Part shown: positions 1-64,000 of the stretch, one piece after another | Numbering within the stretch: position 1 is the first letter of the stretch | Layout of the letters: each line of letters starts with the position of its first letter | Notes under the pieces: model-generated | The model's database searches: none | Seen by the model: only the letters and a program-made list of their open reading frames with translations | Told to the model about the DNA's origin: nothing | Position numbers and translations under genes: made by a program | Assembly: GCA_022241785.1 (NCBI GenBank) | Contig: JAKOMP010000010.1 | Coordinates: 87 to 64,086 of the forward strand | Direction of reading: 5' to 3' | Source of the DNA: Cyanocohniella sp. LLY | GTDB lineage: Bacteria > Cyanobacteriota > Cyanobacteriia > Cyanobacteriales > Nostocaceae | DNA length: 64,000 nucleotides

Positions 1-66
1 GGCAACATGTCCCACGCAGTCAAACTCGTGTTTCTCACTTTGCTCGAATTGCTCCCACTGCTTCAT
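1..66 (-). CDS. 5' end of an unidentified CDS, cut by the window edge
   Basis: An ATG at 66 reads leftward for 22 codons without a stop to the window edge. An AAGGA ribosome-binding motif lies about six bases before it. The peptide starts MKQWEQFEQSEKHEF and is acidic and polar. Nothing in this short stretch allows a family assignment. The good ribosome-binding site and open frame make it a plausible gene start, but it could be chance. Confidence 0.35.
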   Translation of the reverse strand, partial: MKQWEQFEQSEKHEFDCVGHVA

Positions 67-228
67 AGTATTCCTTATTTTCTATTTTGTGATGACTGGT
101 TTTGCCCTCTATTAATTCGCCAACAGTATCCTTGCAGGGAGAGAGGAATGGAAGCGGGGTTTTTAGATCCGTCGAACTTCTAAGAAAACAGAAAGGTTTC
201 TTTCGCCCTTCCCGCAAGTGCGCCTCCG

Positions 229-390
229 TTGGAGACTCACGTTAAATATAATTACTGCCATGACAAATCAACTTGGGCGTTGTTTGCCACTGAACATGCT
301 GAAAATGTTCAAATTGCCACCAAATGGTGTTTAAGTAAGCCCTTCATACTACTAATCCCTAAAAAAAGTTGGAATTTTAAAGACTTGTAA
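229..390 (+). pseudogene. possible gene relic (TTG-started ORF without ATG)
   Basis: A frame that is open from about 184 to the TAA at 388-390 encodes a protein-like stretch rich in Trp, His and Cys (for example CHDKSTWALFATEHAEN). It has no ATG and no ribosome-binding site; the only possible start is TTG at 229. It lies just upstream of the copper promoter. I read it as the worn C-terminal end of an older gene. No family is recognised, and it may be a chance open frame. Confidence 0.2.
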
Positions 391-397
391 ACTCTGC

Positions 398-429
398 TAG
401 ACTCTCTAGTTGGCTGGAGAGTTTAGGAT
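398..429 (+). promoter_or_regulatory. MerR-type metal-responsive promoter/operator for the copper operon
   Basis: A -35-like TAGACT (398-403) and a -10-like TAGGAT (424-429) are separated by 20 bp, which is longer than the usual 17 bp and typical of MerR-family promoters. The spacer region holds the dyad ACTCTC-N10-GAGAGT (401-422). This is the layout of CueR/ZntR/MerR operators, where the activator untwists the over-long spacer. The copZ-like gene starts about 120 bp downstream, and a MerR-family gene lies at the far end of the cluster (3493-3909). The hexamer assignments come from reading the sequence, not from mapping. Confidence 0.7.
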
Positions 430-546
430 AAATGTAAGGTAAATCTCAGCCAATAATCTTGCTGATTACAGCCATCAAAATGGCTAATACCAATTCTGAG
501 TTAACTTTGCAGGCTGCTATTCATTTTTATTCAATACCCTAAATCT

Positions 547-741
547 ATGACACTCCAACTTACAGTTCCCAACATGGCTTGTTCAGCTTGTGCAAACAAT
601 ATTACCAATGCAGTGAAAACGGTTGATGCCAATGCCAACGTTCAAGCTGATCCACAAACCAAACTTGTGAGTGTAGATACTCAAGCATCAGAAACCGCAA
701 TTAAGGATGCTTTAGCTGCGGCGGGCTATCCAGTTTCCTAA
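547..741 (+). CDS. small heavy-metal-associated (HMA) domain protein, CopZ-like copper chaperone
   Basis: This 64-aa protein is a single ferredoxin-like HMA domain with the metal-binding motif MACSAC near residues 10-15, where both cysteines would bind Cu(I). The length matches free-standing CopZ/Atx1 chaperones. In known systems such proteins carry Cu(I) in the cytoplasm and hand it to the N-terminal domain of a CopA ATPase. The next gene is exactly such an ATPase, 79 bp downstream on the same strand, and the MerR-type promoter lies upstream. It shares the CANNI motif with the HMA domain of the ATPase. Function is inferred from family and context. Confidence 0.85.
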   Translation: MTLQLTVPNMACSACANNITNAVKTVDANANVQADPQTKLVSVDTQASETAIKDALAAAGYPVS

Positions 742-751
742 AACTGATATC

Positions 752-780
752 AAGTTGCATTCATTAATGGGATGCAACTT
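752..780. other. perfect hairpin between copZ-like gene and copA
   Basis: AAGTTGCAT and ATGCAACTT form a 9-bp perfect inverted repeat around an 11-base loop in the 79-bp gap between the two copper genes. There is no U-tract directly after it, so it is a poor terminator. It could stabilise the copZ message 3' end or allow partial read-through so that the small chaperone is made in excess. Confidence 0.45.
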
Positions 781-820
781 CTAATTCTTACCTTACATCA
801 GTCACAGTGGTTTAATTAAC

Positions 821-3088
821 ATGGATACTCTCACACTCAAACTCCGAGGTATGAGTTGCGCCTCTTGTGCAAACAACATCGACCAAGCAATTCGCTCGGT
901 TCCAGGGGTGATTGACTGCAATGTTAACTTTGGTGCGGAGCAAACCACAATTAATTATGACCATAAACAAACGGATTTGCAGACTATCCAGGCGGCTATC
1001 GATGCAGCTGGATACTCATCTTCTTTAATTAAAGAAGACCTACTGGCTGAAGAAGATGATACTGAAAAAGCTATTAAGTTAGCAGAAGACCGTGAACTTA
1101 CGCTCAAAGTCATAGTTGCAGGTGTCATCGGCATTATCATCTTTGTTGGTGCTATACCCATGATGACTGGGCTTAATGTGCCGTTTATTCCGGCATTTCT
1201 CCATAATTACTGGGTGCAGCTAGTTTTAACGACACCTGTGCAGTTCTGGTGTGGTTGGACTTTTTATGTGAATGGCTGGAAAGCCCTGAAACACCAAACG
1301 GCAACAATGGATACTTTGATGGCTGTGGGTACTACGGCAGCATATCTATATTCTTTGTTTGTGACTTTGTTCCCAGGGTTTTTTGTGGCTCAGGGCTTGA
1401 TTCCTCATGTGTATTATGAAGTTTCGGTGACTGTAATTGCTTTAATTCTGCTGGGGCGGTTATTAGAACATCGTGCTAGGGGGAAAACTTCTGAAGCTAT
1501 TCATAAACTCATTGGACTGCAACCTAGAAACGCCAGAGTTATTCGTGATGGTGTGGAAATGGATATTCCCATCACCGAAGTGAGAATCAATGATGTGGTT
1601 TTGGTGCGTCCTGGGGAAAAGATTCCCGTAGATGGTGAGGTAATTACAGGTGCTTCTACGGTAGATGAGGCCATGGTGACTGGTGAAAGTTTACCAGTGC
1701 AGAAGCAACCAGGGGATGAGGTGATTGGGGCGACTATCAATAAAACTGGTAGTTTTCAGTTTCGGGCGACACGCGTGGGTAAAGATACGTTTTTGGCGCA
1801 AATTGTCAAACTAGTGCAGCAAGCCCAAGGTTCTAAAGCACCGATTCAGCGTTTAGCAGACCAAGTGACGGGATGGTTTGTCCCGGCTGTGATTGCCATT
1901 GCGATCGCCACCTTTGTGATCTGGTTTAATTTTATGGGTAACTTTACCCTGGCAACTATGACTACGGTGGGTGTGTTGATTATCGCCTGTCCTTGTGCTT
2001 TGGGTTTAGCTACACCCACATCAATTATGGTCGGTACTGGTAAAGGGGCAGAAAATGGCATTTTAATTAAAGATGCCCAAAGCCTAGAATTAGCACACAA
2101 AATTCAAATTATTGTCCTCGATAAAACTGGCACCTTAACGCAAGGAAAACCCACAGTTACAGATTTTGTATCTGTTAACGGCACAGCTAATCATAATGAA
2201 CTCCAACTTCTCCAAATGGCGGCTTCTGTGGAACGTAATTCTGAACATCCCTTAGCAGAAGCGGTAGTGAAATATGCCCAATCCCAAGAGGTGAGTTTAA
2301 CGGAAGTCAATAACTTTGCCGCTGTAGCAGGTAGTGGTGTGCAAGCTGTTGTAGGCGATCGCCTGGTACAAATCGGTACACAACGCTGGATGACAGAACT
2401 AGGCATCGATACTGACGCACTCCAGCAGTATAAAGATACCTGGGAAACTGCGGGAAGAACTGTGGTTTTTCTGGCTGTAAATAGCGAAATTCAGGGTGTG
2501 ATGGGTATTGCCGATGCCTTAAAACCTTCATCAGCCGCAGCCGTAAAAGTACTACAAAAACTGGGTTTAGAAGTAGTGATGCTTACCGGAGATAATCGCA
2601 AAACTGCGGAGGCGATCGCCCAGCAAGTTGGCATTCAGCGAATTTTTGCGGAAGTACGCCCAGATCAAAAAGCGGCGATGATTGAATCTCTGCAAGAGGG
2701 ACTAGAAAAAAAACGGATTGTGGCCATGGTGGGTGATGGTATTAATGATGCCCCAGCCTTGGCGCAAGCAGATGTGGGAATTGCCATTGGTACAGGCACA
2801 GATGTGGCCATCGCCGCTAGCGATATTACGCTGATATCGGGAGACTTGCAAGGAATTGTCACAGCGATTCAACTCAGCCGGGCTACCATTCGCAATATTC
2901 GCCAAAATCTCTTCTTTGCTTTTATCTACAACATCATCGGTATTCCTGTAGCGGCGGGAATCCTTTTTCCCTTCTTGGGCTGGTTGCTCAATCCGATTAT
3001 TGCTGGGGCCGCAATGGCTTTATCTTCGGTATCTGTGGTGACAAATGCCCTGAGATTGCGTAAATTTCAACCCAAAATCATCTCTTGA
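821..3088 (+). CDS. copA: copper-translocating P1B-type ATPase
   Basis: This 755-aa protein is a complete CPx-type metal ATPase. The N-terminal HMA domain carries GMSCASC (Cys13, Cys16). Several membrane segments follow, with the transmembrane metal motif CPC at residues 390-392, the phosphorylation motif DKTGT starting at Asp434, the SEHPLAEA motif of the nucleotide-binding domain, and [12 protein letters not shown] near the end. The CPC motif together with a GMxCxxC domain points to Cu(I)/Ag(I) transport. It most likely exports excess copper from the cytoplasm; cyanobacteria also use paralogues (CtaA/PacS) to supply thylakoid plastocyanin, and these cannot be separated by sequence reading alone. 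It follows the chaperone gene and is probably driven by the MerR-type promoter at about 400. Confidence 0.95.
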
Positions 3089-3104
3089 AATTCTCCCACC
3101 AAAT

Positions 3105-3341
3105 ATGTTGAACAAAAAACTCTTGTGGGCCAGTCTGACGGCTTGCGGGCTAATTCTCAGTACTGCAAGTATATCAGTAGCAATGCCAACACATTCATCA
3201 GAACATACACAGGAATTTCGCTCTATCGAACAACCTGTAGAATTGAAAGTTGGGGTGACTATTGGTGGATTAGCGTTAATTGGACTAGAACTCTGGTGGT
3301 TTCTATTTAGCAAAGCCCCAACACAACGCCAAGAACCATAA
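3105..3341 (+). CDS. small membrane protein of the copper operon
   Basis: This 78-aa ORF starts 16 bp after the copA stop, so it is very probably co-transcribed. The first 27 or so residues are hydrophobic and end in an Ala-Met-Pro stretch, like a signal peptide or membrane anchor. A short polar part with two His (THSSEHTQE) follows, and then a second hydrophobic segment (about residues 50-70) ending with LELWWFLFSK. The His/Met-containing loop between two membrane segments would suit metal contact, but that is inference. I do not recognise a named family. Confidence 0.65.
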   Translation: MLNKKLLWASLTACGLILSTASISVAMPTHSSEHTQEFRSIEQPVELKVGVTIGGLALIGLELWWFLFSKAPTQRQEP

Positions 3342-3391
3342 AAAATTAGAGAAGCGATCGCAGTTCCGTACAGCGATCGCACGATTAATCC

Positions 3392-3475
3392 CTAGCCACA
3401 GGAATCAATCACCTCCATTGTAGTTCCCTCCAGATGATAATAGATTGCAGTGGCACGCCCCTCATATAGCTTCAT
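3392..3475 (-). CDS. possible 27-aa peptide downstream of the merR gene
   Basis: A 27-codon ORF starts 17 bp after the stop of the MerR regulator on the same strand. The ATG follows AAGTAGGAA, a weak ribosome-binding motif. The peptide begins MKLYEGRATAIYYHLEG and contains one Cys near the end. It could be a small co-transcribed protein or the remnant of a longer gene. Nothing decides between these. Confidence 0.25.
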   Translation of the reverse strand: MKLYEGRATAIYYHLEGTTMEVIDSCG

Positions 3476-3492
3476 TTCCTACTTACCAAGGA

Positions 3493-3909
3493 TTAATCTT
3501 TTTGGATAATCGGGCAAATAGTATCTTCTTGTTTACCATGTGTATTCTTCCAGCCCGACAGCAACTCCCCAATTTCCGAGCGTAAGGTAAATAGCTGCTC
3601 AATTTGGCTATCAATTTGTAACAGCTTTTCTTCTAACTTTTCTTTAATGTCACCACAAGGGGGTTGTCCTTGGTCATAGACCTGAAGAATATCTCGAATC
3701 TCTTCTAGACTCAATCCTAAGTTTTGCGCCCGTTTAATAAAGGCTAACCGAGTCAGCACATTTGTAGAGAACTGGCGAAATCCTCCCTCTGTGCGACCTA
3801 ATGATGCTATTAAACCGACACTTTCGTAATAACGAATTGTTCTGATAGGAATCCCACTCAGATTTGTTACTTGACCAATTAAAAGTAGTTGTTTATCCTG
3901 AGTTAACAC
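3493..3909 (-). CDS. MerR-family metal-responsive transcriptional regulator
   Basis: This 138-aa protein has the MerR winged helix-turn-helix at the N-terminus (IPIRTIRYYESVGLI, about residues 20-34), then the dimerisation helix and a short metal-binding tail. The length matches CueR/ZntR/MerR. Cys85 (PPCGDI) and Cys132 (ICPII) align with the first and last metal-binding Cys of the MerR/ZntR group. The middle Cys (Cys112 in CueR, Cys117 in MerR) is absent: the matching segment reads SGWKN. It lies convergent to the copper operon, whose promoter has a MerR-type dyad, so it is the likely regulator. Copper as the effector is inferred from context, because the Cys pattern is not that of classical CueR. 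Confidence 0.85.
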   Translation of the reverse strand: MLTQDKQLLLIGQVTNLSGIPIRTIRYYESVGLIASLGRTEGGFRQFSTNVLTRLAFIKRAQNLGLSLEEIRDILQVYDQGQPPCGDIKEKLEEKLLQIDSQIEQLFTLRSEIGELLSGWKNTHGKQEDTICPIIQKD

Positions 3910-4041
3910 GGCAGATTTCCCCCAACTTTAGTAATTATTATTACATATTTTATTGTTCATAAACAGATATGATATCTGAGTCAAAAATGATTAATTACAC
4001 CAAATTTCATCTAGATGAAATAAATAACTTTAGCCTCTATC

Positions 4042-4104
4042 CCCTACTCCCTACTCCCTACTCCCTACTCCCTACTCCCTACTCCCTACTCCCTAGCCCC
4101 TAGC
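4042..4104. repeat. heptamer tandem repeat (CCCTACT)7 plus two CCCTAGC variants
   Basis: Seven perfect copies of CCCTACT (4042-4090) are followed by two CCCTAGC copies. Short tandemly repeated repetitive sequences of 7-8 bp are common between genes in Nostocaceae. It sits about 90 bp upstream of the Rieske oxygenase gene. Confidence 0.9.
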
Positions 4105-4195
4105 CTCTTTTTTTCCCGTACTGAAAGTAACTGTTTTTTGCAAATCACTATGCTACTTCTAGATTAACCGCTTCACTTCAGGTAAAACTCTGAAA

Positions 4196-5293
4196 ATGAA
4201 TGTTAACTCGCAGAATGTTAGTTCAAATAGTCAACCTCGAATCTTCAACAATCCAGAGCGATTTATTGAGGGATGGTATTGGGTAATACCATCTAAAAAT
4301 CTGCGGGTAGGTGAGATTAAGTCTGTCACAGTTTTGGGTAAAGAATTAGCAATTTACCGCGGTAAAGATAAAAGGGCAGTTACCGTTGATGCTTACTGTC
4401 CGCATATGGGCGCTCACTTAGCTAAGGGAAAAGTGCAAGGTAATGAACTGCGCTGTTTTTCCCATCACTGGACGTTTGATTCTCAAGGATTTTGTGTTGA
4501 TATTCCATGTTTGCATGAGCCGCTACCCATCAAGTTAAAAACTTGGCCCACTGCTGAAAAATATGGGTTAATTTGGGTGTGGACTGGAGAACTCCCCAAA
4601 CAACCCATACCCTTTATTTTAGAGTTGGAACATAAGGACTATGATGTTGCTTTTGGTGCCAACTTTGTGATGAATTATCACCCTAATTCTGTGATGATTC
4701 ATGCTATTGATGTTCAGCACCTCAACATAGGGCGCAAATTATCATCAGAAGTTATCTTTGAGAAACAAGAAGTTAATCCAAATGCGATTATTTTCAACAA
4801 TACTACACGTATTGGAGGCAATTCATTTTTATTCAAGCTGATTGGTCCCTTCAGCAAAAATATTACTTACAATATCTGCTATTGGTACGGTAGCACGGGC
4901 ATGGTGACCATTGGCCCTGATTTTTTCCATGTTCACGTTATCTTTGCCGTACGTCTGCTGGAAGGGGGCAAATCTCAAGTTCAGATGATGCTGATTACTA
5001 AAAAACGTCGGGGGATTTTTGGTGGTTTATGCAATCGAGTTGTATTGCAGCTAACTAAGATGCTTGGTGCATCTTTTCTCAAGGGTGAAATTCAGCCCCA
5101 AATGATTCAGTTTGATGTAAAAACCCCCATCAAGGCAGATCAGCCCATTATGGAGTTTATTGACCATCTGGAACGACAAAAATCCCTAATGTGGGGGACT
5201 TGGCAATTAGCGCGATCGCAAAATGGCGATATCAGAGAACCCCGCGAGAAATGGCGTGATACCATGTCTCGAGATAGTATGTCTAATGATTAA
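4196..5293 (+). CDS. Rieske [2Fe-2S] non-haem iron oxygenase
   Basis: This 365-aa protein has an N-terminal Rieske domain with Cys68-x-His70 and Cys87-x2-His90 (CPHMGAHL and CFSHH), which bind the [2Fe-2S] cluster. The C-terminal part should hold the mononuclear iron site; there I see HAIDVQH (His169, Asp172, His175), not the standard D-x2-H-x4-H. The overall length fits the oxygenase alpha subunits of the PAO/KSH/ring-hydroxylating class. Substrate is unknown; cyanobacterial members act on chlorophyll breakdown products, carotenoids, sterol-like compounds or small aromatics. No reductase gene is adjacent, so electrons probably come from general ferredoxin. It appears monocistronic. Confidence 0.85.
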   Translation: MNVNSQNVSSNSQPRIFNNPERFIEGWYWVIPSKNLRVGEIKSVTVLGKELAIYRGKDKRAVTVDAYCPHMGAHLAKGKVQGNELRCFSHHWTFDSQGFCVDIPCLHEPLPIKLKTWPTAEKYGLIWVWTGELPKQPIPFILELEHKDYDVAFGANFVMNYHPNSVMIHAIDVQHLNIGRKLSSEVIFEKQEVNPNAIIFNNTTRIGGNSFLFKLIGPFSKNITYNICYWYGSTGMVTIGPDFFHVHVIFAVRLLEGGKSQVQMMLITKKRRGIFGGLCNRVVLQLTKMLGASFLKGEIQPQMIQFDVKTPIKADQPIMEFIDHLERQKSLMWGTWQLARSQNGDIREPREKWRDTMSRDSMSND

Positions 5294-5429
5294 TAATTCT
5301 GGTTTGACTGGGTGATAGTCTTTCTCTCTGGCGTGACCTATGGGGGGAGTTTATTTCTCAGTGTAGCTAGGGGTAAAAAGATAAATTTATACCTCAGTAC
5401 ATGAGAAAAAGCTATAACTATAATAAAAA

Positions 5430-5448
5430 GAAGTGGCAGAGCCACTTC
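5430..5448 (-). terminator. hairpin with T-tract on the minus strand
   Basis: GAAGTGGC-AGA-GCCACTTC is a perfect 8-bp stem with a 3-base loop. Read on the minus strand it is followed by a T-rich run (TTCTTTTTATT), as in an intrinsic terminator. It would end leftward transcription from the 6541/6698 gene pair, though it is about 500 bp beyond that stop. It might also act on the rightward oxygenase transcript. The rest of 5294-5781 is AT-rich and shows no other gene. Confidence 0.5.
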
Positions 5449-5781
5449 CTAATTCCCAGGTAGAACCTAAACATAAGTATAACGACTATAGGATTTGAAA
5501 ATAGTATAAATTAACACTGATTAATTTTAGATCTTTCTTATCTTAGTTTTGGGATTAGAGAATGGAAATAAATATGCTGCAAATAACCATATATTTACTT
5601 ACTCTCTAAAGAATAATCAATCTTGAGACGGATAACATTGTCGTGATAGGAAGACGGATGTGCCTTAAAGACAAAAAAACTACTTTCAAACAAAGAAATC
5701 TCTGCCTTCAGAAATTTGCCGTTTGCAAATTGATGTAATAAATTGATGCTCACAAGTTTTAATTACCAATTCATTTACATT

Positions 5782-5949
5782 ATGACAACTACACAGATTC
5801 ATACCCCAACCCCCGAAAAAAAGTCACCTAAAAGGAAACAACAGTCTTTTGCTCGCATGGATATTGGTAGTCCAAAAGTGCCACTCCGTAAGCCAAAAAA
5901 GATCCAGCAACAACATGAGTTACTCAGTGACTGGGATCATGCAAGTTAA
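5782..5949 (+). CDS. small basic protein of unknown function
   Basis: The frame is open from a TTG at 5743, but the ATG at 5782 gives a 55-aa protein with typical composition and is the more likely start. It is rich in Lys, Pro and Gln (KSPKRKQQSFAR), has no hydrophobic segment and no Cys, and looks disordered. The C-terminus is acidic (SDWDHAS). No family is recognised. It converges with the exported protein on the other strand, the two stops being only 4 bp apart. Confidence 0.5.
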   Translation: MTTTQIHTPTPEKKSPKRKQQSFARMDIGSPKVPLRKPKKIQQQHELLSDWDHAS

Positions 5950-5953
5950 TTGG

Positions 5954-6541
5954 CTACGTTAACTTCCACTCACACAATTGAGATGGAGGTGTCATCCGAG
6001 GACTGTTATATTGATGAAATCCCTCAATATTGAGTACAGCACTACGATATAAAATCATCTCAGTAGCATCTTCACCTTGATTAAAAGTAGGCATGATATT
6101 TCCTTGATTGAGTATTAAGCGCCCCTCTGAATCCCACGGGAATGCAGATTTGGGTATTTGATGTTGCTGATTGTTATCCCACAATATTTCTAAAGCTTCA
6201 CCTGCAATCTTATTTCTCTCTACAGTTCCTCGCAGACAGATAAAATGGCTGGAATGGGGATAGCCATAATATCCATCAACGTAATTTCCAGTTTTCGTGA
6301 AATTTAGACACACTCCCGCCCCATCTCGCCAATCTTGAGGATCTGTTTGACTACAAAATTGGTAGTTACCATCTGCTAAGTTGGCAATATTGGTGGAATT
6401 GGCTGCAAACCAAAAGTGGCGCTGGGTAAATAATGTAATTTGTTCACCTTTAACCTGACTGTAGGAAATTAGGCACCCTACAAGTGATGCTGTAAAAACT
6501 GCGCCTATCTGCAAAAGATTGTTTCTACTTCTTTGCATCAT
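5954..6541 (-). CDS. exported protein of unknown function
   Basis: This 195-aa protein has an N-terminal signal peptide or lipoprotein-like leader: basic MMQRSRNN, a hydrophobic core, then SLVGCLISYS. The mature part has four Cys (QFCSQ, GVCLN, FICLR, QLCEW), which would form disulfides outside the cytoplasm. A GGAGGTGA ribosome-binding site lies just before the ATG. It is preceded 43 bp upstream by a 37-aa membrane peptide with an equally strong ribosome-binding site, so the two probably form a small operon. No enzymatic motif is visible. Confidence 0.7.
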   Translation of the reverse strand: MMQRSRNNLLQIGAVFTASLVGCLISYSQVKGEQITLFTQRHFWFAANSTNIANLADGNYQFCSQTDPQDWRDGAGVCLNFTKTGNYVDGYYGYPHSSHFICLRGTVERNKIAGEALEILWDNNQQHQIPKSAFPWDSEGRLILNQGNIMPTFNQGEDATEMILYRSAVLNIEGFHQYNSPRMTPPSQLCEWKLT

Positions 6542-6584
6542 CTCACCTCCAAATATGAGGGAGTCTGGCGTTTTGAGGACATTT

Positions 6585-6698
6585 CTAAACTGCTGGAGTA
6601 GCAGAAACTACCAAAAATACTAACAGTACCAAGATTAAGATGGTGAGTTTGACTATCAGGTAGTTGGCAGGTTCAGACAATGGAAAATTGTAAATCAT
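6585..6698 (-). CDS. 37-aa single-pass membrane peptide
   Basis: An ATG at 6698, preceded by TGGAGGTG at good spacing, opens a 37-codon frame ending in TAG at 6585. The first 13 residues are polar (MIYNFPLSEPANY), the next 20 or so are almost purely Leu/Ile/Val, and the end is SATPAV. It therefore has one membrane segment, with size and layout like the small subunits of photosystems, cytochrome b6f or NDH-1, but it matches none I know by sequence. It probably forms an operon with the exported protein downstream. Confidence 0.6.
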   Translation of the reverse strand: MIYNFPLSEPANYLIVKLTILILVLLVFLVVSATPAV

Positions 6699-6770
6699 TT
6701 TACACCTCCATTTGCAGACTTATCTACCTTTATTGTCGCGCAAATTTACCTTGTGTGTTGGGGCTAGGGG

Positions 6771-7451
6771 CTAAGATTGCCTTTGATATTCAATCCGTAG
6801 TTGTTGAATGTCAACCCGTTCAGGTTCATAAAATAGAATCCGGCTAACTTCGTCTAAACCCAATTCTGTGAACTGGGTGAGTTCAGAATTAGACAACGGC
6901 CAGGGAGGCCCTTCAGGTACTAATTCGGTTTCTCGAAAACGAGTAATGACTAATAAGGTGCCTTGGGCTGCAACTACAGAAGCAACGGATGCAATGACAG
7001 TTGAGCGTATACTCAAGGGTAAAGCCTGGATATTTCGAGATTCTATAACTAAGTCAAAAGCTTGATGCCATTGTGAGGGTAGGGCCAATAAATCTGCGAC
7101 TACGTAGTTCACAGAAGAATCAGGAAATCTTTGCTGACACCAATTAACCGCTGTAGGGGAAATATCAAAGGCGGTGACTTGGAATCCTTTGTTTGCTAAA
7201 GCTTCTGCATCATCTCCCAAACCACACCCAATTACTAGGGCGGAATGTCCTTCACCTTGGGGGTTATGAGTAGTCAACCAATCTTGTAAATAAGGATGTG
7301 GGGTTAACTTGGCCCAAGGAATTTGTGTAACATCACCATGAGATTCGCTGTACAACACATCAAACCATGCTGTTGGGTTCGATTGTTGGATGGCTTGAGT
7401 GGCTAACTGTTTTACCCTTTGCTGTAAGGTTTCTGGTTGTTTTTCAAACAT
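6771..7451 (-). CDS. class I SAM-dependent methyltransferase
   Basis: Starting at the ATG at 7451 (MFEKQPETLQQ) the protein has 226 aa; the frame is open to 7565, but the upstream part has low coding character and would run into the neighbouring gene. The SAM-binding motif I is VIGCGLGDDAEAL, followed by an acidic residue after the second strand (VTAFDIS) and the VVADLL segment. The C-terminal part resembles the thiopurine/tellurite-resistance methyltransferase group. Substrate is unknown. It follows a small Rieske ferredoxin gene by 94 bp on the same strand, which hints at a shared transcript. Confidence 0.8.
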   Translation of the reverse strand: MFEKQPETLQQRVKQLATQAIQQSNPTAWFDVLYSESHGDVTQIPWAKLTPHPYLQDWLTTHNPQGEGHSALVIGCGLGDDAEALANKGFQVTAFDISPTAVNWCQQRFPDSSVNYVVADLLALPSQWHQAFDLVIESRNIQALPLSIRSTVIASVASVVAAQGTLLVITRFRETELVPEGPPWPLSNSELTQFTELGLDEVSRILFYEPERVDIQQLRIEYQRQS

Positions 7452-7545
7452 GTGAGGAGTAGGAAGTGAGGGACAAAAAGACAAGCGATCGCCTGAAGTT
7501 GGAGTTGAGTTTTCCCAGGCGATCGCTATACTAATACAAAGGCTA

Positions 7546-7905
7546 TTATCCTTCTTGCAAATCAATCCAAATACTGCCTTCTTCTACGCGTGTGGGAAAC
7601 ACCGGCAGTGTCTTTGGTTGTGAAACCATTGCCAGTACTTTACCTACACCGGGTGGCCAAGGACACCAAGTTTGTACCTCTCCAGTATTTAGGTCAAATG
7701 CACTGCGATGTATAGGACAAACAATGGCCCCAGTTTCGGTAATTTTCCCATTTTTCATGGGCATTTTTAAGTGTGGGCAAGTGTTATCTACGGCATAAAG
7801 CTGATTTTCGTGGTTCAAAAGTAGAATTTTGCGTGTACCAACTTTCACCACTTGTCGCCCACCAGGGGCTAGGGCATCTGCTGCAAGAACTTTAGTCCAG
7901 CTCAT
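7546..7905 (-). CDS. small Rieske [2Fe-2S] protein, NirD-like ferredoxin
   Basis: With the ATG at 7905, preceded by AAAAGGAGAAAAG, the product is 119 aa; the open frame extends to 7983. It is a single Rieske domain with Cys43-x-His45 (CPHLKM) and Cys63-x2-His66 (CPIHRS). Such stand-alone domains carry electrons to oxygenases or form the NirD-type small subunit of nitrite reductase. No large subunit is nearby. It would work in the cytoplasm as an electron carrier; the partner is not identifiable from this window. Confidence 0.85.
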   Translation of the reverse strand: MSWTKVLAADALAPGGRQVVKVGTRKILLLNHENQLYAVDNTCPHLKMPMKNGKITETGAIVCPIHRSAFDLNTGEVQTWCPWPPGVGKVLAMVSQPKTLPVFPTRVEEGSIWIDLQEG

Positions 7906-8339
7906 TTGGTTCTTTTCTCCTTTTAGATCTGTTTTTAGTTTCTCGCAATTGTGACCAGTGCTTTCACAATATTTTGGTAGCAACGCGATTTTGTGAAACT
8001 TTGATCAAAGTCTCCCCTCTCCTTGATACGACTTGCGTGTACACACATCTCTTTACTGGGTGCAAAATTTGGGTTTATTCCCATAAATCCCCCTAAACCC
8101 CTTCGGGGATGCGCCTTCAGCGTAGAACAAGGAGGACGTTAAGAAAATTTCCTTCCTTTTTCAAGCATCTAAACCTTGTCTACTTTGAGAACTGTAGTTT
8201 GTAGTCAAGATTATGAGATTGCTTCCTGGCGTCGCCATGACAAAAACTCCACTTTTTATGATGGACGAGGTTTAATACACTATTTTAGCTGTATCAGTCC
8301 AGTAGATAGAGCGTAAAGCACCATTTTATTAATTACGAA
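7906..8339. other. intergenic region with a possible short gene relic
   Basis: No firm gene is seen. Positions 8176-8316 on the plus strand hold a 46-codon TTG-started frame with protein-like text (SQDYEIASWRRHDKN) that may be the remnant of a gene. CCCCTAAACCCCTTCGGGGA near 8090-8110 can fold as a small hairpin. The segment around 8110 (GCGCCTTCAGCGTAGAAC) resembles dispersed repeats seen elsewhere in the window. TTACGAATTACGAATTA at the end is a motif repeated near 26,100-26,220. Confidence 0.4.
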
Positions 8340-11300
8340 TTACGAATTATTATTACCTGCAATTATGAATGCTGCCCAATAGTAAGGATGACTATAAAGC
8401 TTTTTATCTGGAATCATTTTACTACTTCTATATAGATATGTTGCTAAATAAGCCCGAATTTTTAATTCATCAGGATGCAAGTTATTTAGTAAATTTTCAT
8501 ACCAAATTGTTAGTTCCATCGCAGTTAGTTCTTTAAGCCAGGTTGTCGCTTCTGCTAAAGCTGTAACTGGTGATTTATTTTCCTGTAGTCGTCGATAAAA
8601 TTCGATCATTACTAAGGCACTAGCAGATGATTCTACAGCCCAGAGGGTACTGACTACGTGAGGAATTTTCCCTAAGAGAAAAGCATTAACTAAACTGACA
8701 TATTCGGTAGTTAAATTTTGATTACTAAAAGTTGCAGTTTCACAAGCTGAAAGAGTAACTAGGTTGTAACTATTAAGAGCTTTTTGGCAAATTTCTTCTA
8801 AAGTGATTGTATCTTCACCTGCCAATTCTAAAGCTGATTTTTGCGGTTCATGATAATTATTTGTGACGCGCCCTGTAAAATGAAAGATATTGTAATTATC
8901 AACTAAGGCGGTTTCTACCTCGTTTTTGGTGGCTTGTGATTCCTGGATGCGTCGGGAATTATTAAACATCTGACTAATAATTTCCGATTCCAGTTTTGCA
9001 TATTTGACTGGGGGATAATTTGTATTACTAGGATACTCTACACTGAGTAACATTTGCTGTGACCATTGCCATTGATTTTCAGCTTTTACTGATAATCCTA
9101 CTTGCACACTAGGCAAATAAGTAATGGTGAAATTCGAGACTTCTGCCAACGATGGCGTAGGCAGGTGAAACAGATTATGGAGAGGCAATGTTTGCAAGTC
9201 TCGGTGGGGAATTAATATCAGTTGGGAAATGCCTTCAAGTTCCTGTTTAATGGTGGTAATTTCCAGAATGTTGTGCAATTGCAACAACCTTGGTTCCATA
9301 TTTACTCGCCAGGAATGATTGCTCTTGCTGTGTGTATCTTGGGCTTGGCTGGAATATTCCTGGTAAACTTGATGCCATTCTGTTAACCAATCTTCAAATT
9401 CGATTAAGCGTCTGACTGCTTCGGGTAGAGGTAATTCGGAGATTGTGCCGACATCTTGTATGGGTGTAAATAATAAGATGGGTGATGGTGCTTGGTCTTT
9501 AATGATAAAAGTGTGTAAGGCTACCGGGCTAATATGCCAGTAAATGATTGCTGTGTGGGGATTGAGTAGCTGTTGTACTGAACTATAATATGGCGAGTCA
9601 ATTTCTTCTTGCCAATGGGATAGTAGCCAGGTTAAACAAGCATTTTTGCCTTGTTCTGCCATTTCCCAGGCTTCTACCAAGTCACCGCAATCTACAGCTA
9701 AATCAACTGCTAATTGCCCAATACCAGCAAATTTGAGAGCTAGTTGTTTTTTACTTTCTTCAGAACGTGTTGATTCGTTGAGCATGTGTGCCAGTAAATT
9801 TGTGGCACGTTGTTGTAATTCTTGTGCTGGCTCTGTTTCTCTTATACCCACCAGTGCTTTAATCAGATATTGCAAAACTTCTAGATGCAACAGGGGAAAA
9901 TCTTCTGTTGTCAGGGTTAACAACGCCTGATGATATTCATCTACTGCTTGACACCAATAATAGCGGGATGTGGGATTTTGCAGCCCTTGTTCGTAATGTG
10001 TATTGCCCATTGCCAGATGCAGTCTACCCCATCCTTCTGGGTGGGTATCTGGGCGAATATGCTGCAATCCTTCGTTGTAGCTGGCTAGTTTGCCTTCATA
10101 GCCACCTTGCTGTAAGGCAGAGTTAAATTCAGTGATGCTAGTTGATACATTTAACGAGGTATGGGAACTGAGATGTCCGACAGCGGTTCCTCGACCAATC
10201 CAAGCTTCCCAGTAGTCGGCTTTGATTTGCAAGGCGTTGTCATAGGCCACGATCGCCTCGGCAAATTGTGCTAAATGAAACAGGGCTACTGCCTGATTGT
10301 ACCAAGCTAAATGAAAGTCGGGTTTGATGGCTATGGCTTTGTCATAGGAGGCGATCGCCTCTTCTCGTCTTCCTAAGTTGTCTAAGGCTATACCCCGGTT
10401 GTACCAGGCCAAATAAAAGTCTGGTTGATTTGATAGGGCTTGATCCCAGGAGGCGATCGCTTCTACCCACTGTCCTAAATTAAACAGCACTACGCCCCGG
10501 TCAATCCAAACTTCGTAGAAATCTGGTTGAATTTCGATAGCTTTGTCATAGGAGGCGATGGCTTCTGGGTATTGTCCATCTACACCCAAGGCTATACCTC
10601 GGTAATACCAGTTTTCCGAGTCTTCTGGTTCCAGAACTAATGCTTGGTCATAACTGGCAATTGCTTCTTTGATTTGCCCTAATTTGAGTAACGCCAAAGC
10701 TTTGCTAGACCAGGCTTCTGGGTTCTTGGGTTGAATTTCTGTAGCGCGATTAAAAGCGGCGATGGCGGCTTCAAACTGTCCTAATTCACCCAATGTTCCA
10801 CCCCGGTTATACCAGGCTTTGTAATAATCGGGTTTGATGACTATGGCTTGGTCGTAAGCGGCGATGGCTTCGGTAAAATTTTCTAAGTGAAATAAATTTA
10901 AGCCCTTATTAAACCAGTATTCATGGGCCTGGGGATTAATGGCGATGGCTTTATCATAAGCCGCGATCGCTCCTGTTAAATCACCCGCTTTCGCTTGCTG
11001 GAGTCCTTGATAAAACCACGTCTGCGCCTGGCTTGATTCCTCGGTGGTGATAACTACAGGTTGACTGGTGGGAACTGCTAAATTAGCCGCCAACTGTTGC
11101 ACTAAATTGGCACTTTGATCCAACCTGACCAACAACTCATCTAAAGTATATGCCACATTTGGCTCTAAATTTGCCCAAGTTTGCTCCCAATTGCCTCGGG
11201 AAGAAACTATGACTGTTTCGATAGTTGGTTTGGTGATATCAGCTTTTTCCCCTCGGTACTCCAATGACAGTTCACCCAAGTTGCCAATCACGTCTTCTTC

Positions 11301-11990
11301 GGCCGGGTTTAAAAGGGGTATTTCTGGGGGAATTTCCACTTCAGCTTCTGCATACTCCCAGATTACTTGTTCGACATTTTCAGTCGCTGTTTCCTCAGGA
11401 GTAGCTATTTCCCGTATGGCTTCAGGTATGGCTTCAGGTATGGCGTAGGTAAATTCTGGTTCGTCATATTCCCATAACAATTCGCCTAAGTCACGGATCA
11501 AATCTTGTCCTGGGGTGTTTATTTCACCGTCAACAGTGACGAAATCTGTAATTGCAAATGCTGGCTCTTCATTTTGTTCGTCTTCTTCGCCTAAGTTACC
11601 TGTTAACACCCGGAAACCAATTTCATAGGCAAGTTCACCAACTTTGCCAATTCTCAGTTCACCTAGCTGCACCATCTGGGTTGCTAGCTCATGATTGGGT
11701 GTCCGTGATAACAGCATTTTTTCGCCAAATATCAGGAGCCAATCGATCCAACGCTCAGTACTGATGCGATCTTCCATGCGTTGCAGATACTGGAGTACCC
11801 ATTGTTGCCCTCGGCCTTGTTGCACGCCTGCTAGCATCTGGGTAAACAAAACTTCCAGATCTGCATTTGTCAGATCTGGGGGTGTTTCTGCCACCGTTTC
11901 CACCCTTGCAGCCTTTAATGAACGACTCTGCTTATTACCAACGGGGTGGTTTGAAAACTTGTTAAGCCACTGCAATAGCTGCGTGAGCAT
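8340..11990 (-). CDS. TPR-repeat protein with a C-terminal CHAT (caspase-like) domain lacking the catalytic His
   Basis: This 1216-aa protein has an N-terminal helical part (1-130), an acidic Glu/Pro-rich linker (about 130-250), nine 34-residue TPRs of the W-Y-N-R-G type (about 322-640), a helical middle part, and a CHAT domain (about 870-1216). CHAT proteases have a His in a HFxxHG motif and a Cys in LSAC. Here Cys1083 is kept in TLSACETA, but the His motif reads HFTGRV, with Arg1041 at the His position. The domain may therefore be a catalytically dead scaffold. TPR-CHAT proteins are common in filamentous cyanobacteria and are linked to cell-death or defence signalling; no clear partner gene is adjacent. 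Confidence 0.85.
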   Translation of the reverse strand: MLTQLLQWLNKFSNHPVGNKQSRSLKAARVETVAETPPDLTNADLEVLFTQMLAGVQQGRGQQWVLQYLQRMEDRISTERWIDWLLIFGEKMLLSRTPNHELATQMVQLGELRIGKVGELAYEIGFRVLTGNLGEEDEQNEEPAFAITDFVTVDGEINTPGQDLIRDLGELLWEYDEPEFTYAIPEAIPEAIREIATPEETATENVEQVIWEYAEAEVEIPPEIPLLNPAEEDVIGNLGELSLEYRGEKADITKPTIETVIVSSRGNWEQTWANLEPNVAYTLDELLVRLDQSANLVQQLAANLAVPTSQPVVITTEESSQAQTWFYQGLQQAKAGDLTGAIAAYDKAIAINPQAHEYWFNKGLNLFHLENFTEAIAAYDQAIVIKPDYYKAWYNRGGTLGELGQFEAAIAAFNRATEIQPKNPEAWSSKALALLKLGQIKEAIASYDQALVLEPEDSENWYYRGIALGVDGQYPEAIASYDKAIEIQPDFYEVWIDRGVVLFNLGQWVEAIASWDQALSNQPDFYLAWYNRGIALDNLGRREEAIASYDKAIAIKPDFHLAWYNQAVALFHLAQFAEAIVAYDNALQIKADYWEAWIGRGTAVGHLSSHTSLNVSTSITEFNSALQQGGYEGKLASYNEGLQHIRPDTHPEGWGRLHLAMGNTHYEQGLQNPTSRYYWCQAVDEYHQALLTLTTEDFPLLHLEVLQYLIKALVGIRETEPAQELQQRATNLLAHMLNESTRSEESKKQLALKFAGIGQLAVDLAVDCGDLVEAWEMAEQGKNACLTWLLSHWQEEIDSPYYSSVQQLLNPHTAIIYWHISPVALHTFIIKDQAPSPILLFTPIQDVGTISELPLPEAVRRLIEFEDWLTEWHQVYQEYSSQAQDTHSKSNHSWRVNMEPRLLQLHNILEITTIKQELEGISQLILIPHRDLQTLPLHNLFHLPTPSLAEVSNFTITYLPSVQVGLSVKAENQWQWSQQMLLSVEYPSNTNYPPVKYAKLESEIISQMFNNSRRIQESQATKNEVETALVDNYNIFHFTGRVTNNYHEPQKSALELAGEDTITLEEICQKALNSYNLVTLSACETATFSNQNLTTEYVSLVNAFLLGKIPHVVSTLWAVESSASALVMIEFYRRLQENKSPVTALAEATTWLKELTAMELTIWYENLLNNLHPDELKIRAYLATYLYRSSKMIPDKKLYSHPYYWAAFIIAGNNNS

Positions 11991-12289
11991 CTGCCATACT
12001 CTTGGATTTTGTTTCTCCTAGATTGTAGCCATCCTTGTGTTAAAGAAATCACTAATTACGTGAAAATAACTGTAATTAAACAGCTTTTCAGCCATCTGGT
12101 TATAAAAAATATACAAAACTTTGTTATTTGGGGGCTGGGGAGATCAAAATGATGGGGAACAGATGATAAGACTCGTGTGTACACCGTAGCCAACGCACTG
12201 GCTCTTTTTGACCAAAAAATAAGGTTTAAAGCCTCGCCCCTTGTGGGTGGTTTTTTCCCCTCTGCCCCCTGCCCCCTGCTTTTTCACTT

Positions 12290-12407
12290 CCAAGGCACTA
12301 GTAGTTCACCAAGCAAACTTTGCGGAGTTTGTAGTGAGGGCTTTAGCCCTCAAGTCAAGGACTAAAGTCCTTACTACTAACTTATTTACCAAGCAAAGTT
12401 GCCTTGG
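12290..12407. repeat. MITE-like palindromic element
   Basis: The ends are inverted repeats (CCAAGGCAC at 12290 against GCCTTGG at 12401), and the core has GTAGTGAGGGCTTTAGCCCT followed by AGGACTAAAGTCCTTACTAC. A related core occurs near 21,180. The wider spacer 11991-12575 otherwise holds only G/C-rich low-complexity stretches and no convincing gene. Confidence 0.65.
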
Positions 12408-12602
12408 CACAATACTAGTACAGCACGGCGTAAATAGGCATACCATTTGAAATCGTCAAACAGCCTGTTTGATAAGCTTTTTGACTTTTGACTTTTGACT
12501 TCCGCGCAGCGGTACTAGCCTCTCTCTAGTGTCCAAAGCTAAAATGTAAATATTTCCCAGCCGTGAGATTAATTTTTGCGGCAGTTCAATCAAATCTCGC
12601 GT

Positions 12603-12803
12603 GTGAATTACCCAACCAACTTACAGGTATATGCGCCACCGTTTACGTCCCTGAGAGAACGTGACTGGAAAGCTATGACAGAACTATTCGACAGGGAAGA
12701 CAGTGATGACATTGAAGCTGACATCAGGAGCAATTTGCTATGGCTGACTCCTGAGCCGTGTTGGGAAGATGATCCGTTTGATTTCTTACGTGAATACCTT
12801 TAG
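12603..12803 (+). CDS. small acidic protein of unknown function
   Basis: The frame opens at a TTG at 12576 with a GTG at 12603 and an in-frame ATG at 12675. I take the GTG as the most likely start (66 aa). The protein is acidic in its second half (DREDSDDIEADI and a C-terminal DDPFDFLREYL) with three Trp. Composition is like a real soluble protein, not a chance frame. No ribosome-binding site decides the start and no family is recognised. Confidence 0.45.
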   Translation: MNYPTNLQVYAPPFTSLRERDWKAMTELFDREDSDDIEADIRSNLLWLTPEPCWEDDPFDFLREYL

Positions 12804-12923
12804 ATTGTCAGAGTGCGATCGCATAGCGGCTCCTTTAAAGCATCGCCTAACTCTCTCCATGTAACCTGACTCAGGACTTACGTAACCAACCACGTATTTT
12901 ACGCGATGTGCGACTTATTCTTG

Positions 12924-12953
12924 AAACCCCGCTTCCATTCCTCTCCCCTGCGA
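12924..12953. repeat. dispersed repeat copy (inverted copy near 136-163)
   Basis: AAACCCCGCTTCCATTCCTC at 12926 onward occurs in reverse orientation near 143-163 (GAGGAATGGAAGCGGGGTTT), with partly matching flanks. It is a short dispersed intergenic repeat. Confidence 0.6.
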
Positions 12954-12986
12954 GGAGTAAGATTAATTAATACATAATATTGACTA

Positions 12987-13682
12987 ATGAGACCTTATCA
13001 CCAAATCCCTATATTAGAATGCGGTGAATTGCTGGTGCAGATTCCTTTGGAATTGTTTGCAGTGGAATCTCCCCATCCTTATGAAAAACTTGGTGCGCCT
13101 TATGGAGAACATTCGCCTTATTATTTGCGCGCAAGTGTGGTGAAAAATTTAATTCAAGCCCAAAATTATCTACAAGAAATTTATCCTGGTTGGTATATCC
13201 AAATTTTTGATGCTTATCGTCCCGTAGCTGTACAACAGTTCATGGTAGATTACAGCTTTGCCCAAGCGTTGCAACAGCAGGGATTAACTGAAGCTGAGTT
13301 ATCACCAAATCAACGCCAAGAAATTTGGCAATCAGTTTATGAAATTTGGGCTGTACCGAGTTTGGATGAAAAAACTCCCCCTCCTCACAGTACAGGTGCG
13401 GCTGTAGATGTGACGCTGGTTGATGATACAGGGGAAATAGTAGATATGGGATCGCCTATTGATGAATTATCAGAGCGATCGCATCCCAATTACTATGCTC
13501 ATAGTGACCACCCAGAAGCCCAAAAGTATCACAGCAATCGGCAAATATTAAACGAAGTCATGTTAAAAGCCGGATTTCAGCGCAATCCCAGAGAATGGTG
13601 GCATTTTTCCTATGGTGATCAAATGTGGGCTTGGTTAAATCAAGATGGTTCAACTGCGCGTTATGGGCGAATTGTTAATTAG
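12987..13682 (+). CDS. D-alanyl-D-alanine dipeptidase, VanX/DdpX-like (peptidase M15D)
   Basis: This 231-aa protein has the zinc-peptidase motifs of the VanX family: FDAYRP with its catalytic Arg, HSTGAAVDVTL for the first Zn ligands (His and Asp), and EWWHFSYG for the catalytic Glu and third Zn ligand His. It would hydrolyse D-Ala-D-Ala or related dipeptides, either recycling peptidoglycan fragments or using D-amino acids. No vanA/vanH partner is nearby, so a role in glycopeptide resistance is not supported. No clear signal peptide is seen, so it is probably cytoplasmic. Confidence 0.9.
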   Translation: MRPYHQIPILECGELLVQIPLELFAVESPHPYEKLGAPYGEHSPYYLRASVVKNLIQAQNYLQEIYPGWYIQIFDAYRPVAVQQFMVDYSFAQALQQQGLTEAELSPNQRQEIWQSVYEIWAVPSLDEKTPPPHSTGAAVDVTLVDDTGEIVDMGSPIDELSERSHPNYYAHSDHPEAQKYHSNRQILNEVMLKAGFQRNPREWWHFSYGDQMWAWLNQDGSTARYGRIVN

Positions 13683-13776
13683 GAACTGGGGACTAAAGAG
13701 TAAATAACCAACTTAGACATTTTTTGTTATTCCTAGTAGTATTGTTGCTATGAGCCAGCCGATCAAGAGGTAGCAG

Positions 13777-14034
13777 ATGAATGTTTCTTTGACCCCAGAA
13801 CTGGAAAAGTGGGTGCAATCCAAAGTTGAAAGCGGTATGTATACTTCAGCTAGTGAAGTGATCCGTGAAAGTCTAAGGTTACTCAAGGAGCAGGATGCTC
13901 TTAAAGCAATACGCCTTGCCGAGTTGCGCCGGGAGATACAGCAAGGTATTGATAGCGGAAAATCTACACCTCTGAACATGGATGAAATTATTGAATTGGC
14001 AAAACAACAACGGCAGCAGAAAGAATCCGCATAA
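13777..14034 (+). CDS. ParD-type antitoxin (ribbon-helix-helix)
   Basis: This 85-aa protein begins with the RHH DNA-binding fold of the ParD/CopG group: MNVSLTPELEKWVQSKVESG, then YTSASEVIRESLRLL. The C-terminal part is a charged helix that would wrap around the toxin. Its stop overlaps the start of the next gene by one base (TAATG), the usual coupling of toxin-antitoxin pairs. It would neutralise the toxin and repress its own promoter. Confidence 0.9.
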   Translation: MNVSLTPELEKWVQSKVESGMYTSASEVIRESLRLLKEQDALKAIRLAELRREIQQGIDSGKSTPLNMDEIIELAKQQRQQKESA

Positions 14035-14336
14035 TGGCGAAAATTCTCAAAAAACCATTAGCGCAAGCTGATTTATTGGATATTTGGAATTTTATTGCTA
14101 ACGATAGCTTTGAAAAAGCAGATCAGTTGTTACAAAAAATAGACAGCCAACTCAAAATGCTGGCATCAAACCCAGGTATAGGAAGAAAGCGTGATTCCTT
14201 AGCGCCAAATCTACGGAGTTTTCCGGTAGGGAATTATCTAATTTTCTACCGTCCTATAAATCAAGGTATTGAAGTTATTCGTGTTCTACATGGGGCAAGA
14301 GATATTCAAAGCCTTTTTGAAGAAAATGATGAGTAA
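14034..14336 (+). CDS. ParE-type toxin (RelE/ParE superfamily)
   Basis: This 100-aa protein follows the ParE pattern: an N-terminal helix (KPLAQADLLDIWNFIAN), a central NPGIGRKRDSLAPNLRSFPV stretch, then LIFYRP and IEVIRVLHGARDI strands. ParE toxins poison DNA gyrase; other members cleave mRNA on the ribosome. The gene is coupled to the ParD-type antitoxin. It is a chromosomal type II module with no plasmid genes nearby. Confidence 0.9.
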   Translation: MAKILKKPLAQADLLDIWNFIANDSFEKADQLLQKIDSQLKMLASNPGIGRKRDSLAPNLRSFPVGNYLIFYRPINQGIEVIRVLHGARDIQSLFEENDE

Positions 14337-14384
14337 GTTGTTATTTAGTAGATTTATATTTCTGCCAAAACAGTTACTTTATCA

Positions 14385-14534
14385 TTGCTAGTTGGGAAAG
14401 AAATCGGTTTTGAACGTCCTTACAGTTGGCTTAGTGTATTTGAAGAAGATTGTCTGCAAGAGTTCATCCTGGATATACTGCTCAAAGTAAGAAAATTCAG
14501 AAAAAATTTCTTACCAATAGTTATCATGCTATGA
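14385..14534 (+). pseudogene. possible gene fragment after the toxin gene
   Basis: A 49-codon frame starting with TTG reads GKEIGFERPYSWLSVFEED and looks protein-like. It lacks a good start and ribosome-binding site and runs into the end of the opposite gene. I take it as a probable gene remnant; the family is unknown. Confidence 0.2.
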
Positions 14535-15920
14535 CGAAATTTGCCCAAGCATCATCTTTAGATAATAGGGAACAGTGTTTTCAGTCTCCCAGCGATGAGC
14601 CGATTCCAGATGCTGAATAATTTCGTAACTGACGATAGCGTGATACAAAGCAGCCAAAGGCTGTGTTGTTTGAAATATAGAAGTTAGTTGTTTCATTGGC
14701 AAGTACACTGTCCAAGGCTCCAAATAAGCATTGCGTAGACGCGCTTGCACATCCACTACATTAGGAAGTTCTTGTGCAATATCAAACAGAAAGAATCCTG
14801 CATCGAAAAACGGATGAGAAACTGCACTATCAGACCAATCGAAATAAATATTGCTTTGTTGCGCGTCAATCACATTTTGACAATAAAAATCACCATGTAC
14901 TAAGGTTTGAGGTACACCACAAGTTTCCAAAACTTCACACCATGACAGCAGTTGAGGTATGAGAGTGCGTAACTCCTCCAAGTCTGAGTGTTCGAGAAAT
15001 GGATCATTCTGGGGGAGCAGTAACGCAGCATCATCTGCAAATAACGGTTCTATTCTTTGAGCAAGCTGATTGATTCGTCGGTCAGGAAAACCAACATCTA
15101 GTAACCGATCAACCTGATTCGCCATCTGAACTTGAATTTCAGCATATCGCCGTAGTGCTATCTCCCATCGAGAAACATCAACCGCTTTCCCCAAATGCTG
15201 ACCCTCAAACTCTCTCATCAACATCCATTGTTGTTCTGTATTTACAGCGATTAGTTTAGGCAAGTAATCGGGATAAAGTTGAGACAGAAAATCAGTGAAG
15301 GTGGCTTCTGTGCCAAAAATCCCATACGCAGCCTTCAAATAAAGTGTTCCATCTGTTGTTCTGACACGCAACAAACAAGAGCGAGTTTGAGATTTAACTT
15401 GCTCAATCGGAGCAGTTGCACTCAAACTTAAAGTCTCAACAAGTTGCCGATTAATCCAAATTGACGCTCTATCAAACCAGCCCAATTTTGCCCAAGGTAC
15501 GCGCATTTCTGGAATAGAATTACTTTGAATTTCAGCAAACCAGGAATTAAGAATCTGATAAAGCTTGGGAATTACAATTAAGCGGTCTAACTCATTTGAC
15601 TTCGCCCAATGAGCATGTGTAGGTAGTATCCAATCCAAAGAATGATTTTCCATTGCATACACCCTGCACCCAGTTTTTGTATCTGAATAGTAGTCCTCAT
15701 AAAAACAGCGCAGAGTCGTAACATTTAATCCAAGTTGATCCTTCATGGTTTGATTGATGTGACTTACCATGCCAAAATGATGCTCATAAGGCACAAAACT
15801 TGGTAATGACCAGCCATCTTCTCCAGCCAGCAGCAACACTTGTAACTCAGTGGGATGGGGAATGATGCAGTAGTAGTCAAAATGGACATTCGGGTAGTGA
15901 ACAACAGCTACTTGGCTCAT
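14529..15920 (-). CDS. phosphotransferase (APH fold) with an N-terminal Nudix-like region
   Basis: The ATG at 15920 follows AGAGGAG and gives 463 aa; the frame is open to 16010. The C-terminal half has the aminoglycoside phosphotransferase/choline-kinase signature LVHGDFYCQNVI (Brenner motif) and IYFDWSDSA (metal-binding Asp). The N-terminal 130 residues look like a Nudix-type beta-sheet fold, but I cannot find the Nudix box, so this half is probably non-catalytic or only binds a ligand. The substrate is unknown: it may phosphorylate a small alcohol or sugar. It stands alone on the minus strand. Confidence 0.75.
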   Translation of the reverse strand: MSQVAVVHYPNVHFDYYCIIPHPTELQVLLLAGEDGWSLPSFVPYEHHFGMVSHINQTMKDQLGLNVTTLRCFYEDYYSDTKTGCRVYAMENHSLDWILPTHAHWAKSNELDRLIVIPKLYQILNSWFAEIQSNSIPEMRVPWAKLGWFDRASIWINRQLVETLSLSATAPIEQVKSQTRSCLLRVRTTDGTLYLKAAYGIFGTEATFTDFLSQLYPDYLPKLIAVNTEQQWMLMREFEGQHLGKAVDVSRWEIALRRYAEIQVQMANQVDRLLDVGFPDRRINQLAQRIEPLFADDAALLLPQNDPFLEHSDLEELRTLIPQLLSWCEVLETCGVPQTLVHGDFYCQNVIDAQQSNIYFDWSDSAVSHPFFDAGFFLFDIAQELPNVVDVQARLRNAYLEPWTVYLPMKQLTSIFQTTQPLAALYHAIVSYEIIQHLESAHRWETENTVPYYLKMMLGQISS

Positions 15921-16251
15921 AACTTGGTACTCCTCTTTTATCAATTCGCAGCAATGACATAAGAGAAGCCTTATAACTCCATATAGAAATGCTCCGTCCA
16001 ATCCTTGCAAGGGACAGATACAATTTCCCTAGTATTTATTTCGTTCTAAAGGGAGTTACAAGGCGTTGCTAACGAATAAACATAAGTACCAAATTCCCCA
16101 AATTTAGCGATTGCTCAATTGTAGAGCCTTTTACTAAAATTCAGGAATATCTTGAAGCCATTATCGCGCAAGGAAGTTGCGACGAATAGGCAGTTCTAAA
16201 CCTTTATGATAAGAGATTGACAGCCTTTAATTTAGATCGTTTTTTAGCTGA

Positions 16252-16341
16252 TTTTCTTACTGGGGCAGTATCAGTTTTAACACAATCTTTGTTACCAATC
16301 ATGAATCTGGTCAAGTTGTTCGCATTACCCCACTCAATTGA
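16252..16341 (+). pseudogene. C-terminal fragment of a decayed gene
   Basis: Just upstream of ygfZ, a 29-codon open stretch reads FVTNHESGQVVRITPLN and stops. A second fragment at about 16085-16189 ends in EPFTKIQEYLEAIIAQGSCDE. Both look like protein code without starts, consistent with decayed genes in the 15921-16397 spacer. Families are not recognised. Confidence 0.3.
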
Positions 16342-16397
16342 ACCCCCAAACCTTAATTTGCTAAGATCCTCTCGGTGACAAACTTCTCTGCATTCCT

Positions 16398-17384
16398 ATG
16401 TCCACATCTGCAATTGACGCTCAAGACGCAACAGCTATCCAAGCCGCAACAACCAAGGTTGCTGTATGCGATCGCTCTTTTTGGGGACGCATCCGTGTTT
16501 CTGATGATGACCGGATACGTTTTTTACACAATCAAAGTACTAACGATTTCCAAAGCCGTAAGCCAGGTCAAGGTTGTGATACTGTCATGGTGTCTTCTAC
16601 TGCCCGGACTATTGACTTGGTAAGTGCTTATATTCTAGAGGATGCAGTGCTATTGCTGGTTTCCCCTGGCCGCCGTGAATCCCTGATACAATGGCTGGAT
16701 CGCTATATCTTTTTTGCCGATAAGGTGCAATTAACAGATGTTACCGATGATACAGCAGCTTTTAGCTTGATTGGCCCAGAAAGTGATGCTGTGATCAAAC
16801 ATCTGGGTGCTGAGTCCATCATCGATCAACCTTATGGCAATCATCTTGTATTAGATAATCAGGTAATCGTTGCTGTGGGTAGTGGTTTGGCTACTCCTGG
16901 ATATACGCTGATATTGCCAGTTGCCGAGAAAGAGAAACTATGGCAGCAAATTATAGAATTAGGTGTAGTTGAATTGAGCGATCGCGCTTGGGATACTTTA
17001 CGTATATTACAAGGAAGACCAGCCCCAGATGCGGAACTTACGGATGATTACAATCCTTTAGAAGTGGGTTTATGGCAAACGATTTCGTTTAATAAGGGTT
17101 GCTATATCGGTCAAGAAACCATTGCCCGATTAAATACCTATAAAGGTGTAAAACAATACCTCTGGGGTATCCGCCTTAATGCACCTGCAACTGTTGGCAG
17201 TGCGATCGCCATTCAAGATGAAAAAGTTGGTAAGCTTACCAGTTATACCCAAACCACTGACGGTTACTTTGGATTAGGTTACATCCGCAGCAAAGCCGGT
17301 GGTGTTGGTTTAAAAGTCCAAGTAGGAGAAACCGAAGGTGAAGTAGTAGACATACCCTTTGTTTCTCACCAATATCCAGAGTAA
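16398..17384 (+). CDS. ygfZ: folate-binding protein YgfZ/GcvT family
   Basis: This 328-aa protein has the YgfZ signature KGCYIGQET near residue 235, including the conserved Cys. It is related to the glycine-cleavage T-protein but is shorter. YgfZ uses tetrahydrofolate in the assembly or repair of certain Fe-S enzymes such as the radical SAM protein MiaB. The ATG at 16398 is well placed. It is monocistronic here; the preceding region holds only gene remnants. Confidence 0.9.
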   Translation: MSTSAIDAQDATAIQAATTKVAVCDRSFWGRIRVSDDDRIRFLHNQSTNDFQSRKPGQGCDTVMVSSTARTIDLVSAYILEDAVLLLVSPGRRESLIQWLDRYIFFADKVQLTDVTDDTAAFSLIGPESDAVIKHLGAESIIDQPYGNHLVLDNQVIVAVGSGLATPGYTLILPVAEKEKLWQQIIELGVVELSDRAWDTLRILQGRPAPDAELTDDYNPLEVGLWQTISFNKGCYIGQETIARLNTYKGVKQYLWGIRLNAPATVGSAIAIQDEKVGKLTSYTQTTDGYFGLGYIRSKAGGVGLKVQVGETEGEVVDIPFVSHQYPE

Positions 17385-17415
17385 ATACAGTTAACAGCTT
17401 TGAATGATAACTGAT

Positions 17416-17547
17416 TTATCCTACGCGTCTCAAGGAACCATCAGCATATAGTTCCCATGACACTAACTCTGTTTTGCCATTCACTTTTACTTGAGAATAA
17501 ACAACTTTAACTAACCGTGCATGATTTTCGTTGTAACGCAGAGACAT
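17416..17547 (-). CDS. 43-aa conserved-looking small protein
   Basis: An ATG at 17547, preceded by GAGGTG, opens 43 codons ending in TAA at 17416. The peptide starts MSLRYNENHARLVKVVYSQV and continues with alternating beta-like residues to a C-terminal YADGSLRRVG. It has no Cys or membrane segment. Composition and ribosome-binding site support a real gene. It would form a small beta-rich soluble protein; function unknown. It is convergent with ygfZ. Confidence 0.6.
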   Translation of the reverse strand: MSLRYNENHARLVKVVYSQVKVNGKTELVSWELYADGSLRRVG

Positions 17548-17634
17548 AATTACACCTCTTTTTGAGAAGTTTCTTTGTGTACCCAACTTTGAAAACCTTG
17601 ATTGTAATTAAATTTTGCTTAATGCATTTTTTTC

Positions 17635-17651
17635 TATGCTTGTCAAGCATA
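17635..17651. other. palindrome between divergent genes
   Basis: TATGCTTG-T-CAAGCATA is a perfect 8-bp dyad between the 43-aa gene (leftward) and the GH15-like gene (rightward), flanked by T-rich runs. It could be an operator for either gene or a weak bidirectional terminator. The rest of 17548-17908 is AT-rich and holds no gene. Confidence 0.4.
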
Positions 17652-17908
17652 TTTTATATTTAACAGAGGTTTTCTTGTAATTGGTATAAATTAAGTTAAG
17701 TGTAAATAAAGATTTGCACAAATTTTGGCAATTAGTTATGGTTCATTGACAATTACGTCACCAAAAGGCTACTAACGCGAGATAATAAGATTTTTCACGC
17801 TACCCTAATTTGTTACACCTTCGTTGATCACATATCCTGTTCTGGCTTGGCTGATATTAGGGACTTCACAGCCACAGAGTCTAATTTCGCAAGCTACCCC
17901 AAAATCAG

Positions 17909-20900
17909 ATGATGAAAACAGTCACAGCATTGTCAACTCGGCTAGATTACTACTACCAGCAAATCAAGACGATCATCCTCACACGTCAAAATCCCATTAC
18001 TGGTTTACTGCCTGCAAGTACGGCAATCACTGCCCACGGTGATTATACTGATGCTTGGGTACGAGACAATGTGTACAGCATCTTAGGAGTTTGGGGTTTA
18101 GCTCTGGCATACCGCAAAATTGACGAAGACAAGGGGCGTACTTACGAATTAGAACACAGCGTCATCAAGTTGATGCGGGGGTTGCTATTTGCCATGTTGC
18201 GTCAGTCCCATAAAGTGGAGCAATTTAAACATACACAATCACCACTGGATGGGTTACACGCTAAATACAACACTGCAACTGCTGATATTGTGGTCGGCGA
18301 TGACGAATGGGGACATTTGCAACTTGATGCCACATCTCTATTTTTACTGATGCTGGCCCAAATGACCGCTTCTGGATTGCAAATTATTTATACGATTGAT
18401 GAAGTAAATTTTGTCCAAAACTTGGTTTATTACATTGGACGCGCTTACCGCACACCAGATTTTGGGATTTGGGAACGGGGTAATAAAATTAATCATGGCA
18501 GTGCGGAGTTAAACGCCAGTTCAGTAGGTATGGCTAAAGCTGCCTTAGAAGCAATTAACGGACTAGATTTGTTTGGTGTCCGTGGTAGTCAAGCATCAGT
18601 AATTCATGTCCTACCCGATGAAATCGCCCGCGCCCGGCTGACGTTGGAATCTTTATTACCTAGAGAATCGGCTTCCAAAGAAATTGATGCGGCGCTGTTG
18701 AGTATTATTAGTTATCCTGCCTTTGCCATTGAAGATGTGCAATTACACGAGCGCACATTTAACGATATTATCAACAAACTCCAAGGGAAATACGGCTGCA
18801 AACGCTTCTTGCGTGATGGACACCAAACCGTTTTAGAAGATAGCCAACGTTTACACTACGAACCGTGGGAACTGAAGCAATTTGAGCATATTGAATGTGA
18901 ATGGCCTTTATTTTTCAGTTATTTATTTTTAGATGGGTTGTTTCGTGGTAACAGTCAGCAAGTTAAAGATTACCAAGAACGTTTACAGTCATTACTTATA
19001 GAACGTGATGGTGTAGGTTTATTACCAGAACTTTATTACGTACCAGCCGAAAACGTAGAGGCTGAAAGATTAGATCCCCAAAGTCAACCCAGATTACCTA
19101 ATGAGAATATTCCTTTAGTTTGGGCGCAAAGTTTATATTTTCTTGGTCAACTGTTAAGTGAAGACTTACTGGCCGTTGGCGATATCGATCCTTTAGGCAG
19201 ACATTTATGTATAGGTAAAAAACGCAAAGCTTTAGTGCAAATTGCCTTGTTAGCAGAGGATGAAGACTTACAAAGCAAACTAGAAGTTCACGGTATTGAA
19301 ACCCAAACACCAAAGCAATTAGAACCAATTCAAGTCAGAAAAGCTGGGGAACTTTCAGCTATTTATACCCAAATTGGGCGTAATGATAAACTTGGTTTAA
19401 CTGGTCGTCCGGTGCGGCGATTGCGGAGTTTGACTACATCGAGAATCTTTCGGATTCACAACGAAACAATTGTCTTTTTACCGTCATTTTTAGATGCACA
19501 ACAGTTTTACTTAACCCTTGATTACCACTTTTTGCTAGATCAAATTAGAAGTGAACTCGCTTACATTCAAAAGTATTGGAGTGAGTTGGGGCGGCCTACC
19601 CTGACTTTAATGTTGACCCATACCATGTTGGAAATCGGTTCTGAAGCATTATTAGAATTAATGCAGGAATTGAAAAGTGGTATATGTAACGGCGTACAGG
19701 TAAAGTTAGGACGATTAAATCAACTGATGCTAACAGCTGGAATGCAAAGAATTGATTTTCTTCAAGATGGAGATTTCTTCCAGTCACCTGTCAAAGATGC
19801 CGGGCCTCGTTGCTATTACCTGGCTTACCATCCTGGAGAAAACTTACGCTTAGGAAATACCCAAGAATTCCAGATGGAATACGAAACTAACTTGGGGTTA
19901 TTGCTGTCTTCTTTACGTGCCTCAGAAAATATTTACGAACAAATTGAATTATTACAAACTTTAATTCGTTTACAAGGACTAGAGTTTGATACAGGTTTTG
20001 GTGGCCCCCAGCAGCCTGTGACAGCAGCCGATTTACTTGATGAAGTCTACACCAAAGCCGGGGATTTAGGTTTTTGGGCAGTGGTACGGCGGGCAGCTGG
20101 ATTGCGGCAGATGGTTGATATTAGCTTGTCAGATACAGTCACCAGTATTTTGGTGCGGGGTAAGCAAATTGCTGTAGGTAAAGCTTACAGTCAAGCATCA
20201 TTGATTGCTGTACCCATGCCCCACCGGGAAATCGTGGAAAAAATTAATCATTTTTGTCGTGAAGATATCCGCGATCGCGTCCTCACTCAAGAAATTATCA
20301 TTTATCTGGGGGTGTTAATTAGATCAGAACCCGAACTGTTTCAAGGATTGTTAACTCTGCGAGTCGGCTATCTGATTTTGTTAATTACCAGTGAATTAGC
20401 CCAAGAGTTGCATGTCACCCAAGATGAAGCTTACGAACGCTTGATGGAATTGCCACCCTTTGAAGTGAAAATGCGCTTGCGTCAGGTGTTAACAGGTTAT
20501 ACAGGTGTGAGTAATTTGTTGCGCCAGCAGGAATCATTGCACGTCAAACAAAAAGAAAGCGATATTGCTTGGGTAGTGCTACCGACAAATGAAGCAGAAG
20601 AAAACGCCGTTCCTCCAGGTGGCTGGCGGAGATTTCGCCAAGCAGAAGGAGCATTAAACCGTGTACCCAAGGACTTCTTCCAGCAAGTTTGGCTATTAAT
20701 GCAACATTGTAAAGGTTTAGTCATCGGCGATAAACTAGAGCGCCGCAATCGTTTAGATAGCGAGTTGATTTTATCAGAGATGACCGCCGGCGAAAAGAAT
20801 TTTGCCTTAAGAGTAGAGCATCTTTTAAATAAAATTCAAGCGCCAGAATACCGCCAAGTGAATATTGAAGCCTTAATGGAATTAGCCACCATTGTTGCTA

Positions 20901-21130
20901 ACAACCCCAACCTGCAAATCGAAGAATACATAGTTTTAGATGTATTAATTGGTCACGCAGTCCGCTTGGCATGGCTAGAACAACATCAAGAAAGAGGCGA
21001 TCGCTATGATGAGGATAAGGCTAATGCGTGGCGATCGTTTTATAATACCTCTCCTCAAGATTGCGTCAGTTACATTTTGAAGGCATTTAGATTCTTAACG
21101 GAATTTGTCAACGATAGTGTAGCCATCTGA
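17909..21130 (+). CDS. GH15 / phosphorylase-kinase-regulatory-subunit-like protein
   Basis: This 1073-aa protein starts with a six-hairpin glycoside-hydrolase-like domain: GDYTDAWVRDN near residues 44-54 and VVGDDEWGHLQLDATSLF near 130-150, patterns shared by GH15 glucoamylases and the alpha/beta subunits of eukaryotic phosphorylase kinase. The C-terminal 350 residues continue the phosphorylase-kinase-like architecture. Cyanobacterial homologues are annotated as GH15 proteins, but the true activity is unclear. It may act on glycogen or glucans, or regulate glycogen phosphorylase. The start is one of two adjacent ATGs (17909 or 17912). It stands alone. Confidence 0.8.
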   Translation: MMKTVTALSTRLDYYYQQIKTIILTRQNPITGLLPASTAITAHGDYTDAWVRDNVYSILGVWGLALAYRKIDEDKGRTYELEHSVIKLMRGLLFAMLRQSHKVEQFKHTQSPLDGLHAKYNTATADIVVGDDEWGHLQLDATSLFLLMLAQMTASGLQIIYTIDEVNFVQNLVYYIGRAYRTPDFGIWERGNKINHGSAELNASSVGMAKAALEAINGLDLFGVRGSQASVIHVLPDEIARARLTLESLLPRESASKEIDAALLSIISYPAFAIEDVQLHERTFNDIINKLQGKYGCKRFLRDGHQTVLEDSQRLHYEPWELKQFEHIECEWPLFFSYLFLDGLFRGNSQQVKDYQERLQSLLIERDGVGLLPELYYVPAENVEAERLDPQSQPRLPNENIPLVWAQSLYFLGQLLSEDLLAVGDIDPLGRHLCIGKKRKALVQIALLAEDEDLQSKLEVHGIETQTPKQLEPIQVRKAGELSAIYTQIGRNDKLGLTGRPVRRLRSLTTSRIFRIHNETIVFLPSFLDAQQFYLTLDYHFLLDQIRSELAYIQKYWSELGRPTLTLMLTHTMLEIGSEALLELMQELKSGICNGVQVKLGRLNQLMLTAGMQRIDFLQDGDFFQSPVKDAGPRCYYLAYHPGENLRLGNTQEFQMEYETNLGLLLSSLRASENIYEQIELLQTLIRLQGLEFDTGFGGPQQPVTAADLLDEVYTKAGDLGFWAVVRRAAGLRQMVDISLSDTVTSILVRGKQIAVGKAYSQASLIAVPMPHREIVEKINHFCREDIRDRVLTQEIIIYLGVLIRSEPELFQGLLTLRVGYLILLITSELAQELHVTQDEAYERLMELPPFEVKMRLRQVLTGYTGVSNLLRQQESLHVKQKESDIAWVVLPTNEAEENAVPPGGWRRFRQAEGALNRVPKDFFQQVWLLMQHCKGLVIGDKLERRNRLDSELILSEMTAGEKNFALRVEHLLNKIQAPEYRQVNIEALMELATIVANNPNLQIEEYIVLDVLIGHAVRLAWLEQHQERGDRYDEDKANAWRSFYNTSPQDCVSYILKAFRFLTEFVNDSVAI

Positions 21131-21175
21131 TACAGCAAAACCTTCAAGTTAAGTAGGACGAAGTAAATAATTAAA

Positions 21176-21245
21176 GGTTTGTAGTGAGGACTTTAGTCCT
21201 CAAATAAGGGCTGTTCCCGTAGAGTAGCCACTGACTACGAAAGGA
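21176..21245. repeat. palindromic repeat related to the 12,290 element
   Basis: GTTTGTAGTGAGGACTTTAG at 21178 begins a stem with AGTCCTCA and matches the core of the element at 12,290-12,407. It is a dispersed intergenic repeat lying between two converging genes. Confidence 0.6.
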
Positions 21246-21343
21246 ATTTTAATTATTTTACATTGCTTAACATAGTTTGATTTTTTCTCACCGACTTACG
21301 TTCTACCCTTCCCCCGGCATTTATTTGGGAAGGGTAACATTCT

Positions 21344-22579
21344 TTAAAGCTTAATTCCTCCGGGTGCAGCAAGTGTGCAATTAACCGAGAATGTCGCTTT
21401 GTTCGATACTTCCTGATAAGTTTTGCCATCAGTACCCTTCCACTGCACCTGCATCACACCCCAGCCCTCGTTCTTTGAGCCTGGTTTGCCGTCGAATTGG
21501 CGGCTTACTGTAGATGTCACAGTTTGTCCCTTCTTAGCACTCCAGTTAAAGGTGTTAGATTTTTGTCCGTTCTCATAGGTCAAAAAGCCAGTACCCGCTA
21601 CGGTATGCTTCATTTGGATTGTTGCATCTAGCTTCACTGTGGTAGGACAAGCTGAAGTCACTACTTTTTGAGTAGGTGTGAGCGACAACTTCTGAACCGA
21701 TGAACCATCAATTTGGTCTGGACGATCTACCGTAACGATGTAATTGCTACCTTGGCTAGTAATCTTAGTAACTTTCCAATCTTTCAGGAGACTGCTGATA
21801 CCTGGCGAATTTCTTACAGCATCTGCTACCGCTTGCTTCATCTTAGGGTCATTGAAAGATTTAGTTACTTGACTTTCGATGGTTGGGGTCAGCTGTGTTT
21901 TGATTTTGCCTTCAATCCAGCCGCAGATACCCTTAAATGCCTGACACAGTTTGCTAGCGATTTTCAGGTCAGTTTTAAAAGTAGTGCTAGGAGAATCATA
22001 GGAAATCGAGCCATTATAGGCGACAGGATTCAGCGAAATTGAAAGAATTGAGTTGTCAAGGTGAATATCGCGTTCCATATCAAGGGAACACTCGTCCCAG
22101 TTACCAGCTAGTTTGCGGACACACTTTGCTTTGATCTCTTCACCTTGACTTTCAAAATTGGCATTTACATTGATTCGGCTACCATTGACAGTGGCTTGAA
22201 TAGAGCTTGTATTTAAATCGTTGACGTAATATTTGAGATGTCGAATATTGTTAATTTCGTACTTATATTCAGGAATGGGAAGTGGCACCTTAGAGCCAGT
22301 GGGCAATAGTATATAACTCGCGTCCTTGTGCCAGGTTGTGCCGTTTTTCGTCCCGAAATTATGGAGATGGATTTTAGTTGAACTGAGGGCCCCATTAAAA
22401 GCCGTAGCAACAGCTGCTTTGGGAACGGTTATATTAACGGTTTCTGCTTGTGCTACTGAAGCGAGTAAAGGAATATGCCCAAACATTATGGCGGCGCTAG
22501 CAGCTACCATCAAAGACTTACGAGTTATTTGAATGTACCCTTGAGACAAATGTAATACGTTTAGAGTTTCAGTTTTCAT
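21344..22579 (-). CDS. exported protein of unknown function
   Basis: The ATG at 22579 follows an AGAGG motif and gives 411 aa; the frame is open to 22693. There is a long signal peptide (basic TRKSLMVAASAA, hydrophobic core, then SVAQAETVN with a likely AQA-E cut). The mature protein is Thr/Ser/Val-rich, beta-structured, with six Cys (KCVRK, DECSL, KLCQAF, KGICGW, SACPT, VNCTL). The central part (residues about 140-260) alternates short strands and an amphipathic helix. I cannot name a family. The C-terminal 120 residues look like an Ig-like or beta-sandwich domain. Confidence 0.7.
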   Translation of the reverse strand: MKTETLNVLHLSQGYIQITRKSLMVAASAAIMFGHIPLLASVAQAETVNITVPKAAVATAFNGALSSTKIHLHNFGTKNGTTWHKDASYILLPTGSKVPLPIPEYKYEINNIRHLKYYVNDLNTSSIQATVNGSRINVNANFESQGEEIKAKCVRKLAGNWDECSLDMERDIHLDNSILSISLNPVAYNGSISYDSPSTTFKTDLKIASKLCQAFKGICGWIEGKIKTQLTPTIESQVTKSFNDPKMKQAVADAVRNSPGISSLLKDWKVTKITSQGSNYIVTVDRPDQIDGSSVQKLSLTPTQKVVTSACPTTVKLDATIQMKHTVAGTGFLTYENGQKSNTFNWSAKKGQTVTSTVSRQFDGKPGSKNEGWGVMQVQWKGTDGKTYQEVSNKATFSVNCTLAAPGGIKL

Positions 22580-22839
22580 GAGAGTATTCCTCTGAATAAA
22601 TTTACATCTTTGAGTAGATGCTTGTAAGTCAATAGCCAAAAAATAAAGGTCTAACGGATGTCCTTCATTTCCCGGGCTTATTGCTATATACATTGGCTCT
22701 CATGAAAATATGCAGTCGTATCCTTCTAAACTAGTAAAAGGTTGAGCCTGCACATATTTACGGCATATGAAACAAAATCTTTCCAGTGAGTTTCACATGC
22801 ATATAAATACAGCATATTCGGTGTCGATGAGGTACATAA

Positions 22840-22970
22840 TGGCAGGCAAGACTTGTACTGAGCAGTTCGGCAGGCTCACTGTATCAGTTGTCGTAAAGCC
22901 CTGAAGGGCATAGCTGCGCTTACCGCGTAGCGTCTCGTAGAGAAGTATGCCTACCCTACAAGATTTACAA
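22840..22970. repeat. dispersed intergenic repeat
   Basis: The stretch with GCGTAGCGTCTCGTAGAGAAG-type sequence is typical of mobile repeats of Nostocales. Related GC-rich pieces appear near 42,390 (GGGAAGCTACGCTAACGGC) in a different context. It lies in the spacer 22,580-23,070, which otherwise holds only AT-rich DNA. Confidence 0.5.
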
Positions 22971-23070
22971 TATGTAAGTTTGTACTTCATTTATTTGCAA
23001 AACGCTGTAATTGATATTATCTAATGCCGATGAAAATTTTATTCGTTTAGTAGCGACAACCAAATACACC

Positions 23071-23114
23071 AAAAAATTAAACTAAGCCTGAGATGACTTC
23101 TCAAGCTTAGTTTA
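23071..23114 (-). terminator. intrinsic terminator for leftward transcription
   Basis: TAAACTAAGC (23078-23087) pairs with GCTTAGTTTA (23105-23114), extended inward by TGAGA/TCTCA. On the minus strand the stem is followed by TTTTTT. It would end transcription coming from the DUF1232 gene at 23326-23607. Confidence 0.65.
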
Positions 23115-23209
23115 AGGATTATCTAAAACCTATATTTATAATTATGTTAAGAAACTTGCAAAATTATCAAAAAAGGGTAATCAATCTTAATTAATGTAGG
23201 GAGTCTATT

Positions 23210-23320
23210 GTGGTTACTAGCATCTTCATCCCCGCCACTGCGCCAGGTATGCCAATGGTCGCATTAGATGATTTTCAGCCAGTCCGGACATCGACTCCGC
23301 TCAACAAACTGCGGTGTTGA
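23210..23320 (+). CDS. possible 36-aa small ORF
   Basis: A GTG at 23210, preceded by a GTAGGGAG motif at suitable spacing, opens 36 codons (start VVTSIFIPATAPGMPMV) ending in TGA at 23318. The Pro/Met-rich peptide has one Cys at the end. It could be a small protein or a gene remnant. Support is limited to the ribosome-binding-like motif and open frame. Confidence 0.25.
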   Translation: MVTSIFIPATAPGMPMVALDDFQPVRTSTPLNKLRC

Positions 23321-23325
23321 AACTC

Positions 23326-23607
23326 CTACTTCATCGATACCGCGTCCACATCAACCGTCTCAGTGCTAACATCAGGAGAACTCTTGCGAGCTTTCAAACT
23401 GGCGATCGCTAGCCCAGATAACTCAGAAACTAACAAGGAGAAAATTACCACATCGTCAATTTGCCCGACAATAGGAAAAACATCTGGAATAATGTCAATA
23501 GGACTGACAATGTAAACTAGTGTTCCTAAAATTACCCACCAACGATAAGTAGGATTGCGAAGTAAATTACGATACCAATTGTACAGGGATTGAATTGAGA
23601 AGTTCAT
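23326..23607 (-). CDS. DUF1232 (YkvA-like) membrane protein
   Basis: This 93-aa protein has the DUF1232 core WWVILGTLVYIVSPIDIIPD, then VGQIDDVVIFSLLVSEL. The motif PIDxIPDxxPxxGxxDD marks the family, which has two membrane or amphipathic segments. Function is unknown across the family. The ATG at 23607 follows GGAGGATC. A possible 38-aa ORF lies just upstream on the same strand, and a terminator lies about 210 bp downstream. Confidence 0.85.
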   Translation of the reverse strand: MNFSIQSLYNWYRNLLRNPTYRWWVILGTLVYIVSPIDIIPDVFPIVGQIDDVVIFSLLVSELSGLAIASLKARKSSPDVSTETVDVDAVSMK

Positions 23608-23642
23608 TTTTTGATCCTCCAGTTATTTATTATTTTGACAAA

Positions 23643-23759
23643 TTATGCTAAGAAATCCCGGTGGGAATAACCGTCCCAAATAGTATGGAAGACGCTACTC
23701 ATAATCTGTCGCCAAATACCTACCATGCGATTCGGCACAGAAATATGGTAATTGTGCAT
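23643..23759 (-). CDS. possible 38-aa small protein upstream of the DUF1232 gene
   Basis: An ATG at 23757-23759 opens 38 codons ending in TAA at 23643, 35 bp before the DUF1232 start. The peptide begins MHNYHISVPNRMVGIWRQIM and ends GYSHRDFLA, with three His in an amphipathic pattern. The ribosome-binding site is weak. Same-strand position before DUF1232 suggests a two-gene transcript. Function unknown. Confidence 0.4.
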   Translation of the reverse strand: MHNYHISVPNRMVGIWRQIMSSVFHTIWDGYSHRDFLA

Positions 23760-23822
23760 TAATCTTTAGAATTAAAATGCTTGGGGATAGTTGCTATAGA
23801 AATGGAGGAGGAAATTTAACCA

Positions 23823-24581
23823 GTGGATATTTTAGATTTATTTGAAAAGGGCGGGCCAGCAATGTGGCCTTTGCTTGTGCTGTCAATTCTGTCTTTAAGT
23901 GTAATTTTTGAGCGTTTGTGGTTCTGGCTACGAATCATGACTCAAGAAAAGGAAATAGTCAATCGCGTTCTTCATGCGGCTCGTGATAATTGGGAAGTGG
24001 CGGCGGATATTGCCAGAAACGCTAGCCATCAGCCTGTGGGGCGATTCCTTTATGCGCCTTTGAGCGTACCAAAACGTGATCCGGAAACCTTTCGACTAGC
24101 TTTAGAGTCCACCGCCGAAGATGAATTAGCGGGAATGCGTCGGGGGGAAAAACTTTTAGAAGCGGTGATAGCCCTTTCACCACTGTTAGGTTTGCTAGGT
24201 ACAGTTTTGGGTTTGATTCAGTCTTTGCGTTCCATTCGCATTGGGGATTTGGGAACTGAATCTACAGCGGGTGTGACAACTGGTATTGGTGAATCCTTAA
24301 TCAGTACCGCCGCTGGATTAATAGTTGCCATTGTGAGTTTGGTCTTCTACCGCTTATTTCAAAGTTTTGTCGTTGACCAAGTGAAAATTTTCCGCAAAGC
24401 GGGAAATGAAATGGAACTGTTATATCGTGAGTCTCCGTCTGACGGTAGCAGAAGTACATCCATAATTGTGGGCGAATCTTTACGAGAAAGTCCCAAGGTC
24501 CCCCGCAAACGAGGCAAAAACCCGTTTCCTAAACCTCCTGAACCCCCTGCTACACCTGACGTATTAGATCCTGAACCATAA
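23823..24581 (+). CDS. exbB: MotA/TolQ/ExbB proton channel family protein
   Basis: This 252-aa protein starts at GTG 23823, preceded by GGAGGAGG. It has the ExbB/TolQ layout: one N-terminal membrane helix ([20 protein letters not shown]), a cytoplasmic loop, then two helices ([16 protein letters not shown] and [19 protein letters not shown]). The conserved GLLGTVLG motif is clear. The C-terminus is a Pro-rich cytoplasmic tail ([16 protein letters not shown]). With ExbD, encoded downstream, it would form a proton-driven motor that energises TonB-dependent import. No tonB or receptor gene is in the window. Confidence 0.9.
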
Positions 24582-24709
24582 GTCAATCAATTTGGGATTT
24601 TAGATTTACATCAGCGAAGTGTAAGCAGTGCAGCGGGTTTTTTAAATTGAAAATGAAAAAATCTGTTATCCAAAATTGAGTAATCCCCAATCGGCGTAAG
24701 CGTGAGACG

Positions 24710-25339
24710 ATGAAAGTTAATTTACATACTCCAGTTGAAGACGCACAGATTCAAATCATTCCCTTAATTGATGTCGTTTTTTGCATCTTGACATTTTTTT
24801 TGTTAGCAGCGTTGCAATTTACTCGACAACAAGTCATCGATATTGATTTGCCTCAAGCTATTACCAGTACAGTTCCTGGGGTCACTTCCCAAAGTGCTAC
24901 TCAAATTGTCACTATTGATGCGGTCGGCAATACTTACATAGAAAAACAGCTTGTAAGACGAGAACAATTGGCTCAAGGATTAAGCCAATATATCCAAGCT
25001 AATCCCAATGGCATTTTGGTGCTAAATGCTTCACGCACAGCCACCTACAATGATGTGATTGAGGTATTAGATTTGATGCGGCAAGTGGGAGGCGATCGCG
25101 TATCCTTAGGAATCATCCCCGGCCCATCTCAAATTCCCACAGGCTCGCCTAATCTGCCTTTCCCCATTAATCCTGGCGAAGCGCCTGCACCAGTTCCAGG
25201 CATGAATGATTTTAACCCCAACTTGCCCTTTGACCCCAATCAACTACCACCCGGTCAAGGTATCGCTCCAGGAATTCCTCCTGTACCCAACGATTTCGCA
25301 CCTCCAGCGCCTGTAACACCTGAAACAGCTAATCCCTAA
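24710..25339 (+). CDS. exbD: ExbD/TolR family protein with a proline-rich extension
   Basis: This 209-aa protein has the ExbD layout: cytoplasmic start, membrane helix IPLIDVVFCILTFFLLAAL with the essential Asp21, and a periplasmic domain (about 45-137). It is followed by a 70-residue tail rich in Pro, Asn and Gly (from GPSQIPTG, residue 138, to the end), not usual in ExbD/TolR of about 140 aa. The tail could span periplasm or peptidoglycan. The gene lies 128 bp after exbB on the same strand. Confidence 0.9.
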   Translation: MKVNLHTPVEDAQIQIIPLIDVVFCILTFFLLAALQFTRQQVIDIDLPQAITSTVPGVTSQSATQIVTIDAVGNTYIEKQLVRREQLAQGLSQYIQANPNGILVLNASRTATYNDVIEVLDLMRQVGGDRVSLGIIPGPSQIPTGSPNLPFPINPGEAPAPVPGMNDFNPNLPFDPNQLPPGQGIAPGIPPVPNDFAPPAPVTPETANP

Positions 25340-25412
25340 CTTGCAAGGTAAATTAGATGCACAAGGGGAGACAATACAGTTCGGATAAGAAATTTACTCG
25401 TGATGACCGCAA

Positions 25413-25444
25413 GGGAGCAGGGGAGCAGGGGAGCAGGGGAGAGG
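25413..25444. repeat. 8-bp tandem repeat (GGGAGCAG)3 plus a variant
   Basis: Three perfect GGGAGCAG copies and a fourth variant lie after exbD. The spacer 25,340-25,718 otherwise shows low-complexity C-rich sequence and no gene. Confidence 0.8.
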
Positions 25445-25718
25445 TTACTTTACTGCCCATTCCCCTTTGCCCCCAAGCGAAGCTGGCCCCTCCGCCCCTC
25501 TGCTACCTCAATGAAGAGATGCCTTAACCGAACCGTATTGCAAGGGGAGAGGATAAATCCCCTTGTCTTCGCATCTAAACCTAAAGATATCCGGAATAAA
25601 TAAAAGCCATAGTACCAATATCTGCTAATTTATAAATAATTGGTTAAGCTTCAAAGATTTTTATCGATAAGCTTAGGGATTTACCGCCAATCACCATTCG
25701 CGTTTCAAGGGTTGTGGC

Positions 25719-26081
25719 ATGAATATTGTGACGCTGTTAATAGTTTGGGTAGTAACATCTATCAGCTTATTGATTATTAGTAAGCTGCCTATAGGAGTTG
25801 AAGTAGACACGCCAGGTAAAGCCTTTTTTTCTGCGGCCATTCTTGGTATTGTCACAGCAGTCATCAGACCGCTTTTACGCCTGATATTTGCAGTACCAAA
25901 CTTGTTGACTTTCAACTTCCTATCTGGCATTTTCACATTTATGATTGCCGTAGTTTGTTTTAGTATTGCAGCTTGGTTAGTAGAGGGATTTCGTTTACGT
26001 TTTGGCATCTGGAGTGCTGTGCTTGGGGCTTTTGCACTCACCATCGTCAACAGCCTAATCTACAGATTATTAGGAGTTTAA
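25719..26081 (+). CDS. phage-holin-family-4-like small membrane protein
   Basis: This 120-aa protein has four hydrophobic segments: about residues 2-22, 36-55, 62-85 and 97-117. The motif AAILGIVTAVIRPLLRLI followed by a glycine-poor second half matches the holin-like DUF (Phage_holin_4_2, YvlD) family found widely in bacteria, including non-phage contexts. It has no clear role in lysis in cyanobacteria. It is monocistronic and converges with thf1. Confidence 0.75.
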   Translation: MNIVTLLIVWVVTSISLLIISKLPIGVEVDTPGKAFFSAAILGIVTAVIRPLLRLIFAVPNLLTFNFLSGIFTFMIAVVCFSIAAWLVEGFRLRFGIWSAVLGAFALTIVNSLIYRLLGV

Positions 26082-26087
26082 ATAACT

Positions 26088-26226
26088 ACTAATTCGTAAT
26101 TCGTAATTAATAAAAAATTCTAATTTTTAGTTTCTTGAGGGATGAAATAAAATTTGTTCCAAGAACTAATCCCCTCAATTTATGAGGGGAAAGATTACGA
26201 ATTACGGATTATAAATTACGAATTAT
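26088..26226. repeat. palindromic repeat region between convergent genes
   Basis: AATTCGTAATTCGTAATTA (26,091 onward) and its inverse ATTACGAATTACGGATTA (26,194 onward) surround a perfect stem CCCCTCA-ATTTA-TGAGGGG (26171-26189). The element resembles the short TTACGAATTACGAATTA motif near 8,335. The inner stem could end transcription in both directions, although no T-run follows it. Confidence 0.6.
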
Positions 26227-26250
26227 ATCGATTACTTTTGTAGTAATTCA

Positions 26251-26958
26251 TTATTCGTTAGTTGTTGGCGGAGTAGCTGGGGTAGCTGCTTGTTGTTGGC
26301 GCTGTTCGCGTTTTTTCCGATCAGCTGAAAGCATATCTGCCATTACTATGAGTGCTTGAGCCATTTTTTCTAAATTAGCACTGTATAGTTCCAAATCCTT
26401 ACTGAGTTTTTCTTCAGATAAATGTAAGCCATTGGCAATGGTTTTCAACGCTTCTAGGCGTTGCTTTTCATCCTTGACTAATTCAGGATCTGACTGTTCC
26501 AATAAAGAAAATAAACCCACTGCAAACAAGCGGCTGTATTTAAAGTGCGGATTATTAGCGATCGCCTGCAACTGTGATTGTAAGTCAGCATCTCGATCTA
26601 AATGATTGGTTTGGCTTAACCACGCAATTAAATCATTGACTGGCAAATCTTTAGCTAAGGCTTGCAACCGTTCAGCATCCTGTCGGTAGCGTTGCGGTTC
26701 TTGCTCTACACCTTGACACAGAGCATTAAAAATTGATTCTTGATCCCGTTGTGGTTCATAGCCTTGCATGAAGCGGTCAAAAGTGGTGACGACACCCAAG
26801 GCATAAATTGGATTATAAGCAAAATCGTTATTTACTGATAGTAGATGCATTTCTACCATCAATTCTTCCACCACCCGACGATAAATCGTGTTGATGGGCC
26901 GGGTGTGCAGCGAGTAAAAAGTTCGCTTTGTATCAGAGACAGTACGGACGTTATTCAC
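26251..26958 (-). CDS. thf1: thylakoid formation protein Thf1/Psb29
   Basis: This 235-aa protein matches the Psb29/Thf1 family: N-terminal VSDTKRTFYSLHTRPINTIY, then a long helical coiled-coil region and a charged C-terminal part (DRKKREQRQQQ). The start is GTG at 26958. Thf1 binds FtsH protease and supports repair and biogenesis of photosystem II and thylakoids. It is conserved in oxygenic phototrophs. It faces cpcT across a divergent promoter region. Confidence 0.95.
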   Translation of the reverse strand: MNNVRTVSDTKRTFYSLHTRPINTIYRRVVEELMVEMHLLSVNNDFAYNPIYALGVVTTFDRFMQGYEPQRDQESIFNALCQGVEQEPQRYRQDAERLQALAKDLPVNDLIAWLSQTNHLDRDADLQSQLQAIANNPHFKYSRLFAVGLFSLLEQSDPELVKDEKQRLEALKTIANGLHLSEEKLSKDLELYSANLEKMAQALIVMADMLSADRKKREQRQQQAATPATPPTTNE

Positions 26959-27138
26959 AAAGAAAATGTTAAGAATGTTAAGGGAGATGTGATCTTATTT
27001 TCTCGCTTAAAGGCTACTTTGCCAAGTTCAGGTTTCCGAACATTAACTTCATCAAGGATGTGGCATGGGGGGTCTGACCCCTCTTTACGAAAGATTTAAA
27101 TAAAAATTATCCTAAAACGTGAATATTCATCACAATTT

Positions 27139-27735
27139 ATGAGTTTTTCGCCAAAATTAGTTGCCCTAGGTGAGTATCTAGCTGGTGAGTTTAATAATCA
27201 AGAACAAGCTTTGGCAGATCCAGCTTGGTATGTTCATTTGCGTCTTTGGCAAAGACCAGTTGATTTATTTACAACAGACAGTATCACCTTGTTTGCCGAG
27301 CAAGCTAATATTGTCAACTTAGATCGTCCTTATCGGCAACGAATTATGCGGTTGAGGACTGGTAGCTCTGCGGATGCACCCTTAGAGATACAATACTATA
27401 TGTTCAAAGATCCAGGTGTTTTCATTGGTGCAGGGCTTAATCCTGATTTGCTCCAAACATTAACACCGGATCAATTAGATATATTACCAGGCTGCATCCT
27501 CACAGTTACCCAAACAACACTCACCCCCACTAGCTATAAGTTTGCTGCTACTCAACCGCCAGATACTTGTTGCAGCTTTACTTATCAAAATCAAAGCATA
27601 CAAGTTTCTCTGGGTTTTGCAGCCACATCAACAGAATTTTATAGCTACGATAAGGGAATTGACTCGGATACTGGAAAAGCAACCTGGGGAGCAATTTTAG
27701 GCCCGTATCGCTACACCAAGGTAAAACAGTACTAG
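27139..27735 (+). CDS. cpcT: phycobiliprotein lyase CpcT/CpeT family
   Basis: This 198-aa protein has the CpcT/CpeT beta-barrel fold signature: LAGEFNNQEQALADPAWYVH near the start, LRLWQRPVD, and RQRIMRLR. CpcT attaches phycocyanobilin to Cys155 of the phycocyanin or phycoerythrocyanin beta subunit. The start ATG at 27139 is clear. It is divergent from thf1, and both are photosynthesis genes. Exact substrate among CpcT/CpeT paralogues is not certain. Confidence 0.9.
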   Translation: MSFSPKLVALGEYLAGEFNNQEQALADPAWYVHLRLWQRPVDLFTTDSITLFAEQANIVNLDRPYRQRIMRLRTGSSADAPLEIQYYMFKDPGVFIGAGLNPDLLQTLTPDQLDILPGCILTVTQTTLTPTSYKFAATQPPDTCCSFTYQNQSIQVSLGFAATSTEFYSYDKGIDSDTGKATWGAILGPYRYTKVKQY

Positions 27736-27778
27736 TGGTGCAACAAAGCTAATTTTGTACATCAATATAAAAGCAGTT

Positions 27779-28276
27779 TTAACTGGCCATGCTACGAGGG
27801 ACACCTTCTAAAGCTTCCTCCTCCGTTTCAAAGATTTCAAATACTGTGTCCATCATCGTTACTTCAAATACAAGTTTTGCTTCTGGATGTACATTACAGA
27901 TGCGGAAACTGCCTTTAACTTTATCAGCATCACGCATCCCAGCCACCAAAGACGTAAGACCAGAACTATCAATAAAATTTACCTGACCGAGATTCACAAC
28001 TACATGGCTACTAAGTTTGGAGATACACTCTTGTAACTTCAAGCGAAATTGCCAAGCTGTGGTGATGTCTAGACGACCTGAGGGTGTTAAGACAATCACA
28101 GTATTGCCGTCTTGGGTTGTATAAGTTGCCTGTTCTATCTGAATCACTAAGCCTCCCCGTGACACTAATCTAAATTGAGTTTGGGATTGGTGAGCCAAAA
28201 AACTCGTTTTATAAGCAATTTTTACTTTTACATCACCGGACAAATTACCAGCGATCGCGTAAGTTGCTTGACTCAC
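27779..28276 (-). CDS. STAS-domain anti-sigma-factor antagonist
   Basis: This 165-aa protein has a STAS domain in residues about 50-155: VIVLTPSGRLD, then VVVNLGQVNFIDSSGLTSLV with the conserved Ser (IDSSGL) that is phosphorylated in SpoIIAA-like proteins. The N-terminal 45 residues are an extra beta-rich region. The start is GTG at 28276, the first start in a frame open for the whole length. It would act in partner switching with a serine kinase/anti-sigma factor; none is encoded nearby. Confidence 0.85.
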   Translation of the reverse strand: MSQATYAIAGNLSGDVKVKIAYKTSFLAHQSQTQFRLVSRGGLVIQIEQATYTTQDGNTVIVLTPSGRLDITTAWQFRLKLQECISKLSSHVVVNLGQVNFIDSSGLTSLVAGMRDADKVKGSFRICNVHPEAKLVFEVTMMDTVFEIFETEEEALEGVPRSMAS

Positions 28277-28392
28277 CAGTCACACAATTATCCAGTACTG
28301 ACACTTGAGCTTAACAAGCTACATCAGTAAAAGTCACTTTTTCAAGTGCTTACCTTAGTAGTTTAACTCACCAAAACAATGCTGAGTACCTT

Positions 28393-29439
28393 TTAAGTAC
28401 TGGGTGTCCAGTTGACCCAATCTTGGGGCTTTAGGAAAATTTCATACAACTCGGCTTCTGGAGTGTTTGGTTCTGGTTGATACCCGTATTCCCACCGAAC
28501 TAAAGGTGGTAAAGACATGAGAATAGATTCTGTCCGACCGTTGGTTTGCAGGCCAAAAATCGTACCTCGGTCATAAACCAAGTTAAATTCTACATATCTC
28601 CCGCGACGGTAAAGTTGAAAATTGCGTTGGCGATCGCCATATTCCATGCCATGTCGTCGTTTGACAATGGGCACATAGGCGGGCAAAAATGCTTGACCAC
28701 AGTCTTGAACAAAAGCAAACAATTCTTCCCAAGTGCGTGGTGCTGGTTTTCCTACTTGGTTGCTGTATACCGCCGCCGCCCCATGAGGGTCTGTACCACC
28801 ATACAAACCACTGTCACTATGTTGATAATCAAAAAATAGACCACCAACACCCCGTGTCTCATTCCGATGCTTGAGGTAGAAATATTCATCACACCAGCGC
28901 TTAAACACTGGATAATATTCTGGGTTATGCTTGTCGCAAGCCTGCTTCAGCGTTTGATGTAAATGTTTAACATCTTCGGCAAAAGGATAATAGGGTGTCA
29001 AGTCAACACCACCACCAAACCACCACACTGGCCCTGCTTCAAAATAGCGAAAATTCAGATGGACTGTAGGCACATAAGGATTGCGTGGGTGTAATACCAT
29101 TGAAGTGCCAGTTACATAAAAGCTATGTCCTTCAGCATCTGGTCGTTGGGCTAGAATCGAAGGCGGTAGGCGATCTCCCCAAACTTCTGAAAAACCTACA
29201 CCGGCTTGTTCAAAGACTGCTCCATCGCGTAATATGCGCGATCGCCCACCACCACCTTCTGGGCGTTCCCAACCATCTTCGTTAAACTGACTTACACCAT
29301 CGAGTTCCGTCAAATTTTGAGAAATTTCATCTTGCAAACGTTGCATAAACTGACGAACCCTAGTCTTACCGTCAGTCGGTGGTAAAAACTCAGATGATGA
29401 TGCTGCTGCTACAGTTGGTGTTTGTGAGTTAGTCAACAT
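28393..29439 (-). CDS. hemF: coproporphyrinogen-III oxidase, oxygen-dependent
   Basis: This 348-aa protein has the HemF signature: [19 protein letters not shown]-like segments and [15 protein letters not shown]. HemF decarboxylates coproporphyrinogen III to protoporphyrinogen IX with O2 as oxidant, in haem and chlorophyll synthesis. The 310-bp upstream region (29,440-29,749) shows no gene. Cyanobacteria usually carry HemN as well for low-oxygen conditions; that is not in this window. Confidence 0.97.
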
Positions 29440-29749
29440 AGATTCCCGAACCTAAATTACAATTTTCAAAAAGCCACAAATTAATTAATTTAAACATTTG
29501 TGGGTAATACTAGCGAATTATTTGGCTTAATCTGCCCAATCTGCTTTTCTCTTACTTATTGAGGATTTACACAATTGCTGGGCATAACTAAAGTTATTTT
29601 CCCTCAAATGCGTATAGGCTTGTATATTGACTGAGTTTGTTTTGTACTTCTTGATGGAAACATTCTGGTGACATTACCAGACTCTGGTTAACTAGTCTAC
29701 AAGCACTACCAGAGTTACCAGCAAGTGCGTAGCTAGGAGGATTAGGCAA

Positions 29750-30274
29750 ATGCGAGGTTGGTTATCCAAATTCATCCACCGCAAGCGTCGTCGATTTTGT
29801 GCTTCTTTGGTACGGACGTATCGAGAAATTAGTTCGGCTTCTGTAGATGAATTATGGCTCAAGGTGGTTGACTTAACAGATGTTTCCTGGCACCCACTAT
29901 TAAAAAGTACCAACGTACCCTACGGATTAGTACCTAAACCCGGATTAATTTACCAAGCGGTCACACGCTTTTCACCAATACCCATCCGCATTTTTGTTGA
30001 GCGTGTTAATCCTAACGAAATGTTAAGTATCCGGATATTAGCAATTCCTGGACTCGAAGAACGAGTGACCTACAAAGTAGAGTCTACAGTTTGTGGTACT
30101 TGTTTATCTTATTCGGTCACTTTACGGGGTTGGTTATCACCGTTAATTTGGTCATTATCGCGCCCATATGCAGATCGTGTCGCGCGTTCCCTTGTTGATG
30201 CTGTAGAACAGGCTGCGTTACCAGGGGTATCAGGTAAGAAAAAATCCCTCAACGATAGTTGTTTTGATTTTTAG
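29750..30274 (+). CDS. SRPBCC (START-like) family protein
   Basis: This 174-aa protein starts at the ATG after GGAGGATTAG. The pattern of a basic N-terminus (SKFIHRKRRRFC), an amphipathic helix (SASVDELWLKVVDLTDVSW), a core of alternating beta strands (IPIRIFVERVNP, TYKVESTVCGTCLSYSVTL) and a long C-terminal helix (PYADRVARSLVDAVEQAA) is typical of SRPBCC/polyketide-cyclase-like proteins, which bind a hydrophobic ligand. Ligand unknown. It stands alone, upstream of mrp. Confidence 0.65.
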   Translation: MRGWLSKFIHRKRRRFCASLVRTYREISSASVDELWLKVVDLTDVSWHPLLKSTNVPYGLVPKPGLIYQAVTRFSPIPIRIFVERVNPNEMLSIRILAIPGLEERVTYKVESTVCGTCLSYSVTLRGWLSPLIWSLSRPYADRVARSLVDAVEQAALPGVSGKKKSLNDSCFDF

Positions 30275-30465
30275 AGGCTAGAGGCTAGAGTCTAGAGGTT
30301 AGGAAGGAGATGAAACAGAAAGTTTTTGTGACTAGCCCGGAGTTTCCCCCAGTCCCCATTACCCCTTTTGCCCCTTATCCCCAGTCACCAAAGAAAGTTA
30401 AGATCTTAATTAGAACATAATAAAATTTTCTTAACTTTTGTTACTGCGGTAACAGTGAACACAAT

Positions 30466-31536
30466 ATGTACGATGTCCTCGATGCCCACTCTGTCTTAGA
30501 AGTGTTGCGACCAGTGCAAGACCCAGAACTCCGCAAGAGTTTGGTAGAACTGAATATGATTCGCAACGTCAAAATTGATCAAGGTAAGGTGAACTTTACT
30601 TTGGTCTTGACGACACCTGCTTGTCCTTTACGTGAATTTATCGTTGAAGATTGTGAGAAAGCTGTTAAAAAGCTACCTGGCGTTACAGAGGTAAGCATAG
30701 AAGTGACAGCAGAAACACCACAGCAAAAAAGCCTACCCGATCGCAGTGGCATTACTGGTGTCAAAAATATTTTGGCTGTTTCCAGTGGTAAGGGGGGTGT
30801 AGGTAAAAGTACGGTGGCAGTGAATGTAGCCGTGGCTTTAGCGAAAACTGGGGCGAAAGTCGGATTACTGGATGCCGATATTTATGGGCCCAACGATCCC
30901 ACCATGCTGGGTCTAGCTGATGCTCAAATTGTGGTGCGTTCCACAGAACAAGGTGAAGTTTTAGAACCTGCCTTTAATCATGGTGTCAAATTAGTCTCAA
31001 TGGGCTTTTTGATTGACCGAGATCAGCCAGTGATTTGGCGGGGCCCCATGCTCAATGGTGTGATTCGCCAGTTTCTCTATCAGGTGGACTGGGGAGAGCT
31101 AGATTATTTAATTGTTGATATGCCACCGGGAACAGGCGATGCTCAGTTAACTTTAACTCAGGCAGTACCCATGTCTGGGGCAGTAATTGTGACTACACCG
31201 CAAACAGTAGCATTGTTAGATTCACGGAAGGGACTGAAAATGTTCCAGCAGCTGAACGTACCTGTTTTGGGAATAGTAGAAAATATGAGTTACTTTATTC
31301 CCCCGGATATGCCAGATAAACAGTATGACATCTTTGGTTCTGGTGGTGGTTCCAAGACAGCATCAGAGTTGGGAGTGCCTTTACTCGGTTGTATCCCCCT
31401 GGAAATTGCTACGAGATTTGGCGGTGATAACGGTGTGCCTATAGTTGTGGCTGATCCCGATTCAGCTTCGGCAAAAGCACTAACTGCGATCGCTCTCAAC
31501 ATCGCAGGTAAGGTATCAGTTGCTGCCCTGACATAA
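30466..31536 (+). CDS. mrp: Mrp/NBP35 family Fe-S carrier ATPase (ApbC-like)
   Basis: This 356-aa protein has an N-terminal MIP18/DUF59-like domain (residues 1-85) and a P-loop ATPase domain with SGKGGVGKST (residues 107-116), then DMPPGTGDAQ. Mrp/ApbC proteins bind a 4Fe-4S cluster between two subunits by a CXXC motif and pass it to target apoproteins. Here the usual CPxCG segment reads FIPPDMPDK, so the two Cys are missing. The protein may therefore lack a bound cluster. A perfect hairpin (31558-31581) separates it from rodA. Confidence 0.9.
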   Translation: MYDVLDAHSVLEVLRPVQDPELRKSLVELNMIRNVKIDQGKVNFTLVLTTPACPLREFIVEDCEKAVKKLPGVTEVSIEVTAETPQQKSLPDRSGITGVKNILAVSSGKGGVGKSTVAVNVAVALAKTGAKVGLLDADIYGPNDPTMLGLADAQIVVRSTEQGEVLEPAFNHGVKLVSMGFLIDRDQPVIWRGPMLNGVIRQFLYQVDWGELDYLIVDMPPGTGDAQLTLTQAVPMSGAVIVTTPQTVALLDSRKGLKMFQQLNVPVLGIVENMSYFIPPDMPDKQYDIFGSGGGSKTASELGVPLLGCIPLEIATRFGGDNGVPIVVADPDSASAKALTAIALNIAGKVSVAALT

Positions 31537-31557
31537 TAAATTTTTAATTTTTGTCTG

Positions 31558-31581
31558 ATTCCTAGGCCATAACCTAGGAAT
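31558..31581. terminator. hairpin between mrp and rodA
   Basis: ATTCCTAGG-CCATAA-CCTAGGAAT is a perfect 9-bp stem 22 bp after the mrp stop. There is no strong U-tract after it, so it may be a weak terminator or an mRNA stability element between mrp and rodA. Confidence 0.45.
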
Positions 31582-31660
31582 ACAGATTATTAATATAGTC
31601 AAGCTATAGTCATTAAATTTAACCTCAAACAGCTAAAGTCTAAAAATTGCACATTACACA

Positions 31661-32977
31661 ATGTTATTAAAACGTTCAGTCCCCAAAAGTCGCTGGCAGT
31701 ATTGGTTCAAGCCTTGGCAACAAATGGATTGGCTACTATTTTTTCTGACTTTCGGTGTCAGTATGTTTGGTGGCCTGATGATCTTCAGTACGGAACTTAC
31801 ACAGCCTGTTGCTGACTGGTGGTGGCACTGGTTGATGGCTGGTATTGGCGTTGTACTCGCATTGCTTGTAGCACGTATTCCTTATGAAAACCTGATTCAG
31901 TGCCACTGGGTCACATATGCACTGACCAACCTCAGCCTGATTGCTGTGATGATCATTGGTACTAGCGCCAAAGGCGCACAGCGATGGATTACTATTGGTA
32001 GCTTTAATGTGCAACCATCAGAATTTGCCAAAGTGGGCATAATTATCACCTTGGCGGCTGTGTTACACAAACGCACAGCTTCCACCCTGCCAAATGTGTT
32101 TCGCGCGTTGGCTGTTACGGCTCTTCCTTGGGCATTGATCTTTTTACAACCAGATTTGGCCACATCCTTGGTATTTGGTGCCATCGTCTTAGGAATGCTC
32201 TACTGGGCAAATGCTAATCCAGGCTGGCTCATCCTGATGATTTCACCAGTAATTTCTGCCATTCTCTTTAGTGTCAATTGGCCCTTATCAGCACCGATAG
32301 TTTTATTCGACGAACTATCTTTTGGAATTTTAGGGTTAGTTTGGATAGTTGCTATGGGGATTATTGGTTGGTTAACTCTCCCTGGGCGGAAATTTGCCCT
32401 TAATGGTATTGGTGCATCGGCTCTTAACCTCTTAGGTGGAGAATTAGGAGTTTTTGCCTGGAACCATATATTGAGAGATTATCAAAAAGACCGCCTCACG
32501 GTATTTCTTAAACCAGGATACGATATCTTGGGTGTTGGCTATCACCAGCATCAGTCTCGCATCGCCATTGGTGCTGGGGAAATTTGGGGATGGGGTTTGT
32601 TTAAAGGCCCCATGACACAACTAAATTTTGTGCCTGAACAGCATACAGACTTCATTTTCTCCGCCGTGGGCGAAGAATTTGGTTTTGTGGGTTGTTTGGT
32701 GGTGCTGTTTACTTTCTGCTTGATTTGCTTTCGTTTGTTGCGGATAGCTCAAACTGCTAAAGATAACTTTGGCTCATTGTTGGCCATTGGTGTGTTATCA
32801 ATGATCGTGTTTCAGTTACTTGTGAATGTGGGGATGACAGTGGGTTTAGCCCCTGTGGCTGGTATTCCCCTACCTTGGATGAGTTACGGGCGTTCAGCCA
32901 TGCTGACTAATTTCCTGGCGTTAGGAATAGTAGAATCGGTAGCAAATTTTCGGCAACGACAAAAATACTATTATTGA
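31661..32977 (+). CDS. rodA: rod-shape-determining peptidoglycan polymerase RodA (SEDS family)
   Basis: This 438-aa protein has about ten membrane helices and the SEDS motifs GSFNVQPSEFAKVGIII near residue 110, LKPGYDILGVGYHQHQSRIAIG (first half of the catalytic region) and TDFIFSAVGEEFGF. RodA polymerises glycan strands during lateral wall growth, with a class B PBP partner. The length is near that of cyanobacterial RodA. It is separated from mrp by a hairpin. Confidence 0.95.
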   Translation: MLLKRSVPKSRWQYWFKPWQQMDWLLFFLTFGVSMFGGLMIFSTELTQPVADWWWHWLMAGIGVVLALLVARIPYENLIQCHWVTYALTNLSLIAVMIIGTSAKGAQRWITIGSFNVQPSEFAKVGIIITLAAVLHKRTASTLPNVFRALAVTALPWALIFLQPDLATSLVFGAIVLGMLYWANANPGWLILMISPVISAILFSVNWPLSAPIVLFDELSFGILGLVWIVAMGIIGWLTLPGRKFALNGIGASALNLLGGELGVFAWNHILRDYQKDRLTVFLKPGYDILGVGYHQHQSRIAIGAGEIWGWGLFKGPMTQLNFVPEQHTDFIFSAVGEEFGFVGCLVVLFTFCLICFRLLRIAQTAKDNFGSLLAIGVLSMIVFQLLVNVGMTVGLAPVAGIPLPWMSYGRSAMLTNFLALGIVESVANFRQRQKYYY

Positions 32978-33068
32978 GTCAAAGCTAAAGTAGTAAAGAA
33001 CCCTAGACTTTTGACTAGGGACTAATGATAAGTATTAAGCTATTAACAGTAAACCAGCGAGGCTAAAC

Positions 33069-33269
33069 ATGATGATTCTGCCTGGAACCACAGTTCGCGT
33101 TAAAAATCCCGCAGATACCTATTATCGCTCCGAAGGACTTGTACAACGCGTGAGTGATGGCAAGGTAGCTGTATTATTTGAAGGCGGTAACTGGGATAAA
33201 TTAATTACCTTTCGCCTGTCAGAGTTGGAAGCTGTAGAACTGACAGCAGGACGCAAAAAAGGAAAATAG
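33069..33269 (+). CDS. ndhS: NDH-1 complex subunit NdhS (ferredoxin-binding)
   Basis: This 66-aa protein has the SH3-like NdhS core: [36 protein letters not shown], then [13 protein letters not shown]. NdhS is a peripheral subunit of cyanobacterial and plastid NDH-1 and forms the docking site for ferredoxin in cyclic electron flow. A basic C-terminus (GRKKGK) fits this role. The start is one of two adjacent ATGs. It sits between rodA and a HAS-barrel protein. Confidence 0.9.
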
Positions 33270-33335
33270 ATTAGTCATCAGTCATGAGTATCAAGACAAT
33301 GACTAAGAACTAGTGACCCAGAACTCATAACTACG

Positions 33336-33992
33336 ATGCGCCTACCTTTACCACAGTTTGCCACAGGCGATCGCCACCCTAACCACATTGCGGAGGTGAT
33401 CGAGACTACTTCTACGGAATTTTTGGCCCAGTGCTTGGAACCAGAAGACTTGAGTTTCCCACCCATGCCACCTTTTGGTAGTTGGGTCTGTTCTGTCGAT
33501 GAAGAGTCAGGCAATCAAATTTATGCTGTGGTGTATTATGCCACGACCATGCCCATAGATTCTGTACACCGGGCCGTGGCTTTGGGATTGTCATTACAAG
33601 ATTTACGCGAAGAACAACCCCAAATATTTGCCATGCTCAAAACAGAATTTCGGGCGGCCATCGTGGGATTTGAGCAACCGTCCCAGACTCTAGGCTATAA
33701 CCAAGGAATATATCAGTATCTACCACCCCGTCCACCGCAAATCCATCAGGCTGTTTATCGATGTGAACCAGAGGCAATCATCAAATTCACTGAGGGATTA
33801 GATTTTTTGCGGACACTACTTTCTGTAAATGGGGCGCCAGTGGAGTCATTAGCCGCAGCAGCTATCCGTAATGTCTACCAGTTACGCAAAACTGACCGCC
33901 AATGGCTCATTCAAGCTGGACGCACCCTCAGCTTGTTGTTGAAAGACGACTACGATCGCTTGCGGTTTATATTGAGTCAAATCCATCCTTAG
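33336..33992 (+). CDS. HAS-barrel-like protein
   Basis: This 218-aa protein begins with RLPLPQFATGDRHPNHIAEV, then strands such as STEFLAQCLEP and GSWVCSVDEESGNQIYAVVYY, a pattern I associate with the HAS-barrel domain of cyanobacterial proteins (also found in HerA-type ATPases). The C-terminal half is helical (FLRTLLSVNGAP, RTLSLLLKDDYDRLRFIL). No catalytic residues are evident. It follows ndhS by 66 bp on the same strand and may be co-transcribed. Confidence 0.65.
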   Translation: MRLPLPQFATGDRHPNHIAEVIETTSTEFLAQCLEPEDLSFPPMPPFGSWVCSVDEESGNQIYAVVYYATTMPIDSVHRAVALGLSLQDLREEQPQIFAMLKTEFRAAIVGFEQPSQTLGYNQGIYQYLPPRPPQIHQAVYRCEPEAIIKFTEGLDFLRTLLSVNGAPVESLAAAAIRNVYQLRKTDRQWLIQAGRTLSLLLKDDYDRLRFILSQIHP

Positions 33993-34139
33993 GTAGTTAG
34001 TTCTTGCACAATTACCTAAGTAGTGTAGAGACAGCTTTTGCATTTTTTGTCAGGGTGGCTTTTTCATTTATTGCTCGTGGTTTAGTTGATTGCCTCCAAG
34101 GTAATCACAGCTTCACCGTCGCCCCTTAAAGTCCAACCT

Positions 34140-36275
34140 ATGGAACTCATCTTACAAGTTCTTGCTTGGGAACCAACTTCTCAAGTTCTTGGCAAGGAAC
34201 CAATTGTGACCTTTGCTGTGTTACTGTTGGTTATTTTAGTTGTACCCATCCTGTTTGAGCGGCTGAGACTACCAGGATTAGTGGGTTTGGTCTTTGCTGG
34301 GGTAGTATTAGGCCCATCAGGCTGGAATTTATTGGATACAGAATCGCCGCTAATTAGCCTGCTATCCGATATTGGCTTAATCTATTTGGTGTTTGTAGCA
34401 GGTTTAGAAGTTGAACTCAAGCATTTTCGCCGCGGTCGAAAACGCTCCTTGGGATTTGGTAGCTTGACATTCATTCTTCCCCTGATTGTCGGCACCTTAA
34501 TAGGCAAGTTTTTTGACTTTGGCTGGAATACTTCGATTTTAATTGGCTCTTTGTTAGCTTCCTATACCCTTTTGGCATATCCCATTATCAGTCGTCTGGG
34601 AGTAGTCAATAATGAAGCTGTCACAATTAGTCTGGGAGCGACAATTTTTACCAATCTGAGCGCCCTCTTAGTATTAGTTGTTTGTGTAGCTATACCTGAG
34701 GGTGGGGCATTGGGTTGGACTTGGCTACTCAGTTTATTAACTTGGTTAAGTATTTACTCCATCATCATTTTGGTGGGATTTGATTGGGCGGGTAAAGAAT
34801 TTTTTCGGCGTTCGGGCGATGACGAAGGTAACAAATTTTTATTTGTGTTACTGACCGTGTTTCTGGCGGTGGTGGGCGCTCAATTTATGGAAATCGACAA
34901 GATTTTTGGCGCTTTTTTAGCAGGTTTAGCAGTTAATGAAGCCGTGGGTGAAGGGCCAGTTAAAGAAAAAGTGGTGTTTGTGGGCAGCGTCTTATTTATT
35001 CCCATTTTCTTTGTTGACTTTGGCTTAATTATTGATGTACCTGCTTTGATTACCAGCATTACTACCCTCAAGTTAACGTTGTTGATTGTAGTCGGTTTAA
35101 TTGCCAGTAAATTTATCGCCGCATTCTTGGCGAAATTAGTTTATCGCTACAACTGGCAGGAAATGCTGACTATGTGGTCGCTATCGATACCCCAAGTAGG
35201 TACAACTTTAGCAGCCGCTTTAGTGGGATATCGAGCTGGGTTACTGCCAATACAAGTATTAAACAGTATTTTTGTTTTAATGCTTGTCACCTCAATCTTA
35301 GGTCCATTAATTACCAGTCGCATAGCAGTGGCTTTGACTTCTACACCAGTAACAGAAGTAGTCACCCCAAATTTATCTGACCAGAACACTGGAGTCAAAC
35401 AAAGTCCGTGGACGATAGTTGTACCTATCTACAATCCGCAAACTCAGCAGTATTTGCTGGAAATAGCGGCTCTATTAGCACAGCAAGCACATGGTCGCAT
35501 TGTACCGCTAGCGATCGCTACAGCTGCTGCTCACATGGATGCACCACAGTTAGAAGCTTCTCTGGGCCGAAGTGAACGGTTATTGGCCAAAGCCACAGCC
35601 CAAAGTCGCCTGCTGGGAATAGAAGCAGAACCATTACTGCGAATTGATGACGCTTTTGCTCCAGGAATTACCAGGGCGGCTCGTGAACAAAAGGCTGGTT
35701 TGATTGTCATGGGTTGGGGGAAACGCACTGGTTTAAGGGCGCGTTTATTTGGCAATGTGATTGATAACGTATTGTGGACAGCTCATTGTCCAGTGGCGGT
35801 GACACGTCTGATGGACTCACCGAAAAAATTTCAACGTATTTTAGTACCATTGGAAAATTTAACAGCATCAACACTGCAACCCATACAATTTGCCCAAATG
35901 TTGGCAGAAGCCAATCAAGCCCAAGTGACGGTGCTGAATGTGTGCGATCGCCGCACTAGTTCTAGTAAAATCGCAGCCAGGCGATCGCATCTCGCCCGAT
36001 TGGTATCTAAATTAGCTGTGTCCAATCCCCCAGAAGTTCAAATCATCGCTCACGAAAATGTTGCCCAGGCAATTCTCCAAGCAGCACGATTATATGATTT
36101 AGTAGTGTTACCTTTTACACGTAATCGCATAAATCCTAGTGGGTTAGCTATAAGCGATGTCACAACTCAGTTAGCAGGACAACTTACTTGCTCTATTGTC
36201 ATGCTCGGTGAACCGCAACACGCCCAAACAGGCATATTACTAACGGGTATTTCCCCCACGACAGCTGTTGTTTAA
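34140..36275 (+). CDS. cation:proton antiporter (CPA2) with C-terminal USP-like domains
   Basis: I prefer the ATG at 34140 (711 aa); the frame also opens at TTG 34086. The first 400 residues form about 12 membrane helices with the CPA2 pattern (LVGLVFAGVVLGPSGWN, LVFVAGLEVELKHFRRGRKR, KIFGAFLAGLAVNEAVG). Two universal stress protein-like regions follow (about 415-560 and 565-690; GLIVMGWGKRTGLR, VVLPFTRNR). USP domains may bind nucleotides to regulate transport. It would exchange Na+ or K+ for H+ and is likely important for pH or salt tolerance. The HD hydrolase gene follows 27 bp downstream. Confidence 0.9.
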   Translation: MELILQVLAWEPTSQVLGKEPIVTFAVLLLVILVVPILFERLRLPGLVGLVFAGVVLGPSGWNLLDTESPLISLLSDIGLIYLVFVAGLEVELKHFRRGRKRSLGFGSLTFILPLIVGTLIGKFFDFGWNTSILIGSLLASYTLLAYPIISRLGVVNNEAVTISLGATIFTNLSALLVLVVCVAIPEGGALGWTWLLSLLTWLSIYSIIILVGFDWAGKEFFRRSGDDEGNKFLFVLLTVFLAVVGAQFMEIDKIFGAFLAGLAVNEAVGEGPVKEKVVFVGSVLFIPIFFVDFGLIIDVPALITSITTLKLTLLIVVGLIASKFIAAFLAKLVYRYNWQEMLTMWSLSIPQVGTTLAAALVGYRAGLLPIQVLNSIFVLMLVTSILGPLITSRIAVALTSTPVTEVVTPNLSDQNTGVKQSPWTIVVPIYNPQTQQYLLEIAALLAQQAHGRIVPLAIATAAAHMDAPQLEASLGRSERLLAKATAQSRLLGIEAEPLLRIDDAFAPGITRAAREQKAGLIVMGWGKRTGLRARLFGNVIDNVLWTAHCPVAVTRLMDSPKKFQRILVPLENLTASTLQPIQFAQMLAEANQAQVTVLNVCDRRTSSSKIAARRSHLARLVSKLAVSNPPEVQIIAHENVAQAILQAARLYDLVVLPFTRNRINPSGLAISDVTTQLAGQLTCSIVMLGEPQHAQTGILLTGISPTTAVV

Positions 36276-36302
36276 TTTTTGGAGTTCCCTGGGAAAAATA
36301 TC

Positions 36303-36875
36303 ATGCTCTCAGAACGATTTACCGCAGCGTTGACATATGCTACCCAACTCCATCAAAAACAGGTACGGAAAGGTTCAGGGGTTCCCTATATCGCCCACTT
36401 GTTAGGTGCTACTAGTATTGCTTTAGAATATGGTGCCAACGAAGATGAAGCGATCGCCGCCTTGCTTCATGATGCCATTGAAGACCAAGGAGGGGCTGCC
36501 ACACGAGCAGAAATTCACCACCGTTTTGGAGAAAATGTCACAACCATTGTAGATGGTTGTACTGATGCCGACACCATACCTAAACCCCCTTGGCGACAAC
36601 GCAAAGAGACATATATTGCCCACATTGCCACCGCCTCCCCCTCAGTGTTACTGGTATCAGCGGCAGATAAACTTTACAACGCCCAATCAATTCTCAAAGA
36701 TTATCGTTTGCTGGGTGAAACACTGTGGCAACGCTTTCAAGGTGGTAGAGAAGGGACGCTGTGGTATTATCGCGCCCTGGTAGATGCTTTTAGCAACAGG
36801 GGAAGCACACCGCTAGTGGCAGAATTAGCACGAGTAGTTACAGCCATTGAGTTACTGACATCTAATAAAAAATGA
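36303..36875 (+). CDS. HD-domain hydrolase, small alarmone hydrolase/MESH1-like
   Basis: With the ATG at 36303 the protein has 190 aa; the frame also opens at TTG 36279. It has the HD phosphohydrolase motif of SpoT/MESH1: GVPYIAHLLGA (His32), LLHDAIEDQGG (His56, Asp57, Glu60-Asp61) and AADKLYNAQSI for the conserved Asp/Asn. No synthetase domain is present. It could hydrolyse (p)ppGpp or other nucleotides. It follows the antiporter by 27 bp, so the two are probably co-transcribed. Confidence 0.85.
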   Translation: MLSERFTAALTYATQLHQKQVRKGSGVPYIAHLLGATSIALEYGANEDEAIAALLHDAIEDQGGAATRAEIHHRFGENVTTIVDGCTDADTIPKPPWRQRKETYIAHIATASPSVLLVSAADKLYNAQSILKDYRLLGETLWQRFQGGREGTLWYYRALVDAFSNRGSTPLVAELARVVTAIELLTSNKK

Positions 36876-36950
36876 AGGCTGAAGGCTGAAAAAATTCATC
36901 AAAACTCCTGGGTTTGAAACCCTGTGCTTCACTTCGACAAAGCTCAGTGA

Positions 36951-37216
36951 CTACTAGCACGGCTTTGTATGTTTAAGTGCTGGTTTTTAAATGGATATAA
37001 TCCCAGGAACCAGCAAACCTGTTTAAGTCCCTTCGACCACCGCTAACAACATGTCTTGTCTGACAACGTCCAACCAATTGGACTTAGAGTGAATCCGAAC
37101 TAGGGAAGTATTCGGAAGTCTGTAGCAGTTAGCGGCGAGAGTGGTCTATTCAACACTTGCGTTGTCCGAATTGGTTCGGTCAATCCCCGTCCTTTTCAAG
37201 GCGGGGTAGTTGAAAC
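36951..37216 (+). mobile_element. structured relic with IS200/IS605-like ends (possible omega-RNA/MITE)
   Basis: No gene lies in 36,876-37,273. Instead there is a left hairpin-like arm (CTAGCAC at 36954 against GTGCTGG at 36977), a long-range stem ACCACCGCTAAC (37037-37048) with GTTAGCGGCGAGAGTGGT (37128-37145), smaller hairpins (GTCCAACCAATTGGAC; TCCGAACT...ATTCGGA), and a right hairpin CCCCGTCCTTTTCAAGGCGGGG (37185-37206) followed by TAGTTGAAAC. Subterminal hairpins without ORF are the mark of IS200/IS605 elements and their non-autonomous derivatives. A TTGAAAC end also resembles a CRISPR repeat. Assignment is uncertain. Confidence 0.4.
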
Positions 37217-37273
37217 TTCATACTTCATATTTTTTGATGCCAAATTGTCACTATGAGAACAGTATTTTCTGGG

Positions 37274-38290
37274 CTAGCGGAACATACTACTGACTGAAGT
37301 ATCTTCGTGGATGCGCCAGATGGTTTCCCCTAACAGATTAGCTACCGAAAGTACCACTAATTGGGGAAAGCGATCGCGTTCTGGTATGGGAATCGTATTA
37401 GTGACAATGACTTCTTCAAACCAGCCACTGGACAAACGTTCCTTCGCTGGAGGAGAGAAAACGGCATGAGTTGCACAGGCATATACCTGACTGGCTCCTT
37501 CCTCCCGTAGCAAGCGTGCGCCTTCAGTAATTGTGCCGCCTGTATCAATCATGTCATCTACCAAAATTGCTGTTTTGCCTTTAACATCACCGATGACATT
37601 CAAGACTTCAGCAACATTGTGAGCTTGACGACGTTTATCAATAATGGCCAACGGCGCATCATTCAGTTTTTTCGCAAAGGCTCTAGCTCTGGCGACACCG
37701 CCGACATCGGGCGAAACAACCACAATATCAGACAGTTGTTTACTGGCCAGATAATCTAAAATTACTGGTGAACCGTAAACATGGTCAAACGGTATATCGA
37801 AATAGCCTTGAATTTGTGCCGAGTGCAAATCCATAGCCAGAACTCGGCTAGCCCCGGCTTTAGTAATCAGGTTAGCCACTAATTTGGCAGTGATTGACTC
37901 TCGCCCTGCCGTTTTGCGATCAGCGCGAGCATAGCCATAATAAGGAATGACTGCGGTTATCTGTCGTGCAGAAGCCCGACGACAGGCATCAACCATAATC
38001 ATCAATTCCATTAAATGGTCATTGACGGGTTGACAAGTAGGCTGGATGAGATAAACATCACAACCTCTAATAGACTCTTGGATTTGAACGTATAGTTCTC
38101 CATCTGCGAATCTTTTGCGAATCATTGGCCCCAAGTCCATGCCCAGATAACGGGCAACTTCTTGAGACAGTTGGACATTGGCAGAGCCAGAAAATAGCCG
38201 CAGGCGATGATTTTCAGTCAATCCCGTGGCTGCTGGTTGCACCTTTAAACTTGCAGAACTAAGCACAGCAGATCCTCGATGTGCATTCAT
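37274..38290 (-). CDS. prs: ribose-phosphate pyrophosphokinase
   Basis: This 338-aa protein has the PRPP synthetase motifs: RFADGELYVQIQES, AMDLHSAQIQGYFDIPFDHV, VVVSPDVGGVARARAFAKKL and the PRPP-binding loop ILVDDMIDTGGTI. It makes PRPP from ribose 5-phosphate and ATP for nucleotide, His, Trp and NAD synthesis. The N-terminal 25 residues form an extension common in cyanobacterial forms. It is monocistronic. Confidence 0.97.
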   Translation of the reverse strand: MNAHRGSAVLSSASLKVQPAATGLTENHRLRLFSGSANVQLSQEVARYLGMDLGPMIRKRFADGELYVQIQESIRGCDVYLIQPTCQPVNDHLMELMIMVDACRRASARQITAVIPYYGYARADRKTAGRESITAKLVANLITKAGASRVLAMDLHSAQIQGYFDIPFDHVYGSPVILDYLASKQLSDIVVVSPDVGGVARARAFAKKLNDAPLAIIDKRRQAHNVAEVLNVIGDVKGKTAILVDDMIDTGGTITEGARLLREEGASQVYACATHAVFSPPAKERLSSGWFEEVIVTNTIPIPERDRFPQLVVLSVANLLGETIWRIHEDTSVSSMFR

Positions 38291-38568
38291 GGCAATAGTA
38301 TCATTAGATAATTAGCAGATTTAACTGAAATAGCCTAAAAAAAACATCTGTAAGTTTTTTTCAAGCTTTCATAAAAACTTTAAACATTTCTCAATATGAT
38401 CATTTGTAAGTCATCTTTTAGTCCCTGTGGTAGAAAAACCATTAAATTGATAGCTGAACTGAAATCAAATGAGCTAGCCCCATAGTTAAATCGATTTAAG
38501 CAATCAAAAGCTCGTAAATTTTTGTGGGATAGAGGATTGCAGGCATCTGTTTTATTTATAACTGCAAG

Positions 38569-38919
38569 TCAGCCATTTATGGTTTCATTCATATTTACTG
38601 GGATGGAGAAAGTACAAACACTCACGAATAAATTCTTCATGGACAGTTGAATCTTGGCTGTATATTCTATGATACTAGCTGCAAAATTATAAACTAACCG
38701 ACTAGGTTTTTGATAGTGAATTACATAAAAAATTCTCAGCCGTGGCAAATTGGTCTGGCGTGAGATGATATAGCTCAGGGTATACAGTAGTGCTACATGT
38801 TGGCGTTGATGTTGATGTAGGGAAAGCTCTTGACGCAAATCGCTACAAAAAACGTTGAAATTAATCGTCCGTAGGCAGTTGGTTTTGTTGACCGTATATT
38901 CCGGCAATTTCTCACACAT
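38569..38919 (-). CDS. doubtful ORF, 116 aa
   Basis: An open frame of 116 codons lies alone in the 780-bp spacer between prs and the kinase gene. It has scattered basic and aromatic residues, no clear domain and no strong ribosome-binding site. Some parts (LRQELSLHQHQRQHVALL) look helical, but it could equally be a chance frame. The remaining spacer is AT-rich with no gene. Confidence 0.3.
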   Translation of the reverse strand: MCEKLPEYTVNKTNCLRTINFNVFCSDLRQELSLHQHQRQHVALLYTLSYIISRQTNLPRLRIFYVIHYQKPSRLVYNFAASIIEYTAKIQLSMKNLFVSVCTFSIPVNMNETING

Positions 38920-39071
38920 ACTTACGGATGGCAGATTGGAAAAATAGAGTTAAATAATTCTTTGAAGACTTAATTAGCACGTACTATTACGGTAGTTCTG
39001 ATTTTCTCTGCTCAAACTTATCTTGGTAAGTTGCTTCCTCCCTAGTTGCTATTATATTGAATTGATTAATC

Positions 39072-40784
39072 ATGCAAGCACCCATTACAGTTGGTTCTAT
39101 CCTGCAAAACCGTTACCGCATAATTCAAATTCTTGGACAAGGGGGATTTGGTCGAACCTATTTGGCAGAAGATCAACGGCGCTTTAACGAACTTTGTGCC
39201 ATTAAAGAATTGATTCCCTCAACGGAAGCTGACACTTGGGAGAAGGCAAAAGAACTGTTCCAGCGAGAGGCTTCTATTTTATATCAAATCGAGCATTCTC
39301 AAGTACCGCAATTCCGGGAAAGATTTGAGCAAGACCAACGCTTATTTTTAGTGCAGGATTATGTTGCAGGTCAAAATTACCGGACTTTGTTAGGTGAGCG
39401 CCTAGCTATTGGTCAAACTTTCACCGAAGCAGAAGTATTGCAGTTGATTCGCTCATTGCTGCCAGTGTTAGAGCATATTCATAGTCGGGGAATTATTCAC
39501 CGGGATATCTCACCAGAAAATATTATTTTACGAAATAGCGATACCAAGCCGGTGTTAATTGACTTTGGAGTAGTGAAGGAATTAGCAACGCGGCTACAAT
39601 CCCCAGATAGTACAGAACCAATTACCACTGTGGGCAAATTAGGCTATGCTCCCAGTGAACAAATGCAAGCTGGACAGGCTTATCCTAGTAGTGACTTGTA
39701 TGCCCTAGCTGTGACAGGGATCGTTTTATTGACTGGGAAAGAACCACCTGATTTATTTGATGACACCCAACTAACTTGGAATTGGCAAAGATGGGTCAGA
39801 GTAAATCCGCAATTTGCCCATGTTTTAAATCGGATGTTAAATCATCTACCGAGCGATCGCTATGCTAGTGCTGTTGATGTCGCTCAAGCATTGCAAGTTA
39901 TAGACCAACCCAGTATACCAACGCCTGAAGTCTCCAACATCCAAACAATTGCTGTGGGTCGTCGTCCAGACCTAGTCTCACCCCCAGGTTCACCCCATAA
40001 ACCTGATCCTGTAATTCCCCGCAGTCGCTCTAACTCAGTTTTAGATAATCCATTAGCATTGGGGGCTATTGGTAGCGCCGTCGTGATTTTAGCAGGAGTC
40101 GGTTCTTGGGCATTGGTAAGTTCTATTCGTAATCAGTCAGATGCACAACCAGACCAAACACCACCACAAACTTTTCCTTCTCCAGTGGTGACTGGCGGGG
40201 AAACATTTTCTCCTACGCCTGAACCTACACCTACGGTTGAGCAACCAGATGAACCAGTAATCTTGAGTAGACGCTTGACATTTGGCCCCACCAATAGCAC
40301 CGTTGTGGATGATACTATCAAAGCCAATCAAATCATCCAGTACAGCTTTTCTGGGCAAGTAGGAGATACATTAACGGCATTTATTGAGCAAGGAAATGGC
40401 ATTTTATTAACAGTTTTAAATGCCAATCAACAACCGATTGATCCTAATGCCCAGCAAGTAACGAGCTATGAAGGAATATTGCCGGATACTGGTAGATATA
40501 TCATTCAGTTAACTCTGGTTCCAGAAATTACTGACAGCGATTACAGTCTCAATGTGGCATTAGAAAACCCAGTTATCCCCACACCAACGCCCATAGAAAC
40601 GCCCATAGAAACGCCGACACCTACCCAAACCCCAATTCCTATTCCCGTCCCCATACCCACAGAAACACCTACACCCACAACACCTACCCAAACCCCAATT
40701 CCCACCCCTACACCACCACCAATACCTCAACCCGACTTTGACGGAGTAAATAACACGCCTACAGATAGCACACCACAACTTTAA
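39072..40784 (+). CDS. Hanks-type Ser/Thr protein kinase with extracytoplasmic PPC-like domain
   Basis: This 570-aa protein has a kinase domain (14-280): glycine loop LGQGGFGRTY (21-30), Lys45, HRDISPEN (143-150) and DFG (164-166). A membrane helix lies at about 328-352. Outside, a PPC-like beta domain (about 398-497) is followed by a 70-residue Pro/Thr-rich tail (IETPTPTQTPIP type). HRDIS in place of HRDLK is common among cyanobacterial kinases. The kinase would transmit an outside signal into the cytoplasm. The next gene encodes a secreted PPC-like protein and may be a partner or ligand. Confidence 0.9.
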   Translation: MQAPITVGSILQNRYRIIQILGQGGFGRTYLAEDQRRFNELCAIKELIPSTEADTWEKAKELFQREASILYQIEHSQVPQFRERFEQDQRLFLVQDYVAGQNYRTLLGERLAIGQTFTEAEVLQLIRSLLPVLEHIHSRGIIHRDISPENIILRNSDTKPVLIDFGVVKELATRLQSPDSTEPITTVGKLGYAPSEQMQAGQAYPSSDLYALAVTGIVLLTGKEPPDLFDDTQLTWNWQRWVRVNPQFAHVLNRMLNHLPSDRYASAVDVAQALQVIDQPSIPTPEVSNIQTIAVGRRPDLVSPPGSPHKPDPVIPRSRSNSVLDNPLALGAIGSAVVILAGVGSWALVSSIRNQSDAQPDQTPPQTFPSPVVTGGETFSPTPEPTPTVEQPDEPVILSRRLTFGPTNSTVVDDTIKANQIIQYSFSGQVGDTLTAFIEQGNGILLTVLNANQQPIDPNAQQVTSYEGILPDTGRYIIQLTLVPEITDSDYSLNVALENPVIPTPTPIETPIETPTPTQTPIPIPVPIPTETPTPTTPTQTPIPTPTPPPIPQPDFDGVNNTPTDSTPQL

Positions 40785-40861
40785 TATTCCATTTCATCAG
40801 GAATTAGTTAATTTAGGATTGAAGTTGAGGAATAGGACTATAGAAGCTTGGAGGCTACTTG

Positions 40862-41353
40862 ATGAAGTACCGTCGCCCCTGGCATAATTTTCGAGGTAGT
40901 TGGCTTTTAGCTTTAATGAGTGTGGTTATTGCTACACCTGCAATAGCAGAGTCATCACATTTTGGTAAATTTACCTTGTCACCAGGTTTTGATCCGTCCA
41001 CAGGAATAGTTCAAGGACAAACAGGTGGTGCTTACTCCTTATCTGGTATTAGTAGACGCGATCGCGATCGCAATCTTTGTATTGGTTTTGGCGACCCCCA
41101 ACCAGATCACATTTTGGTTTTAGAAGAAAACTTTGATCAACTCACAGTACTAGTTAACAGCCGTGGTAATGACACCACCTTACTTATCCAAGGCCCAGAC
41201 AATAAAACAATTCGTTGCGGCAATGGTAGTCAGACCAGTAAAGATGCCAGCCTTACAGACAAAAACTGGACAGCTGGTAACTATAGTATTTGGGTAGGTA
41301 CCTTTCATCCCAGGATGAGGCATAACTACACTCTTACGGTGCAAGAAAACTAG
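40862..41353 (+). CDS. secreted PPC-like domain protein
   Basis: The ATG at 40862 gives 163 aa. It has a signal peptide (SWLLALMSVVIATPAIAES, cut after AIA or AES) and a mature part that is a pre-peptidase C-terminal-like beta domain: NFDQLTVLVNSRGNDTTLLI, GPDNKTIRCGN, and NYSIWVGTF. Two Cys (LCIGF, IRCGN) may pair. It follows the kinase gene by 77 bp on the same strand. It resembles the outer domain of the kinase in fold class, so the two may interact; this is inference. Confidence 0.75.
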   Translation: MKYRRPWHNFRGSWLLALMSVVIATPAIAESSHFGKFTLSPGFDPSTGIVQGQTGGAYSLSGISRRDRDRNLCIGFGDPQPDHILVLEENFDQLTVLVNSRGNDTTLLIQGPDNKTIRCGNGSQTSKDASLTDKNWTAGNYSIWVGTFHPRMRHNYTLTVQEN

Positions 41354-41366
41354 GACAAGGGTATAA

Positions 41367-41430
41367 GGGGACAAGGAGACAAGGGGACAAGGGGACAAGG
41401 GGACCAGGAGACCAGGAGACCAGGAGACAA
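41367..41430. repeat. 8-bp tandem repeat, eight copies of GGRGACMA
   Basis: Eight octamers such as GGGGACAA, GGAGACAA and GGAGACCA lie in tandem directly after the PPC gene. It is a short tandem repeat of the Nostocales type. Confidence 0.85.
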
Positions 41431-41541
41431 GAAAGAAAATACTTCCTGATGTCCCATTTCCCCCTCCCTAATTTCCAGAGTTGACACCAGGGACGATACT
41501 ATGGGAGAGTAGCTCGTTTTGCTTTCCGAGGGTACTATCTC

Positions 41542-42303
41542 GTGCTATCTACACTACGTGCTGATTTTCGCATCATATTTGAACGTGACCCTGCTGCCCG
41601 TAACTGGTTGGAGGTCTTGTTTTGTTACCCAGGTTTGCAAGCCCTGCTGTTCCATCGGCTGGCTCACTGGCTGCATCATGTTGGTCTTCCCTTTATCCCC
41701 CGCTTAATTTCTCATATCAGTCGGTTTCTCACGGGAATAGAAATTCACCCAGGCGCAACTATTGGGCAGGGTGTATTTATTGACCACGGTATGGGAGTGG
41801 TAATTGGAGAAACTGCGATCATCGGAAATTATGCCCTGATTTACCAAGGTGTCACCCTGGGAGGAACGGGTAAAGAAACTGGCAAGCGCCACCCCACTGT
41901 GGGCGAGAATGTTGTAGTTGGGGCTGGTGCTAAAGTGCTGGGCAATATTCAAATTGGTAATAATGTTCGCATTGGTGCTGGTTCAGTTGTTTTGCGGGAT
42001 GTGCCTTCTGATTGCACAGTGGTAGGTGTACCTGGTCGCATTGTCTATCGTTCTGGAGCGCGAGTAGGCCCCCTAGAACACAACAACTTACCTGATTCAG
42101 AAGCTGAAGTAATTCGCGCCTTAGTTGATCGCATTGAATCTCTGGAACAACAAATAGAAAATCTTCAGCAGCAATCTTCTACAAAGCCCCAAGTTTTGTC
42201 CGTATCTTTAATCTCTCACGAAGGCGAATTACCAAAGGATATTCCTCTGTGTAGCCTCAGAGATAAGGCAATTCAACAATTTTTGGACGGAGCAGGGATT
42301 TAG
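41542..42303 (+). CDS. cysE: serine O-acetyltransferase
   Basis: This 253-aa protein has the CysE layout: N-terminal helical part ([17 protein letters not shown]), then the left-handed beta-helix of hexapeptide repeats ([35 protein letters not shown] type) and a variable tail. It acetylates serine with acetyl-CoA, the first step of cysteine synthesis. The start is GTG at 41542. The extra C-terminal 60 residues ([12 protein letters not shown] and on) form a short coiled coil not found in enteric CysE. Confidence 0.93.
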
Positions 42304-42464
42304 TGAAATCTGGGGAGATAAGGAGGATGAAAAACAAGGATGTTGATACTTAACGAAAGCCTTTCTCCCCTGCCCCCTGCCCCCGTACCCTTCGGGAAGC
42401 TACGCTAACGGCTGACGCTCACGGCGAAGCCTGCTCTCCTGCCTCTTCTTCCCAGTCCCCAGTC
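42304..42464. repeat. spacer with C-rich low-complexity and dispersed repeat
   Basis: Between cysE and the PPOX gene, CTGCCCCCTGCCCCC and GGGAAGCTACGCTAACGGC-type sequence mark a dispersed intergenic repeat seen in other forms near 22,900. Confidence 0.5.
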
Positions 42465-43049
42465 TTACGGATTAACTTCCTGACTACACCACTCTTGTTG
42501 CTCATCGCGGCTGTAAATTCGGCGGTTTTGTGGTTCACCGCGCAATTCTAAGTGATCTACTTGCACTGGATCGAGTAGTAGTAAACAAAAATTTGCCACT
42601 GGCTGACGAGGATCTGGTGGTGCTGGCTCGAAGGCTGCTGGTTCATCAACTCTCGGTTGACTGGGATGGGGCCAAGCAAATTGTAATCGGGCGGCATCAC
42701 TCAGTTCTTGCCACATGTTGGCGCGGGCTGGCTGTAGGGTAAGTTGAGATTCATTATCTCCTACCAACGTTAAGCTGCCAGAAATGCGAAATTGTTCTCG
42801 CGTCTTGGGGAAGTACCAGCAAATTTCTGCCCAAGGTTGTTGTTGGATTTGGTCAACTTTATCACTACGGGCATCAGTAATAAATTTTAACTGGTTAGTA
42901 TCTTCTAAAAAGCCACGGAAGACTACTGTCCGATTAGCAGGGTGGCCGTTTTCCTTGACTGTTGCTAACTGTAAATAACGAGAGTATACCAAACTACGGT
43001 TGCGATGAAGGGCACGGGCGATCGCGCTTCGCCAAGGAGCAATGGACAT
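42465..43049 (-). CDS. pyridoxamine-5'-phosphate oxidase-like FMN-binding protein (Alr4036 type)
   Basis: This 194-aa protein has the split-barrel FMN-binding pattern: QLATVKENGHPANRTVVFRG, FITDARSDKVDQI and AEICWYFPKTREQFRI. It matches the PPOX class PF12766, named after cyanobacterial Alr4036. True PdxH makes pyridoxal phosphate; this shorter relative may act on another substrate. It is downstream of the helicase gene by 12 bp on the same strand, so they may be co-transcribed. Confidence 0.85.
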   Translation of the reverse strand: MSIAPWRSAIARALHRNRSLVYSRYLQLATVKENGHPANRTVVFRGFLEDTNQLKFITDARSDKVDQIQQQPWAEICWYFPKTREQFRISGSLTLVGDNESQLTLQPARANMWQELSDAARLQFAWPHPSQPRVDEPAAFEPAPPDPRQPVANFCLLLLDPVQVDHLELRGEPQNRRIYSRDEQQEWCSQEVNP

Positions 43050-43061
43050 TATTTTAATTGC

Positions 43062-45245
43062 CTACCAAAGTAAAATTTGCTGCTTCATTTCTATAATATC
43101 TAAATAATCCCACGCAAAGGCTTTTCTTAATAGGGGATGCGGAATAAATTGATCATATTTTTGCAGTTCTGGAGCTTCTGCGGAACTAACTAAATCTTCT
43201 GCACTAATTCTTTGTTCACACAATGAAACTAGTTCTGGTTGCAAATCTTTAAATTTATCTTTACCTAGTTTGATTGTCAAGTAATAAGGATTCACTCCAC
43301 CAATACTGTTAATTTCTAATGATTCTCGGCAAAATGAGTTAAGCAATCTTTCTAAAGTCCGGTAAGCCACTGTACCCATCCAAGGAAAGATACAGCATTT
43401 ACCTTTTTCTAATTGCAAAATATTTTGTTTATCTAGTCCAGCATTTTTGACTATTTGTCGAGCTGTTTGCAAACGTTTTTGAGCATTCTTTTGTAAATAG
43501 CTGTATTCTACATCTTCTAGTAGAACCTGCCGCATTTTTTGCAAAACTCTCGTATGAATACTTCCACTACCACCACGCCAATAAATTGTAGCTTTACCTG
43601 ATACCTGTTTGGCTAAAATTACCTTTTTCTTAAAGTCAACTTCTAAAACTTCCCAGGTTCTTCCTGCTAGGGCGAATTGATTACCCACAGGCGGAGGTAA
43701 GGCAATACTACCAATTTCTGTTGTCCCTTGCTTGACTGCATATTCTTGATTGTCCGCAAAGACGGCATAAAACTGAAATTTACCGACTATTTTTTCTCCT
43801 GCTAAACCAATGATTAACTTACCTTGTTCAGTTTTCTGAATATGCTCAATATCAATTAAATACCGCAGTAATAACTTAAAATCGGCTGGGGAAATAGCCG
43901 CAAATGGTGGTAGATTAAAAATTTGTTTAGCTAAGGCAGCCGGTGTCATTTCTCCGGTGGCTACCAAAATACTCATTGTTTGATGATATAGCAAACTTAA
44001 GGGATATTTAACAGGTTTAATTGGTTCAATCCAACGTTCTTCTATATAAAGTTGAATAATGGCAATACACTGTAAAAGTTGCCAGGGAATTTGTTCTGGT
44101 AGTGGTGCTTCAGATAAGGGTTGATTTTCGGCACAAACAAAGCGCATATCAGCGGCTTCACCTCTTCTACCACTACGTCCTAAGCGTTGTAAAAAGCTAG
44201 CTACAGATAATGGTGATTCTAATTGAATAACGCGCTCTAAATGACCAATATCTATGCCTAATTCTAATGTTAGAGTAGCAGCCGTCACAGCAGGATAATT
44301 AGGTTCACGCATAGCATTTTCCGCAGCTTGACGTAAGCTAGCAGAGATACTTCCATGATGGACGTGATAAATATCTGGTGATGCTTGTTCTGTGGCAATT
44401 CGTCGCAACGATGCAATAATTGATTCAGTTTGGGTGCGATTGTTAGCAAAAATTAAGCATTTACGAGAATTACTGAGATTAAAAATATATTTTTCGTAAT
44501 CTGTCGCCTCTAATTCGTCAATTTCATTATTAAGATAAAAGTGTTCTATTGCCAGCTTAATTTGACGTTTGACGGCTGTGATATTGGGAGTAATTACTGG
44601 TTTGTCAGTTCCCGAACGCAACCATTCTTCAGCCATTGAGTAATCACCCAAAGTTGCCGACAAACCAATGCGCCGGGGTTGGGTTTGTGTCAAGTTGGCT
44701 AAACGCTGCAATTGACAAATAATCTGACAACCACGTTCAGAACCCATAAAGGCATGAATTTCATCGATGATGACAAATCTTAAATCGCCAAACAAGCGCA
44801 TCAAATCATGATGCTTATTAATTAACAAGCTTTCTAAAGATTCTGGCGTAATTTGTAGAATACCTTGGGGATTTTTTAACAGTTTATTTTTACGACTTTG
44901 CGCCACATCACCATGCCAATGATATACGGGGATATCTGCCGATTTCAACAAGTCGTTGAGGCGGGCAAATTGGTCATTAATTAAGGCTTTAATAGGGCCA
45001 ATATATAATGCCCCAATAGTATTAGCAGGTTGCTCGTGTAATAAAGTCAAAACTGGTAAAAATGCTGCTTCTGTTTTTCCCGCAGCAGTCGCAGCCGCCA
45101 CCAGCAAATGAGCATCTGTGTCGAATATCACTTCACACGCTGCTAATTGTACCGGGCGTAATTCACTCCAGTTATTTTGATAAATGTATTCTTGGATGAA
45201 GGGTGCAAGTTTAGAAAAGCTCAATTCAAAAACTTCTCCACGCAA
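43062..45245 (-). CDS. Lhr-like superfamily 2 DNA/RNA helicase
   Basis: This 727-aa protein has the SF2 motifs: Q-motif-like LRPVQLAA, Walker A AAATAAGKTEAA, DEIH (VIIDEIHAFMG), GLSATLGD, CLIFANNRTQ and LGRSGRRGE. The C-terminal part has the winged-helix and beta-rich extension of the Lhr-type group. Such helicases act in DNA repair or RNA metabolism. The ORF start TTG at 45245 overlaps the end of the upstream peptidase gene by 25 bp; a TTG at 45224 is an alternative. Probably co-transcribed with the peptidase. Confidence 0.9.
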   Translation of the reverse strand: MRGEVFELSFSKLAPFIQEYIYQNNWSELRPVQLAACEVIFDTDAHLLVAAATAAGKTEAAFLPVLTLLHEQPANTIGALYIGPIKALINDQFARLNDLLKSADIPVYHWHGDVAQSRKNKLLKNPQGILQITPESLESLLINKHHDLMRLFGDLRFVIIDEIHAFMGSERGCQIICQLQRLANLTQTQPRRIGLSATLGDYSMAEEWLRSGTDKPVITPNITAVKRQIKLAIEHFYLNNEIDELEATDYEKYIFNLSNSRKCLIFANNRTQTESIIASLRRIATEQASPDIYHVHHGSISASLRQAAENAMREPNYPAVTAATLTLELGIDIGHLERVIQLESPLSVASFLQRLGRSGRRGEAADMRFVCAENQPLSEAPLPEQIPWQLLQCIAIIQLYIEERWIEPIKPVKYPLSLLYHQTMSILVATGEMTPAALAKQIFNLPPFAAISPADFKLLLRYLIDIEHIQKTEQGKLIIGLAGEKIVGKFQFYAVFADNQEYAVKQGTTEIGSIALPPPVGNQFALAGRTWEVLEVDFKKKVILAKQVSGKATIYWRGGSGSIHTRVLQKMRQVLLEDVEYSYLQKNAQKRLQTARQIVKNAGLDKQNILQLEKGKCCIFPWMGTVAYRTLERLLNSFCRESLEINSIGGVNPYYLTIKLGKDKFKDLQPELVSLCEQRISAEDLVSSAEAPELQKYDQFIPHPLLRKAFAWDYLDIIEMKQQILLW

Positions 45246-46435
45246 CGCACAAATATTTCTACACCCATTGCCAAGGCCGTTTCATCAAAATCAAATCGGG
45301 GATGATGATGAGGATAGGCTAAATCTTTGGCGGGGTTGGCAGAACCTACGAAAAAGTAACAACCAGGAACTTCTTGTAAGAAAAATGACATATCTTCGCC
45401 GCCCATTGTTTGGCATTCTGGCACAATCCCTATGGGGGTTTCTATGACTTCTTCTGCTACTGATTTTACTAGTTCTGCCATACCAGCATCATTGATTACT
45501 GGCGGATAAAGGCTCCAATAATTTAAGTCATAATTTGCACCATGACTTTGGCAAACTCCAGCAATTATTTGCTCGACTCGCTGGTTAAAGAATCCTTGAA
45601 AATCCGGGTTGAAATACCTGATAGTACCACTCAGGCGGGCGGTATCAGCAATGACATTTAGCTTGGTGCCGGCATGAAATTCACCGACTGTAACCACAGC
45701 TGAATCAATGGGGTTGACGTTACGCGCCACAATGGTTTGTAGGGCATTCACAACTTGGGCAGCCACCACAATAGAATCAACGGTTTGATGAGGCATGGCA
45801 CCATGTCCACCTTTACCCAAGATGGTGCATTTAAAGCACTCTACAGATGCCATTAATGCCCCAGTACGAACACCGACTGTCCCCAAGGGTAAGTTATTCC
45901 ACAAATGTAAACCGATAATGGCATCGACATCTGGGTTTTTGAGTACCCCGGCGGTAATCATGGGTTTTGCGCCGCCTGGCCCTTCTTCTGCTGGCTGGAA
46001 AATCATTTTCACCGTACCGCCAAAGTCATGGCGATGCTGATGTAGATAATAAGCTGTACCGAGAGCGATCGCAGTATGTCCATCATGTCCACAAGCGTGC
46101 ATTACGCCGTCATGTTGCGATTTATAGGGAACTTCGTTGAGTTCTTGAATGGGCAAAGCATCCATATCAGCCCGAATCGCTAATACTTTGTCAGAACCGG
46201 CTTTTTCGCCCTTGATAATGGCAACAATACCAGTCTCGGCTATACCAGTTTCATGTTCAATGCCCCATGCTTGCAACTGGCGTGTGATCAATTCAGCAGT
46301 GAGTTTTTCTTGAAAACCCAACTCTGGTTTTTGATGCAGTTGTCGCCGCCATTCTACTAATTGTGGTTGCAATGAGCGAATTGAAAGTCGAATACGAGAT
46401 AGATCGACAGACGAGTTGGGAAAGGTGGAAACCAT
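45221..46435 (-). CDS. M20D family amidohydrolase/peptidase
   Basis: This 404-aa protein has the M20D metal-binding motifs: IRADMDALPIQE, HACGHDGHTAIALG with the bridging Cys typical of IAA-amino acid hydrolase and hippurate hydrolase, and FQPAEEGPGGA. The dimerisation domain sits between residues about 190 and 300. It hydrolyses an N-acyl amino acid or similar amide; the exact substrate is not known. It is first in the run toward helicase and PPOX genes. Confidence 0.92.
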   Translation of the reverse strand: MVSTFPNSSVDLSRIRLSIRSLQPQLVEWRRQLHQKPELGFQEKLTAELITRQLQAWGIEHETGIAETGIVAIIKGEKAGSDKVLAIRADMDALPIQELNEVPYKSQHDGVMHACGHDGHTAIALGTAYYLHQHRHDFGGTVKMIFQPAEEGPGGAKPMITAGVLKNPDVDAIIGLHLWNNLPLGTVGVRTGALMASVECFKCTILGKGGHGAMPHQTVDSIVVAAQVVNALQTIVARNVNPIDSAVVTVGEFHAGTKLNVIADTARLSGTIRYFNPDFQGFFNQRVEQIIAGVCQSHGANYDLNYWSLYPPVINDAGMAELVKSVAEEVIETPIGIVPECQTMGGEDMSFFLQEVPGCYFFVGSANPAKDLAYPHHHPRFDFDETALAMGVEIFVRCVEKFLN

Positions 46436-46479
46436 GATGAAGACAAGCTAGTTAAGTAAAGCTAAATTAGGTATCTGAC

Positions 46480-46620
46480 ATCTTGCACCAGGCGACTGGA
46501 AGTCACGGCTATACAGACCAAACCCGCCTACGCGGGTTAAAACCCTCGATTTTCCGTTAGTCCGCGCAGGCGGACTTAGTTTGTATAGCGATTTCTAATC
46601 GCCAGAGCTAGGTGCAAGAT
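46480..46620. repeat. 141-bp palindromic MITE-like element
   Basis: The ends are perfect inverted repeats (ATCTTGCACC at 46480, GGTGCAAGAT at 46611). Inside, GGCGACTGGAAGTCACGGCTAT pairs imperfectly with ATAGCGATTTCTAATCGCC, and CCCGCCTACGCGGG and CCGCGCAGGCGG are smaller stems. It has no ORF. It is typical of non-autonomous elements in Nostocales and would form a long imperfect hairpin. Confidence 0.8.
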
Positions 46621-46691
46621 ATGAAGTATTTAACTTAAGGTATTTTTACAGTCTAATCGTTCTGAAAATGTTCAGCTTGCATAGTTAAATG

Positions 46692-47384
46692 TCATCGGCG
46701 CTCATCTGCGGTTATTCTTTCCCAATCGAGATTTGATGCTACTTGGGCGAGTTTATCCAAATCTTCGGGATTATCTAAATAAGGCAAACAACCTAAAACT
46801 GGTGTATTTGTCAGTGATTGAATCAAGTCTGATGGTGTCCAATCGGCTATTTCGGCATCTGTACGGGGTTGAACACAGTTGAGAACTATACCTTTGAGAT
46901 TCACTTTTGTTTGCCTAGCCAATGCCACATTAGCCACTGCTTGGGCGATCGCACCTAATTTTACTGGTACTACTAAGATTGTCGGTAAACGCCATTCTCC
47001 GGCTAAATCGGCTACTGTCAACTCATCTGTGACTGGTGATCCTAAACCGCCCAAGGCTTCTACTAGTACAAAATCACGCTGCGATCGCAACTTGGAAAAA
47101 GCTTGCCAAACTAAGGCTAAATCCACTTGGCGATTTTCCTTGGCTGCGGCTATGGGTGGGGCGAGGGGGGCTTGAAAATACAAAGGTGTAATTTCTGCGG
47201 CCGATTGGTTTAAGGTAAATAGCCGTTGATACAACTCGCGATCGCCAAATCCCGATTGCATGGGTTTCATAATTCCCCAGCTATGCTGCGGGTAATATTT
47301 TTGCCAATAAGCTGCTAAGGCTGTTGTTAAAACAGTTTTGCCAGCCTCGGTATCAGTTGCAGTAATCAGTAGTGTGTTTAGCAA
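46692..47384 (-). CDS. bioD: dethiobiotin synthetase
   Basis: This 230-aa protein has the P-loop [16 protein letters not shown] and later segments [19 protein letters not shown] and [12 protein letters not shown], which mark BioD. It closes the ureido ring of dethiobiotin from 7,8-diaminopelargonate, CO2 and ATP. The start is TTG at 47384 with an ATG-free 5' region. No other biotin genes are in the window. Confidence 0.93.
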
Positions 47385-48012
47385 TTTATATTAGTAATTA
47401 CTTTATTAAGTATGTACATTTTATCTATATTGTAATATACCCTAGAAGCTCACAGCGTTTTGTAATTAGTTGAGTTAACCCCAGGTGAATCTTTCTACTG
47501 TGCAATGAAAACTGCTGTATATTAATTCATGATTCGTGACCAATTATTTCGTCATAATTCCACACATTGTCAGGATATAGTTATAAAAATAAAAGCGGCT
47601 TTTAAAATTTTATCTCAATCATTTGGGTTATTACGTATAGACCCATACACTTAAGTTAGGCTGTCAGGTAATATCCCATCAGGGCATAGCAGCAGTAAAA
47701 TTATTCACTAATAAAAAATAATCCTAGATATTATTTGTGTATCTAGATTCTCTTTATCTATATTTGACAAGCCTTTGGGAAATTAGTGTTATTACTAATT
47801 ACTTTTTACATAAATACAAAAAAATATAATTTTAAATTAACAAGATACACGGCTACTTAATATTGGTTTCTTAGTAAAAAATCACATTATATTTATTTAG
47901 AATAAATAGCAATTGGGGATATTTTTTATATATATTTCTCACAATTGGAACTTAGTTTTCATAAGCAACAGTTATGATTAATTAATAAGATTTAAACCAA
48001 GGACAGAATATT
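47385..48012. other. AT-rich intergenic region without a convincing gene
   Basis: This 628-bp region is strongly AT-rich. A 41-codon frame from ATG 47529 is present but has no ribosome-binding site and random composition. It holds promoters for bioD (leftward) and for the secreted repeat protein (rightward), with no clear motif. Confidence 0.5.
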
Positions 48013-48594
48013 ATGTCTGGCGCTGGCCCAATAAGTCGATTGTCTCAATTTGTGACTTTTGCAGCTTGTAGTATTCTCTTGGCTACAGTTCCTATGAACA
48101 CAAAAGAATCTTCAGCCTTCGCGCAAGAGATTCAGCCTATTAGTACTCCCTCGCTGGTATCTCGCCATCATCGGCAACATCGTGGTAATCGTAGCAGATA
48201 TACACGGCAACTAAAAGCGGTTTCGGGGCCTGATAACAGAGGACGTTGGATTTTCTTTCGTCCCAGTGATGTTTCCAGAAATGCTATGCAAGCACAAGGT
48301 TGTACCGAAGTTCGCGCTAGCGCATCCACTTGGAGTTGTCGGCGTCGTACTATCAGGGTGCAAGTGAGTAATTATGGTTCCTCTAGCTATCGTTCACGTG
48401 GTTATAGATACTCCACAAGAGAAATCAGCGCCGAATCGGGGCCTGATGAAAGAGGACGTTGGCGGTTCTATCGTCCCAGCGATGTTTCCAGAAATGCCAT
48501 GCAAACACAAGGTTGCACTGATGTCGGTACTGGTACAATTAGTTGGCGTTGTCCCAGACGTACTATTAGGGTGCAAGTAAATAAGAGTCGTTAA
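48013..48594 (+). CDS. secreted protein made of two near-identical Cys-pair repeats
   Basis: This 193-aa protein has a signal peptide (about 1-38, ending SSAFAQE), a basic His/Arg-rich linker, and two tandem units (about 63-119 and 133-190). Each unit contains SGPD-(N/E)-RGRW, (F/Y)RPSDVSRNAMQ, QGCT, and ends RRTIRVQV. Each has two Cys spaced C-x11-C (97/109 and 168/180), fit for one disulfide. The DNA of the two units is also very similar, so the duplication is recent or kept uniform. Function unknown; the basic mature part may bind polysaccharide or membrane. Confidence 0.75.
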   Translation: MSGAGPISRLSQFVTFAACSILLATVPMNTKESSAFAQEIQPISTPSLVSRHHRQHRGNRSRYTRQLKAVSGPDNRGRWIFFRPSDVSRNAMQAQGCTEVRASASTWSCRRRTIRVQVSNYGSSSYRSRGYRYSTREISAESGPDERGRWRFYRPSDVSRNAMQTQGCTDVGTGTISWRCPRRTIRVQVNKSR

Positions 48595-48671
48595 ATAACG
48601 CTTTGTAATTGAATTTAATACGTTTTGAATCTCTGCTTAAGTCCTTTTCTAATTCTTTTCAGCTACAGAAT

Positions 48672-48708
48672 TTTTTAATCTCTAATAGGGATTTTATGAG
48701 ACATGATA
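48672..48708 (+). repeat. CRISPR-repeat-like relic
   Basis: TTTTTTAATCTCTAATAGGG at 48672 onward, continuing ATTTTATGAG, matches the 37-base motif at 49199-49235 in most positions. Cyanobacterial repeats of the form GTTTCAATCCCTAATAGGGAT are common. It stands alone with no adjacent cas gene. Confidence 0.35.
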
Positions 48709-48879
48709 TGCAGTGATGATTGTATTTTTATCAGAACTAGATATTGACTCTACCCTGGGGTAATCATTATGAACCCACCAAATTTTTATTCTGTTATTTT
48801 GTGCTGGCGCGCTTCCAGATTGAATATAGCCAGCAGCCATCATTTTTTTTCAAAATTTTCTGCTGCCAATACTATACTT

Positions 48880-49173
48880 TCAAACTTCGGTAGCCCCTGT
48901 ATTTAGTGTTTGTTTAGGGTCATAATTAACCTGGTATGTTGTCCATATTCTGTATCCTGGCAATACTACAGCAATACCAGTAGAACTATGAATTTTACCA
49001 GGATATTTGTAAGGATTGTCATCTGGGACACTTCCACCAACACGAATAATTAATCCAGGTAGCCACACATACAATCCAGGAATTAACAAATCCATACTGT
49101 AAGCGATCGCTCTCATCTTCTCCTGTGTGTCAAGAGAAGCTTTGCTTAAGTTGAGATTTGTGGTTATGTGCAT
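48880..49173 (-). CDS. small protein of unknown function
   Basis: This 97-aa protein has a hydrophobic central part (SMDLLIPGLYVWLPGLIIRVGG) and a beta-rich tail (YRIWTTYQVNYDPKQTL). The start ATG at 49173 has a weak ribosome-binding site. Two Pro-Gly turns and no Cys are seen. It may be a small membrane-associated protein. No family is recognised, and it sits between CRISPR-repeat-like relics. Confidence 0.4.
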   Translation of the reverse strand: MHITTNLNLSKASLDTQEKMRAIAYSMDLLIPGLYVWLPGLIIRVGGSVPDDNPYKYPGKIHSSTGIAVVLPGYRIWTTYQVNYDPKQTLNTGATEV

Positions 49174-49198
49174 CGTAGTGAATTTTCTTCTATTTAAA

Positions 49199-49303
49199 GT
49201 TTCAATCCCTAATATGGATTTTATGTGGTTTCCAAAAAGAAATCAACCCAGATTAGTTAAGGTGGTTATATCTTTTAATTACTAATAGAGATTGCACTCA
49301 AAC
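49199..49303 (+). CRISPR. degenerate CRISPR-like repeat pair
   Basis: GTTTCAATCCCTAATATGGA (49199 onward, 37 bp with its TTTTATGTGGTTTCCAA tail) and a degraded copy TTTTAATTACTAATAGAGATT (49273 onward) are 74 bp apart, the length of one 37-bp repeat plus a 37-bp spacer. A third look-alike is at 48672. No cas genes are near. This suggests the worn end of an old array. Confidence 0.4.
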
Positions 49304-49516
49304 TCTTGTGCAGTAATCAATACATCCAAATCTTTTACCTTTGTTTGCCAACACCTACCCATTGACCTAACTTTTCACGGTATCTGGAAAACCTCTCTCT
49401 AAATCTCTCTCCTGCGAGGCGAGAGACTTTGAATTCCTGATTTGGAAGTTAGATTTTCCGTGGACTTTTCCACATGACGTGAAAAGTCAGACCCATTGAC
49501 GAAATTCAGCACCCCA

Positions 49517-50863
49517 TTACAAAGTGTAGGTAAAATCATTTACCAACATCCCCGGAACCAGACTACCTCCGAGTTGACGATTTTCGTAAGTACCAACTTC
49601 AGGGATAAATTCTTGAAAACTGGTAAAATCTACGAGATTGTCTCCCCAAAAGCGATAAAGGCTTTCATCAAAGCGTAAGTTTTCTATGGGGGCGATAATT
49701 TCCCCATTTTCTACCCAAAAGCAAGCATAACGGGTCATACCTGTAATTCTACCAGCGGGGCGATCGCTCCAGTTCAAGTAATGCAAATTTGATATATATA
49801 ATCCTGTATCTAAACTTGCAATAATCTCCTCAAAATTTAAATTACCAGGACTTATTTCTGGCGCACGTAATGTTTCTGAACTATTAGCACCATTGGCATT
49901 TTTGCTGTATTCTTTTGCCGTGCGCGAATTGACTAGAGTATTTACTAAAATTCCTTTTTTTATTAAAGGTAACTCTGGCGCTGCCATTTCTCCCAATTGA
50001 TTAAATCGTGGTACTAATACCTGTTGAAAGTTTTCTTGCAAATTAAACTTAGGAGAAAGTTGTTTTTCTTGGCGTGATAAAGCAGCTAAGGCGCTGTTTC
50101 CTTGTTGTAAATCAGCTTCACCAATAGCTGACCAAGAAAGCATACCTAATAAATCTGCAACAGCCGCCGGGGCAAAATAGGTTTTATACTTTCCTTTGAT
50201 CAATTGTTTCGCAGGACGGGCAAGCAATTGTAGTTGTTCTTTTGCTTCGTTAATCTTGGTTATATAAGCTTTTTCATCCCAATCACTACCTGCAAATATA
50301 CCTTTCACAGCTTGCCCACAGGTATCAAATATTGAATAGTCTAATGTAAAAGAATCACTAGCAAACCAGTGTTTTTGACCATTGGAATCACCATAAGCTT
50401 TAATTACAACTCCTCCGGCATACATACCAGTAAAATCTAATTCCGCAACTAGTTCTAATACCGTTGATGCTACTGATTCTGTCGCCAATAATTGCCCAGG
50501 TTTTACTTCCCGACTAGTATTATTTTCCGTTGGCAAAACTAAATAGGGATCGACAGGCAATAAGGTAATTTCGTCACGCAGTTCCTGTAAGGCCTTGTAT
50601 GCATTTTGCCAATCTAAATCCCAATTGCCTGTGAAAGGAAAATGCTGAAAACTGCTACGCTGATTTGTCATTAAAGTGAGTTCTATCCAACCATCAGCAA
50701 CTAAACCTGTTTGTCGCACTTTGGCATGATTGAAACGAGTAAATTGGCTGCGCTCACTGCTAAGTTTGACAGTAAATTGTTCCTCTGGCTTTTTTTTAAT
50801 CAGCAGAGTTTCAATTAGTTGATTAAAACTAACTTCTAAGGTAGATAATTCGACAGTTTTCAT
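49517..50863 (-). CDS. pmbA: TldD/PmbA family protein, probable TldE/PmbA
   Basis: With ATG 50863 the protein has 448 aa; the frame is open to 50935. It is a PmbA/TldE-type protein, lacking the HExxxH zinc motif found in its partner TldD. It has the typical C-terminal segment SNLHYLNWSDRPAGRITGMT followed by CFWVENGE. TldD and TldE form a heterodimeric protease that unfolds and cleaves short peptides, for example CcdA and microcin precursors. The tldD gene lies upstream on the same strand, separated by a heptamer repeat. Confidence 0.88.
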   Translation of the reverse strand: MKTVELSTLEVSFNQLIETLLIKKKPEEQFTVKLSSERSQFTRFNHAKVRQTGLVADGWIELTLMTNQRSSFQHFPFTGNWDLDWQNAYKALQELRDEITLLPVDPYLVLPTENNTSREVKPGQLLATESVASTVLELVAELDFTGMYAGGVVIKAYGDSNGQKHWFASDSFTLDYSIFDTCGQAVKGIFAGSDWDEKAYITKINEAKEQLQLLARPAKQLIKGKYKTYFAPAAVADLLGMLSWSAIGEADLQQGNSALAALSRQEKQLSPKFNLQENFQQVLVPRFNQLGEMAAPELPLIKKGILVNTLVNSRTAKEYSKNANGANSSETLRAPEISPGNLNFEEIIASLDTGLYISNLHYLNWSDRPAGRITGMTRYACFWVENGEIIAPIENLRFDESLYRFWGDNLVDFTSFQEFIPEVGTYENRQLGGSLVPGMLVNDFTYTL

Positions 50864-50980
50864 AATAGAAATTGGGAATTTGGGAAGTGAAAAAGCAGAG
50901 GGCAGGGGGCAGGGAGCAAGGGAGCTATCGCCCACAATTCCACTCGGCTTTAAACCTTATCTTTTGGTAAAGTATTTTTT

Positions 50981-51008
50981 CTAGCCTCTAGCCTCTAGCC
51001 TCTAGCCT
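50981..51008. repeat. heptamer repeat (CTAGCCT)4 directly after tldD
   Basis: Four CTAGCCT copies abut the tldD stop codon at 51009. It lies in the 145-bp spacer between tldD and pmbA. Confidence 0.85.
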
Positions 51009-52448
51009 CTAATCTCCTCCACCAAAAACTTCAACATTAGCAAATACACACACAGGTGAACCATGTCCTACCCACATGGCTTGATTGGGTTCACCTTTAC
51101 CACACATGGGGGTGCCGTACATTTGCCAGTTGTCGGCGTTTCCTACTTGAGTGAGGCTATGCCAAAATTCTGGGGTTGTGGCCCGATAGTTGGGGTTACG
51201 CAGGGTTTTGGTGAGTTTGCCATTTTCGATTAATTTAGCGTACTCGCAACCAAATTGAAATTTATAACGGCGATCGTCTATTGACCAAGACCGATTAGAT
51301 TCCATGTAAACACCGTGTTCTATGCTACCGATAATTTCCTCAAATGAGGCGTTTCCGGGTTCTAGGTTGAGGTTAGCCATGCGGTCAATTGCGGGTCGAT
51401 TCCATGAAGAAGCTCGGGCGCAAGCTACTCCTGGGACACCTGCTCTGGCTTGGCTTTCTAGGCTGCCTAAACCTCTTTGGAGTACGCCTTCTTTGATGAT
51501 ATGTTCCCGTGTGGCGACAGCCCCTGTATCGTCAAAACCATAGCTGGCAAATTCACCCGGTACTGTGGGATCAAAGGTGATATTCATCAGTGGTGAACCG
51601 TATACTAGGTTACCAACATCACTGGTTTTCACAAAGCTACCGCCTGCATAGTTGCGTTCATCTCCCAAAATTCGGTCAATTTCTAGGGGATGTCCTACAC
51701 TTTCATGGATTTGTAGCATCATTTGATCTGGTGCTAACACTAAGTCAGTGCGGGTGTTGGGGCATTCTGTTGCTGTTAAGAGTTCTACAGCTTGTTCTCC
51801 CACTTGTTGCACTTGCGGCCATAAGTCATCTTGTTTTAAAAGTTCCCATCCACCTTGGTAACAGTGTGCTTGCCAGCCGTTGTTGGTACGTTGCTGGACT
51901 ATTGCGCCATCTTGGGCGATCGCTCCATAATGAGTTCCGATAGAGATTATTTTTTGATATACTTGTGAGCCGTTGCTGCTGGCAAACCAAGTTTCTCTTT
52001 CTGTGGTACTAGCGCTGGCTGTTGTTTGGACAATTTTGTCATTAATTTTGAGTGTCTGGCAGATACGAACCAGTAAATTGTTAATTTCTCCGGGACTGAG
52101 GGCATCTAATGGTTCTAAATAGGGAGAGTTATATTCACCCACAACTTTGGGGCGTTCACTTTCACTAAAGGGATATATCATCCATTTGCTAGCTGCAAGG
52201 GCCTGTTTATAAGCTGTTTGAGCAGCCGCTTGTAGTGATGGTATATCTAAGGAGTTGGTAGCTGCATAACCGAGACAGCCATTTACTAAAACTTCCAGCA
52301 TCGCTCCCATTGTGGAGGATTTGCCGTTGATTTGGGGTAAGCCATCACGCACATGGCGAGTTGAGGAATTTTCTTTGACGGCTCGAATACCAATCCAATC
52401 AGCAGGGATATCGAAGCAGGCGATCGCTTTGGTGAGTTCAGACCACAT
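51009..52448 (-). CDS. tldD: TldD metalloprotease
   Basis: This 479-aa protein has the Zn-binding motif HESVGHPLEID of TldD (HExxxH) and the C-terminal GKGEPNQAMWVGHGSP segment. It is the catalytic partner of the TldE/PmbA protein encoded next. The start is ATG 52448 (MWSELTKAI). In bacteria TldD/TldE finishes modified peptides and degrades antitoxins; in this window the ParD antitoxin gene is far away, so no link is implied. Confidence 0.93.
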   Translation of the reverse strand: MWSELTKAIACFDIPADWIGIRAVKENSSTRHVRDGLPQINGKSSTMGAMLEVLVNGCLGYAATNSLDIPSLQAAAQTAYKQALAASKWMIYPFSESERPKVVGEYNSPYLEPLDALSPGEINNLLVRICQTLKINDKIVQTTASASTTERETWFASSNGSQVYQKIISIGTHYGAIAQDGAIVQQRTNNGWQAHCYQGGWELLKQDDLWPQVQQVGEQAVELLTATECPNTRTDLVLAPDQMMLQIHESVGHPLEIDRILGDERNYAGGSFVKTSDVGNLVYGSPLMNITFDPTVPGEFASYGFDDTGAVATREHIIKEGVLQRGLGSLESQARAGVPGVACARASSWNRPAIDRMANLNLEPGNASFEEIIGSIEHGVYMESNRSWSIDDRRYKFQFGCEYAKLIENGKLTKTLRNPNYRATTPEFWHSLTQVGNADNWQMYGTPMCGKGEPNQAMWVGHGSPVCVFANVEVFGGGD

Positions 52449-52648
52449 CTTTTTTATAATGAGATTGATAAGAGAAACAGTATAGTAAAACCGGATGCTC
52501 CCCTTTTAGCTCTATGGATAGGACTAAAATTAAAATAGCACAAGGTACTAATTCTAGAGTTACTAGGCTTCGTCTCATTAATTAGTATACTGATGAAATT
52601 TGGCTAATTACTTACGATATATCTGTGAGGCGATCGCATCGAATGAAT

Positions 52649-53017
52649 TTATTTCTGCCAAACTACTAATATCACTCCAGTCATAATAAAACTCAAACCT
52701 AAAAGACGAGTTAAGGGAATTGTTTCTCTAAATATAAAATAACCCAGCAAAACTGAGAAAACATAAACTAACGATACAGATGGGCCAGCAATACTTAAAT
52801 TAACTCTAGTTAATAGGAGTATATAGGCCACAGCACCTAAACCATAACAAGTAAGCCCTATTAAAAGCTCAGGAATTGTAATGATACTGAGAATGTGGCT
52901 AATAGTATTATCTATATTTACTTTGCCTAATTTCAGCGCGCCTGCTTTTAAGAAAAATTGTCCAGCCACACTTGCAAGGACTGACATTAACAGTAAACTA
53001 AATTCTTGTAGTGACAC
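52649..53017 (-). CDS. small EamA/DMT-family transporter, ArnE/F-like
   Basis: This 122-aa protein has four membrane helices (about 5-25, 45-68, 75-95 and 100-120) with a LGYFIFRETIPLTRLLGLSFI segment typical of the DMT superfamily. Single four-helix members act as pairs; ArnE/ArnF flip lipid-linked aminoarabinose. It is the last gene of the polysaccharide operon and starts at GTG 53017. It may flip or export a lipid-linked sugar. Substrate unknown. Confidence 0.75.
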   Translation of the reverse strand: MSLQEFSLLLMSVLASVAGQFFLKAGALKLGKVNIDNTISHILSIITIPELLIGLTCYGLGAVAYILLLTRVNLSIAGPSVSLVYVFSVLLGYFIFRETIPLTRLLGLSFIMTGVILVVWQK

Positions 53018-53058
53018 AAATATATCCTTTATATTTTTTAGATATTCAATTTATCTGG

Positions 53059-55377
53059 CTATTTTTCTTCAATTGCCAGTTGAGTGAATTTAACAGTCAT
53101 ATTTCGATCATCACCTGGTGCAAAGGTAAATTTCCCTTTATTCCAATCTTTGTATCTAAAAACTACTGTATTCCATCCTGAAATAGCTTTAAACTCAATC
53201 CTACGTTGAATATTAATATTTTTGCTAAGATTAACTATTTTTTCTAAATTTACTCCATTAGCTTCTATCACTACATTTTGATCATCAATTGGATTTATAA
53301 AGCTGAAAACTAACGATATTGATTTAGATGCTGGCAAATTAAATTTGAGTAGAGTTTCTGGACCTAAACCCCATCGCCATACGCTTCCTTGGGATGAGTT
53401 TTCAATTGTGCTTAGTCCATTTATATTGAAACCATAAGGTAATTGAAATTTCAGCAAATCAGCTTCAGCGTAATTTATAAAAGTTTCTAATTTCAGGTAA
53501 CTACCCAAGTTTAAATTAACTTGATCTCTTAATTCAGAAGATTTTGGTATAAATTTTACTAAACCTGCGCCCGGCACTTTTGTCTCCACAGTTGGCGTAC
53601 CGAAGCGAGTATAAAAATTTTCAACACAATCTTGAGGTAAAAAATCTACATAAAGGTTAATCCCGGCAAAATCATTAAATTTATAAAAATCTGTAAAAAA
53701 AGCCCATTCTTCTGAATTAAAACATCGTTTTTGGTTACTTGCTTTAAAAATATCCTGCTCATTAGGAACAAACATTTGATCCCAACCAGCCTCAATATAT
53801 GGCTTTAATTGGGAAGGATGTAAACGTCCAAAGTACTGCCCCATAACTTTTTTATGATGAAACCGTCGTAAAGCAAAAACGCTACCATTTCTTGCATAAT
53901 ATGGACAAAGATTTTGTAAAGCACCGACTCCATTACCTCCTATTACACAAAATGGCCAATCTAAAACTGCCTCTCCTGGTTGCTCTTTAACATAATTCAT
54001 ATACTGAAAAAAGCTGTTGTCTAAGGAGTATAAAGGTTGATGGTTGAGCTTGAGTGAATATGCAGTATAAATTTCAGTACAAGCCAAAAATACCAAAAGT
54101 GCTGATACTAGCTGCCTAGTATGTAAACGTAAACTATTTAAACTAATATTTAGAGCAAAAATGCTAAGTATGATCGGGTAAAGAACAGTAAAACGACCTT
54201 GGACTCGACTGAAGGCAAACCAGGGAAATATCTTTAATATAGGAAAGTGAATCGGATGGTAAAAAATACAAATGAAGAATATTGTTAGTAGAGGTATGAA
54301 AATACCTATTTGTTTGCGTTTTTGCCATAAACCAACAGATGCGATGATCAGCAAAAGCCACCCTGGGCTACCAGCACCTAAACCTTCTGGTGAATCGTTA
54401 AATAATTGTTCAACATTAAATTTCCCTGGGTGAAAAAACGGCAAAAAAGGAATTAGTATTCTAAGAGGATTAGCCCACCAAACTCCACTAGGAATTCCGG
54501 TAAAGTCGAAGCTTTTCGCTTCTCTTGATATTTGGATAACTAAGGGGAAAATAATAAAGCTGGCAGTCAAAAATAGACCTAATAAAGCTAAACATATACG
54601 GGGATAGGAATAAAATTCACTTTTATATTTTCTTAATGTAATTTTGAAGCAGGTTAATAAACTCAGTTTTTTATTTCTAAAATATCTGTAACTAAGCAAA
54701 AGTAAAGTAAAAATAGTAGAAATTGTAAATGATGTTAAGGCAGAACCAGCTATGTATCCCAATTCTTGTCCTAGAGATAGAATAAGTAAACACATTCTGA
54801 GTAAAATTAACCGTAGATATACATAGTGCCCCAAGGTTACTTTTTTTAGTATGATAAAGTCAGCGATAAAACTGAGAGCAGTCCAATGAAATATTGAATA
54901 GCTGAGATGCTCTGGATATTTGTGAATTGCGTAGAAACTAAAAAATGAAATTAGGAATCCAGCCCCACTAGCACGGGCAAAACTATAATCTTTGAAAAGT
55001 AGAAGGAAGCTTCCGATACCTGTAACTAAAACACTTAAAAGATAGTATATTTGTATCCAGGGACCAATTCCAAAAATGGAGTAAAAGATCGCGTAAAAAA
55101 TATCTCTTTCAATTGACCAAGGCTGAAAGACACCATTTGTTCCATAAGGATAAAACGCTTGATTATTTATCAGGTTCAAATTAGGAAATGGTAATAAACT
55201 AAGATTTTTAGAAAAATAAAACCCGGTATATTCCCAATATTCTGTATCTCCAAATCCAACTAAAGGATGTGAAAAATCTTTAATTATTAAAAAACTAAAA
55301 GCAAAAGAAATACATATTAAAAGATATGAAGCATATTGTATTATCCATTTAGCTTTAATGCTAGACAAATTATGCAT
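53059..55377 (-). CDS. large polytopic membrane protein, GT-C-like or YfhO-like
   Basis: This 772-aa protein has about 10-12 membrane helices in the first 450 residues, then an outside-facing C-terminal region of about 320 residues (VLDWPFCVIGGNGVGALQN and a beta-rich end). The layout recalls GT-C glycosyltransferases and YfhO-type proteins, which use polyprenyl-linked sugars. A GT-C acidic motif is not clearly seen. It lies 12 bp after the methyltransferase gene in the polysaccharide operon, so a sugar-transfer or polymer-modifying role is plausible. Confidence 0.65.
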   Translation of the reverse strand: MHNLSSIKAKWIIQYASYLLICISFAFSFLIIKDFSHPLVGFGDTEYWEYTGFYFSKNLSLLPFPNLNLINNQAFYPYGTNGVFQPWSIERDIFYAIFYSIFGIGPWIQIYYLLSVLVTGIGSFLLLFKDYSFARASGAGFLISFFSFYAIHKYPEHLSYSIFHWTALSFIADFIILKKVTLGHYVYLRLILLRMCLLILSLGQELGYIAGSALTSFTISTIFTLLLLSYRYFRNKKLSLLTCFKITLRKYKSEFYSYPRICLALLGLFLTASFIIFPLVIQISREAKSFDFTGIPSGVWWANPLRILIPFLPFFHPGKFNVEQLFNDSPEGLGAGSPGWLLLIIASVGLWQKRKQIGIFIPLLTIFFICIFYHPIHFPILKIFPWFAFSRVQGRFTVLYPIILSIFALNISLNSLRLHTRQLVSALLVFLACTEIYTAYSLKLNHQPLYSLDNSFFQYMNYVKEQPGEAVLDWPFCVIGGNGVGALQNLCPYYARNGSVFALRRFHHKKVMGQYFGRLHPSQLKPYIEAGWDQMFVPNEQDIFKASNQKRCFNSEEWAFFTDFYKFNDFAGINLYVDFLPQDCVENFYTRFGTPTVETKVPGAGLVKFIPKSSELRDQVNLNLGSYLKLETFINYAEADLLKFQLPYGFNINGLSTIENSSQGSVWRWGLGPETLLKFNLPASKSISLVFSFINPIDDQNVVIEANGVNLEKIVNLSKNINIQRRIEFKAISGWNTVVFRYKDWNKGKFTFAPGDDRNMTVKFTQLAIEEK

Positions 55378-55389
55378 GATTTTTATTTT

Positions 55390-56103
55390 CTAATTAACCT
55401 TTTTTTGCCACACACCTAGTATGGATTTACCTAATGAATATTGGAGTAATGGATCGACTTTTATAGACAAGGGAACCATAAATTTATCCCAAAATAATAT
55501 TTGTTTCCTAGTTGGCATTTTACTTTTGAGAATAAAGCGATTACCGAGTGAAGCCATTAATCCAATTGAGTCTAAATACATCAAGGTAATACATTCGAGA
55601 CTTTCGGGGATTATGTCTGATAACATTTTTTTGTTGTAACGACGATAATGCCCTATTGATTTATCAAATGGAGTAAAAAGCCATTGGTGAGATGGAGCTA
55701 GCACGACTAAAAATCCACCATTCTTTAGGTGGTTAGCGGCAAGTTTAGTCTCTTGTCTGTCACTTTTAATATGTTCTAAAACATCAATGTAGATAATAGT
55801 ATCAAACTTTTCTTCATGATGTAAGTCTGATAAAGTTCCTATTTTTACTTCACAGCATTCTGCTAGCTTACCCTGCACAATTGAGTGATTTAATCTGTTT
55901 GCCAATGCTGAATCTGGTTCAAGACAAATCCAACGTTTATGATTACGTTGACACAAAAGTTCAGTAGTTCCCCCAATACCTGCTCCTACTTCTAGGACTT
56001 CATTGCCTATGTATCTTTTAATCAGAAGACTCCAATAGCTTTTCCAATTTTTAGCTTCACGAAATAGTTCTAGTTCTGAGCCAATGTAAGATAAATTAGT
56101 CAT
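55390..56103 (-). CDS. SAM-dependent methyltransferase
   Basis: This 237-aa protein has the SAM motif EVGAGIGGTTELL, WICLEPD and IDVLEHIKSDRQE. The acceptor is unknown; position suggests a sugar or a lipid carrier. It overlaps the upstream GT2 gene by four bases (ATGA), which implies translational coupling. A later FDKSIGHYRRY segment is common in methyltransferases of polysaccharide loci. Confidence 0.85.
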   Translation of the reverse strand: MTNLSYIGSELELFREAKNWKSYWSLLIKRYIGNEVLEVGAGIGGTTELLCQRNHKRWICLEPDSALANRLNHSIVQGKLAECCEVKIGTLSDLHHEEKFDTIIYIDVLEHIKSDRQETKLAANHLKNGGFLVVLAPSHQWLFTPFDKSIGHYRRYNKKMLSDIIPESLECITLMYLDSIGLMASLGNRFILKSKMPTRKQILFWDKFMVPLSIKVDPLLQYSLGKSILGVWQKKVN

Positions 56104-57104
56104 AATTTAGGAAAAATTTTTTGAAGACCCAAAATAAAATAGCTATAATCCCTCTGTGGCACAAAATTAGTATTGTTTCTTCCAACTAAAACTACAAAAA
56201 TCAAAGATATTGAGAGCATAAAAGCTTGCATAGTTATTATAAACAATAGTGCGACGATATAAGATGTCCAACCAGGAATTGCTAAATTAGTAGTAAATTT
56301 GATACAGATAACAAAAATTATAGAAATAATAGTAAGAAATATAATGAAACATGATGCAACTAATAATCTCACACCCACTATATCTGCTTGTACAGAGATG
56401 GCACTAAGTCCATGAGTAACAAGTGATACAAAATTCATTTTGGGTTGTCCATAAAGACGAGTACCACGCCTAGTTGAAACTTCGGTGTAAGGAACTTTTG
56501 CCTTTAGCAATCCAGCAGCGTAATGATTCCAAATTTCTGAAACAACTACAAGTCGTTGTAATATCTTATAAGGGATAATGCTGAAATTTCCTACACGTAT
56601 CTCTTGGCCTGTTAGAAGTTTATACAGCAACTTATAAATAATATAAAAAAATTTGAATATTTGGCTTTCAGATCGTTGACTTCTTCTGGCAAAAACTACT
56701 TTTTTATACCCTTCTCTTTCACATTGATAAATAAGTTTTAGCACATCTAGAGAAGTATCTTCTCCATCTCCATCCATCACAATAACTGCTGGACAAATTA
56801 TATTTGCTTCAACATAAGCCAATCCTATAGCAATAGCCCTTTGATGTCCCAGATTACGCTTTAATTCTAGGCAATTAACTTTCTTAATAGCCTGAAATTT
56901 TGTAGATATAAAACTATCATGAGAAGCTATTGTAGAAGCATCATCTATGACTAAGACTTCGCATTTTATTCCTTCAGTATTAAGCACTTCATCTAAATTC
57001 ATCAATAACATATCTAAAGAATACCAATCATTAAACACGGGAATTATTATTAAAATCGATCCATTGGTAGAATTTTCATTTTGATTGTTTATATTATGTA
57101 ACAT
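56100..57104 (-). CDS. family 2 glycosyltransferase with C-terminal membrane helices
   Basis: This 334-aa protein begins with a GT-A fold: ILIIIPVFNDWYSLDMLL, VLVIDDAS, LKRNLGHQRAIAIGLA and IVMDGDGED in place of the DxD motif. Two or more membrane helices follow (about 235-320). The layout matches DPM1/GtrB-type transferases, which put a sugar on polyprenyl phosphate. It would supply lipid-linked sugar for the large membrane protein encoded further down. Confidence 0.88.
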   Translation of the reverse strand: MLHNINNQNENSTNGSILIIIPVFNDWYSLDMLLMNLDEVLNTEGIKCEVLVIDDASTIASHDSFISTKFQAIKKVNCLELKRNLGHQRAIAIGLAYVEANIICPAVIVMDGDGEDTSLDVLKLIYQCEREGYKKVVFARRSQRSESQIFKFFYIIYKLLYKLLTGQEIRVGNFSIIPYKILQRLVVVSEIWNHYAAGLLKAKVPYTEVSTRRGTRLYGQPKMNFVSLVTHGLSAISVQADIVGVRLLVASCFIIFLTIISIIFVICIKFTTNLAIPGWTSYIVALLFIITMQAFMLSISLIFVVLVGRNNTNFVPQRDYSYFILGLQKIFPKL

Positions 57105-57284
57105 TTTTATTCCTTAATTAAAGAGTGAATACAATTAAAAATATAAAAATAAGGATTTAGCCGAAATTTTAGTATTCCCTAAAAATTACATTTATCCTAA
57201 CAAAAAAATAACTAATAAATTTACTCAAGTTTTAATTTTGAACATATCAACTAGATCCTTAATTCAAAATTAAAATTAGCAAAA
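57105..57284. other. AT-rich spacer inside the polysaccharide operon
   Basis: This 180-bp gap between two same-strand glycosyltransferase genes is the largest in the operon and strongly AT-rich. It may hold a secondary promoter, but no clear motif is seen. Confidence 0.4.
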
Positions 57285-58580
57285 TTACGTACTAATAAAG
57301 TGTACTGCTTCTGCAATTCTTTTGATTTGTGGATCAATTCTTTCATGATTTATCCAACTGCTTATTTCTTCACCTATCTTTTCTACAAGCTCATAGGCTA
57401 CTGTAGAACTTCTAAGCTTTTGACTTTGCTTGGCAAAGTTGATAATTGCCTGAGCATAAGTTTCCATTTGATGTTGCTCTTGTAATAGTTGTTGTCCATT
57501 TCTACCCAACTGTTCAAAGTATTCAGGATTCGCCAGAAAATCTTTAAGGTGCTGCTGTATATCCTCAATTTCATGTTCTGGTCGCACGAATGCAAGTGTA
57601 TTTTTAGGTTGTTCTGCGTACCAACCAACCTGGGTAACTAAACTGGGAAGTGCATGACTCCAAATCCTCAGCTGACTTAATGATGCTTCTCCCATAGTCG
57701 GATAGCGCAGATTAATGGCTAGATGAGCATTTGCCAAGGCTGTGTCTAACTTAGTTTCTTCAACAAAACCATGTAGTTTTACCAAGTCGGTAAGACCTAA
57801 TTGTTGAATTTGATGACAAATGTAGTTCTTATCCCAAACTTGACCATAAATATCTAAACGAAACCGATTCTTTTCACCGAAACTAGATAAAGCTTTTAAA
57901 AAAGCTTCCAGACGGCGGTTGGGTCCAATATATCCAAAAATTATCAGTTGATAAGGTGTATCAATAACTTTATTATCTGTTTTTACCTGCCAATTGCTAA
58001 GGTAAGGTAACGGAACATAGCCAACAAGCCAGCGATTATTTTGCTTGAGAATATTAAAAGCTTCTTTTGTATGGGTGACTACTCCTACTGCATTCTCTAA
58101 AGCCAAAAATGTCAGGGGATAGTGTTCAGCCATGTACTCAATTGGCAGGTCATCATTCCAAAATCTCTTAGCAGCTTGCTCACCAGCTAATCCGTAATAT
58201 TTTTTCATCTGAGATAAATAAGCATCCAGATTACCTTGTTGATACCTATATATACCAGCAAAAAAGTGCTGCAAGCTAAAATCATGTAAAACAACTAACC
58301 CTGGACATTGGCAACTACTCTGCCATATTGCGTAGTGAAAGTCTAAATTATTGCCAACGTGATATATATTTAAATCTGCTTGGTTAATTTCTAACCAAGG
58401 AATATTAACCAAATCATAATGACACACCTTGATGTGTTTCTCTAAACATGGACTCCATTGCTTTTGATTTGTCCATAGCACTACTTCAGCATATTTTTGC
58501 AAAACAGGAATTAATTTAAATGTATACTCAGCAATGCCAGACTTTGCCGGCGGCAGAGGGGAAAACCAGTTAAGTTTCAT
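57285..58580 (-). CDS. glycosyltransferase, GT4-like
   Basis: This 431-aa protein starts MKLNWFSPLPPAKSGIAEYT, a common start of GT4 proteins, and has a C-terminal Rossmann half with YIGPNRRLEAFL and FVRPEHEIEDI. It overlaps the preceding gene by ATGA. It would add a sugar from a nucleotide donor to a growing chain in the cytoplasm. Confidence 0.85.
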   Translation of the reverse strand: MKLNWFSPLPPAKSGIAEYTFKLIPVLQKYAEVVLWTNQKQWSPCLEKHIKVCHYDLVNIPWLEINQADLNIYHVGNNLDFHYAIWQSSCQCPGLVVLHDFSLQHFFAGIYRYQQGNLDAYLSQMKKYYGLAGEQAAKRFWNDDLPIEYMAEHYPLTFLALENAVGVVTHTKEAFNILKQNNRWLVGYVPLPYLSNWQVKTDNKVIDTPYQLIIFGYIGPNRRLEAFLKALSSFGEKNRFRLDIYGQVWDKNYICHQIQQLGLTDLVKLHGFVEETKLDTALANAHLAINLRYPTMGEASLSQLRIWSHALPSLVTQVGWYAEQPKNTLAFVRPEHEIEDIQQHLKDFLANPEYFEQLGRNGQQLLQEQHQMETYAQAIINFAKQSQKLRSSTVAYELVEKIGEEISSWINHERIDPQIKRIAEAVHFIST

Positions 58581-59623
58581 GAGAGTAGCTTTTGAACAAC
58601 CTTAGACCATGAGATATTGAGGCTATCATAATAGTCTCTTCCTGCCTTACCAAGAGTTTGCGCCCAATAGCGATTTTCCCATAATTGATCCATTGCGGCT
58701 GCAATAGATTTAGAATTAGGTTCAGCTAATAATCCCGTTTCTTCGTGACGGACAAATTCTAATGATCCTCCCGAATCTGTACAAGTAATAACAGGTTTAG
58801 ATGCTAGCATTGCTTCCAAAGTGACATAGCCGTAGTCTTCATCAAAGGGTGGGTAAATAACTGCTAAACTTCTTGCATAAGTGCTAATTTTTTCTTCTTC
58901 TCCAATTTCCCCTAAAAAGACTATCCTCTTAGAAATTTTCAACTTTTTCGCTAAATTATCTAAATTCTTTGCATAGTTATTTTCATCTGGCTTACCTGCA
59001 AACAATACCTTTACAGGGTTACTCGTTTTTGCAATTGCTTCTATGACAAGTTCCTGTCGCTTCATTGGTGAAAGTCTACTGGGAAAAAACAGATAATTTT
59101 CTGGTTCTTCACAATAAAAAGATTCTGATTTATAAGGGGGATTATAGAGCGGTATAGAATCTACTTGATTAAAAATTTTTAAACGTTTAGAAACATTACC
59201 CGCAATAGTAAAAATAGACTGATATTCTTTAAATGCTTGATTATCAGCATTGATAATCGCTTCACGAATCTGTAGTCCATTTGGAAAGTGGATTAAATCA
59301 CAGTATTTTGTATTCCATAAATCGTAAGCTGTTCGATGTTGATGAAGCAGCCACATTACTTTATTAGGATGGGATATTAAGTATGCAGGAAATTTTAGAC
59401 CTATGACTCTATCAATAGCTTGACCACAAGATTCTGACACATCTAGTAATCGACAGGCTAGCATGGTATCTAATATACGCTCCGGGGGATACCATTTAAA
59501 AGGAACTGCAATTATCTCAGCCTCATGCCCCTTAGCACATATAGCTTTTATCAACCCTTCTGCTAGTATCTCAGCACCTCCTCTCACAAATGGAACTTGA
59601 GTCGTGACTATCAATACTCTCAT
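58577..59623 (-). CDS. glycosyltransferase, GT4 family
   Basis: This 348-aa protein has a GT4 N-terminus (VPFVRGGAEILAEGL) and the GT-B C-terminal motif EDYGYVTLEAMLASKPVI (E-x7-E). It overlaps both neighbours by four bases: the coiled-coil methyltransferase upstream and the next glycosyltransferase downstream. This tight coupling suggests that the three proteins work as a complex on one glycan. Confidence 0.9.
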   Translation of the reverse strand: MRVLIVTTQVPFVRGGAEILAEGLIKAICAKGHEAEIIAVPFKWYPPERILDTMLACRLLDVSESCGQAIDRVIGLKFPAYLISHPNKVMWLLHQHRTAYDLWNTKYCDLIHFPNGLQIREAIINADNQAFKEYQSIFTIAGNVSKRLKIFNQVDSIPLYNPPYKSESFYCEEPENYLFFPSRLSPMKRQELVIEAIAKTSNPVKVLFAGKPDENNYAKNLDNLAKKLKISKRIVFLGEIGEEEKISTYARSLAVIYPPFDEDYGYVTLEAMLASKPVITCTDSGGSLEFVRHEETGLLAEPNSKSIAAAMDQLWENRYWAQTLGKAGRDYYDSLNISWSKVVQKLLS

Positions 59624-61266
59624 GGCTTAAATCCTATAACTGCATAATCTTGTGGTCCATAAAAGTAATCATTAAAACGTTCAGCAACTTCTGAACCTGC
59701 CAACCTAAGTTGAGCAGGATAAGGATGAAGTTTGATGGATGTAACGCGGCATAAACCATATGATTCCGCCACAAATTCAATCATGGAACTTGGCAATGGG
59801 TTTCTATGAGTAGGATCAGTGTAAAATGTGTTGCTACCCACTAATACATTATCTGGATTTGGCGTTTCAAAAATTACTAATCCTCCAGGCTTTAATATCC
59901 TAACTACTTCGCTAAATAATTTCATTAATACTGGGAAAGTTAAATGCTCAATAATATGAAATCCAGTGACTGCTCCTAAGCTATTATCTGGTAAAGATTG
60001 TACATAAGCTATTACATCTGCTTCTATTACATCAAGTCCACTGGAGCGACATTGCTCTAACATAACTCTGTTAATATCTAGACCTTTTGCTGTATATCCA
60101 GAATCTTGTAGCAACTTTAGCCATTCTCCTCGCCCACAGCCTACATCTAAAATAGATGAATTTGGAGTACCAATCTTTGCTTCTTCAATTAATGGCAAAT
60201 ATACTTTCAATCTGTTTAAAATATCTTCATGACTACCCCGAAACTGGTCTTCAAAAGCAACGTAAAATGCGTCTAACAAATGTCTATCTTCTGACACAAA
60301 AGTTTGTAATTGCTCTTGATTAAACGGTTCAGGTAATCGTCGCTGTGCTTCTTCCAAAAATAAAGATATCAGACGCTTTTGCTGCATTAAATCATGTTTT
60401 AGGTAGCTGTCGTTTCTGATATGGCGCTTGTCCATCTCTTGGAAGCGAGTATCTACAGCACCCAGACGCTCATGTAGTTCTTGAATATTTTTATCCACTT
60501 TACCGAGTCGTTCATCCATCCTGAGAAAATGAATATCCACAGCACCCAAGCGTTCATCCATCCCTTGAAAGTGAGTATTCACAGCACCCAAGCGTTCATC
60601 CATCCCTTGAAAGTGAGTATCCATAGCCCCCAAACGTTCATCCATCCCTTGAAATCGAGTATTCACAGCACCCAGGTGCTCATCGAGTTCTTGGCAGTGA
60701 GTATTCATAGTACTCAGGTGCTCATCGAGTTTTTGGCAGTGAGTATTCATAGCACTCAGGCGCTCATCCATCCTGAGAAAATGAATATCCACAGCACCCA
60801 AGCGCTCATCCATCCCTTGGAAGTAAGCATCCACAGCACCCAGACGTTCATCCATCTGTGTGTTCAAACTTTTGATCCGTTCTATTAGCTGGCGATTCAA
60901 TTTTACAGATTCTTTTAAGGAAAAGATTAAATTAAAATTGACTTCTCTTTGGTCTTTAAAGAAGAAATTGATTACTTTTAAAATAATTTTTTGTAATTTT
61001 GAATTTAGTGTAAAAGGAACGCGATTAAGTTTATCAGGCCATTTTGTGCGGGCATAGGCTCTAGACTCTGCATTTATGAGTAGAGATTCAATATAGCTAA
61101 TATTAGACAGCAAGCTTGATATATCTGCATCTTCATTTTTGTTTTCTAGAGGCTGAAATTTATCTTTACGGTTAGCCACTTCCTGGCTGATTTTTTCCAT
61201 TAACTTATCAACATTAATTTCCGGATTATTTGAGTTAATCATGGTGACATTAAAAAATGGTGACAT
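59620..61266 (-). CDS. methyltransferase with a long coiled-coil repeat region
   Basis: This 548-aa protein (or 540 aa from the second ATG at 61242) has an N-terminal helical part (1-137), eleven 14-residue repeats at about 138-291 of the type MDERLGAVDTHFQG, a linker, and a class I methyltransferase domain (about 365-548) with ILDVGCGRGEWLKLL, FHIIEHL and FETPNPDN. Repeats of two heptads will form a straight coiled coil of roughly 23 nm. In O-antigen systems WbdD is a terminal-modifying enzyme with a coiled-coil ruler, but there the coiled coil follows the catalytic domains. The role here is inferred from this likeness and from the Wzt gene next door. Confidence 0.85.
   Translation of the reverse strand: MSPFFNVTMINSNNPEINVDKLMEKISQEVANRKDKFQPLENKNEDADISSLLSNISYIESLLINAESRAYARTKWPDKLNRVPFTLNSKLQKIILKVINFFFKDQREVNFNLIFSLKESVKLNRQLIERIKSLNTQMDERLGAVDAYFQGMDERLGAVDIHFLRMDERLSAMNTHCQKLDEHLSTMNTHCQELDEHLGAVNTRFQGMDERLGAMDTHFQGMDERLGAVNTHFQGMDERLGAVDIHFLRMDERLGKVDKNIQELHERLGAVDTRFQEMDKRHIRNDSYLKHDLMQQKRLISLFLEEAQRRLPEPFNQEQLQTFVSEDRHLLDAFYVAFEDQFRGSHEDILNRLKVYLPLIEEAKIGTPNSSILDVGCGRGEWLKLLQDSGYTAKGLDINRVMLEQCRSSGLDVIEADVIAYVQSLPDNSLGAVTGFHIIEHLTFPVLMKLFSEVVRILKPGGLVIFETPNPDNVLVGSNTFYTDPTHRNPLPSSMIEFVAESYGLCRVTSIKLHPYPAQLRLAGSEVAERFNDYFYGPQDYAVIGFKP
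60394..60855. repeat. eleven 42-bp tandem repeats coding for the coiled coil
   Basis: The repeats code for 14-residue units; ten are near perfect and the last is degenerate. Such repeats can expand or contract by slippage and so change coiled-coil length. The complementary strand also has a long open frame in this stretch, which is only a shadow of the repeats. Confidence 0.9.
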
Positions 61267-61320
61267 TAAAAAAAATAATTAAAATTTTAAAGTAGTAAAT
61301 TTTATTTTAATTACGAAAAA

Positions 61321-62634
61321 TCACATACAATTATATTTTGGCCAGTTAGAGATTTTTGTTCGATGCTTTGGAATATTAAATCTCACTGTAGATTGTAAAT
61401 CCATTAACCCATCGCAGTAAATTTTGTTATTGACCTCAAATACTACTAGTTCATCTACCCAATCATAACTTAACCCTTCTTCAGAATGAATTCCTACAGT
61501 AATTGTGTAAACACCCTTATTCATATAGCAGGGAATTTGAAATGAGACTGTCAATTCCTGATTTTGATTTAATTCTGGCAATTTAATATTTAGTAAGTGA
61601 GTATTCATTCCATATATTACTAATCCCATTAGATTTCTAATAGAAATACCTACAATTAAATCTGAAAGTTGCTCTTTTGCTTCTAATAATACGCTTATTT
61701 GGAAAGTTTTGCCTGTTTCTAATTTTGTAACTTGCTCGCCTTCTATATCACTAAGAGTGACATTTTTAATAATAGCTAATTTGTTACCGTGTCTATGCAG
61801 AGAAGTTTCTTCAATTTTTTTTATAAAATCATTCTTCTCTTCAATTAGTGTTATTCCTGGAGACTCTTTATTTTCAATTTCAACTTCATTTTCGTTGTTG
61901 TCTGAACTTAATAAAGCAATATAATGGTTGATTACTTCTTTCGGTTCACCGATTTCTAATATTCTGCCATGATTTATTAATACAGCGCTATTACACAGCA
62001 TTTTCACGCTGCCAGAATCATGAGAAACAAATAATATAGTTACACCTTGTTCTTTTAGTTGACGAATTCGCTTCATACAGCGAGCTTGAAACTTTGCATC
62101 TCCTACAGCCAAGGCTTCGTCTACTATCAAAATACTTGGTTCTGTATTAGCAACTACGGCAAAAGCTAGTCTTAATGCCATCCCACTAGAATATGTTTTA
62201 ACGGGATGCTCAATAAAATCCCCTATTTCTGCGAAAGCCGCGATTTCATCAAACTTAGTTTCTATTTGTTCTCTGCTTAAACCTAAAATTTGTCCATTAA
62301 AAAATACATTTTGCCGTCCGGTAAATTCAGGGTTAAACCCGCTACCTAGTTCTAGTAAAGCCGAAACGTGCCCATTTACATACACTTCACCTGTTGTTGG
62401 GGTCAAAGTTCCAGCAATAATTTGTAGTAGGGTACTTTTACCAGAGCCGTTTTGACCGATAATTCCTAAAGTCTCTCCCTTGGGAACATCTAGACTAATA
62501 TCTCTTAATGCCCAAAACTCTTGTGCGTAGCTTTTATCTGGTAGCAAAATTTCCTTGAGACGGTCTACCGGACGAGCATAACGCTTGTAGCATTTCGATA
62601 TATTCTTCAGCGAAATTGCAATTTCTTCACCCAT
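61321..62634 (-). CDS. wzt: ABC exporter ATP-binding protein, Wzt-type
   Basis: From ATG 62634 the protein has 437 aa; a GTG at 62646 is also possible. The ATPase domain (about 1-240) has Walker A IGQNGSGKST, signature YSSGMALRLAFA and Walker B ILIVDEALAVGD. The C-terminal part (about 280-437) is a beta-sandwich domain of the Wzt_C type, which in E. coli O8/O9a recognises the terminally modified glycan. This favours a polysaccharide capped at its end. Its partner permease is encoded just upstream. Confidence 0.92.
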   Translation of the reverse strand: MGEEIAISLKNISKCYKRYARPVDRLKEILLPDKSYAQEFWALRDISLDVPKGETLGIIGQNGSGKSTLLQIIAGTLTPTTGEVYVNGHVSALLELGSGFNPEFTGRQNVFFNGQILGLSREQIETKFDEIAAFAEIGDFIEHPVKTYSSGMALRLAFAVVANTEPSILIVDEALAVGDAKFQARCMKRIRQLKEQGVTILFVSHDSGSVKMLCNSAVLINHGRILEIGEPKEVINHYIALLSSDNNENEVEIENKESPGITLIEEKNDFIKKIEETSLHRHGNKLAIIKNVTLSDIEGEQVTKLETGKTFQISVLLEAKEQLSDLIVGISIRNLMGLVIYGMNTHLLNIKLPELNQNQELTVSFQIPCYMNKGVYTITVGIHSEEGLSYDWVDELVVFEVNNKIYCDGLMDLQSTVRFNIPKHRTKISNWPKYNCM

Positions 62635-62728
62635 ACCACCGTACACTCACAAACAGCACATTATGATACAGCGAGTATTTCACATTAGCATTGGACTGAC
62701 TACAGAACCATTGATCTGTGAAACCTGG

Positions 62729-63586
62729 CTACAATACATCAGCGAAAGCCGGACGCAAACGTTTATAAACCGTAAATCCAAAACAAAACATAGTTACAGC
62801 GATCGCACTAGCTACACCCCATTCACCCCAATGCGTTACCTCTCCCACTAAAATTAAATCACGATAAACTTCTGCGATCGCAGTCATGGGATTTAACCAA
62901 AATATCCAATTCCGCCATTGTTCGGGAATTGCTGTGGCTGGATAAACAATTGGTGTCAAATATAACCACAAGTTTAAAATTACCACCAATGACTGCGGAA
63001 TATCGCGCAAAAAAACAGTTAATCCAGCTGCCAGGTAACCTAAACCTGCCGTTAACAGTAATTGTGTTAGCCAGATTAAGGGTAACAGCGCCATCGTGCT
63101 ATGTAAAGTCTGGGTAGTGAGCGCCACAAAAAAAATCAACGCCATTAAGCCAAAAGAACTTTCAATAAACGTTGATAAAATTGGCACTAAGGGTAATAAA
63201 GCTAAAGGAAATACCACTTTCTTGACTAAATTTGGCTGTCCTACCACCGAACCAGCAGACTGCATTAGTCCACCTGAAAAAGCAATCCAGGGAAGCAAAC
63301 CCGCAAATAGCCATAAACCAAAGGTGAAATTATTTTCAGGCAAACCTGTGAGAGTTAGCTTCACTCTTAACACAATGGAAAAGACATAAGTGTAAATCAG
63401 TAATTGAGATAGCTGATTGAGCAAAGGCCACAAATTGCCCAGAACAGAACCCTTATATCGCGCCTCTAAATCTCGCCGTACTAGACTTCTCAATAAATCA
63501 AATTTAGCCCATAACTGCTCATTTATTGGCAGTATACGCCTCAGTTTTCCAGCTTTACGCCCAGCCCGCCGTATTATTCGCACCAA
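62729..63586 (-). CDS. wzm: ABC exporter permease, Wzm-type
   Basis: This 285-aa protein has six membrane helices and the ABC-2 pattern of polysaccharide exporters: DLEARYKGSVLGNLWPLLNQL near the start and PIVYPATAIPEQWRNWIFWLNPMTAI. The start is TTG 63586 or GTG 63583. With Wzt it would move lipid-linked glycan across the inner membrane. It appears to be the first gene of the leftward operon ending near 52,649. Confidence 0.92.
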   Translation of the reverse strand: MVRIIRRAGRKAGKLRRILPINEQLWAKFDLLRSLVRRDLEARYKGSVLGNLWPLLNQLSQLLIYTYVFSIVLRVKLTLTGLPENNFTFGLWLFAGLLPWIAFSGGLMQSAGSVVGQPNLVKKVVFPLALLPLVPILSTFIESSFGLMALIFFVALTTQTLHSTMALLPLIWLTQLLLTAGLGYLAAGLTVFLRDIPQSLVVILNLWLYLTPIVYPATAIPEQWRNWIFWLNPMTAIAEVYRDLILVGEVTHWGEWGVASAIAVTMFCFGFTVYKRLRPAFADVL

Positions 63587-63800
63587 TTTCTATTTCCTCA
63601 CGTCATTACCCACACATTCAATTGCCATCAATGAATCTGACTATTTGATGAAAGTTCCTGAATTTAGCTATGGCTATAAATTATAATTATTTATTTGAAA
63701 TCCCGATTATCTGCGTGATTATACAATGAATCAACAACACCTAAATATATTTTTACGACAAAACTAACTTGAAAGATTAAAATTAAAAGCGAGTTTTTGC

Positions 63801-64000
63801 TTAACTCACACTATCAGGATCTATTCCTTGCGATCGCAAATACTCAGCTAGTCGTTCAGCCCGTTGGTGTTCTTGTTCAGCTCGTTGGCGTTCCTGTTCA
63901 ACCCGTTGGCGTTCCTGTTCTAATTGTGCTGCTAACTCTGTAGGTATGAGTAATTTATCGCCCGTATCTAACCGATAAAAGCCTAATAACTCTCCCTCCA
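63801..64000 (-). CDS. C-terminal end of a Uma2-family protein (partial)
   Basis: The stop TAA lies at 63801 and the frame is open to the window edge (66 codons). The text EGELLGFYRLDTGDKLL followed by a coiled-coil QERQRAEQE repeat and a final LRSQGIDPDS is the usual C-terminus of cyanobacterial Uma2/DUF820 proteins, which have a PD-(D/E)XK nuclease fold upstream. Codons for the repeated heptads give 21-bp DNA repeats. Such genes are present in many copies in Nostocales, often near mobile DNA. Confidence 0.75.
   Translation of the reverse strand, partial: EGELLGFYRLDTGDKLLIPTELAAQLEQERQRVEQERQRAEQEHQRAERLAEYLRSQGIDPDSVS

Follow-up and report, generated by a model that had tools for sequence, protein, structure and literature searches.

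The window, a 64,000-nucleotide stretch of the Cyanocohniella sp. LLY genome, encodes a TPR-CHAT protein whose layout is given in Table 1. TPR families identified by Pfam search cover the middle of the 1216-residue open reading frame. The CHAT family, PF12770, spans residues 903 to 1213 (E 4e-38; 131.9 bits against a cut-off of 24; profile positions 5 to 289 of 289), a match to the whole-domain profile, and no caspase p20 family is among the Pfam matches listed for the protein. Two short motifs are of particular concern: HFTGRV (residues 1037 to 1042, within IFHFTGRVTNN); and LSACET (within VTLSACETAT), which contains Cys1083. Elsewhere, the window holds a ParE-like toxin reading frame (PF05016; 14034 to 14336) and two reading frames of 449 and 772 amino acids (21347 to 22693 and 53062 to 55377) with no Pfam match.

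Table 1. Features of the TPR-CHAT gene, in window coordinates.
Feature	Coordinates	Strand	Basis
TPR-CHAT protein (P0001), 1216 aa	8340..11990	minus	ATG-started open reading frame
N-terminal domain, residues 1-143, no Pfam match	11562..11990	minus	44% match to C221 ORF over residues 2-143
TPR superhelix, about residues 317-595 (approximate ends)	10206..11042	minus	Pfam TPR families and AlphaFold helices
CHAT domain, residues 903-1216	8343..9284	minus	PF12770 match and predicted separase/Csx29-like fold
Arg1041, codon CGC, at catalytic-His position	8868..8870	minus	Sequence and profile alignment
Val1042 at position of HG-motif Gly	8865..8867	minus	Sequence; Gly lost in 101/102 clade rows
Cys1083, codon TGT, nucleophile position retained	8742..8744	minus	Sequence and profile alignment

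The family profile aligns with seven distinct CHAT or TPR-CHAT sequences in the PDB. In this alignment, Arg1041 falls in the column of the His in CHGE, and Cys1083 in that of the Cys in GACET; a hand count along the profile alignment identifies this His and Cys as H585 and C627 of the Craspase protease. These two residues are named as the catalytic dyad of the Craspase TPR-CHAT protease in the available part of PMC9729208. Where an active CHAT domain has its catalytic His followed by Gly, the window protein has Arg1041-Val1042; where an active domain has its catalytic Cys, the window protein has Cys1083. The preliminary description, which reported a TPR-CHAT protein with Arg in place of the catalytic His and with Cys1083 kept, was therefore correct in its coordinates (codon CGC, 8870 to 8868) and its residues; the Pfam match bears out the family, and the alignment to PDB chains confirms the replacement.

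Because the search for relatives used the window protein as query, sampling is denser in the clade described here than in its outgroup. Twenty-one matches were dropped before alignment: 13 that repeated a kept stretch or were the window itself; 5 matches to paralogues from the same genome; and 3 short second matches (from L115, L124, and L129, each of which stays in through another match). The alignment comprised 127 rows, to which 18 further relatives were added. One relative (L215) was left out as the same gene as L111/L019, and another (L212), whose motif region hardly differs from those of L172 and L128, was counted. Trees were built without the motif columns, by a quick method that gave long-branch warnings, and on them the window's group forms a single clade of 117 rows, with the catalytic half present in 102. 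Of the 71 genomes sampled from the window's family, 66 contribute rows to the clade, and no other coded family contributes any; a 67th genome (G368) carries a further copy, with motifs HFNGYV and LAAHET, which is not on the tree. The nearest named relative found is LEGE 11386, a Nostocales strain (row L067), with 77% identity over window residues 761 to 1216.

Among the 102 rows with a catalytic half, the His is lost in 59 and the Cys in 21 (16 substituted, 5 gapped); one or the other is lost in 63. Position 1041 is occupied by His (43 rows), Tyr (26), Gln (13), Arg (12), Asn (3), Ser (2), and Asp, Glu, or Val (1 each). The Gly at position 1042 is gone from 101 rows, and the full HG...C combination is found in none. 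Outside the clade, both His and Cys are kept in 25 of 28 rows (23 with HGC, 1 with HSC, and 1 with HAC), the intact and lost sets having been labelled by eye after the motifs were seen. The fewest changes that the tree requires are 19 between His and not-His, 11 between Cys and not-Cys, and 6 for the Gly. Loss of the protease site is thus recurrent across the clade, and is not a single-genome oddity. (Three CHAT relatives from another family, f33, also have lost one or both dyad residues: L206, with H and S; L198, with K and A; and L210, with K and C. They lie outside the clade and were kept apart as "other".)

Because both His and Cys are retained in 39 of the 102 rows, some clade members may still cut. 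It might then be supposed that the clade is mixed: the members with both residues, many of them from Nostoc, would be proteases, and only scattered lineages, including that of the window protein, would be inactive. This is improbable as an account of the whole. The HG glycine is missing from all 39 but present in 23 of the 25 intact relatives, and close Nostoc relatives alternate His, Arg, Tyr, Asn, and Gln at position 1041, the pattern to be expected of a residue that has ceased to matter.

The window's genome (6.78 Mb; the window lies on G000:C215) contains 20 CHAT matches. In the other 19, read by eye, the Cys is kept throughout and the His is kept in all 18 that are readable; two of the 19 contain in-frame stops. 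The window protein is therefore an exception among the CHAT domains of its own genome. (One CHAT match with several in-frame stops, at G000:C106:14558-15496, is a possible broken paralogue.)

Some orthologues have dispensed with the catalytic half altogether. Twelve, from eleven g5 genomes and one g10 genome, end at a place that aligns with window residue 1018. Their tails are alike, and eleven share a D.L.Y ending. Within 2.5 kb downstream of these twelve, no CHAT remnant was detected (no tblastn match better than E 1.2), which was the ground for rejecting a split gene whose CHAT half would form a separate, second open reading frame. The part of the CHAT N half that remains in g5 is still under purifying selection (dN/dS 0.20 to 0.35; five pairs). 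Three further orthologues differ in form: one from another genus (L146) has an in-frame stop and keeps a downstream CHAT remnant, and two from g5 (L149 and L150) are even shorter than those ending at residue 1018.

An AlphaFold model of residues 310 to 1216, made with 35 relatives, has pLDDT 88.1 and pTM 0.76. VIA-align matched this model to the TPR-CHAT structure 7zoq (Z 25.7; 4.3 Å over 411) and to the separase structure 5fby (Z 24.4; 3.5 Å over 328 residues), and many of the top rows cover the TPR part alone. The predicted caspase/separase-like fold is thus kept, which says nothing on whether the protein works.

The preliminary description allowed that the protein could use another His. Intact relatives conserve residues H929, H938, H1037, and H1201 as well, and the active Craspase CHAT domain has a Thr opposite H1037. 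No near-invariant His column confined to the clade was found among the clade alignment columns; the closest candidate, column 892 (His in 95 of 100 clade rows), is mixed outside the clade and lies beyond the Pfam match. On sequence comparison, then, an alternative catalytic His appears unsupported, and was rejected. Retention of Cys1083 in the window protein and in 81 of the 102 clade rows would suit a protein that still cuts, through a substitute His or through a Cys that needs no His general base. Such a protease is very unlikely: the Cys is missing from the remaining 21 rows; the twelve shortened orthologues lack the half that bears it; and the CHAT match offers no near-invariant, clade-specific His to replace the one lost.

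The surroundings of the gene point to a possible partner. At 108 of 116 clade loci (window included), the upstream flank carries a co-oriented gene whose product is a small protein; the N-terminal part of this protein and the N-terminal domain of the TPR-CHAT protein are homologous. The small gene (median open frame, 235 codons) lies at most 400 bases from the TPR-CHAT frame at 96 of the 116, and dnaX lies on the opposite strand at 80 of the 116; all three counts are lower bounds, because flanks are short in some loci. The small protein has no Pfam match (best E 0.11). Across the order, 333 of 388 genomes contain a match to it; many of these matches fall on the domain as part of a longer frame. 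In one small genome of genus g6 (L218, G142), the pair formed by dnaX and the N-terminal-domain gene is present, with no TPR-CHAT gene within 8 kb. Several intact relatives outside the family start, as judged by eye, with the same N-terminal domain (for example, G115:C61), so the arrangement of N-terminal domain, TPR, and CHAT is probably the older architecture.

In the window's genome, the small gene (L195, G000:C221:71283-71990) adjoins dnaX (identified on this copy by NF011510, 897 bits) on contig C221. The window TPR-CHAT gene lies away from dnaX, flanked by a Rieske/methyltransferase gene pair and an M15 peptidase gene. Since the small gene stays with dnaX and the TPR-CHAT gene sits between other neighbours, the latter probably moved and was kept. 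The link to the partner is accordingly indirect in this genome, the window copy having left the conserved locus. A mobile element was considered as the cause of the move and rejected: a repeat scan of 6500 to 14600 gave TPR repeats and short two-copy matches, and nothing explanatory.

How is the CHAT domain maintained? In pairwise comparisons, dN/dS comes to 0.164 in the linker (53 pairs), 0.208 in the CHAT N half (51 pairs), and 0.191 in the CHAT catalytic half (45 pairs). Linker and CHAT are thus under purifying selection. Within the clade, the His1041 column has undergone 26 amino-acid changes, tied for second among the 89 columns that are invariant in 11 intact rows; the median over 315 columns is 13. 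No change at all has occurred at E1096, W1117, F1131, Y1132, W1151, Y1164, or W1205. Codon 1041 shows 16 changes at position 1 and 9 at position 2, against a mean of 18 and a median of 14 at fourfold sites (nine columns only), so position 1 runs like silent sites and position 2 somewhat slower. The His1041 column is fast but does not stand alone: at codon positions 1 and 2, 34 of 203 columns show as many changes or more. The CHAT scaffold is maintained, and the active site is not.

Plain pseudogene decay, of which the three broken or much shorter orthologues (L146, L149, and L150) might be taken as signs, is highly improbable for the window gene: its 1216-codon frame is open; dN/dS of 0.16 to 0.21 over linker and CHAT rejects a neutral pseudogene; and the gene is intact even away from the dnaX locus. 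Least credible is a sequencing error, raised in the preliminary description, or a private mutation at codon 1041: the His codon CAC is one base from CGC, but a base-calling error is unlikely because Arg occurs in 12 of the 102 clade rows (window included), at several places on the tree, and a residue other than His or Arg in 47 more.

Most probably, the protein is a pseudo-protease that has been conserved and serves as a TPR scaffold, and we consider this reading likely to be right. It is favoured because the window protein and most of its sampled close relatives have lost part of the catalytic site. The suggestion in the preliminary description of a pseudo-protease, one that may bind or regulate, thus gains support from four sides: clade-wide recurrent loss; the kept predicted fold; purifying selection; and a lineage without the catalytic half. 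We infer the loss of proteolysis, the adaptor role, and the partner.

This suggests a stepwise model. The ancestor would have been a protease with the N-terminal domain, TPR, and CHAT arrangement and an intact His-Cys dyad. Within the window's cyanobacterial family, one line would no longer have been selected for proteolysis. The HG glycine, gone in nearly all members, was probably the first loss, although the order of losses is deduced; later the His and Cys would have drifted away repeatedly, and one lineage would have deleted the catalytic half of the CHAT domain. Selection would have retained the N-terminal domain, the TPR superhelix, the linker, and the CHAT scaffold. The most likely role is that of an adaptor or regulator that binds protein partners; the likeliest of these is the small protein that also has this N-terminal domain and whose gene lies upstream in most of the relatives sampled. 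Both the partner and the process served by the scaffold are guesses.

A bolder version of the model is doubtful. Here, a family-wide CHAT branch would have gone from protease to scaffold with all stages visible, and would form a non-proteolytic complex with the dnaX-linked small protein through the N-terminal domain, perhaps with a part in controlling chromosomes or the cell cycle, like separase, a distant relative. The visible stages would run from outgroups with HG...C intact, through loss of the Gly and loss of His or Cys, to deletion of the catalytic half.

The closest structural comparisons are with active enzymes. Csx29, the TPR-CHAT protein of Craspase (type III-E CRISPR), has in common with the window protein the order of TPR and CHAT, the predicted fold, and the aligned H585 and C627 columns. 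However, the Craspase protein has an intact dyad and becomes active within an RNA-guided complex, and the window protein scores 41.2 bits with the Csx29 model NF041237, against a curated cut-off of 300. The predicted fold also resembles the separase protease domain (ctSPD, 5fby), although separase is an active protease, with dyad H2003/C2029 in human. (Both enzymes are described thus in the available part of PMC9729208.)

HetF of Anabaena is also a cyanobacterial CHAT protein. Mutation of its active site is reported to abolish function in the accessible portion of PMC8406250, whereas the site of the window protein has changed naturally.

No earlier description of a CHAT pseudo-protease was found in the open-access literature searched. 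For a catalytically degenerate CHAT branch, the nearest known idea is that of the pseudo-orthocaspases, as presented in the sections available of PMC6426788. These proteins likewise have a caspase fold without the His-Cys dyad and are cyanobacterial, and some carry TPRs in other bacteria. They differ in being p20 (C14B) proteins, whereas the window protein has a CHAT domain. Moreover, the cyanobacterial pseudo-orthocaspase clades are named YS and YN, whereas the window clade has mostly changed its His and kept its Cys.

CHAT domains are read as proteases, to judge from the family description. Annotation by domain misleads here, because a branch placed in 66 of the family's 71 sampled genomes has largely lost the dyad. 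Moreover, the graded series within this branch constitutes a set of natural mutants for separating the scaffold from the protease functions of TPR-CHAT proteins.
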